46,258 nucleotides of DNA, taken from contig JAQSXR010000014.1 of assembly GCA_029256575.1 (NCBI GenBank), forward strand, positions 1 through 46,258, given 5' to 3'. Position numbers and translations under genes: made by a program. How positions within the stretch are numbered: position 1 is the first letter of the stretch; each line of letters begins with the position of its first letter. The notes beneath the pieces were generated by a model. That model did no database searches. It was not told the origin of the DNA and saw only the letters and a program-made list of their open reading frames with translations. Source of the stretch: Clostridiales bacterium. Its GTDB lineage: Bacteria; Bacillota; Clostridia; Lachnospirales; JAQSXR01. Below, piece by piece: positions 1-46,258 of this stretch.

Positions 1-99
1 AAATATACAATACATAATGTGTTAAATATACAATACATAATGTGTTAAATATACAATACATAATGTGTTAAATATACAATACATAATGTGTTAAATATA
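1..99. repeat. 23-bp perfect tandem repeat, at least 4 copies, cut by window edge
   Basis: Four identical head-to-tail copies of a 23-base unit (AAATATACAATACATAATGTG plus TT) occupy 1-92, and a fifth begins at 93 and stops after AAATATA where the gltX terminator starts. Because the first copy begins at base 1, the array probably continues outside the window. There are no spacers, so this is a minisatellite, not a CRISPR array. It lies just beyond the gltX terminator. Confidence 0.95.
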
Positions 100-119
100 G
101 GCACAACTGTCGTTGTGCC
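100..119 (-). terminator. gltX terminator hairpin
   Basis: A perfect 8-bp inverted repeat, GGCACAAC (100-107) and GTTGTGCC (112-119) with a 4-base loop, sits 12 bases past the gltX stop. On the minus strand it is followed by TATATTT, a short U-rich tail, so it is probably a rho-independent terminator of modest strength. Confidence 0.75.
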
Positions 120-131
120 CAATAATTAACA

Positions 132-1586
132 TTAAGATAATTTTTCAATTCCCTTACGTATTCTATAAAGAGATTCTTCTTTCCCCAATACATCCATTAT
201 TTCAAATGCTCCAGCAGGTGAAGTTGGTTTTCCAGATACTGCTGTTCTTAATGGCCATAGAACAAATCCATTCTTCAACCCATTTTGTTCCGCATATCCA
301 AGAATCAAGTTATGCAACGCATCTATTGACCAATCTTCTTGTTTTTCTAACAATTCTAATTCATTTCTTAGTGTTTCAAGTGAAGATTCTGCTGTAGTTT
401 TCATTTTCTTATGTGTGTATATGTCAATACTATACTCCGGTAATTCATTAAAAAATTCAACTAATTCTGGAATATCAACCATTACATCAATTCTTGTCTT
501 AACTAACTCAGATATAATTTTTAGATCATATGGTTTATTAATAACCTTCTCTATATATGGTTTTGCGATTTCAAAGAACTTATCTTCTTCCATTGCCTTA
601 ATGTATTCACTATTCATCCACTTAAGTTTAGTAATATCAAATACTGCAGGTGCTTTCCCCATATGTTTATAATTGAAATTCTTTATTAATTCTGTAAGAG
701 TAAACATTTCTTGATTCGTCTCTGGTCCCCAACCTAATAGTGCAACAAAATTGACTACAGCTTCTGTCAAGAATCCTTGTTCTAATAAATCTTCATAAGA
801 TGAATGACCACTTCTCTTTGATAATTTTTGATGTTCTTCATTTGTAATAAGCGGACAGTGGATGTATATTGGATAATCCCATCCAAAAGCGTCATATAAT
901 CTATTATATTTAGGAGTTGAGGATAAGTACTCATTGCCTCTAACAACGTGTGTAATCCCCATCAAATGATCATCTACTACATTCGCAAAGTTATATGTTG
1001 GAAATCCGTCTGACTTAATTAATACCATGTCATCTAATTCCGAATTGTCAACTGTAATCGTTCCATAAATTTCATCTGTGAAGGATGTCGTTCCTTCAAG
1101 TGGAATATCTTGTCGTATAACATATGGCATTCCGGCAGCAAGATTTGCTTCAACTACATCTTTCGATAACCCAAGACAATGCTTATCATATTTAAAAATA
1201 TCCATTTCTTTATCTGAATCAGATTTAAGGCTTTCTAATCTTTCTTTCGTACAGAAACAGTAATAAGCCTCACCCTTTGCTACCAATTGCTTCGCATATT
1301 CAAGGTAAATTCCGCTTTTTTGTCTGTCGCTCTGAACATATGGGCCAAATCCCTTGTCCTTATCTGGACCTTCATCGTGGATTAAACCTGTTTTCTCAAG
1401 AGTTCTATATATAATTTCAATTGCACCCTCTACAATACGTTCTTGATCTGTATCCTCGATTCTCAATAAAAAATCGCCGTCTTCGTGTTTTGCGATTAAA
1501 TACGCATATAACGCAGTACGTAAATTTCCTACGTGCATTTTACCTGTTGGACTTGGAGCAAACCGTGTTCTAACTTTTTTATCCAT
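132..1586 (-). CDS. gltX: Glutamyl-tRNA synthetase
   Basis: Charges tRNA-Glu (and possibly tRNA-Gln, in species using the amidotransferase route) with glutamate in the cytoplasm. The 484-residue protein has the class I signature at the N-terminus ([14 protein letters not shown], the HIGH motif appearing as HVGN near residue 18) and the KMSKS-type loop as KLSKRSG in the middle, followed by the usual alpha-helical anticodon-binding half; length is normal. I place the start at the ATG at 1586, because an AGGAG lies 8 bases upstream. A GTG nine bases further upstream is in frame but sits right against that AGGAG. It has its own promoter (TTGTAA-17-TATAAT) and terminator, so it is monocistronic. 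The call is very secure. Confidence 0.97.
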
Positions 1587-1621
1587 TCTAAACACTCCTA
1601 TTTCTATTTTGTATAACTGAT

Positions 1622-1650
1622 ATTATAATATTAATAGAATTATTTTACAA
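1622..1650 (-). promoter_or_regulatory. gltX promoter
   Basis: On the minus strand TTGTAA (plus 1645-1650) is separated by exactly 17 bases from a perfect TATAAT (plus 1622-1627). It fits sigma-A spacing and starts transcription about 30 bases before the gltX ATG, in the short gap behind the neighbouring stop codon. Confidence 0.75.
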
Positions 1651-1658
1651 CTCTTTTC

Positions 1659-4445
1659 CTATCTTATCTCATAGGCGAAATCATTTTCATAAAGACGAAT
1701 AAATAATGCCTTATTTTGATTTGCAACTTCACCTGCCATATAACTATCAATACCAACATATCTAATTCCATTAATCATTTTTATACTTGTGGTAGATTCT
1801 GACTTATATACGATAAAAGCATTTTTCGCATCTGCTAATTTGCTAAATAAATACTCAAGTATTTCTTTTTCAATCGCACTTTCAGTTTCAAGTGGATTCT
1901 TATCACAATAAACGATTACATTTTTACCTGTTAAGGCAGGTAGTAACTCAAGCATAACAAGTTGCATCGTATTTCCTTTGTATAATGCACCTGTTTTAAG
2001 TGATAATGTCAGTAAAACCACATCATTTCTTTGATAGTATTTACTAGTGTCAGACCATACATACGTATTCAAGTCGGTGCTATCAATAAAATTTGTTTTA
2101 TTTCCATAGATCTTTATATCTGCTTGATTCATTTTACTTACAAGGTCTTTTTGTTGCTCAACTCCACCTTCTACAAGGTTACCAAATAGTGCAATATCAA
2201 TTAAACCTTTTGGAGCTGTTGCTAAATTAGTCATCTTGCTATCTACTTGGTTGATTGAATTAGCATTCAATACACCTTTTGGTCCAACCATACATAGATG
2301 GTCAAAGTATAAAGTTGATAATGCACCATTGTTATTACCATTTCCAGCTACATACATTTCTTCAATCATTAATGGATACATTGCTGTTGCTGGTATATCC
2401 GCTTTAAAGAATTTCCATTCTGATCCACTTAATTTACCCATTGATATTGAAAATTGTTGACCTAATGCATCGGTGATTTTTAAGAACAATTCATTGTTTA
2501 AGTTATCTGCTTTCGCCCAAATCGATATGTAAGATATTCTACTAGCTGCTTTAAATCGATTGAACTTAAATGATACTTTATCATTTATGGATGCAATATT
2601 AGAGAATGAATAATCTAATTTGAGAGAAGAGTTACCTTCATATTTTACATCCGTCGTTATTGTTTTATCGCCTAAGTATAATACTCCTGCTGTCTTTTCC
2701 AATGTATATTCAAAAATACTTGTTGCTTCAAATGGTTCAACTTTAGTTATCATATTTCCGATACCTATCATTATATAAGATTTAAAATCTTTATAGGTTA
2801 CCGTGATAACGAGTGTACCCTCTTTCTTCGCAGTAAAATAACCATCGCTAATTGATCCTAAAGTAGTATCTGAACATGTTAATTTAGCACTTGCTATAAT
2901 ATCTTTTGTATATCCCTCTGCACTAATCAAGGAGATATTTAACTTTGTTTTATTACCAACACTAGTATTAAACCCGTCATTTACAAGTAATCCAATAGGA
3001 TCCCCTACTCCAATAATATCTACAGAAGTAGTGATACCATTTAAAGTAACGTTTAGTTTTCCAATTCCTTTTTCATAAACATATAGTTTCCCATCTTTTA
3101 CTTCGCCTCTTACTCCTGATACTGACCAATAAGGAGCACTACTCGTTTTAACTTTATTTTGGTTAACATCGCATAAACCTGCAGATACATTAACTGGAAA
3201 ACCATTGAATATTTTTGTATCACTAATATATATTTTTGCTGATGTTGGAGCACCAACTATAGCATTATTTACGACTGCAAGTGCATTCGCTATAGTTCTT
3301 TGTTGAGTTCCTGAAATATCATTATACACTTTAGGCGCATTTGCGTAGAAAGGCTCGATTGCCATTGTACTTGATCCACCTCCATCGAAGTACATTGCAG
3401 TATACGCACCAATTTCCCTAAGGACAACTGCAAATTCTTCGTGGGTTACACCAACGCTTTCGCCTCTTCCATCAACTACTACTAAAAATGCTTTCGTTTT
3501 ATCTTGGTTATATGCTATAGCAGTTCTTGGTTGTCTTCCACCAATAACTTCTCCTTTACCTATAGCAATACTACCATTCTCTAGAATAAGTCCACCGCCG
3601 CCAACTAATGTCTCTAATCTACTTAAATCAAAGCTTGTAGAGACTGACATGGAAGCTGTTTGACCAACTGCATATTTATCTTTCACTTTTAAATAAGCTT
3701 TCTCCGTTAATAAAACTGCAAAACCATTTTCTTTATTTGGAAGAGTAATATTCTCTCCTGGTTTTGAAATGTATGTAATAAATCCATCATTAACAACAAT
3801 CTTCACGACTGTTTTTAATCTTGTATCAATTTCAATCGTATTCTTTATGTAATCTGCATCCATAATAATTGGGAAATCAAACCCTGTCATTTTGTTATGT
3901 GCAGCTATCGTCATATTAACTACGCCATTATTCTTAAACGAAACGTAGGAAGTTAACGCTTTGATAAACATATCTGTGTTTGTACCAAGTGCATTCGCAT
4001 TAACACCAAATGAATAAAATTGTTTATTTGCTACGTTGAATCCATTGCCAACATTAACTACGCTATTGTTTCTGGTAAATGCTCCAACTGAAGAACCATA
4101 TGTACTTCCCATATCAAAGAAATCTGCATTTACAGCTGCCAATGCACCTGAATTCTTAAGTAAATCAGTTAAAGATTCTCTCTTACCAACTGAAGTTGTT
4201 GAATCAAGTACCTTAAATGTTAAATCAGGATTTGTTGTGTCAACTTTTAAAATATGTACATTTAGTCCACCAACTGTAGTTATCATCTTTCTATTTTCAT
4301 ATTCTAATCCTTTGGCTAACGTTTCCCTATTAAATTTTTGATATAAAATTGTGTATTCGTTTTCTGCTGCCCTTACATTTATATTTGAAAATGACATAGT
4401 CAATACAATTAGCAGAGACATTAATAAAGTTATTATTCTTTTCAT
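1659..4445 (-). CDS. Secreted phosphodiester glycosidase (NAGPA-domain) multidomain protein
   Basis: A large exported protein of about 928 residues. It starts with a signal peptide (MKRIITLLMSLLIVLTMSF, probable cleavage after VRA). Residues about 60-400 match the phosphodiester glycosidase/NAGPA family (PF09992): AAVNADFFD, GGGGLILENG, GRQPRTAIAYN, VVVDGRGESVGVT and MYFDGGGSSTMA are its hallmark blocks. A bacterial Ig-like stretch follows (about 400-580), then a beta-rich module resembling a carbohydrate-binding domain (about 590-740). The last 190 residues look like a metallophosphoesterase fold without its metal ligands (GN where GD is expected). The start at 4445 is chosen because GGAGG lies 5 bases upstream; an in-frame ATG 12 bases earlier overlaps that site. 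In bacteria the family is associated with exopolysaccharide or wall-glycan phosphodiesters; the substrate here is unknown. Confidence 0.85.
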   Translation of the reverse strand: MKRIITLLMSLLIVLTMSFSNINVRAAENEYTILYQKFNRETLAKGLEYENRKMITTVGGLNVHILKVDTTNPDLTFKVLDSTTSVGKRESLTDLLKNSGALAAVNADFFDMGSTYGSSVGAFTRNNSVVNVGNGFNVANKQFYSFGVNANALGTNTDMFIKALTSYVSFKNNGVVNMTIAAHNKMTGFDFPIIMDADYIKNTIEIDTRLKTVVKIVVNDGFITYISKPGENITLPNKENGFAVLLTEKAYLKVKDKYAVGQTASMSVSTSFDLSRLETLVGGGGLILENGSIAIGKGEVIGGRQPRTAIAYNQDKTKAFLVVVDGRGESVGVTHEEFAVVLREIGAYTAMYFDGGGSSTMAIEPFYANAPKVYNDISGTQQRTIANALAVVNNAIVGAPTSAKIYISDTKIFNGFPVNVSAGLCDVNQNKVKTSSAPYWSVSGVRGEVKDGKLYVYEKGIGKLNVTLNGITTSVDIIGVGDPIGLLVNDGFNTSVGNKTKLNISLISAEGYTKDIIASAKLTCSDTTLGSISDGYFTAKKEGTLVITVTYKDFKSYIMIGIGNMITKVEPFEATSIFEYTLEKTAGVLYLGDKTITTDVKYEGNSSLKLDYSFSNIASINDKVSFKFNRFKAASRISYISIWAKADNLNNELFLKITDALGQQFSISMGKLSGSEWKFFKADIPATAMYPLMIEEMYVAGNGNNNGALSTLYFDHLCMVGPKGVLNANSINQVDSKMTNLATAPKGLIDIALFGNLVEGGVEQQKDLVSKMNQADIKIYGNKTNFIDSTDLNTYVWSDTSKYYQRNDVVLLTLSLKTGALYKGNTMQLVMLELLPALTGKNVIVYCDKNPLETESAIEKEILEYLFSKLADAKNAFIVYKSESTTSIKMINGIRYVGIDSYMAGEVANQNKALFIRLYENDFAYEIR

Positions 4446-4495
4446 TTCTTCCTCCATTTTCCGGAACTCAATCCAAACCTTCTTTGATAAGCTAT

Positions 4496-4524
4496 ATGTT
4501 AACTTGATTTACATTATTAGTCAA
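4496..4524 (-). promoter_or_regulatory. Probable promoter of the phosphodiester glycosidase gene
   Basis: TTGACT (plus 4519-4524) and TAACAT (plus 4496-4501) are spaced by 17 bases on the minus strand, about 50 bases ahead of the ATG. The -35 box is good and the -10 box weak, so this is a plausible but not certain sigma-A promoter. Confidence 0.45.
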
Positions 4525-5247
4525 TAGATGCAGAAAATTGTCATAATAATATAATTTAATCTTAATTATTATTTTACATTGTAGAAATATAACCTCCTTA
4601 TTAAACTACAAAATCACGATGAGTAAATGATAGTTTTCTAAATTTGATTGAAATTCATCTTTATATTGTTTTGATTGAACCAATATTTATTCGTAAAACT
4701 ATTTTGTATTAAATATCCATTCACTTAAAAATTCGTTTTGTATTGATTATGGATTCATTACAAATATGAAGATGTATTTAAATATGATGCTTACTATAAA
4801 TAAACGTAATATATACTAATAAGTTCCATGAATCTGCATGATAATTAATCAATAATACGCTTCATGTTTATATACAAGAAATAAAATGCGGGGTACCATT
4901 GTCCCACTATTCAAATTTAAATCGCTTAAATCGCATATTTCGAGCTCATATTTTACTCCGTTTTTCCATTTTCCTATACCTCTATATGTACGTAAAAAAT
5001 ATTGATTATTCGACTATAATAAACGAAAATTAATTATCGATAAGATTGTGCAAGAAAATTAAACTTTGAAATTGATGAATCTAATAATTAATAATTATGG
5101 ATTAGTATGATAAAGAAATGTAGATTAGATATTGATCATAATATTTGAGTAAGTTAATTATAGAATGTGAATAAGTTTAACTAGAATTATATTTTTAAGA
5201 TTTATGTTTTATTAAATTATTTTTAAATTTAAGTTTTATAGATTTTT

Positions 5248-5287
5248 GTATGATAGATTAGATTTATGTATGATAGATTAGATTTAT
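5248..5287. repeat. 20-bp tandem duplication
   Basis: The 20-base unit GTATGATAGATTAGATTTAT occurs twice in direct succession (5248-5267 and 5268-5287) without mismatch, inside the AT-rich gene desert. Confidence 0.9.
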
Positions 5288-5479
5288 TTTAATATATTTA
5301 TGTTTCTTAAATGTTTTGGAGATTTATACATAAAATAATAATATGATTTATGTTTTTAGATTTTGTTTTAAGATTTATTTTTTTAGGTCTTTATAAGTTA
5401 TATTTTTTTAGGTTTTTGAATGACAATACCAATAACACACAAATAAACACTATTTCTTTCAGTAGTATTCGTAAACTGT

Positions 5480-5596
5480 ACTAATATATCTTCAGAATCA
5501 AAGGTATATTCACACAACAGTAATATATATTCATAATCATATGTATATTCACACAGTAGCAATATGCTTTCGTTATTAGCATGTGAACTTTATGTT
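5480..5596. repeat. 39-bp imperfect tandem repeat, about 3 copies
   Basis: Units begin at 5480, 5519 and 5558. The first two are close matches, sharing TAATATAT, TTCA.AATCA and GTATATTCACACA at the same register. The third is diverged but keeps the AATAT...TTC...AT..GTGAAC outline. Exact 39-base spacing suggests slippage or duplication in the gene desert. Confidence 0.6.
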
Positions 5597-5797
5597 ATTG
5601 CAACTACTAGACAACTATCAACTAATAAGTAAATATATGTCATTATGAGCACAAAACCCACTATTTTTATCAATTATATTTAGGCACAATTGTATTAGGT
5701 AAGAAAATATTAAATTACAAATATTGTCTTCTGTATTTCATTTATTTATCATTCCAGTAATACTTATTATAATATTATTAATTAAACACCTAGACCA

Positions 5798-5815
5798 CCG
5801 CCATTCAATTGGCGG
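5798..5815 (-). terminator. Small hairpin after the secreted Ig-like gene
   Basis: CCGCCA (5798-5803) and TGGCGG (5810-5815) form a GC-rich 6-bp stem with a 6-base loop immediately after the stop codon at 5817. The T-run after it on the minus strand is poor, so it may be a weak terminator or an mRNA-end stabiliser. Confidence 0.5.
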
Positions 5816-5816
5816 A

Positions 5817-7259
5817 TTATAACAGAGTTTCATTTGCAGATATTCCAGGAGGTCCTGTTTCATTATTACTAAGTTGAACTTCACTTACTACTTCTATATT
5901 CTTTAGATTATTGTAATTTAGTTTTATAATCGAATTTTCGCTGCTATTCTTGATCCAAAATTCATTTTGAAAACTAAATTCTATCTTATCATCAAGAATT
6001 TTTTTATATTCAATTTGCTTAACCACTATATTATCCGTTTCAATAATAGGCTCATTTTTATGCAAAGTTTTAACTTGAATTTGCTCAGAACAATACTTAG
6101 TTATATTGCCTGCAAAATCTTCTACAACTAAATGCAAATACCAATCCCCAATTTCATTTATATAATTTATATATTCTAAATTTAGTGTTTCATATGCTAA
6201 TGGCAAAGTTTCCTTCTTACTCCATGCATATTTAATATCTTTCACACCGGATTCTCCATCGTAAGCATTTATTAAAAATGACTCCTTGTTTTGTTCTGAG
6301 TTAAATTTAATATCAAAACTAGGGTCAATATTATCAATATTATTAATATTCATTGTTTTATTAAACCAAATACCGTTATTTAGAATTACCTTAAATGTAT
6401 ACTCTCCATTACTGGTTACATAATAATCAGTACTTTTATTTACTGCAACTCCATTTGGTAAAACTACCTCTTTCACTTCATCAGAAATTATACTCATTTG
6501 AAGTTGTGCTGTAGGCGTCCAATCTTCAGTCATATTGACAACTCTAATCAAATTTGTCACTTCATCAGAAGTAGATAATTGCATTTGATTCAATTCATCA
6601 ATACCATAAGTGCCTTCAATATTAGTCTTAATATCACTTACTCCAAAATTAATGTTATACAGGTCAACCTCTAATTTCTTTATTAATAAATCTTTCTCTA
6701 TATTACTATGTGCCATAATAGAAACTCTTGCATATCTTGCTTTCTGTGGAACTAAATATGCTTGATCTTGACTTCCTATTACCCCATCTTTATACATATT
6801 GTATTTTAAAGATGTTACCATATCTTCATTAGGATTAACTATCTTTTGAATCCTATTTGTTTCAATATAATTATCATAGTTATTCTCAGTTGGCATGTCT
6901 TCATAAAAATCAATATTAACAAGTAAGGATACATCATTTTTTACTATGACATCTAATCCAAATCCAAAAAAAAGACAATTATTATCAAGAAATGAATCTA
7001 TATTCCCCAATTTAATAATTTGTTGCATTGCTGCACTTGAAGAGTTTTTCGCTACATATCTATCTTTCTCTTGCTTAAATGTATTCACCTTATTTAGACC
7101 ATACATTGAATCCCATTTAGACGATAACATATTATTTGTAAATCTCTCACTCTCAATACATGCTACTTGTGACGCACTAACTGTTATCGGACTTATCATT
7201 GATATTACTAAAGTAAACACAATAGCAACTGCTGCAATTTTATAAATACGTTTTAACAT
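5817..7259 (-). CDS. Secreted protein with Ig-like fold segment, function unknown
   Basis: I do not recognise a specific family. The 480-residue protein has a clear signal peptide (KRIYKIAAVAIVFTLVISM, probable cleavage after VSA). Residues about 30-200 are beta-rich with no known motif. Residues about 270-400 resemble bacterial Ig-like or adhesin domains: the alternation GEYTFKVILNNG, IDPSFDIKF, DGESGVKDIKYAWSK, GDWYLHLVVEDFAGNIT is typical of such cell-surface repeats. No membrane anchor, LPXTG or S-layer motif is seen, so it is probably released or held by other proteins. The ATG has a strong AAAGGAG 8 bases upstream. A surface-binding or matrix role is only an inference. Confidence 0.7.
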   Translation of the reverse strand: MLKRIYKIAAVAIVFTLVISMISPITVSASQVACIESERFTNNMLSSKWDSMYGLNKVNTFKQEKDRYVAKNSSSAAMQQIIKLGNIDSFLDNNCLFFGFGLDVIVKNDVSLLVNIDFYEDMPTENNYDNYIETNRIQKIVNPNEDMVTSLKYNMYKDGVIGSQDQAYLVPQKARYARVSIMAHSNIEKDLLIKKLEVDLYNINFGVSDIKTNIEGTYGIDELNQMQLSTSDEVTNLIRVVNMTEDWTPTAQLQMSIISDEVKEVVLPNGVAVNKSTDYYVTSNGEYTFKVILNNGIWFNKTMNINNIDNIDPSFDIKFNSEQNKESFLINAYDGESGVKDIKYAWSKKETLPLAYETLNLEYINYINEIGDWYLHLVVEDFAGNITKYCSEQIQVKTLHKNEPIIETDNIVVKQIEYKKILDDKIEFSFQNEFWIKNSSENSIIKLNYNNLKNIEVVSEVQLSNNETGPPGISANETLL

Positions 7260-7371
7260 TTACGTCACTCCTTTCGCATCTTTTTCCATTAACTCTACGT
7301 TTAATATTATACCACTTTCGACAATTCATTACCAGTATTTTCTTTGTTTTTCTACATTACATGTTATTATT

Positions 7372-8106
7372 TTATGTTTGTTCGTTTTCTTGTCGTAATA
7401 TGTTATTTACCTTCTCCTCAAATAAAACTATCAATTCGGGATACTTATGAATGCCCTCTTTTGCGTTATCTTCAAGATCATATATCCCTTTCTCAACTTT
7501 TCTAAACCAATTGTAGTAGTTGCTATATAAAATTGAATATGTTTTCTTTCCATCTGCTCCTAAATTCTTAAGTTGCTTTGTTGAAAGTTCTCCAAAGCGC
7601 TCTAAACAGTATGCGATATACAAAGCTTTTTCCCTGTATCCTGTCAAGATAGACTCTTTCGTACTCCCCCCCAAATTTAAATCCAGAGTTCTTGAATTTG
7701 TTTCATTAATAATTTGTTGTTTTCCTTTTTTCTGTCTATATATCGGACTACTTTTATCCATACTCTTAGGTTCATATATAACATCTACTCTATTCTTTGA
7801 ATTACGCAAATCAACAAATATAAGTCCTATATTCAATCTCTTAAGCATTGATATAATATCTCTCCATTTCCCCCTTAAACTAAATCTAAGAGGTCTAGGG
7901 ATAGCTACATATACATAATCAGCCTTTTTCTGCCTATTACAAGCCTGTGCCAATAAAACAACTGACATATTTACTTTCAGCTCAACAACAATCACTAAAT
8001 CATCCTTCGTCAATACAATATCGCAACTCTTTACTTCAGCATTTACATGAAAGCCTAAGCTTTGAAAATAAAGTTTAATCGGTTGATACAATTCTGTTTC
8101 TTTCAC
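7372..8106 (-). CDS. DUF2161-type protein with PD-(D/E)XK nuclease-like fold
   Basis: A 244-residue cytoplasmic protein. The N-terminal half has the arrangement of PD-(D/E)XK phosphodiesterases: Asp29 in CDIVL, then Glu42-Leu-Lys44 in VVELK, followed by an arginine- and lysine-rich helix with RQKKADYVYVAIP. The whole layout fits the DUF2161 family. The C-terminal part (about 160-240) looks like a winged-helix DNA-binding region (LGADGKKTYSILYSNYYNWFRKVEKGIYDL). The start is a GTG at 8106 with AGGA about 10 bases upstream. It stands alone between unrelated genes. A role in DNA cleavage or repair is inferred from the fold; substrate and partners are unknown. Confidence 0.7.
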   Translation of the reverse strand: MKETELYQPIKLYFQSLGFHVNAEVKSCDIVLTKDDLVIVVELKVNMSVVLLAQACNRQKKADYVYVAIPRPLRFSLRGKWRDIISMLKRLNIGLIFVDLRNSKNRVDVIYEPKSMDKSSPIYRQKKGKQQIINETNSRTLDLNLGGSTKESILTGYREKALYIAYCLERFGELSTKQLKNLGADGKKTYSILYSNYYNWFRKVEKGIYDLEDNAKEGIHKYPELIVLFEEKVNNILRQENEQT

Positions 8107-8171
8107 TCACTTCACATCCTATGTATTATTATAATAATTGTAAATATTTAACTGCTATATTTGGCATCCGC

Positions 8172-8200
8172 TTGATAATATATAATTTTTAGTTTATATT
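8172..8200 (+). promoter_or_regulatory. Probable promoter of the DUF5050 gene
   Basis: TTGATA (8172-8177) and TATATT (8195-8200) are separated by 17 bases, about 30 bases ahead of the ATG at 8229. The surrounding DNA is very AT-rich, which raises the chance of a fortuitous match. Confidence 0.45.
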
Positions 8201-8228
8201 TATTATATATGAACAGGGGGAATTATCA

Positions 8229-9182
8229 ATGCACAAAAAGAGTAAAAATAGCAATTTTTTTAGAAACTATTCCTTATTATTAATTTTTTTAATACTCACT
8301 ATATTCTTTATATCATATTATGTAATTAGTAGCTTAAAATTCACTGATGTGGGTCCAGCAAACACAATAGCTAATTTGAATAATGGTGCATATATGGTCG
8401 AGTATGACGGTTGGATATACTATGCGAATCCTAACGATAAAAACCAACTATATAAAATGAAGCCTGATGGTACGAAATCGAAACAGCTTGTTTCAAGCTC
8501 TGTAAAGAACCTCTGTATAGCAAATGGTTTCATATATTTCATCGATACAGATAGATACAATGTTATCTATCGTTGTAATACAAACGGTAATCGAATTAAA
8601 AAAGTAGTATCCAACTCGTGTACTGATTTTAATATTTCAGGTAAATATATTTATTACAGTAATTTAAATAAAGATGATAAATTGTATCGTTGTAATCTAA
8701 ACGGCTCACATGAAGTTAAAGTTAACAACATAAAAAAATTATCAACCGCCTGCATAGTCGACAATGTGCTCTATTCACCTTATTTCGAAAGAAATAATAC
8801 AATACATAAAATTGATCTTATAACAGGAAAAGTACAAAAACTAAATGAAACAATATCTTGGAATTGTACTGTAATCGACAATTTTTTATTTTTTATTGAC
8901 TCAAGCGATTCTTATACTTTATATAGGATGAATTTAGATGGAACAAACTTATTAAAGATTAGTTCACCAAATTGTACATCCTATAATATAATTAACGATA
9001 CACTCTTTTATCAAAGTGAAGAACCAAATAAAGAAGGATTATATTCCTGTGACTTAAATGGTACAAAAACCACATTAATCTATAGTGGATATTTCAACCG
9101 TTTAAATTCAATATCATCTTCTTTATATTACATCAATTTTGACGCACAAAAAATATTACTGAAATATGACTTATCCTATTAA
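8229..9182 (+). CDS. Membrane-anchored DUF5050 beta-propeller-like protein
   Basis: A 317-residue protein with a short basic N-terminus, one membrane helix (about residues 14-34) and an extracytoplasmic remainder. The exterior consists of repeated units of about 40-45 residues with the pattern (W/F)IYY..N.....LY(K/R)(M/C)..DGT....L, for example DGWIYYANPNDKNQLYKMKP, GKYIYYSNLNKDDKLYRCNL and NDTLFYQSEEPNKEGLYSCDL. This is the DUF5050 signature and predicts a beta-propeller. An unusually strong GGGGG ribosome binding site precedes the ATG. Such proteins are common on clostridial cell surfaces; a binding or sensing role is likely, but the ligand is unknown. It is convergent with the glyoxalase-like gene and shares its terminator. 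Confidence 0.75.
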   Translation: MHKKSKNSNFFRNYSLLLIFLILTIFFISYYVISSLKFTDVGPANTIANLNNGAYMVEYDGWIYYANPNDKNQLYKMKPDGTKSKQLVSSSVKNLCIANGFIYFIDTDRYNVIYRCNTNGNRIKKVVSNSCTDFNISGKYIYYSNLNKDDKLYRCNLNGSHEVKVNNIKKLSTACIVDNVLYSPYFERNNTIHKIDLITGKVQKLNETISWNCTVIDNFLFFIDSSDSYTLYRMNLDGTNLLKISSPNCTSYNIINDTLFYQSEEPNKEGLYSCDLNGTKTTLIYSGYFNRLNSISSSLYYINFDAQKILLKYDLSY

Positions 9183-9185
9183 AAC

Positions 9186-9229
9186 AAAGGTAGTTTATAT
9201 TGAATTAAAATTCAATATAAACTACCTTT
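9186..9229. terminator. Bidirectional terminator, 19-bp perfect stem
   Basis: The arms 9186-9204 and 9211-9229 are perfectly complementary over 19 bases with a 6-base loop. They lie between the convergent DUF5050 and glyoxalase-like genes, 3 bases after one stop and 11 bases from the other. T-richness on both sides fits use in both directions. Confidence 0.85.
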
Positions 9230-9240
9230 CGTTAAATCTT

Positions 9241-9606
9241 TTATTTTGGCAATATCTCTAGCCAATATCCATCTGGGTCATTAATAAAATAAATCCCCAT
9301 TTCTACATTTTCAAAACATACGCAATTCATGGCCATATGTTTGGCGAATGCCTCTTTGTAGTCATCAACAATAAAAGCTAAATGAAATTCATTGTCACCC
9401 AAATTATACGGTCTATCCCAATTCTTAAGCCACGTAAGTTCAAGCAAGTGATTAGAACTACCATCTCCTAGATACACTATTATAAAGCTCTCATCCGCTG
9501 CATTAATTCGTCTAGATTCAACTAGACCTAATGCATCATTATAAAATTTCAAAGATTTGTCTAAATCTAAAACGTTAATATTATTGTGTGCAAATTTAAA
9601 TTTCAT
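9241..9606 (-). CDS. Glyoxalase I-like VOC family protein
   Basis: A 121-residue single-domain vicinal-oxygen-chelate protein. The four metal-ligand positions of glyoxalase I are all present: His7 (FAHNNINV), Glu56 (HLLELTW), His75 (EFHLAFIV) and Glu117 (YWLEILP). The FYNDALGL and INDPDGYWLE blocks are typical. This favours a true lactoylglutathione-lyase-type or related thiol-adduct isomerase, rather than a bleomycin-resistance protein. Clostridia often lack glutathione, so the natural thiol cofactor is uncertain. GGGAG lies 8 bases before the ATG. It is monocistronic. Confidence 0.85.
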   Translation of the reverse strand: MKFKFAHNNINVLDLDKSLKFYNDALGLVESRRINAADESFIIVYLGDGSSNHLLELTWLKNWDRPYNLGDNEFHLAFIVDDYKEAFAKHMAMNCVCFENVEMGIYFINDPDGYWLEILPK

Positions 9607-9751
9607 ATCATAATCTCCCTAAATATTTTATTGAGTAAGTATACTATCATCTTATTTTATTTTACACGTTCAAATAGTTTTATGCAATATAAATCAATCA
9701 CGTGAAAGGAGTCAGACAATTATGTATATATAATATTCCAGACATGGAGGA

Positions 9752-9791
9752 ACCGAAGGTGAGCCGCAAACACGGCAAGCTTACCTTCGGT
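9752..9791 (-). terminator. Long two-part hairpin after the sugar-importer operon
   Basis: ACCGAAGGT (9752-9760) pairs perfectly with ACCTTCGGT (9783-9791), and inside it GCCG (9763-9766) pairs with CGGC (9773-9776). It is far more GC-rich than its surroundings and lies 35 bases beyond the permease stop. There is no immediate U-tract on the minus strand, so it may protect the mRNA 3' end as much as terminate. Confidence 0.65.
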
Positions 9792-9825
9792 CATTAAGAA
9801 AATTATTGAGGTATATGAAAATTAG

Positions 9826-11034
9826 TTAATGAGCTTTTTTACGAGTCATAACATCGAATATTACTGCTGTTACTAGAATTGCACCTTTAATTATATATTG
9901 TAATGATGCGCCTGTTCCTATTAAATTCATACCATTTGATAGTGACGCCATAACCAATGCACCTATGATTGATCCAGATACTTTACCAATTCCACCATTT
10001 GCTGAAACTCCACCAACATAAGCTGCTGCAATTGCTTCTAATTCGAGCCCAGCACCGCCTGTTGTAGTTGCAGAACCAAATCTTGAAGCATATAGAATAC
10101 CAGCTAGAGCTGAGAGTAAACCCATTGATGCATAAACGATACAAGTAATTTTCTTTACACTAACTCCCGATAATTCTGCAGCTTCTGCATTACCACCAAC
10201 TCCATAAATATGGCGTCCAAGAGTAGTATTATTCATAACAAAGCTATAGATCAATACCACTACTGCTAAAATAACAACTGTCCATGATAATCCATTAAAC
10301 TTCGATAATGTCCATACAATATATCCGAATGCGATTGAAACAAATGTACATTTCAATATAAACATAGGTAAAGAAATCGTTTCAAAATTATATTTTTTTA
10401 AGTTTCTTCTCTTTATTATTGATGAAATGATCATACCGATAATTGCTACCACACCAATAATCAATGTTAGTATATGTAATCCATCAACTTTAGTAATGTC
10501 CGGTATATATCCTTGACCAATTGCATTAAAAGCTTTGTCTTTGATAACTATTGTTCCTGTCTTCTCAGTAATCAACAGTAACAATCCTCTAAATATAAGC
10601 ATCCCTGCTAGAGTTGTAACAAAAGCCGGAACTCCAACTTTGGAAACTAAATAACCATAAACCAATCCTATAAATACACCTATTGCCAATACCGCTAGTA
10701 TGGTCGTATAACTTCCCATATTATAACTCTTCATTAATATTGCTGCTACTGCTCCACTAAATCCTACTACATATCCTACTGATAAGTCGATATACTTTAT
10801 AATAAGTATTAAAGTCATACCTACCGCTAATACACCGATATACCCCATCTGGTTAATTAAATTACTCATATTTCTTGCAGTAACAAATCCACCATCTGTA
10901 GCAAATGAAAATATAGCGACAATAATTGCTAAAGCAATAAACATTCCGTAATCTCTTACATTTTTCTTAAGCAATACACCTGTTTCTTTACCAAAACCTA
11001 CTACTTCTGTACCCATTCTTTTTACGAGATTCAT
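9826..11034 (-). CDS. mmsB: Sugar ABC importer permease (GguB/MmsB/XylH family)
   Basis: The 402-residue membrane protein forms the channel of a CUT2-type monosaccharide importer. About ten hydrophobic segments are visible. Family blocks include NLINQMGYIGVLAVGMTLILI, IDLSVGYVVGF, KVGVPAFVTTLAGMLIFRGL, GRHIYGVGGNAEAAELSGV and the coupling stretch AAAYVGGVSANGGIGKVSGS, a BPD_transp_2 hallmark. The long insertion between the middle helices (about residues 180-240) is typical of the XylH/MmsB branch, compared with shorter ribose permeases. It is the last gene of the operon, 12 bases after the ATPase stop. Substrate is likely xylose or a related monosaccharide, inferred from the XylF-like sensor genes next door. 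Confidence 0.9.
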   Translation of the reverse strand: MNLVKRMGTEVVGFGKETGVLLKKNVRDYGMFIALAIIVAIFSFATDGGFVTARNMSNLINQMGYIGVLAVGMTLILIIKYIDLSVGYVVGFSGAVAAILMKSYNMGSYTTILAVLAIGVFIGLVYGYLVSKVGVPAFVTTLAGMLIFRGLLLLITEKTGTIVIKDKAFNAIGQGYIPDITKVDGLHILTLIIGVVAIIGMIISSIIKRRNLKKYNFETISLPMFILKCTFVSIAFGYIVWTLSKFNGLSWTVVILAVVVLIYSFVMNNTTLGRHIYGVGGNAEAAELSGVSVKKITCIVYASMGLLSALAGILYASRFGSATTTGGAGLELEAIAAAYVGGVSANGGIGKVSGSIIGALVMASLSNGMNLIGTGASLQYIIKGAILVTAVIFDVMTRKKAH

Positions 11035-11046
11035 TTTCTATCACTC

Positions 11047-12570
11047 CTATACTGTGGCTAGTTTCATTATATTTTCTTCCGTTGCTTCTTCACCATGTAA
11101 TTCGCCTGTTATCTTACCTTCTGCCATAACATATATTCTGTCACTCATACCTATAATCTCTAGTAACTCAGATGAAATCATGATAATACTCATACCTTCT
11201 TCAACAAGCTTATTCATTATAGTGTATATTTCATATTTTGCACCAACATCAATTCCTCTTGTTGGTTCATCTAATATTAATATCTTAGGCGCTACATAGA
11301 GCCATTTTGCAATCGAAACTTTTTGTTGATTTCCACCACTTAGATTTCCAACTTTTTGTTCTATTGACGGAGCTTTAATATTAATTGATTTTTTATAGCT
11401 ATTGGCAACACCAATTTCTTTATTTTTGTTTATTACATTAAACTTTGCTAATTCATTTAAATTAGCTATTGTAATATTTTGCTTTATATCTTGAATTAAT
11501 ATTAATCCATTACGTTTTCTATCTTCGCTTACATATGCAATACCAGCTTTTATAGCTTCTCTCGGATTTCTTAATTCTACTTTTTTACCATCTACGAATA
11601 TTTCTCCCTGAGTCTTATACCCAGTTGTATTACCAAATATACTTAGTGCAAGTTCTGTTCTTCCTGCTCCCATTAATCCAGCAATTCCTATTATTTCACC
11701 TTTTTTTACATTAACATTAATATTGTCTAACATTTTTCGATTCATTTTATGTTCAACGGCACTCCATCCCTTAATTTCAAGGCATACGTCACCAAACTGT
11801 TCAATATTTCTTGGCGGATATATGTTTTCAATTTCACGTCCAACCATGTTTTTAATAATTTCATTTTCTGTTATTTCATGTTCTCGTTTATCTAAAGAAC
11901 ATATTGTTTTTCCATCTCTAAGTATTGTAATTGTGTCTGCAATACTTAATACCTCTTTCAATTTATGAGAAATCATAATAGACGTAACTCCTTGTTTCTT
12001 AAGATCTCTTAATATTTCTAATAGGTTCTTGCTATCATCTTCATTAAGTGCTGCTGTTGGCTCATCAAGAATTAATAATTTTACATCCTTGCTTAATGCC
12101 TTCGCAATTTCAACCAATTGTTGTTTACCAACCCCAAGTTCTTTTAGCTTTGTAGAAGGGTTAATATTAATTCTAACTTTTTGTAGCATTTCTCTTGCTT
12201 TAATAATCGTTTCATTTTGATTAATTGTAATACCTTTTTTAATTTCGTGACCAAAGTATATATTTTCATATAAAGTTAGTTCAGGAAACAATGCAAGCTC
12301 TTGATAGATGATTGCAATACCTGTTGCTTCACTATCCGATATATTCTTAAATTGCTGTACCTCGCCCTTATAAACTATATTTCCTTCGTAAGTACCATGT
12401 GGGTATACACCTGAAAGAACCTTCATCAGCGTAGATTTTCCAGCACCATTTTCACCTACTAAACAATGTATTTCTCCTTCTTTAACTTTGAAATTAACGT
12501 TGTTTAGGGCTTTAACGCCCGGAAAAGTCTTTGTTATTGCTTTCATTTCTAATATATTATTACTATTCAT
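11047..12570 (-). CDS. mmsA: Sugar ABC importer double ATPase (GguA/MmsA/XylG family)
   Basis: A 507-residue energising subunit with two fused ABC cassettes, as usual for CUT2 sugar importers. The first has Walker A GENGAGKST, a Q-loop at YQELALFPELT, signature LGVGKQQLVEIAKAL and Walker B LLILDEPTAAL. The second has the normal CUT2 degenerate P-loop GLMGAGRTEL, signature LSGGNQQKVSIAKWL and Walker B ILILDEPTRGID. I start at 12570, where an AGAGGAG precedes the ATG by 7 bases; the longer in-frame ATG at 12600 has no ribosome binding site. A processing-type hairpin lies between it and the upstream binding-protein gene, which would allow more binding protein than ATPase. Confidence 0.93.
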   Translation of the reverse strand: MNSNNILEMKAITKTFPGVKALNNVNFKVKEGEIHCLVGENGAGKSTLMKVLSGVYPHGTYEGNIVYKGEVQQFKNISDSEATGIAIIYQELALFPELTLYENIYFGHEIKKGITINQNETIIKAREMLQKVRININPSTKLKELGVGKQQLVEIAKALSKDVKLLILDEPTAALNEDDSKNLLEILRDLKKQGVTSIMISHKLKEVLSIADTITILRDGKTICSLDKREHEITENEIIKNMVGREIENIYPPRNIEQFGDVCLEIKGWSAVEHKMNRKMLDNINVNVKKGEIIGIAGLMGAGRTELALSIFGNTTGYKTQGEIFVDGKKVELRNPREAIKAGIAYVSEDRKRNGLILIQDIKQNITIANLNELAKFNVINKNKEIGVANSYKKSINIKAPSIEQKVGNLSGGNQQKVSIAKWLYVAPKILILDEPTRGIDVGAKYEIYTIMNKLVEEGMSIIMISSELLEIIGMSDRIYVMAEGKITGELHGEEATEENIMKLATV

Positions 12571-12623
12571 ATCCAATCTCCTCTGCTGAGATTTATTCAT
12601 TTATATGCCAACTATATGGCGTT

Positions 12624-12669
12624 GTAGGGGAATAATTCTGATTAAATACCAATCAAAATATTCTCCTAC
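12624..12669 (-). terminator. Intercistronic hairpin between binding-protein and ATPase genes
   Basis: GTAGGGGAATA at 12624-12634 pairs with TATTCTCCTAC at 12659-12669 (one G-U pair), with further pairing inside (CTGATT/AATCA). There is no U-tract. Such stems in ABC operons typically stabilise the upstream binding-protein message or partly attenuate transcription; that role is inferred here. Confidence 0.65.
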
Positions 12670-12689
12670 TAAGCCTTTGTTAATCTAAA

Positions 12690-13850
12690 TTATTTTAATC
12701 CTGTAAATTCTGATGCTTCATAATATCCTGAATCAATAATTGCTTCTTTAACATTACTTTGAACTACAACTACAACTTCAGTTTGTTTTGCTTTTACATC
12801 AATTACTCCATTGTTATAAGTTCCTGTAGTTTCTGGAGTTTTGCCTTCTAGAACTAATACAGCCATATCAATAGAATCTTTTACAAGTGTACGAACATCT
12901 TTAAATACTGTCATTGATTGAATTCCATCAATGATATATTGGATAGAAGCTTTTTCTGCATCTTGACCTGTTATAGAGATTTCTGTAACGTCAGGATCTG
13001 CTAAGTATGTGTCAGCTATAGAACGAGCTGTTCCATCGTTTGGAGCAAGTATAAATACTTTTCCTTTATCAGCTGCAGTTGCATTTGTTAAATGTGCTTC
13101 TGATTTGTTTTTTGCTTCACTAAAGTCCCAGTTAGTTGTAACTTGGCCAATAATTTTACTCATTTCTTCACGAGTAAGTGTTGCTTTATCTTGTAATGCT
13201 ACTGCTTCACTAGAATTTTTAATTACAAAAGTTCCATCAGCAATCTTAGGTTGAAGAACACTCCAAGCGCCTTCAAAGAAGATAAATGCGTTGTTATCTG
13301 TTGCTGCACCTGCATATAAGTATAATGGATTTCCAGTTCCAGTTGCTTTACCAACAAGGTATTGACCTTGAGCTGCGCCTACTGAGAAACTATCAAAAGT
13401 TACATAATAATCAACACTGTCAGTATCTGTAATCAATCTGTCATAAGATATTACTGTAACGCCTTCACTCTTAGCTAAGTCAATAGCTGAAGCTGCTGCT
13501 GCACCATCTTGTGGACAGATAATAAGAACTTTAATTCCTTGAGCTAATAATGCTTCTACATTTTCCTTTTCCTTTGCAGAAGAACCTTGGCTAAATAAAA
13601 TTTCTACTGAATAATTTCTTTCAGCAAGAGCTTCTTTAAATCTTGTTTCATCTTGAACCCATCTTGGTTCGTCTTTTGTTGGAAGAACTATACCAACATC
13701 GATTGTGCTTTTGTCTTCAGGAGTTTCAGTTTCTACTTGTGTTTCTGTTTTTGTTTCAGTATCATCTTTTACCGGATCTTTATCCTCTTTACATCCAACT
13801 AGTGCAAATGTGAGAACTAATGCTAGTAATACTGCTAAAATCTTTTTCAT
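12690..13850 (-). CDS. chvE: ChvE-like sugar-binding lipoprotein of ABC importer
   Basis: The 386-residue extracellular ligand-binding component. It has a lipoprotein signal with lipobox ALVGC (Cys20), then an acidic Thr/Glu-rich linker (about 21-50) and a type-1 periplasmic-binding fold. Family blocks are DIGIVLPTKDEPRWVQDE, VISYDRLI, YYVTFDSFSVGAAQGQYL, ATDNNAFIFFEGAWSVLQP, TGQDAEKASIQYIIDGIQ and TVFKDVR, as in ChvE/multiple-monosaccharide binding proteins. It starts its own transcript after a terminator and precedes the ATPase and permease genes. Specificity cannot be read with certainty; the YDRL and TGQDAE positions line the pocket in xylose/glucose/arabinose binders. Confidence 0.9.
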   Translation of the reverse strand: MKKILAVLLALVLTFALVGCKEDKDPVKDDTETKTETQVETETPEDKSTIDVGIVLPTKDEPRWVQDETRFKEALAERNYSVEILFSQGSSAKEKENVEALLAQGIKVLIICPQDGAAAASAIDLAKSEGVTVISYDRLITDTDSVDYYVTFDSFSVGAAQGQYLVGKATGTGNPLYLYAGAATDNNAFIFFEGAWSVLQPKIADGTFVIKNSSEAVALQDKATLTREEMSKIIGQVTTNWDFSEAKNKSEAHLTNATAADKGKVFILAPNDGTARSIADTYLADPDVTEISITGQDAEKASIQYIIDGIQSMTVFKDVRTLVKDSIDMAVLVLEGKTPETTGTYNNGVIDVKAKQTEVVVVVQSNVKEAIIDSGYYEASEFTGLK

Positions 13851-13922
13851 TTTGTTACCCCTTCCTTTAATTCGGATTATTAGTTTCGAAAGAGATTCAA
13901 CCCCGTCTCTTCCAGTAACTTA

Positions 13923-13951
13923 ATGATACATTTATTTGTCCAACTATACAA
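13923..13951 (-). promoter_or_regulatory. Promoter of the chvE-mmsA-mmsB operon
   Basis: TTGTAT (plus 13946-13951) and TATCAT (plus 13923-13928) are 17 bases apart on the minus strand, in the gap after the xylF terminator. The leader is about 65 bases. Both boxes are imperfect, which fits a promoter needing an activator such as the YesN-type regulator encoded just upstream; that link is inferred. Confidence 0.5.
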
Positions 13952-14028
13952 TAAACTAAGTTGCTGTCCGATATGAATTTATTGTTGCAGAAAATGAATT
14001 CAAAATATGAGAGGAAATAATTTTCGCA

Positions 14029-14070
14029 AAAAAATACAGATACAAGTATTCACCTATATCTGTATTTTTT
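14029..14070 (-). terminator. Strong terminator ending the sensor-xylF operon
   Basis: AATACAGATA in the left arm (to 14042) and TATCTGTATTTTTT (14057-14070) form a perfect A/T-flanked stem with a 14-base loop. On the minus strand it ends in seven T residues. It separates the sensing operon from the importer operon. Confidence 0.9.
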
Positions 14071-14083
14071 CAATTGTTCATTC

Positions 14084-15139
14084 TTAATCTGCATCTTCTC
14101 GGTATACATCTTCCTTAAGATGAAATCCATCTTTTATTACTGTATCATCAATGTTGTCTTTCGTTACTGCGATTACATCAATCATTACATAAGGAATATT
14201 ATATGTACCATCATTGATTGTTAATTCATAATCAAGTTTTTTATCATTCAGCAATTCTTCACAAACATAAATTGTTTCTTCAACTAAATTCTTAATCGGT
14301 TTATAGATGGTTAAAAGTTGTGTTCCAGATACGATTCTTTGACAAGCTGCAAGATCCGCATCATGCCCCCCTACCAATATCTCTCCTGTTAATCTTGCTT
14401 CAGAAAGTGCATCAATGGTTCCCCACGCCAATGAATCATTCGCAGCTATAATAGCATTAACTTTTCCAGGGTTACCTTTTATTGCAGAAGAAACAAATTC
14501 ATAAGCGGTTTCTCTCGTCCAATTGTCTACCCAAGTTTCCGCTACAATTGATATTTTCCCATTTTCTACATATGGTTTTAGTTCTTTCATATATCCTTCA
14601 TTAAACATGATACTATTATTATCATCCTCGGATCCGTTCAGAACAATATAACCCCCTTCAGGCATTTCACTTATTATTCCTTTTGCAAGTAAACTTCCTA
14701 CTTTTACATTATCAAATGATATATAAGCATCAACATCTGAATTTCTAATTAGTCTATCATATGATATTACTGGGATATCTTCCTTCTTTGCCAATTCAAC
14801 TGCACGTGCTGCATCATCAGCATCATGAGGTGCGATTACTAATATGTCTATCCCCCGTTCAACCATATCTCTAACCTGCTCATACTGCAAATCTTTATCA
14901 TTATTAGCATTTGTTACTATTACTTCATATCCTGCTTCATTCGCCTTTGCAACAAAAATGTCTCTATCACGTAACCACCTATCCTCCTTAAAAGTTGCAA
15001 GTGAAAATCCAATTAACAACTTAGAATCTTTGCCATTATTGCGATTATCGTTATTCTTTGTGCAGCTCGAAAGCGTAACAATAATTAATAAAAAAACTAG
15101 AATACTACTCATTGATAATTTCTGATTTCCATTTTTCAT
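14084..15139 (-). CDS. xylF: XylF-like D-xylose-binding lipoprotein
   Basis: A 351-residue binding protein with a lipoprotein signal peptide (lipobox LSSC, Cys26). It matches E. coli XylF block by block: IGFSLATFKEDRWLRDRDIF, VISYDRLIRNSDVDAYISFDN, VGSLLAKGI, DDNNSIMFNEGYMKELKPYV, the tryptophan pair in VDNWTRET, NDSLAWGTIDALSE and GHDADLAACQRIVSGTQ. It probably captures xylose at the cell surface. It is the last gene of the sensor operon, only 7 bases after the regulator stop, with a G-rich ribosome binding site overlapping that stop. It has no ATPase or permease of its own in this transcript and so probably feeds the MmsA/MmsB importer next door. Function by family is strong; the partner is inferred. 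Confidence 0.88.
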   Translation of the reverse strand: MKNGNQKLSMSSILVFLLIIVTLSSCTKNNDNRNNGKDSKLLIGFSLATFKEDRWLRDRDIFVAKANEAGYEVIVTNANNDKDLQYEQVRDMVERGIDILVIAPHDADDAARAVELAKKEDIPVISYDRLIRNSDVDAYISFDNVKVGSLLAKGIISEMPEGGYIVLNGSEDDNNSIMFNEGYMKELKPYVENGKISIVAETWVDNWTRETAYEFVSSAIKGNPGKVNAIIAANDSLAWGTIDALSEARLTGEILVGGHDADLAACQRIVSGTQLLTIYKPIKNLVEETIYVCEELLNDKKLDYELTINDGTYNIPYVMIDVIAVTKDNIDDTVIKDGFHLKEDVYREDAD

Positions 15140-15146
15140 TTAATCT

Positions 15147-16742
15147 CTACCCCCCATTGTATTCTTTATATTCTGTTGCCGTTACCCCAACAATTTTTTT
15201 AAATAGTTTTGAAAAATAATTTGGATCCGTATAACCAACTAACCTGGATATTTCTTTAATTGAAACTTCCCCATTCCCCAAATATTCTTTCGCCTTCTCA
15301 ATTCGAATATTAGTTAATTTGTCAATAAAGTTTATCCCAGTTTCATCTTTATAAAAATGACTAAAATAGTAAGGACTTAGGTTTACAGCTCTTGCAATAT
15401 CATCCAAAGCTATATCTTCTCCGAAATTATCTTGCATATATTTATCTGCTATTTCAATAATAGAATTAGTTTTCTTTTGTTTACTTGAAGCTATCTGACA
15501 TACAGTCTCTTCAATGTACTTTTTACAAATGGTCTTTAATACGTTTATATTATATGCTTGTATTATTTCAGAAAGGACAATATTATAATCTTTGATTCCT
15601 TTATTCCATCGATTTGTAAACCCTATTATAAGTAAAATGCACTTATTCTTAAGTGTGTCAAAATCAATGCTTTCATCTTTACACAATGTAACATAATATT
15701 TCTCAAAAGAAATTAGTGTATTGTTAACATCCCCCTGTGCAGCATTTTGATAAATGTCTTTATCCGAAACCTCTTCATATTCCGTGCAAATTTCTATGGT
15801 ATCTTCAATTATATCTTGGATATGCATAATTGTACTATCATCATCAATCTTAGTTACCTGTCTCAAGGCTTGTAATGCCTCGTGATAAGACTTTTTTGCT
15901 TTATTTAAATTATCATAAAAGCTTCCAATTCCTATATATATATCAGAATAATGAATCTTTGCTCTTTGATAAAAACCCCTAGCAATTCTATCTGCAGCAA
16001 CTTTTTGATCATACTCACTATTTCTAACATCATCTAAGACATAGACAATAATTCGATTTAGCATCATTGGCCCAATTACACAGTTGCATGAAGACTTTAA
16101 AATATCTCTGTAGTTATTATACAGTTTTTGATTCTTAACCCCTGCTCCGATTCTATTTGTAATCTTTCCATCGTCTTTTTCACCAAACTCAATTACTAAA
16201 ACGTATCCCCCAACCTTTTCATAATCAAATAGTTTTCGGAAGTAATTAAGTTCAACCGTATTGTCCTCCATCATACACAAAGAGTTAATAAACCCATTTT
16301 CTAGAATCGGTATAACTAATTCTATCTTTTCTTTCAGTTCTGTTTCTCTTCTTAATGATTCTCTTTTTGACTCGATTACTTTAATTACTTTATTTAGCGC
16401 TTCTGTTAGCTTTTCTTCTCTTACCGGCTTTAGTATATACTCATCAACCCCTATTGCAACAGCCTCTACTGCATAATCAAAATAATCAAAGGCAGAAGTA
16501 ACGATAAATCTTACCTCTGGATTAACTTTTCGTATCTGCCTCATAGCTTCAAGGCCATTAATCCCCGGCATGTTAATATCCATTAATATAATATCAGGCC
16601 TAGAATAATATGATTTCTCTATAGCATCACGACCAGAACGAGCCTTTTCAGCAATTTCAATCGTAGTAAAGTTGTTTTTTATTATGAATTCAATTGACTG
16701 TATCGCAATTGGTTCGTCATCGACTATTAATGCTCTGTACAT
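15147..16742 (-). CDS. YesN-type response regulator, receiver plus AraC-type DNA-binding domain
   Basis: The 531-residue transcription regulator has a receiver domain at 1-125: acidic pair in VDDEP, phosphoacceptor Asp55 in IILMDINMPG, Ser/Thr in IVTSAFD and Lys105 in ILKPV. The long middle region (about 130-420) has no recognised motif, typical of YesN. The C-terminal AraC-type double helix-turn-helix spans about 430-530 (DIARAVNLSPYYFSHFYKDETG, ISRLVGYTDPNYFSKLFKK). The start at 16742 is the second of two adjacent ATGs; the first, at 16745, lies too close to the AAGGAGG site. It is co-transcribed with the kinase upstream (26 bases apart). It probably activates the neighbouring importer operon. 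Confidence 0.92.
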   Translation of the reverse strand: MYRALIVDDEPIAIQSIEFIIKNNFTTIEIAEKARSGRDAIEKSYYSRPDIILMDINMPGINGLEAMRQIRKVNPEVRFIVTSAFDYFDYAVEAVAIGVDEYILKPVREEKLTEALNKVIKVIESKRESLRRETELKEKIELVIPILENGFINSLCMMEDNTVELNYFRKLFDYEKVGGYVLVIEFGEKDDGKITNRIGAGVKNQKLYNNYRDILKSSCNCVIGPMMLNRIIVYVLDDVRNSEYDQKVAADRIARGFYQRAKIHYSDIYIGIGSFYDNLNKAKKSYHEALQALRQVTKIDDDSTIMHIQDIIEDTIEICTEYEEVSDKDIYQNAAQGDVNNTLISFEKYYVTLCKDESIDFDTLKNKCILLIIGFTNRWNKGIKDYNIVLSEIIQAYNINVLKTICKKYIEETVCQIASSKQKKTNSIIEIADKYMQDNFGEDIALDDIARAVNLSPYYFSHFYKDETGINFIDKLTNIRIEKAKEYLGNGEVSIKEISRLVGYTDPNYFSKLFKKIVGVTATEYKEYNGG

Positions 16743-16768
16743 CATAACCCTCCTTGTTTTATAGCGAA

Positions 16769-18271
16769 TTATATATTTTTAATTAGTTTTGGCACCTTTA
16801 TAATAAATTTTGTTTTACCATCTTCACATTCAATATTCAGAACATCAGTCTTATTAAAATACAATCTTAATCTTTGAAGCACATTATCTACTCCAATGCC
16901 TGTTGTATGTCCTATTTTAGCTTTCTTAGTGACCCCTTTTTGGTTTGTTGTATATAGGAGCTCTTTAATCCTTTCTTTCGTAATACCTTTCCCGTTATCT
17001 ATAATATAAATATATATACTTTCTGAATCCTCTCGGAATTCCAGATTAATTTCCCCGCCATTTTCGCATTCGCTTATTCCATGAATATATGCATTTTCAA
17101 CTAGTGGTTGTAGCGTCATTCGTGGGATTTCCGTATCTAATAACGATTCATCGCAATATATTTTACTATCGAAAGCAATTCCATCTCCAAACCTAGTTTG
17201 TAACAAATTTATATATGCAACCACATTATTGATTTCATCTTTTATTGTCGTTCTTGTTTCTAACCCTTTTAAGTTATATCTAAAAATATCAGCTACATTT
17301 TCCAAATAAGAGCACGTTATCTTATCTCCTTGAAGCATAGCTATCTTGGCACCAATATTAATTGTATTAAAAATAAAATGTGGATTTACCTGTGACTGTA
17401 GTGCTAAGAGTTCGGATTCCTTAAGAGCATGTTCCATTTTCAAATTATTTAATCTCTGTTTATTAAAAGATTTTTCTAGTCTACGCTTTTCTTCGATTTG
17501 ATCTACATATTCCTTAATATTAATTACCATCAAATTGAAAGCTCTATACAGTACATCTATTTCACCACTGATATTTGCAGGTGGAATATGAACTTCAAAG
17601 TTACCATACGATATTTCCTTCGCATACTCTGAAAGTTTCACTATAGGTCTTGTTATTTCATAACTAAAAATAATAATTGCAATGATAACAAAGCTAATGG
17701 ATACTCCTAATAAAATATTATTGAAATATGTAGTTGCATATTCCTTATCTCTTATATCTTCATATTTAGAAGAACTATCAATAAGATCACCACTCATTAT
17801 TCCTTCAATATAACTAGTAATATATTTATTTTGCCTTACTGTGTTTTTATAGGCTTCCGTATATACCTCTATATTTCTACCTCTTTTAGCATTTACTGCT
17901 CGATCTGCTTCTATTAAGTAGTTATTTATCATATTGGCAATATTTTTTAATTTGATTCCTCTTTCAGAATAAGAAGAGTTGTCCATTATCTTATTAGCAT
18001 TTCTTGAAATTATATTTGTATGATCGTAAAAAGAAAGAAGGCTCTCAGAACTATTTGTTGATAAATATATCTCAAGTTCTTGGCCAATCGCACCTATTTC
18101 TTCGTATACCACTGTAAGCTCTAAATTTTTCTCAAACATACTCGCAGTATCAGTTATTATCATATGTGATGAAACATAAGAATACATCCCTGACATACTC
18201 GAGATTAATACTGCCATTATAAAGAAGGCTATTAACTTTGTTCTATATTTCGTTTGCCTTGTTCTCAACAT
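16769..18271 (-). CDS. YesM/LytS-type sensor histidine kinase
   Basis: A 500-residue membrane kinase. A first membrane helix (about 11-32), an alpha-helical extracellular sensor (about 35-180) and a second helix (about 184-205) are followed by a HAMP domain (ITRPIVKLSEYAKEISYGNF), a coiled-coil linker, the His_kinase domain with phosphoacceptor His298 in QVNPHFIFNTI, and an ATPase domain (LVENAYIHG, DNGKGI, GIGVDNVLQRL). No sugar-binding domain of its own is present, consistent with sensing through the anchored binding protein encoded immediately upstream, as in the XylFII-LytS pair of Clostridium beijerinckii. A GGGAGG lies 9 bases before the ATG. It is the second gene of a four-gene operon. 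Confidence 0.92.
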   Translation of the reverse strand: MLRTRQTKYRTKLIAFFIMAVLISSMSGMYSYVSSHMIITDTASMFEKNLELTVVYEEIGAIGQELEIYLSTNSSESLLSFYDHTNIISRNANKIMDNSSYSERGIKLKNIANMINNYLIEADRAVNAKRGRNIEVYTEAYKNTVRQNKYITSYIEGIMSGDLIDSSSKYEDIRDKEYATTYFNNILLGVSISFVIIAIIIFSYEITRPIVKLSEYAKEISYGNFEVHIPPANISGEIDVLYRAFNLMVINIKEYVDQIEEKRRLEKSFNKQRLNNLKMEHALKESELLALQSQVNPHFIFNTINIGAKIAMLQGDKITCSYLENVADIFRYNLKGLETRTTIKDEINNVVAYINLLQTRFGDGIAFDSKIYCDESLLDTEIPRMTLQPLVENAYIHGISECENGGEINLEFREDSESIYIYIIDNGKGITKERIKELLYTTNQKGVTKKAKIGHTTGIGVDNVLQRLRLYFNKTDVLNIECEDGKTKFIIKVPKLIKNI

Positions 18272-18290
18272 CCGTCATTTCCTCCCAAAG

Positions 18291-19280
18291 TTAATTCTCC
18301 GTTTCGTTATTAGCTTTGAAGTCTTTCATATTATCTTTCGTAATAATTGAAACACTAGTGGTTGTATAGAATTCTACTGGCTTATTTTCCAATGCATCAT
18401 AAAGCTGATATACGGTCTTATATCCTATGTTATACGCATCTGGATAAATCGTTGCACTTATTACTCCTCGTTCAATATATTCTAACGTCTGAGGCATTGC
18501 TCCATAACCAATTACTACAATATCACCAACTCTGTTTGAATCAACGAGCACTTGTGCAACCCCTGGTGTGCTTATTTCATCCGTGCAAATGATAGCATTT
18601 ATATCCGGATTATCTTCTAATATCTTTGTCACTAGCTTATCAACTTCAAACATCTCCGAATTTAATGTATAAACCGGTCCCATTTCTATCATTGAATAAT
18701 CATTCAATTTATCAATAATTCCCTGTAATTTATTATTCTTATATGTGCTTACTTCAGCGTCATTGGATGCATCAATTATGACAGCAACTTTTCCACTATC
18801 AATAAAACTAGCACATGTTTCCGCAGCCATCATTCCAATATCATAACTATTCGAACATACCGATGGTATATTTGTCAAATTATAGTTATCACTTTCAAAA
18901 GTTACAACTTTTATATTGGATTCAATTGCTAAATCTATTATCTTAGAGGTCCTTTCTCTTTCCGGTGCCTGAAGTGCAAATCCATCAACATTCGATAGCA
19001 CAGCTTTATCTGCAGCTTCCAAAGCCTCATCAACATTCTTTTGATTTGTATTTACAAATTCTACATATATATTTAATTCTTCTGCAGCCTTTAAAGCTCC
19101 TTTTTTAAGGGTTGTCCAAAAATGATCCTTAGAACTTTGAGTAATTATTTGCACATGGTACTTAGGATCTGCTGTAATATTATCATTAATACTGTTTTCT
19201 CTACTATACAAATACAAACTTCCAAGTAGAATTGTGAGTATGATTAGACCTGCTGTTAAAGTTCCGAAAATAAATTTCAT
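18291..19280 (-). CDS. Membrane-anchored sugar-binding sensor protein (XylFII-type)
   Basis: The 329-residue protein has a type-1 periplasmic-binding fold (YHVQIITQSSKDHFWTTLKK, NVDGFALQAPER, VVTFESDN, IVVIGYGAMPQTLEYIERGV). Instead of a lipobox it has an uncleaved-looking N-terminal membrane helix (about 4-26, no Cys), so it should stay tethered to the membrane. As first gene of the operon, 19 bases ahead of the kinase gene, it is the likely ligand-presenting partner of that kinase: a three-component sensor. The layout is that of XylFII-LytS-YesN. The pocket sequence differs from the XylF-like protein in this operon, so the ligand may be another sugar. Confidence 0.85.
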   Translation of the reverse strand: MKFIFGTLTAGLIILTILLGSLYLYSRENSINDNITADPKYHVQIITQSSKDHFWTTLKKGALKAAEELNIYVEFVNTNQKNVDEALEAADKAVLSNVDGFALQAPERERTSKIIDLAIESNIKVVTFESDNYNLTNIPSVCSNSYDIGMMAAETCASFIDSGKVAVIIDASNDAEVSTYKNNKLQGIIDKLNDYSMIEMGPVYTLNSEMFEVDKLVTKILEDNPDINAIICTDEISTPGVAQVLVDSNRVGDIVVIGYGAMPQTLEYIERGVISATIYPDAYNIGYKTVYQLYDALENKPVEFYTTTSVSIITKDNMKDFKANNETEN

Positions 19281-19324
19281 TGGGGGCTCCTTTACATAGA
19301 GTGTAAAAAATGTTTCTACTTAAA

Positions 19325-19353
19325 ACATTACCATTACAGTAACTGCTTGTCAA
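19325..19353 (-). promoter_or_regulatory. Promoter of the sugar-sensor operon
   Basis: A perfect TTGACA (plus 19348-19353) is 17 bases from TAATGT (plus 19325-19330) on the minus strand, about 45 bases ahead of the ATG. It lies just past the terminator of the redox operon, confirming separate transcription. Confidence 0.6.
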
Positions 19354-19368
19354 TAAATTGTAACGAAA

Positions 19369-19400
19369 AAATATCCCCATGTGTTCTCATGGGGATATTT
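19369..19400 (-). terminator. Terminator of the Rnf/Eet-like operon
   Basis: AAATATCCCCATG (19369-19381) and CATGGGGATATTT (19388-19400) form a perfect 13-bp stem with a 6-base loop, followed on the minus strand by a run of T. It lies 10 bases after the last stop of the redox operon and is a classic rho-independent terminator. Confidence 0.95.
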
Positions 19401-19410
19401 AGTATCATAC

Positions 19411-19926
19411 TTAGTTACATTTATGATTGTTAATATTTAATTTTACCGTTAACCTTTTTGTTATTTCTGCTCCAAGCATTCCAATTAATAATCCTGTTAC
19501 TGCGCCAGTTACAAGTAAGACTGGTAGATAATATGCAATGCCTCTATTCTCAACAATCAAAATAGCTGCTATAATCTGCCCAATATTATGGGTAACACCA
19601 CCTACAATACTTACTCCTACTATACTAAATAGTTTCGTTTTCTTACAAAGAATCATAGCTATACAGCTTAATATTCCTCCAGCTAAACTGTAAATCATAC
19701 TAAATAAGCTTCCAAAGGTAAGTCCTACCAAGACAATTCGCAGTACCGATAATCCGAATGCTTGCTTACTTCCTAACACATATAAAGCAATTAATACTAC
19801 GATATTTGCTAATCCAAGTTTCATACCTGGTATTGGTAAAGGAATTGGAACTAAGCTTTCAACATAACTAAAAATGAAGGCCAAAGCAATCAACAATCCA
19901 TAAGTGGCTGTTTTTTTTGAAGACAT
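19411..19926 (-). CDS. eetB: Gx transporter family membrane protein (EetB-like)
   Basis: A 171-residue protein with about five membrane helices, of the Gx transporter/heptaprenyl-diphosphate-synthase component I family (PF07456). Hallmarks are PIPLPIPGMKLGLANIVVL, the glycine-rich SLAGGILSC and VGGVTHNIGQ. The same family supplies EetB in the flavin-based extracellular electron transfer loci of Listeria and lactobacilli, where it stands next to EetA, as here. A NusG_II gene and Rnf genes precede it in one operon, with 22 bases to the stop of the former. AGGAGG lies 5 bases before the ATG. A role in passing electrons or moving a flavin or quinone precursor is an inference; its biochemistry is unproven. 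Confidence 0.75.
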   Translation of the reverse strand: MSSKKTATYGLLIALAFIFSYVESLVPIPLPIPGMKLGLANIVVLIALYVLGSKQAFGLSVLRIVLVGLTFGSLFSMIYSLAGGILSCIAMILCKKTKLFSIVGVSIVGGVTHNIGQIIAAILIVENRGIAYYLPVLLVTGAVTGLLIGMLGAEITKRLTVKLNINNHKCN

Positions 19927-19948
19927 ACTTACCTCCTGGTTATTTAAA

Positions 19949-20314
19949 TCAGTTTACAATTCCATCAATTTCATTGCTTTCGCTACTCTCAATTTCAACC
20001 ACAACTTTATTCGGTAAGCATACTATGGTTTCATTATCAAAATGGATATCACTTTGATGTACGCATATTAAATCCGGACAACTTGCGTCCTTCATACTTG
20101 CAACTCCGTTTTCAATTACAAGAAGATTATATTCTCCATCTTCACCCTCAATATTCAGAGTAGTATCCGTGTTAAGATCAAGTGTTTTATATGGTTTCCC
20201 ATCAATGGTTATAACCACTTTGTCTCCTTCAGATTTAGTTAGATTAAAGAAAACAATAGTTCCAAATGCAAATACTAATATTGCTATGATTAAAATAATA
20301 TCATTTCGTTTCAA
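19949..20314 (-). CDS. eetA: NusG domain II protein, membrane-anchored (EetA-like)
   Basis: A 121-residue protein with one N-terminal membrane helix (about 5-24) and a small extracytoplasmic beta domain of the NusG_II family: VVITIDGK, YNLLVIENGVASMKDASCPDL and ETIVCLPNKVVVEI. Three conserved cysteines (79, 84, 99) and His86 face outside. It corresponds to EetA of Gram-positive extracellular electron transfer clusters. The start codon is TTG at 20314, set by an AGGAG 7 bases upstream; no in-frame ATG competes. It lies 15 bases after the RnfE-like stop and just before the EetB-like gene. Redox use of the cysteines, as a metal site or disulfide, is speculative. Confidence 0.75.
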   Translation of the reverse strand: MKRNDIILIIAILVFAFGTIVFFNLTKSEGDKVVITIDGKPYKTLDLNTDTTLNIEGEDGEYNLLVIENGVASMKDASCPDLICVHQSDIHFDNETIVCLPNKVVVEIESSESNEIDGIVN

Positions 20315-20329
20315 TGTATTTCTCCTTGC

Positions 20330-21097
20330 TTAAAACGCAGTTAATATCATATATACGATTCCTATTGAAATTAACTCAATTGGTAACTTCTTAAATGCAT
20401 TGCCAAGAGATGAAAAAATCAATTTATATCTTATTGATACAATTATGAAAATAGGAATGAATATACCAATAACAAAGTTAATAATATCTCCTACATCATT
20501 TAATTCAAATGGTCTAAATGCTAAAACAACCGGTACAATAACTAAAAGACTATTTAATGAATAAACACGTTTCTTAATTATTGCGTTTACAAGAGCAAGT
20601 GCAGCCCCTGCAAACAAGAATCCTATCATTATACTTTGAAAGTTCTCTGTCATAAAAGATAAATCTGCAATTTTGAATCCAAAGATACTTCCTATCGCAC
20701 AAAATTCTCTAATCATACCTATTACAATAAAGCATGCAAAAGCAATGGCACTTTCATAAAGCATAACATTAACATTCTCTTCCGCATCTTTGGTTAATAG
20801 GTGTTTTACAATTAATAGACCGATCATTAATTGCAAAAGCATAATTGTTGTGTTCATTTCCATAGGTACTATTTTTATAAATACAATCTGAAATACAGCA
20901 TAGCCAACAGACATAACTGATATAAAGACAGATATCCTTAGCAAGCCAAGTTTTATATGCCCTAAACAATCCTTTACTACCCAACCAAGTGTAGTAAGAA
21001 AAACAATTAATATACCAGTGATTAATGCTTCCTTCATATTTTTCGAAAATAGAATCATTGCGAGGGCAAATGCCTCAATTGGATACTTTATCTTCAT
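20330..21097 (-). CDS. RnfE/RnfA-like membrane subunit, divergent and extended
   Basis: The 255-residue protein has about eight or nine hydrophobic segments. Its first 175 residues align by eye with RnfE/RnfA (PF02508): a helix pair at 5-40, RISVFISVMSVGYAVFQIVF where RnfE has its third helix, and the block IGMIREFCAIGSIFGF matching the RnfE IREILGNGTIFGY region, then GFLFAGAALALVNAI at the usual RnfE end. About 80 residues follow that RnfE lacks. The two Cys that hold the intramembrane [2Fe-2S] cluster in RnfA/RnfE (GLCP and TNC positions) are missing; its Cys are 44, 122 and 133. The start at 21097 is set by GGAGG 5 bases upstream. It sits where rnfE sits in rnfCDGEAB operons, but no rnfA or rnfB follows. 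Confidence 0.65.
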   Translation of the reverse strand: MKIKYPIEAFALAMILFSKNMKEALITGILIVFLTTLGWVVKDCLGHIKLGLLRISVFISVMSVGYAVFQIVFIKIVPMEMNTTIMLLQLMIGLLIVKHLLTKDAEENVNVMLYESAIAFACFIVIGMIREFCAIGSIFGFKIADLSFMTENFQSIMIGFLFAGAALALVNAIIKKRVYSLNSLLVIVPVVLAFRPFELNDVGDIINFVIGIFIPIFIIVSIRYKLIFSSLGNAFKKLPIELISIGIVYMILTAF

Positions 21098-21129
21098 GGT
21101 AACCTCCAACATTTATTTAATCCGTAGAT

Positions 21130-22140
21130 TTACTTTCCGCTAGCATATCCTTTAATAAAATTGTAAGCATTGTTTATACCATTAATCATACCTTTAGAAG
21201 ATATAGTAGCATAAGTTACCGCATCAACTTTTGTTGCTGCAGGACTTTCAGTTACTGCTCCTGCAGTTTCAGTAGTTGCACCATTTGATGCTAGAACTAA
21301 TCCTTTTTCTACTAAATCTACGAAATTACTTACGGTTATACTAACACCTGCAACTGAATCTGACTTTCCTTGATCATTAAGAACGATACCCTCTGTAGAT
21401 TGATTTTCAATTACGTTAGCTGCTAACGCATCTGCTTGTTCTTTCCATGTTGGGTTTCCTTCTACCATTACGTATTTACCTACTGAAGATAAGTAGCTCT
21501 TATATTCGCCAGCTTGGTTCATTGAGTCCCAAACAACTGATGTAATTGCTCCATTTTCAACAACCATTGTCAACATATATAAATATCCTTTGTCATCTAC
21601 CGCATCTGCTTCAACTTTGTATATACCGTCTACCAATACTGTAGAATCAGTTGGGTTTGATGCCTCTACTGGGTCTTCTGTTTCACTCTCTTCTGGTAGT
21701 TCCATACCTTCAAAATAAACAGGAGCTGTGATTCCATTAAATTGATTTAAAAATTCTGGTTCTTCAATCTTTGATCCTAAATTAGCTGTTTCTTTATGTT
21801 CTTTTACTACTACAGAAGTTATTGTAGTAGCATCTGTATCGAAATACACATCCATAATAATATCTCCACCGTAGCCTGCTTGAGAAGCAGTAACCACATA
21901 GCCTACAAATTCTCCTGCTTTATCTGAAAGTTTAGCTGCTGCTTGAATTCCTTCTGCCCCAGCTACATCAATATCTTCTAAATCATATTCGATCGCTGGA
22001 GTAGTATTTTCAGTAGTTGTAGTTGTTGCGCCATCATTACCATCTTTCGTAACTTCTTTCGTTGCAAAAATAATTACAAATGCAAGTATTGTTACAACTG
22101 CTAATGCTATTAAACCTGTAATTCTATTATCTTTTTTCAT
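21130..22140 (-). CDS. rnfG: RnfG-like flavoprotein with a second nested FMN-binding domain
   Basis: A membrane-anchored extracytoplasmic protein (helix about 8-26, then a Thr-rich linker), 336 residues against about 200 for ordinary RnfG. The first FMN_bind domain starts at about 75 (FVGYVVTASQAGYGGDI, KEHKETANLGSKI), but its closing motif, normally D..TGAT, appears only at the very end as DAVTYATISS (Thr312). Between them (about 165-285) lies a PplA-like FMN_bind repeat (DGIYKVEADAVDDKGYLYML ... SDSVAGVSITVSNF). Thr312 should carry covalent FMN attached by ApbE; the expected Gly is Tyr here. The start is the second of two ATGs; the first, at 22152, overlaps the ribosome binding site and the rnfD stop. 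Electron carrier on the outer membrane face. Confidence 0.85.
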   Translation of the reverse strand: MKKDNRITGLIALAVVTILAFVIIFATKEVTKDGNDGATTTTTENTTPAIEYDLEDIDVAGAEGIQAAAKLSDKAGEFVGYVVTASQAGYGGDIIMDVYFDTDATTITSVVVKEHKETANLGSKIEEPEFLNQFNGITAPVYFEGMELPEESETEDPVEASNPTDSTVLVDGIYKVEADAVDDKGYLYMLTMVVENGAITSVVWDSMNQAGEYKSYLSSVGKYVMVEGNPTWKEQADALAANVIENQSTEGIVLNDQGKSDSVAGVSITVSNFVDLVEKGLVLASNGATTETAGAVTESPAATKVDAVTYATISSKGMINGINNAYNFIKGYASGK

Positions 22141-22145
22141 TTTCT

Positions 22146-23117
22146 TTACCATCCTTCATTTTGTTTGTCTTTTACGCCATAAACATGAGTTTTTTTAATT
22201 CTTTCAAAAAATCCTATAAAACAATTAGCTGCCAATATACCAAAAGCAACTCCTTCTGGATATCCACCCCAAACTCTGATTCCTGCAGTTATTATACCTG
22301 CTAAAACAGCTAACATTAACTTCCCTCTTGCAGAAACAAATGCATAATCGGTTAGCATATAAAACGCTCCCAATATAAGGCCTCCGCCCAACAAGTTGGT
22401 CATAATGTCACCTGTGAATAATCCGTCTCCTCCGAACACAAAAGTAATTGCAATCACAGTAGCAATGTAAATAATTGCTGCTTTTGCATTTACAATTCCA
22501 CGGTAACACATATAAATAAATCCTATCAGCAGTAGCAATGCACTCGTTTCTCCAATTGCACCCGGAATATTGCCAATAAACATATCCCATGTTGAGAATT
22601 GAGTAATTTCTTGTCCACCTTTAAGCATACTTAATACCGTTGCTGATGTAACTGAATCAACTCCACTATGGAAAGTCGTAACATATTGCATTACTTGCGT
22701 AGGCCACATTACCATTATAAAGATTCGACCCATTAATGCCGGATTTGCAAAATTACTACCTATGCCACCAAAGAATTGTTTTACGACTATAATCGCAAAC
22801 ATACTTGCAACTACTGCTACCCATATTGGTGTTGTTACTGGTAAGTTAAATGCTATTAAAATTCCTGTCACGACAGCACTAAAATCTCCTATCGTTGATT
22901 GTCTTCTAACTATCTTTTGCCATATAAATTCTGATATTACACAAGAGGCTACGGATGCCGCTACGAGATAAAGAGATCTTATTCCAAAAAAATAAAATGC
23001 TCCTAACAATGCAGGAATCAAAGCTATTGCAACATCTTGCATTATGATACTAGTAGTAGAAGGTGTCTTAATATGAGGGTTAAGTTTCGGCATATGTTCT
23101 AATTTTGTTGCCTTCAT
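22146..23117 (-). CDS. rnfD: RnfD-like membrane flavoprotein subunit
   Basis: A 323-residue protein of the NqrB/RnfD family with about nine or ten membrane helices. Recognisable blocks: PHIKTPSTTSIIMQDVAIALIP, GDFSAVVTGILIAFNLP, GGIGSNFANPALMGR, IGETSALLLLIGFIYMCYRG, GGLILGAFYMLTDYAF and GGYPEGVAFGILAANCF. The flavin-attachment motif is D154-S-V-T-S-A-T160; Thr160 is the predicted FMN-phosphothreonine. It should pass electrons from the cytoplasmic side (RnfC) to RnfG and, in true Rnf, help drive Na+ or H+ transport. It starts one base after the rnfC stop, with an AGGGGTG site, and overlaps the upstream ATG of rnfG. Confidence 0.92.
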   Translation of the reverse strand: MKATKLEHMPKLNPHIKTPSTTSIIMQDVAIALIPALLGAFYFFGIRSLYLVAASVASCVISEFIWQKIVRRQSTIGDFSAVVTGILIAFNLPVTTPIWVAVVASMFAIIVVKQFFGGIGSNFANPALMGRIFIMVMWPTQVMQYVTTFHSGVDSVTSATVLSMLKGGQEITQFSTWDMFIGNIPGAIGETSALLLLIGFIYMCYRGIVNAKAAIIYIATVIAITFVFGGDGLFTGDIMTNLLGGGLILGAFYMLTDYAFVSARGKLMLAVLAGIITAGIRVWGGYPEGVAFGILAANCFIGFFERIKKTHVYGVKDKQNEGW

Positions 23118-23118
23118 A

Positions 23119-24474
23119 CTATTTCACCCCTCTTTCTCTTTTTCGACGATTTATTTCTCCTCTAGCTTCCATAACTCGATAAGCTAATTCTATCTTAGCC
23201 GGGCACACATAGGAACAAGAACCACAGCCAATACATTCAGTAGCATAAAGTTTTTCGCATATGTCAATATTTTCATCGATATATGCATGATTAATCTTAA
23301 AAGGTACTATTCCTGCAGGACAAACTCTAGCACACGCTTCACAACGTATACAAGGTGATTCCCCTTCATTATTGTTTTCAAGTACTACTATTCCTGAAGA
23401 CGTCTTAGTTACACTGCCTTCAAGCTCTTCTGCCTTAACATTAATAGCAAGACAAGCCCCTGTCATAGGACCACCTAGAATAAGTCTATTATTGGTTACT
23501 TCAAATCCACCTGAAAGTTCTATTAAGTCACTGAACTTCGTTCCAATTGGAACAAGATAATTACGTGGTTTTTTTACTCTTCCTGTAATCGTAATACATC
23601 TTGAAACTAAAGGTATTTGAGCAAAAATCATATCTGCTATAGCTTTAGCCGTAGCTACATTTGAAATAATAATTCCTACATCTGCAGGCAAACCACCCAT
23701 AGGTACTTCAATTCCTGTTACTGCCTGTACAAGTTGGCGTTCTCCTCCTTGAGGATATTTCGTCGGAAGTACTTTAACCTCCAGTGAAGATGATACATCG
23801 CCCAAAAGTTTTTTCAGATGCTCTGCTGCATCCTTTTTATTATCTTCAAGACAAATAATACCTTTTGTTGCATCTGCTGCCTTTACAAGTAAGTTCGCAC
23901 CGTTTACTATTTCCATACCATATTCAAGCATTAATCTGTGGTCACATGTTAAAAAAGGCTCACACTCGGCTCCATTAATTAATACATATTGAATTTTCTT
24001 ATTCGTTTCATACTTAATATGAGTCGGAAATCCCGCTCCACCCATACCAATTAATCCGCTGTCTTTCATAGCTCCTATGATTCTTTCTTTCGAAATATCC
24101 GTAAGATCAATAAGTTTATTGCTATACTCTAATTCATTTTCTATTAATTTGGTTTCTTCCGCCTGAATAACACAAACCGTGGTTTCCTGTCCTTTTGCAT
24201 CCTTAACTATTTTAATTTCTATAACAGTCCCATTCATACTTGCATGGATTGCTGCTGCTCCAAAGCCTTTTGGTTCTCCTATAATTTGACCTATTGTAAC
24301 ATGGTCACCTTGTTTTACCACGACTTGGCAGGCACTTCCTCCAGACTGTTTCATAGAAATCTCAACAACTTCTGGTATATATTTGAATATAGATTCTTGA
24401 TTACTCAATCGCTTATCCAATCCGTCAGTAGGATGAACGCCTCCAGGAAATTTGGAGAATTCTTGAAATTTCAT
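23119..24474 (-). CDS. rnfC: RnfC-like NADH-oxidising iron-sulfur subunit
   Basis: The 451-residue peripheral subunit on the cytoplasmic face. The N-terminal barrel-sandwich domain (about 10-105) precedes the FMN/NADH domain (GMGGAGFPTHIKY at 143-155, NGAECEPFLTCDHR, LEDNKK, PQGGERQLV), a SLBB region, and two [4Fe-4S] motifs at the C-terminus: Cys375-378-381-385 and Cys414-417-420-424. All cofactor residues look intact, so it can plausibly take electrons from NADH. It is the first gene of the operon and has AGGAGG 9 bases before its ATG. There is no RnfB in this operon, so the usual ferredoxin branch is not encoded here. Confidence 0.95.
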   Translation of the reverse strand: MKFQEFSKFPGGVHPTDGLDKRLSNQESIFKYIPEVVEISMKQSGGSACQVVVKQGDHVTIGQIIGEPKGFGAAAIHASMNGTVIEIKIVKDAKGQETTVCVIQAEETKLIENELEYSNKLIDLTDISKERIIGAMKDSGLIGMGGAGFPTHIKYETNKKIQYVLINGAECEPFLTCDHRLMLEYGMEIVNGANLLVKAADATKGIICLEDNKKDAAEHLKKLLGDVSSSLEVKVLPTKYPQGGERQLVQAVTGIEVPMGGLPADVGIIISNVATAKAIADMIFAQIPLVSRCITITGRVKKPRNYLVPIGTKFSDLIELSGGFEVTNNRLILGGPMTGACLAINVKAEELEGSVTKTSSGIVVLENNNEGESPCIRCEACARVCPAGIVPFKINHAYIDENIDICEKLYATECIGCGSCSYVCPAKIELAYRVMEARGEINRRKRERGVK

Positions 24475-24743
24475 TCTTTTGGTCCTCCTAAGTGTTTTTT
24501 GTTAATTTTTTAACTTATGAAAGTATGTATATCCCTTATTTTCTCCAAGAAAAACATACCTATTCCATTTTTTATTATATCACGTACAATCTTCAAAATC
24601 TATACCAAATTTTTCTATTAATAATTCCAATATATATGATTTTTAAGCTACTAGCTTGACAATTTTATTATACTTCTTTACAATCATACTGATTACTTAT
24701 ATTACTTACAAACTTGACCTTTCACATATATAAGGAGAATTAT
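24475..24743. promoter_or_regulatory. Divergent control region of the Rnf/Eet-like operon and apbE
   Basis: An intergenic space of 269 bases with two outward promoters. Towards rnfC there is an extended -10, TGATATAAT (plus 24574-24582), with a poor -35, giving a leader of about 95 bases. Towards apbE there is TTGACA (24656-24661), a 17-base spacer and TACAAT (24679-24684). Shared control of the flavoprotein complex and its flavin transferase is likely from this layout. I see no clear operator palindrome or riboswitch. Confidence 0.65.
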
Positions 24744-25796
24744 ATGATTACTACAATACAAAGCAATAAACGTTTTGCTACAATACTCATTATTCTATTA
24801 ATTACAATATTAACACTTTCCTCTTGCAAAAAACCAAATGATAACAATACATCCGAAAATTCATATATAACGAAATCATCCTTTAAGCTTAATACCATTG
24901 TTACAATAACTGTATATGATTCTAAAGACGAGAATTTATTAGAAGAGAGTTTGAAAATATGTGATAAATATGAATCAATCTATAGTAGAACACTCGATAC
25001 AAGTGAATTATACAAATTGAACAACGGCCTACTTCCTTCTTCTGATAACGGTTTTCAAATATCAGACGACCTTGAGAGTGTATTAAATTATGGTTTATAC
25101 TATAGCGCTTTATCAAAAGGAAACTTTGATATATCAATAGCCCCCCTATCCTCTCTTTGGGATTTTACATCACTTACCCCAGTAATCCCTTCACAAGAGC
25201 AAATAGATAAAGCATTAACAAAAGTGAATTATAAAAATATAAATTTAACTAATAATTCTATTTCATTTGCAGAAAAAGGAATGGCTTTAGATTTAGGTGC
25301 AATTGCGAAAGGATATATTGCAGATGAAATTAAAGAATATCTTCTATCGAAAGGCGTTAAGAGTGCAATGATTAATCTTGGTGGAAATGTTCTGTGTGTC
25401 GGCAATAAAATTGACGGCTCCTCCTTTAAGATAGGAATTCAAAAACCATTTGCTGATAGAAATGAGCTTGCTGCTATTATGGAGATTGAAGATATGTCTG
25501 TTGTTTCTTCTGGAATTTATGAACGTTTTATTACTGTAGATGGCAAACAATATCATCATATTCTTAACCCTTCAACTGGTTACTCCTATGAGAATAATCT
25601 TATATCCGTAACGATAATCTCTCCTTATTCTGTAGACGGAGATGGTCTAAGTACAAGTTGCTTCGCATTAGGTCTCGAAAAAGGTATCGAATTAATTAAT
25701 AGTCTAGAAGGAATTTATGCCGTTTTCATAACGGATGATTACGAATTACATTATTCAGAAGGATTTGCCGAAGCAATAAAAATATCGAATCCATAA
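24744..25796 (+). CDS. apbE: FAD:protein FMN transferase, lipoprotein ApbE
   Basis: Attaches FMN covalently to Thr of exported flavoproteins, using FAD. The 350-residue protein has a lipoprotein signal (lipobox LSSC, Cys25), so it acts outside the membrane. ApbE motifs: FKLNTIVTITVYD, ISIAPLSSLWDF, LDLGAIAKGYIADEI, MINLGGNVLCVG, VSSGIYERF, HHILNPSTGYS and DGLSTSCFALG (metal-binding DG.ST). The start at 24744 is set by AGGAG 6 bases upstream; a TTG 30 bases earlier is in frame but has no such site. It is divergent from rnfCDG, whose RnfD and RnfG products carry candidate attachment threonines, so those are the likely substrates. The hallmark residues appear intact. Confidence 0.95.
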   Translation: MITTIQSNKRFATILIILLITILTLSSCKKPNDNNTSENSYITKSSFKLNTIVTITVYDSKDENLLEESLKICDKYESIYSRTLDTSELYKLNNGLLPSSDNGFQISDDLESVLNYGLYYSALSKGNFDISIAPLSSLWDFTSLTPVIPSQEQIDKALTKVNYKNINLTNNSISFAEKGMALDLGAIAKGYIADEIKEYLLSKGVKSAMINLGGNVLCVGNKIDGSSFKIGIQKPFADRNELAAIMEIEDMSVVSSGIYERFITVDGKQYHHILNPSTGYSYENNLISVTIISPYSVDGDGLSTSCFALGLEKGIELINSLEGIYAVFITDDYELHYSEGFAEAIKISNP

Positions 25797-25798
25797 AC

Positions 25799-25838
25799 AA
25801 AAGACAAGGGAACAATTCCAACTGTTCACTTGTCTTTT
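25799..25838. terminator. Terminator between apbE and the convergent gene
   Basis: A 16-bp stem with one mismatch: AAAAGACAAGGGAACA (25799-25814) against TGTTCACTTGTCTTTT (25823-25838), loop of 8. It has T-rich tails both ways and stop codons on both flanks, so it probably serves both convergent genes. Confidence 0.9.
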
Positions 25839-25840
25839 AT

Positions 25841-26803
25841 TTATATGTGTATGCTAATAGGTTTAATCAGTATAGACGGTCCGTAAATCTCTAAACTAGG
25901 TCTTTGCGGTAATATAACCGAATTGCTTCTTAGACATTCAAGATAAGGTTCAAATGATAGTAATAAGCTCTCATAGTATTTTGTATGTCCTGTTTTCCTT
26001 AGAAGATTTATACTATCACCCTCATCAATGATCTTACAAACTTTTCCCCATATCTTACATTTGCATGAGCAATTATCATACATATGTAGATGCCTTACTT
26101 CAAATTCATGCACGCATATATTTAATACGACTGCACAATTATTAGCCCAAATGATTATGTCTTCTGTACCACATTTTTGAAGTTCTAAATACAATTTTTT
26201 CAACATTCTATTTATTATTTCAAATTTCAAATCCCCTATAAAGTTTGATTTTGATAATATTCCATCCAACGTTTCCGCTGAGTAGGCCTCAATTATATCG
26301 ATTAATTTCAGTATATATCCTGAAATTGATATTGAAGTCATCTCCCCACAAAACTCAACAAAATCTCCAGAACTACAATAGTCCGAGTCTATTTTTTTCG
26401 TAATTCTCAATTCTTTCATCTTATTCCATACAGGATGAAAAAACACGCAGCTAGATGAATAATCAATATTTGTGGAAAAGAATGTTTTCTTATGTTCAAT
26501 ATCTTTTTTATTTATCCTTTTATCTTCTGATGCAAATTCTGCATCTGTGTAGTTTTCTAATTCAATACTTTTTAATGTATAGCAATCTTGTTCTTCCAGT
26601 ATATGTGCTTCTTCATCTGTATTATTAAAATGACCTTCTTTTTCTTTTTTATCTCTAATACCAAGTTTAAACCGATTGTTATTGGAACTGTCGACACTAT
26701 ATCGAACCGTCTCACTTTCAATAAATCCTTCAATTACTGTTGAATGCAAGTCTTTTATAAACCCTTGGTCTAGATACAAGAGAAACACTAACTCATCTAA
26801 CAT
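25841..26803 (-). CDS. Hypothetical protein, possibly DUF6414-like
   Basis: I do not recognise this with confidence. The 320-residue soluble protein begins MLDELVFLLYLDQGFIKDLHSTVIEG, an opening resembling the DUF6414 family (a Y-L-D strand followed by a helix, then a serine- and asparagine-rich linker). Residues 45-110 are charged and probably disordered. The middle (about 130-190) contains GDFVEFCGEMTSISISGYILKLIDII, which looks like a small beta-barrel. The C-terminal third has several Cys (NCSCKCKIWGKVC) that could bind metal. The start at 26803 is set by GGAG 6 bases upstream. It is a single gene, convergent with apbE. Function unknown. Confidence 0.6.
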   Translation of the reverse strand: MLDELVFLLYLDQGFIKDLHSTVIEGFIESETVRYSVDSSNNNRFKLGIRDKKEKEGHFNNTDEEAHILEEQDCYTLKSIELENYTDAEFASEDKRINKKDIEHKKTFFSTNIDYSSSCVFFHPVWNKMKELRITKKIDSDYCSSGDFVEFCGEMTSISISGYILKLIDIIEAYSAETLDGILSKSNFIGDLKFEIINRMLKKLYLELQKCGTEDIIIWANNCAVVLNICVHEFEVRHLHMYDNCSCKCKIWGKVCKIIDEGDSINLLRKTGHTKYYESLLLSFEPYLECLRSNSVILPQRPSLEIYGPSILIKPISIHI

Positions 26804-26882
26804 GACTTTCTCCAATATTGTTTTATTATATAATATGATTTATATATTAAAATTATTGGATTAAACTAAAATATATTAACAA

Positions 26883-27938
26883 CTAAAATTTAAGCTCATC
26901 CATAATAGCTTTAACAGTAGTCATTTCTTTTAATCGGTGAACATTATCACCACAAAAAATCAAACCATTCTCAATATTCCCATTTACTGCATCAATTAGT
27001 GCTTTTGTAATGCAGTAAGGTGTATCTTTTGGATTACAATGTTCCAAACAGTTAAAACATTTCTTAACAGGTATTCTATCTATCTTCACTTTATCCATAA
27101 AAGGATTTAAAATAGCACGTCCTGGCATTCCTACCGGGCTAATAACTATTTTAATATCTTCTTCTTTTGCATTAAGGTAGGCTTTTTTATATTCTTCACT
27201 TGCGTCACACTCTTTGGTAACGACAAACCTTGTAGCAATTTGAACTCCATCTGCGCCAAGTTCCAAAACATGTTTTATGTCTTCTTGATCAAAGATTCCG
27301 CCAGCAACAATCACAGGAATTTTTCTTTGATATTTGGTTTCATATTCTTTCTTACATTCAATAATATTTTTTATTTCAGTATCATAATCTAATTCATTAA
27401 TATGCTCTAATTGTTCTTTTGTAAAACCAAGATGTCCACCTGCATGTGGTCCTTCAATCACAATAAAATCTGCTGTTGTTTTGTATTTTCTATCCCACAT
27501 CTTAAGAATTACCGATGTTGCTTTAACACTTGATACAATCGGAGCAATTTTAGTTGAATACCCACTCACTAGTTCTGGTAAAGTTATTGGTAACCCTGCT
27601 CCACAAATGATCACATCAGCTCCAGCCTCGGCTGCTGCCTTAACATATCGATCAAATTGCTTCGTTGCAACCATGATATTAACGCCAATAATTCCGCCTT
27701 CCGATATTTCCTTCGCAAGTTTAATATGTTTATCAATTGCATATAGATTTGATTCTATTTGATGTTTATCAAAGTCAGGTTCATCATAACCTATTTGTGC
27801 AGTGGAAATGATTCCGATTCCGCCTTCCTTCGCTACTGCTCCGGCTAACTTGGATCGACTAACACCAACCCCCATGCCCCCTTGTATAATAGGTACTCTT
27901 GCTACTATATCACCAATTACTAGTGGTTTCATTATCAT
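26883..27938 (-). CDS. FMN-dependent nitronate monooxygenase / FabK-like oxidoreductase
   Basis: The 351-residue TIM-barrel flavoprotein belongs to the nitronate monooxygenase/enoyl-ACP reductase II superfamily. Motifs: VPIIQGGMGVGVSRSKLA, IGVNIMVATK, ICGAGLP, the catalytic-His block IEGPHAGGHLGF, PVIVAGGIFDQEDI and GADGVQIATRFV. The C-terminus carries a Cys-rich stretch (CFNCLEHCNPKDTPYC) and NGLIFCGDNVHR, seen in a clostridial subgroup. FabK would usually sit in a fatty-acid cluster; this gene is alone, so a nitronate-detoxifying or other oxidoreductase role is more likely. AAAGGA precedes the ATG by about 10 bases. Which enzyme it is cannot be settled from sequence alone. Confidence 0.85.
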   Translation of the reverse strand: MIMKPLVIGDIVARVPIIQGGMGVGVSRSKLAGAVAKEGGIGIISTAQIGYDEPDFDKHQIESNLYAIDKHIKLAKEISEGGIIGVNIMVATKQFDRYVKAAAEAGADVIICGAGLPITLPELVSGYSTKIAPIVSSVKATSVILKMWDRKYKTTADFIVIEGPHAGGHLGFTKEQLEHINELDYDTEIKNIIECKKEYETKYQRKIPVIVAGGIFDQEDIKHVLELGADGVQIATRFVVTKECDASEEYKKAYLNAKEEDIKIVISPVGMPGRAILNPFMDKVKIDRIPVKKCFNCLEHCNPKDTPYCITKALIDAVNGNIENGLIFCGDNVHRLKEMTTVKAIMDELKF

Positions 27939-28159
27939 AATAAATTAATCCTTTCTGAAATTTATCTTTAATTTTTGTTTTTATTTTTATCCTAATTTTA
28001 TATTACTTTGATTATCAAAGTAATTATCTAATTATAAACCAAAAGAATACCGCTGTCAAGAATTATAGTAACTTTTTCTATATGACGTAGTTTTAATAAC
28101 CTTATACTGTGTTCTAGACTATTATATTTTTACCTGAATCGATTAAAAAAATACTACAA

Positions 28160-28252
28160 AAAAATGAGGTTATAATCTGAACCCATCAAAAAGTCCACTT
28201 TGTAAAATAAAAGTGGACTTTCCATTGGTTTCTTTTTATAAACCTCATTTTT
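28160..28252. repeat. 93-bp nested hairpin upstream of the nitronate monooxygenase gene
   Basis: Outer arms AAAAATGAGGTTATA (28160-28174) and TATAAACCTCATTTTT (28237-28252) pair with one bulge. Inner arms AAAGTCCACTT (28190-28200) and AAGTGGACTTT (28211-28221) pair perfectly. It lies 25 bases after the chemoreceptor stop and could act as its terminator, but it is larger than normal. It may be a small mobile inverted repeat. The rest of the 338-base gap shows no gene. Confidence 0.7.
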
Positions 28253-28276
28253 ATATATAAACTTAAATATTATTTA

Positions 28277-30361
28277 TTAAATTTGAAATTTGCCAACAAG
28301 ATTTTGAAGTTCATGAGCAATACTAGCAAGTGTTTGACTAGCAGATGCAATCTCTTCCATTGATGCCAATTGTTCTTGAGTGGCAGCAGATACCGTTTCT
28401 GATTCTGCAACAGCCTTATTACTTAACTTATCAATAGTATCAACCGAGTGTACAATTTGTTGACTACCATTAGAAATATCTTGAATCGAGTTCGATATGT
28501 CCTTTATTCCCTCAGACATATTATAAATTAAATTAACAATCTTCTCAAATTCTTGGCCTGCAAGGTTAACCATTTCTGTCCCTAATTTAACTTCATGAGT
28601 ACCTTCATTAATTGATGCTACTGCATTTTTAGTATCCTCTTGAACTTCTTTTATCAAACCAGTGATTTCCTTGGTAGCCTTTTGTGATTGTTCCGCCAAT
28701 TTACGAATTTCATCTGCAACAACCGCAAATCCTCTTCCTTGTTCTCCAGCACGGGCTGCTTCTATCGCAGCATTCAAGGCTAAGAGATTTGTTTGTGCAG
28801 CAATACCTGTAATGGTATCAACAATTTTTTCAATCTCTTTTGATCTTTCATCTAGTTGTTCAATTACTGCAGCTGAAGTGTTTACCGTCTCTTCAATATG
28901 AGCAACTTGAACTACCGCTTTCTGTACAAAAGAAACACCTTCTCTTGCTGCTATGCTAGCTTCACCTGAATCAAGTGATGCTTGATTTGCATTTTGTGCA
29001 ACTTGTTGAATACTCTCTGATATTTTCTGAACTATTTCAACCGCAACTTTAACTTCATGTGATTGCAATTCTGCTCCAGTTGAAACCTCAATAATTGATT
29101 CAGCAACTTGGTTCGCAGCTTGAGCTGATTGATCTGTACTAGATGTTAAGTCTTCCGCAGAACTAATAACTAACTTAGTCGATTTATTTATGTTTACAAC
29201 CAATTCATGTAAATTATCAATCATTCCATTAAAGTTACTTGCAAGTCGTGTAACTTCATCTTTTTTACGAGTATTGTTGGTATTTACTTTTGCAGTTAAA
29301 TCTCCATTTTTTACTCTATTTGTTGATTCTAAAACTTTGAGAATAGGAGCTACGAGTCGTTTAGCAAATATATATATAAAAATAATTGCTAGTACAAGTA
29401 TTATTAATCCATATTGAAGATTCTTAAAAAACACGTTCTTAACGAATTTCATGGCTACTGCTTCTTTTTGTATTACTATAATACTCCAAGTGTCTGAAAC
29501 CCCTGGTAATTTAATACTTTGGTAGGTACAGAACAATTTGTTTCCATCTTCATCTGTGTATTGTCCGTTACCACTTTCACCATTCATAACATTTTCAACC
29601 ATTTTTTGCAACTTATTTGGAATTTTAAATTCTACTTCTTGTGTCACAGGATTTCCACTCTCATCCTTAAGCATGTTTCCTGCTGCATCCTTCTCAAGAA
29701 CTGTCTTTGTTAATTTCTTATAATTATAGATTTCTTGAATTTGAGCCTCGTCAGGATGTGCTACTACTACACCTTCTCCGTCAATTAAGTACGCATAGCT
29801 TCCTTCACCTAAGCTAAATTGCTCAACCATTACTTGAATTGCTGACAGGTCTAAATCAACCATCATAACACCTTCTAATTTGTCACCCTTATTAATTCCG
29901 TGTACAATAGTTACAACTGGCTTTGCGTCTGCAACTGAATAATACGATTTTGTAACATATGGTGTCTTTTCTTCGATAAACTTTACAAACCACCAACGAT
30001 CTGCTCGATTTCCTAATTCACCTGAAGATCTTGCCGTTTGATCACCATTAACTTTATGAGCCGCTATTAATTTGATATAAGGATATCTTGAAACTGTATC
30101 TGTTAATAATGTTTTTTGCTTATTTGCTTGAAAACTAATTGTATCATTATTAGTAGAAATACTCTCAGTTATATTAAACGCATTCTGCATAAATTGAGAA
30201 ATATTTAGAGAAAGGCTCTCCGAGAGAACTTTATTATTATTTTTCAAATATAATTTATAGTCACTTGAGGTGATACGAAAATTAACTAAACTAATAATGC
30301 TAAATACCGCAACGATAAGACCACAAATTATAAGAATCAATTGACTTTTAATAGATTTCAT
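28277..30361 (-). CDS. Methyl-accepting chemotaxis protein with dCache sensor
   Basis: A 694-residue chemoreceptor: membrane helix at about 7-28, extracellular dCache-type sensor (about 35-300) with the PAS-like blocks [21 protein letters not shown] and [12 protein letters not shown], second helix (about 312-332), HAMP ([22 protein letters not shown]), then the methyl-accepting helical hairpin (about 400-694). The conserved tip is [20 protein letters not shown] followed by [18 protein letters not shown]. It should signal through CheW/CheA to the flagellar motor. No CheR-binding pentapeptide is seen at the C-terminus. The sensor's lower subdomain matches receptors for small organic molecules, but the ligand is unknown. 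AGGAGG lies 8 bases before the ATG; monocistronic. Confidence 0.95.
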
Positions 30362-30635
30362 TATGTTTTCCTCCTATAGTTATTAAAATCTTAGTAAATT
30401 TTATGCAAATTTTACTCAAATTATTTTACTCCTTCCCTTGATATGCTAACGTTTAATGTTCTTTTATTACATGCTACATTATAATTTATATTTGTCAATA
30501 TATATATGAAAAATTTGTAATATTTTGAGAGATAATGGCAAAATACATTTAATATCGTTAATAATTTCACAAGTGACCTAATAATCAAATTTATCATATA
30601 ATGATAATAATTATAAATCTAAGGATAGATGTTAT

Positions 30636-31205
30636 ATGCCTAATCGATCATTTAAGAAATCACCAAAAAGATATAATCAAATTTATCTGATTAATATTTT
30701 TAGAAAACTTTGGGAACAACATGTTATGTGGACTAGATCCTTTATAATTAGTACTGTATCAGAACTCGGAGACCTAGAATATGTAACGGAACGACTTTTA
30801 GCAAATCCTAGTGATTTTGCAGATGCCCTCCGACATTTCTATGGAAATGAAAAATCAAACCGTTTTGAAAAGTTACTAACGGATCATCTTCTTATTGCTG
30901 CAAATTTACTAAACAATGCAAAAGCAGGTAACTCAGATTCTGTTAAAGAGGATAGAAAGAACTTTTATAAAAACGGGGATGATATCATCACTTTTTTATC
31001 TCAGATAAATCCTTATTGGTCACCAAACAAATTCAAGCCTTTGTTTTATAACCACTTAAATATGGTTGAGAACGAAGCAATATACAGGTTAAATGAACAA
31101 TATGATTTAGATGTTAAATTATATGATATGATGGAGTCTGAAGCACTTTTGATGGCAGATTTGATGTCCACCGGAATTATTAATCAATTTAATATCACAG
31201 ATTGA
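30636..31205 (+). CDS. Conserved hypothetical helical protein
   Basis: A 189-residue, almost entirely alpha-helical soluble protein. I recognise it as a conserved Firmicute family of unknown role: LWEQHVMWTRSFIISTVSELGDL near the start, LTDHLLIAANLLNNAKAGN in the middle and INPYWSPNKFKPLFYNHLNMVENEAIYRL later. Conserved His and Glu in helices (HVMWT, DHLL, NHLNMVENE) suggest a four-helix bundle that might bind metal. No signal peptide. Some databases give such proteins misleading enzyme names; nothing here supports a kinase. AAGGA precedes the ATG. It is divergent from the chemoreceptor and has a shared terminator downstream. Confidence 0.7.
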   Translation: MPNRSFKKSPKRYNQIYLINIFRKLWEQHVMWTRSFIISTVSELGDLEYVTERLLANPSDFADALRHFYGNEKSNRFEKLLTDHLLIAANLLNNAKAGNSDSVKEDRKNFYKNGDDIITFLSQINPYWSPNKFKPLFYNHLNMVENEAIYRLNEQYDLDVKLYDMMESEALLMADLMSTGIINQFNITD

Positions 31206-31212
31206 AGCTAAA

Positions 31213-31250
31213 AAAATCCAACTATCTAATTTCTGATAGTTGGATTTTTA
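31213..31250. terminator. Bidirectional terminator
   Basis: AAAAATCCAACTATC (31213-31227) and GATAGTTGGATTTTT (31236-31250) are perfectly complementary over 15 bases, with A and T runs at the ends, between two convergent genes. Confidence 0.92.
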
Positions 31251-31287
31251 CGAACAAATTATTTGTTTGCTTATTTTACTGATTTAT

Positions 31288-32052
31288 TTACTTATCTGTT
31301 CCTGTATAAATAAATATCGCATCTCTTAAAAACGTAGCAGTTCCAGGCTGTTCTTTATCATAGTATGCAGTAAATCTTTCATCATCAACATACATTTGAG
31401 CAAGTCCAGCATGTGCTTCTTTGCTGTATTCGTTCCAATAATAAGTTAACCATTGTTTGTGCAAATTTGCTGCCTTTTGAGCTACCTCATTTGATGGGTC
31501 ACCAATTACAAAAGCTTCTTTTAACGTTGTTTTAAATTCCTCTTCTAATCTTGTAACTTTTGTATAATCTTCTTCGCTCATATTCATTATCTTAGCGTTT
31601 GATTTCTCAACTATTTCTTTTCCATGTTTTTCTCGAATTTCTGTACCATATTTTTTTTCATTCTCTTCCACCATATTTTTCTTAAATCCTTCAAATTTTT
31701 CTTTATTACTCATTTTAATTCTCCCTTCCGTTGATGCTATTGTTTTATCTACATTAGCAATCAAGATATCTAGTTGTTCTCGTTTTACAAGTAGTTCTTC
31801 ACGATGTACTCTAAGTGCACGAGCTCCATCAAAAGTAGGTGCAGTTACTATATCTTTAATATTATCTAAATTTATACCTAATTCTCTATAGAATAATATT
31901 TGTTGTAACCGGTCAACTTCCGTTTGCCCATAAATTCGGTATCCTGAGGAATTGATTCTTGCCGGCTTAAGAATTCCAATTTCATCATAATATCTTAATG
32001 TTCTAGCACTAATACCTGCTAAACTTCCTAGCTTCTTTACTGTATATTCCAT
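31288..32052 (-). CDS. MerR family regulator with TipAS ligand-binding domain
   Basis: A 254-residue transcription activator. The N-terminal MerR winged helix (EYTVKKLGSLAGISARTLRYYDEIGIL, SGYRIYGQTEVDRLQQILFYRELG) is followed by a dimerising coiled coil (about 80-110) and a TipAS-type all-helical domain (LHKQWLTYYWNEYSKEAHAGLAQMYVDDERFTAYYD), which in TipA and Mta binds hydrophobic drugs such as thiopeptides. I start at the ATG at 32052, which gives the family's usual METYTVK-like opening; a TTG 12 bases earlier is in frame, and neither has a strong ribosome binding site. Its promoter has a 19-bp spacer with a central dyad, so it almost certainly regulates itself. No efflux pump gene lies beside it. 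Confidence 0.9.
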   Translation of the reverse strand: MEYTVKKLGSLAGISARTLRYYDEIGILKPARINSSGYRIYGQTEVDRLQQILFYRELGINLDNIKDIVTAPTFDGARALRVHREELLVKREQLDILIANVDKTIASTEGRIKMSNKEKFEGFKKNMVEENEKKYGTEIREKHGKEIVEKSNAKIMNMSEEDYTKVTRLEEEFKTTLKEAFVIGDPSNEVAQKAANLHKQWLTYYWNEYSKEAHAGLAQMYVDDERFTAYYDKEQPGTATFLRDAIFIYTGTDK

Positions 32053-32105
32053 GCTCTCACTCAATTCTTTCGTTAACTATATTTTTGTTTTCAGCGCCTA
32101 TGATT

Positions 32106-32136
32106 AATTTACACCTTAACGTAGCGTTAATGTCAA
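32106..32136 (-). promoter_or_regulatory. MerR-type autoregulated promoter with 19-bp spacer
   Basis: On the minus strand a perfect TTGACA (plus 32131-32136) and TAAATT (plus 32106-32111) are 19 bases apart. The spacer contains the dyad TTAACG-CTA-CGTTAA. Over-long spacing with a dyad between the boxes is the hallmark of promoters that MerR proteins activate by untwisting DNA. It lies about 54 bases ahead of the merR-type gene start. Confidence 0.85.
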
Positions 32137-32177
32137 ATGTTTTTTTATAAAACTTAAAAAATCTCATAAATAAAATT

Positions 32178-32215
32178 TTCTCCAAATAATAGACTTTAAT
32201 CTAGTATTTGGAGAA
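32178..32215 (-). terminator. gapN terminator
   Basis: TTCTCCAAATA (32178-32188) pairs with TATTTGGAGAA (32205-32215), and TAGA/TCTA extend the stem inside. It lies 26 bases after the gapN stop, with an A/T-rich tail on the minus strand. Confidence 0.8.
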
Positions 32216-32240
32216 AATGTTCAATTGAGAATCTTAAGTT

Positions 32241-33698
32241 TTATTGTTCAAATAAATTTATTGTAATAGCTTTATGTCTTGTCATCGCTTCAATAGAGTA
32301 TCTTACCCCTTGAGTCCCCATACCTGACGCCTTTACTCCTAAGAATGGGAAGTGGTCTGGTCCTCGTTCTGTTTTATTATTAATCTGAACCGTTCCTACT
32401 TCCAATCGATCAGCAACATAAAATGCCTGATTAATATCATTTGTGAAAACAGCGGATTGCAAACCATATTCTGATTCATTCGCAATTTCAATTGCATGAT
32501 CTATACTACGAACTCTAATAATAGGAAGAATCGGTGAGAACGGTTCCTTCCAAGCTATCTCCATATCTTCTGTTACATTATCGATCAAAGTAGGATAAAC
32601 CAAATTTGCTTCTCGCTTATTCCCAGTAACTAAGGTTGCTCCTTTACTTAATGCATCATCAATTAATACTTGAGCAAAGTCTGCTGATTTAGAATCTATT
32701 AAAGGAGTAATGGTTGAATTGTCTCTTGGATCACCAACTGTTAGTCCCTCTACCAATGGTTTTAACAATTTTACAAGTTTATCTGCCACTGAATCTGTAG
32801 TCAATATACGTTTCACTGCTGTACAGCGCTGTCCAGAGTACGAAAATGCACCTTCAACAATGTTCTTAGCTGCAAATTCTAAATCAGCATCTTCCAATAC
32901 AATAGCAGCATCCTTTCCACCAAGTTCTAATAAGAGAGGAGTCATATGAGCTAAACGAGAAATATGTTGACCAACTTCCGTACTTCCGGTGAAATTAATA
33001 AAGTCTATACCATCATGCGCTACAATGTAATCACCAATCTCACTACCCTTTCCAGTAACCGTGTTGATAACCCCATTTGGAACACCGGCATCTTGGAAGG
33101 CTTCTACTAAATACAATGCACTAATTGATCCTTGTGTGGCTGGTTTTAGTATAACTGTATTTCCACCCATCAATGCTGGGGCAATCTTTGAAGCCGATAA
33201 ATTTATTGGATAGTTAAACGGTGATATTGCTAATACTGTCCCTAATGGTACTCTTTTTACATATGACATTTTATTTCTTGATCCACCTGGGAAATTCTCA
33301 CCACTAATTGCCAATCCTTCAATTCCCTTACCAGCATCCGCTGTAAATCGCAAGAAATCGGCAGTTCTTCTTACTTCAGACAACGATGATTTTTTATCTT
33401 TCGAGATTTCCATCATTAATATATCAGATATAGCTTCTGCTCTTTCTTCCAGCAAAGAAGCAGCTTTGTAAAGTATTGTTGCTTTTTCATAAATCGGAAT
33501 CTTCGCCCATTTTTTTTGATTCACTTTTGATAATGCAATAACATTATCTACTTCTTCTTTGGTATTCGCTTGAATCTTACCGATTAATGAACCATCTGCA
33601 GGAGAATTAATCGTGATAAGATTACCAGAGGCTGATTCTACCCACTCTCCATTTACTAAATTTTTATAAATAAGTTTTTCATTGCACAATCCTGACAT
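32241..33698 (-). CDS. gapN: NADP-dependent non-phosphorylating glyceraldehyde-3-phosphate dehydrogenase
   Basis: Oxidises glyceraldehyde-3-phosphate directly to 3-phosphoglycerate, making NADPH and bypassing one ATP-forming step of glycolysis. It is a 485-residue member of the aldehyde dehydrogenase superfamily: Asn162 in ISPFNYPINL, FTGSTEVGQ, catalytic Glu258 in LELGGKD and nucleophile Cys292 in YSGQRCTAVKR. GapN-specific features include YKNLVNGEWVES, GLAISGENFPGGSRNKMSYVKRVPLG, and NNKTERGPDHFPFLGVKASG near the end. AAGG lies 7 bases before the ATG. It is monocistronic. In fermentative clostridia this is an important NADPH source. Confidence 0.93.
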   Translation of the reverse strand: MSGLCNEKLIYKNLVNGEWVESASGNLITINSPADGSLIGKIQANTKEEVDNVIALSKVNQKKWAKIPIYEKATILYKAASLLEERAEAISDILMMEISKDKKSSLSEVRRTADFLRFTADAGKGIEGLAISGENFPGGSRNKMSYVKRVPLGTVLAISPFNYPINLSASKIAPALMGGNTVILKPATQGSISALYLVEAFQDAGVPNGVINTVTGKGSEIGDYIVAHDGIDFINFTGSTEVGQHISRLAHMTPLLLELGGKDAAIVLEDADLEFAAKNIVEGAFSYSGQRCTAVKRILTTDSVADKLVKLLKPLVEGLTVGDPRDNSTITPLIDSKSADFAQVLIDDALSKGATLVTGNKREANLVYPTLIDNVTEDMEIAWKEPFSPILPIIRVRSIDHAIEIANESEYGLQSAVFTNDINQAFYVADRLEVGTVQINNKTERGPDHFPFLGVKASGMGTQGVRYSIEAMTRHKAITINLFEQ

Positions 33699-34051
33699 AA
33701 AATCGCCTTCTTTCTTTTATTCTCTTCAAATTAATTGTATCACTTTATAATATATTATGTTCATAACTTTAAGCTTTAGTATATAAAAAGTTTAATAATA
33801 TTTTTCTTTGTTTTATTTATAGTTAAAACATACCATAATTTATATATAAAGTTGTAGCTATAGATACACAATTCTAGTCTCATATTAAAACTTATGTTAT
33901 TTGCAAAAGTGTAACTTGTTTAAGTAAGAAAACAATTCATTTTATCTAAAGATACTATACTCTTTAAAATTTACATATTATAGTCACTTGACGATTCTCG
34001 GTAGTCATGTTAGTGTTTTTTCAAAGACAATATATGTAAAGGAGAAAATCT
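33699..34051. other. 353-bp intergenic region without a gene
   Basis: AT-rich DNA between the divergent gapN and ccdA-tlpA genes. No credible ORF is seen. A possible promoter for the right-hand gene is TTGACG (33988-33993), 17 bases, TAGTGT (34011-34016); the -10 is weak. No convincing operator or riboswitch was found. Confidence 0.4.
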
Positions 34052-35218
34052 ATGTTCGAATCACTTATATCAACAAATAGTGTAAGTTTAATTCTTGTTT
34101 TTTTTGAAGGGATTATTTCCTTTTTTTCTCCATGTGTAATTCCACTTATCCCTGTATACATTAGTTTCTTGGCTGGGAATGCGAAGCAGGTCGGAGAAGA
34201 TGGATTTATTACTTACCAAAGAAAAAAAGTATTCGTTAATACCGTAAGTTTTGTACTAGGAATTTCATTTGCCTTTTTTGTGTTAGGAATGTCCTTCTCA
34301 GCGTTGCGGATATTTTTCTATAGTAATAAATTGTTGTTTACTCGATTAGGTGGCATACTAATCATCATGTTAGGATTATTCCAACTCGAAGTTTTTCATA
34401 TAAAATTATTGCGTAGAGATCGAAAGTTCAATCTTAATTTAGACAACAAAAAAGTTAATCCACTCCTCGCATTTATAATGGGATTTACCTTTAGTTTTGC
34501 TTGGACTCCTTGTGTTGGGCCTGCATTGTCTTCGGTACTCATTCTTGCCTCTGGTGCTAAATCTGCACTGACAGGAAATATGTTGGTATTGATATACGCT
34601 GGTGGCTTTATAATACCATTCTTGATACTAGGGTTATTTACGACTATGAATTCTTTTATCTCTCCTTCCACTAATGAAAACGAACCAGAAGATGTATCAG
34701 AGGATAAAACAGATATCGTCAATGAGGATGAAGTAATTTCGGATACACCTAAGGGTAACTTAACTTATCCAGCTCCCGATTTTACTCTTATGGATCAATA
34801 CGGAAATGAACATACCCTCTCAGACTATAAAGGAAAAGTGGTTTTCCTAAATTTCTGGGCTACTTGGTGCCCTCCTTGTCAAAAAGAAATGCCTCATATA
34901 GAAGAATTATATGCAGAATATAATTTCAACGAAGACGATGTTATTATTCTTGGAGTTGCTAATCCTAAAAGTGATGATTATCCATATAATCAAGATGTTA
35001 GCCAAGAAGAAATAAAGGAATTTTTAAAGGATAATGAATACACTTTCCCAGTTGTATTTGATGTTACCGGTGAGATTTTTAACAAATATTTTATTCAATC
35101 ATTCCCAACTACTTTTATGATTGATAAAGAAGGAAATATTAAAGGATACGTAACTGGAATATTAACGAAGGGAATCATGCAAAATGTAATACAAGAAACG
35201 TTAGATTCTGCGAAATAA
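34052..35218 (+). CDS. CcdA-TlpA fusion, thiol-disulfide redox protein
   Basis: A 388-residue fusion of a CcdA/DsbD-type membrane domain with an extracytoplasmic TlpA/ResA-type thioredoxin. The membrane part (1-205) carries the two redox Cys at Cys28 (FFSPCVIPLIPVYISFLAG) and Cys154 (FAWTPCVGPALSSV), which relay electrons from cytoplasmic thioredoxin. The thioredoxin part (about 238-388) has the active site WCPPC (Cys273, Cys276) and the cis-Pro block SFPTTFMIDKEG. Only five helices are visible before an acidic linker (205-232); the sixth CcdA helix seems missing. It should keep exported thiols reduced. AAGGAG lies 7 bases before the ATG; a CNNM gene follows after 74 bases. Confidence 0.88.
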   Translation: MFESLISTNSVSLILVFFEGIISFFSPCVIPLIPVYISFLAGNAKQVGEDGFITYQRKKVFVNTVSFVLGISFAFFVLGMSFSALRIFFYSNKLLFTRLGGILIIMLGLFQLEVFHIKLLRRDRKFNLNLDNKKVNPLLAFIMGFTFSFAWTPCVGPALSSVLILASGAKSALTGNMLVLIYAGGFIIPFLILGLFTTMNSFISPSTNENEPEDVSEDKTDIVNEDEVISDTPKGNLTYPAPDFTLMDQYGNEHTLSDYKGKVVFLNFWATWCPPCQKEMPHIEELYAEYNFNEDDVIILGVANPKSDDYPYNQDVSQEEIKEFLKDNEYTFPVVFDVTGEIFNKYFIQSFPTTFMIDKEGNIKGYVTGILTKGIMQNVIQETLDSAK

Positions 35219-35292
35219 ATATTCGCATTACTGTATATATTTCTTTACAAAGCACACATTATAATTTATCAGATTTTTAGGAGGTTATTTCT

Positions 35293-36624
35293 TTGTCCGA
35301 AGATGGTTCATTATTATGGCAGCTGCTTTTACAGCTTATATTAATTATTATAAATGCGATTTTTGCTTGTGCGGAAATAGCTGTTATTTCTATGAATGAT
35401 AATAAACTAGCAAAGCTTACTGCTTCAGGTGATAAGCGTGCAATTCGGCTTTCTAAATTAACAGCACAACCTGCTCGTTTCCTTGCTACTATCCAGGTTG
35501 GAATAACTTTTGCAGGTTTTCTTGCAAGTGCCTTTGCGGCAGATAATTTTTCAGGAAAATTAGTGAAATGGCTTGTTCGACTAGGTGTAAATGTTCCACT
35601 GGCTACATTAGATACAATCTCTGTAATTGTAATCACTTTTATACTATCTTATTTTACTCTTGTACTAGGTGAATTAGTTCCAAAACGGGTAGCTATGCGC
35701 AAAGCTGAGACTCTTGCTATTGCTATGTCAGGACTTGTATATTTTATCTCAAAGGCATTTTCCCCTCTCGTTTGGTTACTTACTTCATCTACAAATGGTG
35801 TTTTAAGACTTATGGGAATTGACCCACATGCTTTGGACGATCATATTACGGAGGAAGAAATCCGTATGATGGTTGATGAAGGAAGTGAAAAGGGTGCTAT
35901 CAATAACTCAGAAAAGGAAATGATACAGAATATATTTGAATTTGATAACAAAACTGCTGAAGATGCTTTGACTCATAGAACCGATGTTTCGCTTCTATGG
36001 CTTGACGAAAGCGAGGAACAGTGGGATACCACAATCACTGAAAGTAGACATACGATATATCCTGTCTGTGACGAAACGACCGATAATATTGTAGGAGTTC
36101 TAAATGCAAAAGATTATTTTAGGATTCAAGATAAAACACGTGAAAATATTATTAAATTAGCCATAAAACCAGCATACTTTGTGCCTGAAACTGTTCGTAC
36201 CGACATATTGTTTCGTAACATGAAGAAAAGTAGAAATCACTTCGCGATTGTGCTAGATGAATATGGTGGTATGAATGGAATTATTACAATGAACGATCTA
36301 TTAGAGGAACTCGTAGGAGATCTTGATGATGATTATTCAATTCCCGAAAAGCCACTTCCAATTGAACTTGTTGATTCTCAAACTTGGAAAATACAAGGAT
36401 CCGCTTTATTGGATACAGTTTCAAAGCAACTTGGTGTAATACTTCCTGAAGATGATTATGATACATTTGGCGGTTTAGTTTTCGGTTTATTAGGCTTTAT
36501 ACCGGATGACGGAAGTACTCCTGAATTAGAAGAATTTGGGCTTAATATTAAGGTGACTGAAATCAAAGATCACCAATTAGAAAGAGCTATTGTGTGTATA
36601 GTCGATAATCAAAAAGATATTTAA
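35293..36624 (+). CDS. CNNM/CorC (hemolysin family) ion-transport protein
   Basis: A 443-residue membrane protein of the CNNM family, linked to Mg2+/Co2+ export or resistance. The DUF21 membrane domain spans about 1-190 ([57 protein letters not shown]), followed by a CBS pair (about 210-340: [56 protein letters not shown]) and the CorC_HlyC domain (about 355-440: [34 protein letters not shown]). The start is TTG with AGGAGGT 7 bases upstream. It may be co-transcribed with the ccdA-tlpA gene. Confidence 0.9.
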
Positions 36625-36661
36625 TTATAAGGAGTCGTCAAGAAATTGGCTTCGCTACTCT

Positions 36662-36720
36662 TGTGAAATAGGAAAGTTTGACTTGTCTCTTACGAGTAAG
36701 TCAAACTTTCCTATTTCACA
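36662..36720. terminator. 23-bp perfect hairpin after the CNNM gene
   Basis: Arms 36662-36684 and 36698-36720 are perfectly complementary over 23 bases (beginning TGTGAAATAGGAAAG) with a 13-base loop. It lies 37 bases after the CNNM stop. It has no clear U-tract, and its size suggests either a strong terminator or a small palindromic element. Confidence 0.75.
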
Positions 36721-36724
36721 TAAA

Positions 36725-36749
36725 AGAGGTGTCTTCATCAGACACCTCT
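36725..36749 (-). terminator. Terminator of the AraC-VOC gene
   Basis: AGAGGTGTCT (36725-36734) and AGACACCTCT (36740-36749) form a perfect 10-bp stem with a 5-base loop, followed on the minus strand by TTTTA; 23 bases after the gene's stop. Confidence 0.85.
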
Positions 36750-36772
36750 AACTTTACTATGTGTTAATATAT

Positions 36773-37561
36773 TTACTCAAAAAACTTTAGTATACTTCCA
36801 TCAATTGTGAAAACTTCACAAGATTTCCCGCCCCACGGCTCGGTTTTAACTTCCGTAATTTGATTCCATCCATTTTTCTTAACAAATGCATATAATTGTT
36901 CAACGCCTTGTACAAGCATAAATGCAACCATAATCTTAAGAGGTTCTCCCCGAAACATGTGAATTCCTGTAAAGGGGGCGATATGTAATGCCTCTATCTC
37001 AATTGGTATATTGTTTACACAACCATATACCCCACCACCGTTATCATCTTTGGCATCAATTTGACCGTACCATCCAAGTACATCTCGAAACCAGTTTAAA
37101 GTTTTATCCATATCCTGCGTGTAATAAACAGCACCTGTTTCCTTTACAACATAACCTCTTTCACTAAAATCACTCATAATTGTTTTGCCTCCTGATAGAT
37201 TAGATTTTACAGATATACGTGAGAATATGTTCAGGCTTTGTTGATTCTTTCTAGCTGCTGATGGAGTAACTCCATGAAATCTTGTAAAAGCTCTTGTAAA
37301 ACTTTCATTTGATTCATAGCCATATTTAATTGCAATATCTAAAATATTGCTATCATTACTCACTAGATCAAATCCAGCTAATGTTAATCTGCGATTTCTG
37401 ATATATTCACCTACAGTGCAATCGCACATTATTGCAAACATCCGTTGAAAATAGTAACTTGACGTATATACCTTAGTAGCTAACATCTCGCTATCCAATT
37501 CTACTTCCAGGTTATCTTCAATATAGTCTATTGTTTTTTGAATGCTTGATACCCAGTCCAC
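36773..37561 (-). CDS. AraC-type regulator fused to a VOC (glyoxalase-fold) domain
   Basis: A 262-residue two-domain protein. Residues 1-105 are an AraC/XylS double helix-turn-helix (SEMLATKVYTSSYYFQRMF, ILDIAIKYGYESNESFTRAFTRFHGVTP). Residues about 125-262 form a vicinal-oxygen-chelate domain (VYYTQDMDKTLNWFRDVLGW, VEQLYAFVKKNGWNQITEVKTEPWGGKSCEVFTIDGSILKFFE). In the common SoxS/Rob-like regulators the second domain is a GyrI-like sensor; here a VOC domain takes that place, so it may bind a small ligand directly. The initiation context is AT-rich with GGAGG about 9 bases upstream of the ATG. Target genes are unknown; no pump or enzyme gene lies directly beside it. Confidence 0.85.
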   Translation of the reverse strand: MDWVSSIQKTIDYIEDNLEVELDSEMLATKVYTSSYYFQRMFAIMCDCTVGEYIRNRRLTLAGFDLVSNDSNILDIAIKYGYESNESFTRAFTRFHGVTPSAARKNQQSLNIFSRISVKSNLSGGKTIMSDFSERGYVVKETGAVYYTQDMDKTLNWFRDVLGWYGQIDAKDDNGGGVYGCVNNIPIEIEALHIAPFTGIHMFRGEPLKIMVAFMLVQGVEQLYAFVKKNGWNQITEVKTEPWGGKSCEVFTIDGSILKFFE

Positions 37562-37661
37562 GTTCTCACCTCCCTGATAATCTAATCATACAGGATAATG
37601 TATTAATCTTCTTGATATTTTCTGCTCAAGTTTGTTGGATTTAAATGAAGAAATACTACGC

Positions 37662-38519
37662 TTATTTTATATATTTCATAAATCTCAAATTCAATACGAT
37701 TGCGATTGATCCAAGTATCACAAACGAACCAACCAGACCAATCATTTGTTGAATTTCTAATTCAATTCCAAGCGCTAGTTGAACGACAGTTTGGCAAATT
37801 ACACATAATCCAATTAAGGTGATAAGGGTTAATATAATCGGTGCTAATTTGTACCCCAATGTGTTTCTTTTGAAAAGCATGATTCCACAAGCAATGGATA
37901 TTGGGAAGATAATACCTAGGTCCAATATAAATGTTGGCTCTGTAGTATATATCTCTATAAATAATGTTGGGTCTCCACTAATAAAAGCAGGTATAATAAA
38001 TGATAACCACACTAATACGGAGCACCCTCCAATTATCATGTAGGTTGCAGTTCCCTTTAACGTCTTATTCTTAAGAACTCCAGGTATATTATCGTTCACC
38101 ATAATATTCTTTACAGCAAAGATAAAAGCATATAGTGCTGCAGAGAAAAGCAGTAAATATACTGGAAATAATCTATTGTACGATACTGAAAAAGCTTGGC
38201 AAGTTGCATAATAAAGGAAACCTGAAATTAACCCGGTATGTACAAATTCTATTTTCTTTGATTTTAATCTAAGTCTTGTAGCTATAATGAATACTGGTAT
38301 CAAGATTAAGAATGCCAAATCAGTACCCTTAAATGTTCCCACTTTTAAGACTGAATTCATTGCATAAATTCCATCTCCATATAGCTCAATATCTTGACCG
38401 TAAATATTTTGTACAATATATTTGGCTCCATTTGTTGTATAGAATAACCCAACCGTTGACGAAATTAATGCTAGAAAGGCTATTGCATATGATAATATGT
38501 TTAGTAATTTTTTCTCCAC
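37662..38519 (-). CDS. Multipass membrane protein of unknown function
   Basis: I do not recognise a family. The 285-residue protein has about eight membrane helices (roughly 7-27, 65-82, 92-110, 115-138, 155-178, 190-212, 220-245, 258-280) and an outside loop after helix 1 (TNGAKYIVQNIYGQDIELYGDGIYAMNSV). The charged loop RLRLKSKKIEF is probably cytoplasmic. No transporter signature or catalytic motif is seen. It follows the flavodoxin gene by 35 bases and is likely in the same transcript as the MarR-type regulator and flavodoxin, so it may take part in the same redox or stress response. That link is inference only. Confidence 0.6.
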   Translation of the reverse strand: MEKKLLNILSYAIAFLALISSTVGLFYTTNGAKYIVQNIYGQDIELYGDGIYAMNSVLKVGTFKGTDLAFLILIPVFIIATRLRLKSKKIEFVHTGLISGFLYYATCQAFSVSYNRLFPVYLLLFSAALYAFIFAVKNIMVNDNIPGVLKNKTLKGTATYMIIGGCSVLVWLSFIIPAFISGDPTLFIEIYTTEPTFILDLGIIFPISIACGIMLFKRNTLGYKLAPIILTLITLIGLCVICQTVVQLALGIELEIQQMIGLVGSFVILGSIAIVLNLRFMKYIK

Positions 38520-38554
38520 AGTCCTACCCCACTTATATTTTCGATTGTTAAAAA

Positions 38555-39025
38555 CTATCCTAATATTTTCTTAGCAAATTCTTTTATATTGTTATCTAAT
38601 ATTGAAGGTTTTCCTTTTGTTCCATTTTTTGTTACCATCTTTGCAATAAACTTGTCAAGCCCTTTTAAGTTTGCAATTTCCATTTCTCCACCAAAGCTCT
38701 CGAAGCATATTGCTGAATTTAATAATTCTTTATCAAAATTTTGAGTCTTTATTGCTGTTAAATCTCCTACCGTTGCACAACAAATAAAATACGCTGTTCT
38801 CTTTGTTTTTAGTAGTTCTAAATTTTGTGCTATGTACTTTTTTACAGTTTTATGTAACATACCCATTCTAATACTACCACCAATAATAATTGTATCATAC
38901 GACTTAATATCTGGTAATTCCTTGCGTAAATCAAATAAAGTTACCTCTGTTAATTTTTCAGCTAGATTCTTTGCACATTTTTCTGTTGTTCCTGTTTTTG
39001 AAGCATATAATATTGCTGTTTTCAT
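38555..39025 (-). CDS. Flavodoxin-domain protein
   Basis: A 156-residue FMN-binding flavodoxin. The phosphate-binding loop is YASKTGTTEKCAKNLAEKL at residues 7-25 (pattern T/S-x-T-G-T-T). Further blocks are YDTIIIGGSIRMGMLHKTVKKYI and AYFICCATVGD. The arrangement resembles the protoporphyrinogen-oxidase-type (HemG-like) flavodoxins of clostridia more than electron-carrier flavodoxins, since GGSIRMGMLHK is typical of that branch. It lies 65 bases downstream of the MarR-type gene, which may control it. Physiological partner unknown. Confidence 0.88.
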   Translation of the reverse strand: MKTAILYASKTGTTEKCAKNLAEKLTEVTLFDLRKELPDIKSYDTIIIGGSIRMGMLHKTVKKYIAQNLELLKTKRTAYFICCATVGDLTAIKTQNFDKELLNSAICFESFGGEMEIANLKGLDKFIAKMVTKNGTKGKPSILDNNIKEFAKKILG

Positions 39026-39090
39026 ATTTTCTCTCCTTTAATGATTGAATTATCTTATTTTATTAATTTCTTAATTCATTTTAATTCATT

Positions 39091-39582
39091 TTATTTAATA
39101 TAATTCTTATCTAAAGCAGTTTCAACTGCTTCTATTCCTGAATTCATTTTTACCATACTGTTAAAAAAATTGTCTATTTCATTCTCGTTTGTATTCTCAT
39201 ATAGTATATCAAGAAACTTATCTTCTAATTTTTCACGTTTCTTGAAATATTCATAACATTTTTCCGTTAATGAAACACACAAAGTTCTTGCATCTTTTTC
39301 ATCTTTGATTAACTCTAAGAATCCTTTTCTCTCCAACGGAACAGCTATCTTTTTTACGTTCTGTCGTGAACACCCCATAATTTTCCCGAGTTCAGTTAAT
39401 GTCGGTTTGTGGTTTTCAAATTGTCCTGCCATAACCATAAGTAACCATTGCTTCATTGAAACCATTTCATCAAATCTGTCTCCAAGCGTTTGTAGTTTTG
39501 TTGCATATAGAAAGATTGCTCCAAATATAAATTTTCGTTTTGTATTAGTATTCTCAGACATTTTTTCAATCATAGGATTCAT
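39091..39582 (-). CDS. MarR family transcriptional regulator
   Basis: A 163-residue winged-helix regulator. The DNA-binding block is PTLTELGKIMGCSRQNVKKIAVPLERKGFLELIKDEKDARTLCVSLTEKC (read in three parts), with the conserved wing D-x-R (DEKDARTLCVSLT); helices at both ends give the dimer interface. AAGGAGG lies 6 bases before the ATG. It heads an apparent three-gene operon with a flavodoxin and a membrane protein, and probably represses it in response to a small molecule or redox signal. The single Cys in the recognition-helix region (GCSRQN) could sense oxidants, but this is speculative. Confidence 0.9.
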   Translation of the reverse strand: MNPMIEKMSENTNTKRKFIFGAIFLYATKLQTLGDRFDEMVSMKQWLLMVMAGQFENHKPTLTELGKIMGCSRQNVKKIAVPLERKGFLELIKDEKDARTLCVSLTEKCYEYFKKREKLEDKFLDILYENTNENEIDNFFNSMVKMNSGIEAVETALDKNYIK

Positions 39583-39743
39583 TATATTCCCTCCTTCACT
39601 TAAGTTCTTATATAATCAAATTCAGATTATCGTAAACTAAATAATGCGTAACTCGTTACTCTTTTGTATTATAGTAATTAGTTACGCATTTGTCAATATT
39701 TAATTCAAATGTAGGAAGGTTATTTATTTTATTTTATGTAATT

Positions 39744-40463
39744 TTATTTATTTTCTTTCTTAAGAATTCGAAACAAGTAAAGTGCATATATTGCCGAAAT
39801 ACATAGTATAGCAATCAAAATATACGTTTCAATATCACTCTTTTCTTTCATAATCGATCCACTAATATTAAATACAATGTGGAAAAGTGCGCCTGGTACA
39901 ATACTCTTAGTGATAGCAACAATTAGAGCCAGAACAATACCTATTGCAATCGCAACAATTATTTGCCCCAATTGTTCTTCGATCGAATAACCATTAAGTA
40001 GATTCACAATATGTCCGATTCCAAATGTTATTCCAGATATTAGTACTGCTCGATTTACACCTGATTTTGCGTATATTCCTTGGAATAGCATCCCTCTAAA
40101 AATCAATTCTTCTAAAAAGCCAACACCAATCATCAATAGACAAAATGTAGCAATCTCTTCCATTGAAAGTGCAGTGTTAATACCTGCTAAGAGTTGAAGA
40201 AAAGCTAAAATAACAAGCGGAGCATAAAATAAAGTCTTACGTAGATCTAACTTTGTAATACCTTTCACACCAAAGCTATTAAGTTGATTCGCTCTTTTTA
40301 AATAAACCACCAAAACAAAAGATAAAACAATTAATAATACTCCTGTAACTTGGTCCACTCCTATTTGTTCTGATAATGCATTCCCGATATTTACCGCCAC
40401 AATATAAATAAAAATCCATAATACTGCATGTAATATTGGTTTCTTTTCCATAATTCGATTCAT
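39744..40463 (-). CDS. CPBP family intramembrane glutamic protease (Abi/CAAX type)
   Basis: A 239-residue membrane protein with about seven or eight helices. The catalytic motifs of the family are all there: Glu118-Glu119-x3-Arg123 in FLEELIFRGMLFQG, His151 in SGITFGIGHIVN, and His195-x3-Asn in GALFHIVFNISG. In bacteria the family processes peptides or confers self-immunity to bacteriocins; I see no bacteriocin gene in the window. GGAGG lies 7 bases before the ATG. It is divergent from the PadR-type gene. Confidence 0.9.
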   Translation of the reverse strand: MNRIMEKKPILHAVLWIFIYIVAVNIGNALSEQIGVDQVTGVLLIVLSFVLVVYLKRANQLNSFGVKGITKLDLRKTLFYAPLVILAFLQLLAGINTALSMEEIATFCLLMIGVGFLEELIFRGMLFQGIYAKSGVNRAVLISGITFGIGHIVNLLNGYSIEEQLGQIIVAIAIGIVLALIVAITKSIVPGALFHIVFNISGSIMKEKSDIETYILIAILCISAIYALYLFRILKKENK

Positions 40464-40812
40464 CGCATGTCCTCCATATTTTTAATATTATGTAAAAAAT
40501 AAATACTACTGAAATTAATGATACTGCAAATCCATATAAATCCATATTATCTTTAAATCCATTATATAGTCTTATCTATATAATATCAATAAAATATAGA
40601 ATGTTTTCGTGTTTTAATATAATAATTAATGTAATACGAATATATTTTTTCTCTTGTCCTCTATATATTTCTCTTGTCCTTTTTACTTTTCTCTTGTCCT
40701 ATATATTTTTTTCTAGTCCTACAAAATTTCTCTTGACATTTATATCGTCTACCGATATACTTAATATATCGGTAGACGATATACCGGAAAACGATAATCA
40801 GGAGGAATTCAG
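40464..40812. repeat. Intergenic region with 20-bp phased repeat leading to the padR promoter
   Basis: CTCTTGTCCT recurs at 40651, 40671 and 40691, a variant TTCTAGTCCT at 40711 and a last CTCTTGACAT at 40730, that is, an almost exact 20-base period. The final copy supplies the TTGACA -35 box of the padR promoter. The rest of the gap, up to about 40640, is AT-rich with no gene seen. Two helical turns per repeat would put all copies on one face of the DNA. Confidence 0.8.
40733..40796 (+). promoter_or_regulatory. padR promoter with multi-site operator
   Basis: Perfect TTGACA (40733-40738), a 17-base spacer and TATACT (40756-40761). Over the -10 lies an inverted repeat with 18-base perfect arms (40741-40758 and 40766-40783). 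Each arm is itself palindromic, TATCG-N5-CGATA, and a third, diverged copy TACCG-N5-CGATA follows at 40782-40796, just before the ribosome binding site. This predicts cooperative autorepression by the PadR-type protein. Confidence 0.85.
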
Positions 40813-41133
40813 ATGCCAGAAAATGAACGAATTGCTTTGACAGAAGCAGTCTATTATATTCTACTATCTCTTTTCGAACCCATGCATGGCTATGGGATAA
40901 TGCAGAATGTAATAGCATTAAGTAATGGTAGGGTTAACCTAGCCGCAGGAACACTTTATGGAGCAATCAATACTTTACTTGAAAAACAATGGATTAAGGC
41001 GATACAAGGGGATGAAAATTCCAGAAAAAAAGAATATCAAATTACAGATGCTGGTAAAGATGTTGTCAAAATAGAGGTCATAAGATTGCAAGAGTTAGTT
41101 GAGAATGGGAAACTAATAATAGGGAGGTGTTAG
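40813..41133 (+). CDS. PadR family transcriptional repressor
   Basis: A 106-residue winged-helix protein of the small PadR type (subfamily 2). The N-terminal block EAVYYILLSLFEPMHGYGIMQNV and wing region GTLYGAINTLLEKQWIKAIQ with SRKKEYQITDAGKDVV are diagnostic; one C-terminal helix serves dimerisation. AGGAGG lies 7 bases before the ATG. Its stop sits 2 bases before the DUF2812 start, and PadR-DUF2812 pairs are common in Firmicutes. Autoregulation through the large dyad over its own promoter is strongly suggested. Effector unknown. Confidence 0.93.
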   Translation: MPENERIALTEAVYYILLSLFEPMHGYGIMQNVIALSNGRVNLAAGTLYGAINTLLEKQWIKAIQGDENSRKKEYQITDAGKDVVKIEVIRLQELVENGKLIIGRC

Positions 41134-41135
41134 AT

Positions 41136-41702
41136 ATGAAATATACCGTTAGAAAATTATTCCTTAGCTATGAAAAAGAAGAAAAATGGATTAATAGTAT
41201 GGCTATCAAGGGAATGGCGCTTACGAATATGAGTGCAGGAAAATATGTATTCGAGAAATGTACACCCGGTGAATATGTTTATCGTATTGAACTATTGAAT
41301 TACCGGACTACACATCCAGAAAGTATTGCATACATTAATTTTATAGAGGAAACTGGAGTTGAGCATATTGCTTCTATTATGCGTTGGGTATATCTTAGAA
41401 AAAAAACTAGTGAGGGTGCTTTTGACCTTTATTCTGATCTTGATTGTAAAATCAAATACTTTCAAAGAATTCATGCATTTTATTATTCTCTTATGTTGTT
41501 AGAATTCTTAATTGGTGTAGCAAATTTGATAATAGGCATTGTAAACATCAATAATGATGGTGTTGTCAACGGAATTTTAGGTAATATAAATTTATATTGT
41601 AGCGCTTTCCTTTTTACTTTAACCTTATTAATTTACTTGCTTACAAAACCAATCCGTAAGAAAATTAAGACTTTAAAAAAGGAAAATATGATTCGTGAGT
41701 AA
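41136..41702 (+). CDS. DUF2812 membrane protein, PadR partner
   Basis: A 188-residue protein of the DUF2812 family. The N-terminal cytoplasmic domain (about 1-110) has the family pattern: KYTVRKLFLSYEKEEKWINSMAIKGMAL, PGEYVYRIELLN and SIMRWVYLRKK. Two membrane helices follow (about 117-137 and 150-172), then a basic tail. The start is the ATG at 41136 with GGAGG 8 bases upstream; a GTG three codons earlier is in frame. It is co-transcribed with the PadR-type repressor. Its biochemical role is unknown; such pairs may sense membrane stress. Confidence 0.85.
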   Translation: MKYTVRKLFLSYEKEEKWINSMAIKGMALTNMSAGKYVFEKCTPGEYVYRIELLNYRTTHPESIAYINFIEETGVEHIASIMRWVYLRKKTSEGAFDLYSDLDCKIKYFQRIHAFYYSLMLLEFLIGVANLIIGIVNINNDGVVNGILGNINLYCSAFLFTLTLLIYLLTKPIRKKIKTLKKENMIRE

Positions 41703-41748
41703 AAATTTTGATATTTAACTTTATAAAAAAGAATATAATAATTAAAAT

Positions 41749-41803
41749 AAGGGGATATCTTGTTTCACACATATTATTTGTGTGACAAACAAAACATCCC
41801 TTT
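41749..41803 (+). terminator. Terminator after the padR-DUF2812 operon
   Basis: AAGGGGAT (41749-41756) pairs with ATCCCTTT (41796-41803) through some G-U pairs, and CACACA/TGTGTG pair inside. The imperfect long stem lies about 45 bases after the DUF2812 stop. Confidence 0.6.
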
Positions 41804-41820
41804 GATTATTTTCCGATATA

Positions 41821-42511
41821 CTATTTTACTAAATTTCTAATCTCCGCAGCCATCTTTTTATTTACATCATATATCTTTTCCATGAATTCTAAAATCTTTA
41901 TCGCAGATTCTCTATTTCTTATCTTGTTGATTATTCTGTGATTCTTCTATCAAATGGAGAACACGAATTAAACCATCAACTGCATATGATTGTATAAATC
42001 TTGTCGATGAAAGCAATTCTCCACGTTTATATCTACATAACCCTACATAAAGATTAGTTAATGCCTCATTTACATCATATTCTATTGATTTAGGTAAATC
42101 TCTATGGAATTCCTTTTTGGGTATATTTATACTCAAATCACTGAATTCACTTGCCTTCCAAACGATTCTACCTTCTGAATAGTCTGCTTTTTTAATTTCT
42201 TCTTCATCAAAGATTGCGCATTCTCCATAGACCCCATCTGCATACATTATCTTAAAACCATCTTTTGTATTTTGAAATTTATAGTCTAATGGAGATGAAG
42301 TTTCAAGCCAATCGGTATTATTAATAAATTTCGATTTTGAATTATTTTTTACTATTACAAAAAAATCAATATCTGAATATTCATCTAACCTATTTAACTC
42401 TACCCCTACTGATCCCAACCCCAAAAGTGCTAAAGCATCTTCTTTTTTACTTAGAGATTGACCTATCTCTTCAAGTCTTAGTAATAATTTTTCTTTTTTT
42501 TCCACAAACAT
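41821..42511 (-). pseudogene. Nucleotidyltransferase-domain protein, C-terminus apparently frameshifted
   Basis: The intact frame (42511 down to 41912) gives 199 residues. The N-terminal nucleotidyltransferase-like signature is ALLGLGSVGVELNRLDEYSDIDFFVIV: GS at 33-34 and the paired Asp47/Asp49 that would bind Mg2+. Similar domains occur in aminoglycoside or lincosamide nucleotidyltransferases and in toxin-antitoxin systems; no substrate is evident. Near 41940 a one-base shift would replace the last 13 residues with an open reading frame continuing to a stop at 41821 and encoding a coherent helix (SAIKILEFMEKIYDVNKKMA). This suggests a recent frameshift. The catalytic half is untouched, so the shortened protein could still work. 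It has a GGAAGGAT site close to its ATG. Confidence 0.6.
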
Positions 42512-42572
42512 ATCCTTCCCTTTAAATAATGTATACCCGTAAGTAAAGTTACCTTAAGTTCTCCTATTTATA

Positions 42573-44846
42573 TTACTCTGCACCCTTTAGCGAACTAACC
42601 ATATCAATTCTTTTTAGTTTCCCAGAAAACATTCGATTAACCAGTAGTGATAAAAGAAAAGTTCCCATAATGCTGTATATTAGCGATGTTACAGATACCA
42701 CTGTCATAATATCAAAGGTACCTCCCATAAATGCAAAGATATAATCAATTAGCCACCATCCAACAGGAATACCAAATACTATTCCAACCGCAGTAAGCCA
42801 CATGTTCTGGGTAAGTAATAATCTTCTAATTTTCTTTGTTTTAAATCCTATTACTTTGAGTGTAGCAAGTTCTCTTTGACGTTCTGTAAATGATAATATA
42901 CCTAAATTATACAATACCACGACAGCTAAGACAATAGCTCCAATAATCAAAATGTAAATTAAAATATTCATCGCTTCTGCCATAGTTTCATAGCTTTCAG
43001 TAAGCTTATCAATTGACCACGTACTCGTTACTCCAGCAACCTCACTCTCAACAGGCTCCAAAGAAATAATAGAAGTCGGTATGAATGTATATCCTAATTT
43101 ATTAAAGGTGTCTTTTGTCATCGTAATTCCTTGAGCCATAGGTGTACGATAAATTGCAGCTATTGTAGAAGTAGTCCAACGCTCATCTCCGTAAATATGC
43201 CAAGTGATTTCGTCTCCAACTTTTACATCTAAATTCTCAGCCATTTTATAACTTATGGAGATTCCATCTTCCGGTAAGTCTATATAATTGCGATTAGCAT
43301 TAACGGAACGGATGAGTGTAACATTATCCGTTACAAGAAGTCCCCCACTCTTCTTAATCTTGTTTGCTTTTATTTCAATAGCTCCCTCCATAATTGCTTC
43401 CCCATTATAGTCATCAATTATTGATTGGATTTGATCCGTTGTTGCTTCAACTGAGAGATTTAATTGTGTTTCATATATGTTTATTTGTTTATAATTCCAA
43501 TTTATTATATCATCAAAACTATCTTGCATTCCAAAAGCACATACCAATAGTGCAGTACAACCAAGTACACCTATAATTGCCATAATTGAACGTACTTTAC
43601 TTCTAAAAATATCTCGCAAATTCCACTGTGCATTAAACCCCAATAGATTCCAAAGTTTTGTTTTCTCCAAAATACCTTGTTTCATAATCTTTGGTTCTTT
43701 TGGTCGAAGTGTTTGTGACGGTGTATCTTTCAATACATTTTTACATGATAAATAGGTTGCTAAAGAACATACTACCACTGAAATAACTGCCATTACTACA
43801 ATCGAAAATGATATCGCGGGTTTCCACTCTGGTAGCGTATATGTTGTTTGCATTGCTTCATAAAATAAATATGGCATTGTTAAGGGACCTGCTATCGCTC
43901 CTATTGCGGAACCTGCTAAACTTAACCACAATCCATAGGAAACATAATGGAATATTATTCGTCTCTTCTTAAAGCCCATTGCTTTTAACATTCCTATTTG
44001 AGTTCGCTGGTTATTTACGATTCTTGCCATTGTTGTAAGTATAGTTAACATGGCAATCGCAAGGAATGCGATTGGAAATATTTCACCCATCCCTTTATGC
44101 TGTCTGATTTCAGAATCAAATTGCATATAACTAGACATACTGTTTCTTGATAAAAACACACTATATCTTCCATTTAAAGCTTTATCTATTTTTTCTTCCA
44201 TATCTAAATAATTAGTATTATTTGTGGTTATTAATAATTCATTATAGGATATAGGTATATCAAGTGGGAATGCTTTATAGGACAGATATGCAAATCCAAA
44301 ATTAGCGTGATTTGGAATCATCTCATTATTATTTGCAGCATATACATATTCCGGGTTCATAACTGTTCCCATTACTCGCTTTTCCATTGATATTCCATTG
44401 GATGTAACAGATATACTATCTCCGACCTTTATCTTCCTAGCCTCTGCAAATAAACTATCAATCCAAATTCCATCCTTATCCACAGAAAACTCTTCTCCTT
44501 CGATAAGTATACACTTAGATATCTTATCTTCTTCCACAATGTGCAGTGTTAGAACTGGACTATTTTCAAGATTAACTACACTATCAAGCGATAATCTCCT
44601 TTGTATTCCTGTGACCCCATCAACATTTGTCACTGTATTTACTTCCTCTGTGGTAAAATCACTTCCATAAATCCATACATTCGAAAAGTTAGACTCTTTA
44701 TAATAATTATTAACCGTTTTTCTTAAACCGTACCACTCACTTCCAACACCAGCAAATATGTAAACTCCTAGTATTGACATAATAAATATAGAAATAAATT
44801 GCGTTTTATGAACGTTCATGTCTCGAAGCATTTTTCGAATAAGCAT
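42573..44846 (-). CDS. FtsX-type ABC transporter permease (MacB/Lol-like exporter)
   Basis: A 757-residue membrane subunit. It has an N-terminal helix (about 15-35), a large extracytoplasmic domain (about 40-250), then an FtsX core with three helices (about 255-375, TTMARIVNNQRTQIGMLKAMGFKKRRI). A second helix and outside domain follow (about 415-620), then another FtsX core (about 625-750, FTERQRELATLKVIGFKTKKIRRLL). Such two-core permeases export peptides, lipids or drugs, or act as mechanotransmitters. The ATG at 44846 overlaps the ATPase stop (TAATG), so the two are translationally coupled; a TTG two codons earlier is in frame. Under likely control of the divergent TetR-type regulator. 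Confidence 0.9.
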   Translation of the reverse strand: MLIRKMLRDMNVHKTQFISIFIMSILGVYIFAGVGSEWYGLRKTVNNYYKESNFSNVWIYGSDFTTEEVNTVTNVDGVTGIQRRLSLDSVVNLENSPVLTLHIVEEDKISKCILIEGEEFSVDKDGIWIDSLFAEARKIKVGDSISVTSNGISMEKRVMGTVMNPEYVYAANNNEMIPNHANFGFAYLSYKAFPLDIPISYNELLITTNNTNYLDMEEKIDKALNGRYSVFLSRNSMSSYMQFDSEIRQHKGMGEIFPIAFLAIAMLTILTTMARIVNNQRTQIGMLKAMGFKKRRIIFHYVSYGLWLSLAGSAIGAIAGPLTMPYLFYEAMQTTYTLPEWKPAISFSIVVMAVISVVVCSLATYLSCKNVLKDTPSQTLRPKEPKIMKQGILEKTKLWNLLGFNAQWNLRDIFRSKVRSIMAIIGVLGCTALLVCAFGMQDSFDDIINWNYKQINIYETQLNLSVEATTDQIQSIIDDYNGEAIMEGAIEIKANKIKKSGGLLVTDNVTLIRSVNANRNYIDLPEDGISISYKMAENLDVKVGDEITWHIYGDERWTTSTIAAIYRTPMAQGITMTKDTFNKLGYTFIPTSIISLEPVESEVAGVTSTWSIDKLTESYETMAEAMNILIYILIIGAIVLAVVVLYNLGILSFTERQRELATLKVIGFKTKKIRRLLLTQNMWLTAVGIVFGIPVGWWLIDYIFAFMGGTFDIMTVVSVTSLIYSIMGTFLLSLLVNRMFSGKLKRIDMVSSLKGAE

Positions 44847-45550
44847 TACCAATTCACCTCACTCACGGCGAGCGGAGAATCATTTATCGTTATATCTCTC
44901 ACCTTTCCATTTTTAATCCGAATTACTTTATCTGCTGCTTGTGCTAACGCTGAATTATGTGTAACAATAATAACAGTTTTTTTGTCCTCTCTACTCATTT
45001 TCTGAAGTAAACTCAGAATCACTACCCCTGTTTCCGAATCCAAAGCACCTGTCGGTTCATCACATAGTAACATGGTAGGATTCTTACAGATTGCTCTCGC
45101 AATTGATACTCTTTGCTGTTCTCCTCCTGACAACTGTGATGGGAATTTATTTAAATGATCTTCAAGCCCAACAGAACCTAATACTTTTGCAGCATCTAAT
45201 GCACTTTTTACAACATCCTTTGTTAAAGCAACATTCTCATAAGCAGTTAAAGTTGGAATAAGGTTATAGAACTGGAACACAAATCCTACATTTTCTGCTC
45301 GATATTCGGTTAATTTCTCATCATTATATTTGGATATATTCTTATCATTAATTATTATTTCACCAGAAGTAGCGAAGTCCATTCCACCAAGAAGATTTAG
45401 TACCGTAGATTTACCCGCTCCACTAGGACCTAGAACAACGACAAATTCACCTTCATCTATCGTAAAACTAATTTTGTTTGCAGCAAGCAATTTTTTTTCA
45501 CCTAGGATATATTCCTTTGATACCTCTTTAAATTCGATTAAATGTTTCAT
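44846..45550 (-). CDS. ABC transporter ATPase (LolD/MacB type)
   Basis: A 234-residue nucleotide-binding subunit. Walker A GPSGAGKST near residue 42, Q-loop VFQFYNLIPTLTA, signature LSGGEQQRVSIARAI, Walker B LLCDEPTGALD and the switch His in IIVTHNSALA are all intact. It powers the FtsX-type permease encoded next. I start at 45550, giving MKHLIEFKEVSKEY, where AAGGAG lies 6 bases upstream; the open frame runs 31 codons further upstream, into the promoter, and those codons are not a real N-terminus. The promoter (TTGACA-17-TATACT) lies just ahead. Confidence 0.94.
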   Translation of the reverse strand: MKHLIEFKEVSKEYILGEKKLLAANKISFTIDEGEFVVVLGPSGAGKSTVLNLLGGMDFATSGEIIINDKNISKYNDEKLTEYRAENVGFVFQFYNLIPTLTAYENVALTKDVVKSALDAAKVLGSVGLEDHLNKFPSQLSGGEQQRVSIARAICKNPTMLLCDEPTGALDSETGVVILSLLQKMSREDKKTVIIVTHNSALAQAADKVIRIKNGKVRDITINDSPLAVSEVNW

Positions 45551-45614
45551 AGCGTTCTCCTTTTCTTTCAAATGAATGTACAAACCTGAAATAAATTTCA
45601 TATTTGTTTCTATC

Positions 45615-45643
45615 AGTATATTCGGTAAGGTAAAAAATGTCAA
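45615..45643 (-). promoter_or_regulatory. Promoter of the ABC exporter operon
   Basis: TTGACA (plus 45638-45643) and TATACT (plus 45615-45620) are separated by 17 bases on the minus strand, near consensus, with a leader of about 60 bases to the ATPase ATG. Confidence 0.8.
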
Positions 45644-45655
45644 TACTAATTACGA

Positions 45656-45683
45656 AATAATGTGAAATTTATTTCACATTATT
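45656..45683. promoter_or_regulatory. TetR-type operator palindrome
   Basis: A perfect 13-base inverted repeat, AATAATGTGAAAT (45656-45668) and ATTTCACATTATT (45671-45683), with TT between the arms. It overlaps the -35 box of the tetR promoter and lies 12 bases upstream of the exporter -35. The size fits binding of one or two TetR dimers. Confidence 0.88.
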
Positions 45684-45709
45684 GACGTAAGAACATTTGG
45701 TGGTATAAT
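45682..45709 (+). promoter_or_regulatory. Promoter of the TetR-type gene
   Basis: TTGACG (45682-45687), a 16-base spacer and perfect TATAAT (45704-45709). The -35 box overlaps the right end of the operator palindrome, so the regulator should repress itself. Confidence 0.8.
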
Positions 45710-45761
45710 TAGAAGAAGGTAATACCCTTTTTTTCCTACTAAACTATAAAGGTGTGAAATT

Positions 45762-46258
45762 ATGGACAACAAAAAAGTTCGTGAACCAAAACAACAGCGT
45801 TCTATAGAAAAACGCAGAAAAATAATTGAAGCTGGATTCCAGTTATTTTGTGAAAAAGGTTATCCCAATACAAACACAGCTGAGATAGCGAAACGTGCTG
45901 GTGTTTCAACAGGAATTGTTTACAATTATTTTGAAGATAAAAAAGATATTTTTATTGCAGCTTTTAATTATTATGCTGAAAGCATATCTACTCCTATGTT
46001 AGAACAATTAAGTGCACTTGAAATGCCACTTGACTTACCTAAGTTAATACGCCAGATAATCGAAATGTTTAAATCTTCTCATAATATTACCAAATCAGCA
46101 CACGAAGAAATGCAAGCTATGGCGCATACGGACGAGGTTGTAGGTGAATTTTTCTGCCAGTACCAAGCGAACTTAGCGAAAACATTTGTAGAATTATTGT
46201 CAACTTACGGAATCAACCCTACAAATGCTTATGAAAAAATACACATTTCTATCAATAT
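45762..46258 (+). CDS. TetR family regulator, partial at window edge
   Basis: The 165 codons visible are open to the last base, so the C-terminus lies outside. The N-terminal helix-turn-helix is clear: RRKIIEAGFQLFCEKGYPNT, then TAEIAKRAGVSTGIVYNYFE, with DKKDIFIAAFNYYAES following. After that comes the start of the all-helical ligand-binding domain, with no obvious specificity. AAAGGTG lies 7 bases before the ATG. It is divergent from an FtsX-type ABC exporter, with a perfect palindrome between them, the usual arrangement for a repressor that controls its neighbour's export system. Confidence 0.9.
   Translation, partial: MDNKKVREPKQQRSIEKRRKIIEAGFQLFCEKGYPNTNTAEIAKRAGVSTGIVYNYFEDKKDIFIAAFNYYAESISTPMLEQLSALEMPLDLPKLIRQIIEMFKSSHNITKSAHEEMQAMAHTDEVVGEFFCQYQANLAKTFVELLSTYGINPTNAYEKIHISIN

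Follow-up and report, generated by a model that had tools for sequence, protein, structure and literature searches.

Among the described systems closest to the locus analysed here is the Rnf complex (RnfCDGEAB), in which Cys25 and Cys108 of RnfE ligate a membrane [2Fe-2S] cluster together with two cysteines of RnfA; mutation of the cluster ligands abolished activity in Acetobacterium woodii (PMC11889175). The logic of a half-Rnf is also published for two-subunit NQR/RNF-like complexes (PMC8238504; PMC11334425). In flavin-based extracellular electron transfer (EET) of Listeria, an FAD exporter binds its substrate through the subunit EetB. Homologues of EetB, which serve FAD export for ApbE in Listeria, are frequent neighbours of Rnf genes in Clostridia (PMC9973259).

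Organisation of the operon

The window (the whole stretch of 46,258 nucleotides analysed here, from a gut-type Clostridia genome) carries on its minus strand, in this order, rnfC2, rnfD2, rnfG2, the gene for a distant RnfE homologue (rnfE2, protein E2), a NusG_II gene, eetB and a terminator-like hairpin (Table 1). Neither the open reading frames nor the Pfam matches of the cluster include rnfA or rnfB. By the same means Ndh2 was not found in the cluster or its neighbours, the cluster contains no demethylmenaquinone genes, and Rfam gave no RNA element across the window. The gene set differs from that of a normal Rnf operon, a point that was missed in the earlier sequence-only reading of this DNA. 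Because a complete ordinary rnfCDGEAB set is present elsewhere in the genome (L042), the window operon is a paralogue. In relatives, the NusG_II gene is found next to the C2-D2-G2-E2 operon or next to ordinary rnf (L111, with the same order; L078, L098). Further along the window, a 324-aa open reading frame without Pfam match lies downstream of apbE (25841-26815, minus strand), and a redoxin fused to a CcdA/DsbD-type membrane domain is encoded at 34052-35218 (plus strand).

Table 1 Features of the rnfC2-D2-G2-E2 cluster, in window positions.
Feature	Position	Strand	Remarks
Terminator-like hairpin	19369..19400	-	13 pairs, then a T run; 11 bases past eetB; likely operon end
eetB homologue	19411..19926	-	PF07456
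NusG domain II membrane protein	19949..20314	-	Accessory gene
rnfE2, polytopic membrane protein	20330..21112	-	260 aa; distantly homologous to RnfE, both [2Fe-2S] cysteines missing; no match in Pfam
rnfG2, membrane-anchored RnfG-type subunit	ORF 21130-22152, likely start 22140	-	With nested PplA-type FMN_bind domain
Outer FMN_bind fold, C-terminal half	21142..21234	-	Residues 307-337; Pfam 49-76; VIA-align model range 16..339
Outer motif DAVTYAT	21205..21225	-	Candidate acceptor Thr312; Tyr in place of Gly
Inserted complete PplA-type FMN_bind domain	21268..21639	-	Residues 172-295; 2kzx, NCBIfam PplA, 3o6u_C
Inner motif DSVAGVS	21340..21360	-	Candidate acceptor Ser267 (start 22140)
Outer RnfG-type FMN_bind fold, N-terminal half	21712..21984	-	Residues 57-147 (340-aa frame); split Pfam match, PDB 7zc6_G, model strands 56-146
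rnfD2, polytopic flavin subunit	22146..23117	-	Motif DSVTSAT with FMN-Thr160; retains riboflavin ligands N125 and D257
rnfC2	23119..24474	-	Retains the NADH/FMN domain and both 4Fe-4S motifs
apbE, lipoprotein-type FAD:protein FMN transferase	24714..25796	+	Divergently transcribed; likely start ATG 24744

A PplA-type domain nested in RnfG2

The sequence-only reading had described RnfG2 as a nested double FMN-binding protein with two candidate flavin sites on one polypeptide. All sequence elements that it quoted (KEHKETANLGSKI, SDSVAGVSITVS and DAVTYATISS) were found in the rnfG2 frame, which encodes 340 aa when read from its first ATG (minus strand, 22152-21130). The second ATG, at position 22140, is the better supported start, because relatives begin with MKNK... 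at this point and AAGGA lies upstream. With this start the original numbering of the acceptors as Thr312 and Ser267 is correct; they correspond to Thr316 and Ser271 in the 340-aa frame, which is used for all residue ranges below.

The Pfam FMN_bind profile matched RnfG2 in two parts, with profile positions 1-36 at residues 93-150 and positions 49-76 at the C-terminus (whole-protein E 1.5e-13), and RnfG of PDB 7zc6 aligned with residues 26-139 (overall E 3.8e-6) and again, weakly, with 307-333. Such a two-part match of the outer domain is far beyond chance. The stretch between the two halves matched 2kzx at residues 174-286 (E 5.6e-16) and the NCBIfam PplA model at residues 172-293 (E 2.6e-6). 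The NCBI rnfG model reached 62 bits, below its cut-off of 102; the insert splits the match. In an AlphaFold2 model built from 30 homologous rows (mean pLDDT 73.8; unreliable over the first 51 residues and the linkers 154-168 and 292-303), the outer halves fold together and the insert folds separately. VIA-align superposed the joined outer halves on 7zc6_G with a Z-score of 16.3 over 137 residues (model 16..339), and the insert on 3o6u_C (CPE2226) with a Z-score of 14.5 and an rmsd of 1.9 over 113 residues (model 171..294). Structure prediction of the outer halves had been named as a check on the original proposal, and in it the two parts form one FMN_bind fold. The split Pfam and PDB matches and the two modelled folds therefore uphold the nested reading and support two candidate flavin sites on one polypeptide.

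Flavinylation-like motifs and ApbE

The insert combines the FMN_bind fold (3o6u_C, Z 14.5) with a motif that offers an acceptor Ser/Thr (DSVAGVS). The letters of the motifs had been read correctly, but the description of the inner one as non-canonical does not hold: among the PplA-type domains of the fetched loci, a sample that includes close relatives, SGVS (43) and AGVS (13) outnumber SGAT (9), and both repeats in a classic Ndh2-UbiA-PplA-ApbE locus (L096) read DAIAGVS. By these counts, D-x-V-[SA]-G-V-S is the norm among PplA-type domains. A fragment alignment further revealed that RnfG2 copies with one and with two inserts share the D-x-V-x-G-V-S pattern, acceptor Ser included. The outer exchange of Gly for Tyr, in turn, is real and unusual. 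TYAT was encountered once among about 50 sampled RnfG-type motifs, 32 of which read SGAT; Arg, Ser, Ala and other residues also occur at the Gly position elsewhere, and at the position of the outer motif all relatives but two have SGAT. The Ser in place of Gly in the RnfD motif had been taken as another sign of unusual motifs. DSVTSAT is indeed present in RnfD2, but it is no evidence of this kind, as Ser, Ala, Gln and Gly all occur at the position across 19 relatives; the ordinary RnfD of the same genome reads DGVTSVT. In published mutational data on ApbE, Gly-to-Ala and Ala-to-Val changes each cut flavinylation to about half, and Thr was preferred over Ser (PMC12052999). Both RnfG2 sites are for this reason plausible, but possibly weak, flavinylation targets.

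The suggestion that a divergent ApbE is adapted to these motifs was rejected. The window ApbE is a full-length, ordinary member of its family (281 bits, Pfam) and, in the genome search, outscored the second ApbE copy (282 versus 221 bits). Only one ApbE is encoded in seven of the nine genomes examined, and in five of these it belongs to the cluster. In Blautia An81 (G282) it is the cluster's own ApbE that must serve the SGAT site of the ordinary RnfG as well as the SGVS sites, because the genome has no other copy.

Number of inserts among relatives

A single insert was found in the window and in three relatives (L062, L070, L075). Most other relatives have RnfG2 proteins of 431-476 aa with two inserts, and the near-identical insert copies within several of these proteins point to a tandem duplication. 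In genome G747 (L111), the operon has a matching context, with NusG_II and EetB included in the same order as in the window, and an insert-free RnfG of 172 aa with the ordinary motif DGISGAT. The insert is therefore not needed for the core complex; in a joint tree of RnfC2 and RnfD2, the placement of G747 beside the window is supported by values of only 10.7/53.

Related arrangements were observed outside such operons. In G253, a nested two-insert RnfG (L040, 8939-10291) adjoins apbE and a NusG_II gene without rnfC2, rnfD2 or E2; an ordinary rnf operon, which contains the only RnfD of this genome, is situated about 21-23 kb from the nested RnfG gene. Beside NusG_II and eetB, L044 (8870-10426) encodes a protein of 518 aa with an N-terminal FMN_bind domain (DAVSGAT) and tandem PplA-type domains (DTVASVS). 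RnfG-like open reading frames of about 530 aa in other families were also considered as nested RnfGs and rejected, as those in L091 and L092 are RnfD-RnfG fusions. Both fusions lie within ordinary rnf operons; in L092, the NC motif that RnfE usually has at its second cysteine is absent.

Cofactor residues of RnfC2, RnfD2 and E2

RnfC2 (TIGR01945, 406 bits) conserves the GMGGAGFP loop and both CxxCxxCxxxCP 4Fe-4S motifs. RnfD2 (TIGR01946, 253 bits) has 323 aa with PF03116 as its only domain; a fused PF00175 NAD domain is absent according to Pfam. Its residues T160, N125 and D257, which are equivalent to A. woodii T156, N123 and D249, are kept in 19 of 19 sequences. RnfC2 and RnfD2, the window included, each form one group versus ordinary RnfC and RnfD (support 100/100). 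Since the cofactor residues of both subunits are kept, a chain from NADH via FMN, two 4Fe-4S clusters, riboflavin and the FMN of RnfD to the FMN of RnfG can be complete. Judged by its predicted proteins, what is missing from the C2-D2-G2-E2 set is the ferredoxin arm.

The relationship of E2 to RnfE is distant. None of the 21 E2 members had a Pfam match, including to Rnf-Nqr (PF02508), for which the divergent E2 of G747 gave a sub-threshold match of 17.6 bits. When an E2 profile was compared with all PDB chains, the sole match was RnfE of Clostridium tetanomorphum (7zc6_E, E 1.2e-5); against ordinary RnfE of Clostridia, it reached E 4.6e-14 in a small test set, and a two-row profile reached 2e-8 per genome. 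No member of the E2 family has a cysteine at the positions of RnfE C25 or C108, and the single well-conserved E2 cysteine (alignment column 62) sits elsewhere than the cluster ligands. By these profile matches and alignments, E2 is a distant RnfE without both iron-sulfur cysteines and, for lack of these ligands, a pair of RnfA and E2 could not hold a [2Fe-2S] centre. E2 is also about 50 residues longer than RnfE. A fusion of RnfE with RnfA was considered and is not supported, since the match to RnfE covers only the first 180 or so residues; for the remainder, no relative was detected. A structure model of E2 was of too low quality for interpretation (pLDDT 47.5), and Foldseek returned no match for it under E 1. 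The best VIA-align rows for this model were all NqrD/RnfE chains, with Z-scores (10.7-7.4) in the chance range for helical bundles.

Distribution and genomes without RnfA and RnfB

A genome scan with E2 yielded 22 loci, all from Lachnospiraceae or Eubacteriales/Firmicutes. The order C2-D2-G2-E2 is found in all sufficiently long loci, from Blautia, Lachnoclostridium, Merdimonas and others; apbE usually adjoins and rnfA or rnfB never do. E2 was present in 7 of 392 genomes of the order and, apart from the genome of the window, in none of 397 in an even phylum-wide draw. The system is therefore narrow.

Most genomes with the cluster also retain ordinary Rnf. In five of them, the isolates Lachnoclostridium An131 and An138 (G668, G669) and the metagenome-assembled genomes (MAGs) G682, G684 and G685, searches detected no RnfA/RnfE (PF02508) and no full RnfB match. 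Weak PF02508 matches in the two isolates were rejected as RnfA/E, as they belong to an FtsW-like protein of about 490 aa. In G668, G669 and G685 the ordinary operon is cut down to rnfCD between unrelated genes, and the genomes of the two isolates encode no FMN_bind protein besides the nested RnfG2. From their gene content, RnfC2-D2-G2-E2 in these five genomes must act without RnfA and RnfB. Two further genomes were dropped as evidence of such a loss: G673, in which an ordinary rnfC-rnfD-rnfG fragment occupies a 3-kb contig, and the MAG G676. With respect to the reduced operons, ordinary rnf consists of rnfC and rnfD in a Lachnoclostridium/Merdimonas-like clade (L144, 3888-6169, in G669; L145; L146), and the rnfD remaining in G669 has lost the flavinylation motif, with no D-x-x-S/T-G-A-T. 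This reduced rnfCD could be an orphan RnfCD pair or a remnant.

Proposed electron path and alternatives

We consider it fairly probable that RnfC2, RnfD2, RnfG2 and E2 form a membrane complex of four subunits for electron transfer, built from half of Rnf, which would act as a one-way exporter of electrons from NADH to the outside. The gene set, the nested folds, the cofactor residues kept in C2 and D2, the missing cysteines of E2 and, in some relatives, independence from RnfA/B are read from sequence; we infer the assembly of the complex, its use of NADH, the outward direction, the flavinylation of both RnfG2 sites and an acceptor. Electrons would pass from NADH to FMN in RnfC2 and its two 4Fe-4S clusters, then to the riboflavin and covalent FMN of RnfD2, on to the covalent FMN of the outer RnfG domain and the FMN of the PplA-type insert, and finally to an acceptor outside the membrane. 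This would correspond to one arm of the U-shaped path of Rnf, on which electrons travel outwards from NADH; the ferredoxin arm (RnfB and the [2Fe-2S] cluster of RnfA/RnfE) is absent. E2 probably serves RnfG2 and RnfD2 as a scaffold without a redox role. FAD may be supplied by EetB and FMN attached by ApbE, and zero, one or two PplA-type inserts would extend the flavin chain. No terminal acceptor was found. In An131 and An138, the inserts would have to pass electrons straight to the final acceptor or to a further protein, because these genomes have no other FMN_bind protein. Candidate partner proteins in the window genome are two lipoprotein flavin reductases that contain an FMN_bind domain (L003, 1372-3126, contig C63; L004, 97-1857, contig C4), whose motif DAVASAT has Ala for Ser/Thr and Ser for Gly.

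Alternatively, C2-D2-G2-E2 could join the housekeeping RnfA and RnfB to form a normal ferredoxin:NAD+ pump in which the insert offers electrons a side exit. Ordinary rnfA and rnfB are indeed present in most cluster genomes, and such a bifurcated path has been proposed for RNF clusters with multi-flavinylated RnfG (PMC8238504). The cluster is nevertheless kept in the five related genomes that lack rnfA, rnfE and rnfB, and the missing ligands of E2 would leave an RnfA/E2 pair without its [2Fe-2S] cluster, which makes this arrangement unlikely. The conserved chain could also run inwards and pass electrons of an external donor to NAD+, making NADH, as RnfC and RnfD of Rnf normally work towards NAD+ and the chain is reversible in principle (PMC11889175). 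However, export systems are the known setting of PplA-type domains and EetB-ApbE sets (PMC9973259) and no donor-side enzyme is encoded nearby, so that we regard an inward complex as very improbable.

A different doubt concerns the flavins themselves. The insert might be unflavinylated and have a structural or docking role, with the outer Tyr indicating that flavinylation is reduced or lost there too. Its inner motif joins the Ala-to-Val change with Ser, the outer one has Tyr for Gly, and lower flavinylation is published for Gly-to-Ala and Ala-to-Val changes and for Ser relative to Thr (PMC12052999). Against this, the acceptor Ser is kept together with D-x-V-x-G-V-S across one- and two-insert copies, and the pattern is the PplA-type norm, including in the protein beside ApbE in the classic EET locus; we therefore think a flavin-free insert distinctly unlikely. 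Finally, the outer Tyr and the incomplete set of Rnf genes might be read as signs of a decaying, functionless paralogous operon, an explanation that is hardly credible given that all frames are open, the gene order is conserved and the cofactor residues are kept over a deep clade.

Comparison with known systems

If the NADH-to-outside exporter exists as proposed, gut Lachnospiraceae, Blautia hansenii included, would have an overlooked second outlet for NADH electrons, and surveys of RNF keyed to RnfB or to Pfam Rnf-Nqr would miss such a complex. Relatives with zero, one or two inserts, or with a lost ferredoxin arm, would offer a natural test of the Rnf halves. As E2 has lost the [2Fe-2S] ligands, the complex could also separate the scaffold role of RnfE from its role in sodium pumping. 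RnfGs with several flavins and FMN-bind folds in two parts are already published. In the papers searched, largely openly accessible main texts, no RnfA/B-free RnfC-D-G-E complex with an RnfE devoid of the cluster cysteines is described, an absence that is weak evidence. We see an even chance that RnfC, RnfD, nested RnfG and cysteine-less RnfE constitute an undescribed Rnf-derived class, an RnfA/RnfB-independent one-way exporter whose flavin chain is lengthened by PplA-type insertions.

With Rnf itself (A. woodii 9ERI, C. tetanomorphum 7ZC6), the window operon shares homologues of C, D, G and E, the cofactor residues of C and D and the C-D-G-E order, but it has no RnfA or RnfB, its E lacks the [2Fe-2S] cysteines and its RnfG contains an inserted domain. 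Multi-flavinylated RnfGs of RNF clusters (PMC8238504, Fig. 6) likewise have more than one FMN_bind domain per RnfG; those clusters were defined by the presence of RnfB, and nesting in RnfG is not described in the available part of that report. A first fold closed by the C-terminus, with other FMN-bind domains in between, is also seen in the 'circularly permuted' multi-FMN-bind1 proteins (PMC11334425, Fig. 3B), although these are not identified as RnfG or as parts of Rnf-derived complexes in the portion available. The flavin-based EET system of Listeria (Ndh2, PplA, EetA/B, FmnA/B) resembles the cluster in its PplA-type FMN domain, ApbE and the EetB-type FAD exporter subunit, whereas the window cluster lacks Ndh2 and demethylmenaquinone genes and has the PplA-type domain built into RnfG. 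The two-subunit NQR/RNF-like complexes have in common with our proposal a single transmembrane path and a proposed one-way flow from NAD(P)H to an extracytosolic acceptor. In these complexes, RnfD is fused to an NqrF-type NAD domain and lacks the RnfD flavinylation site, whereas the window operon has RnfC as its NADH subunit and has kept both the Thr of RnfD and a relative of RnfE.
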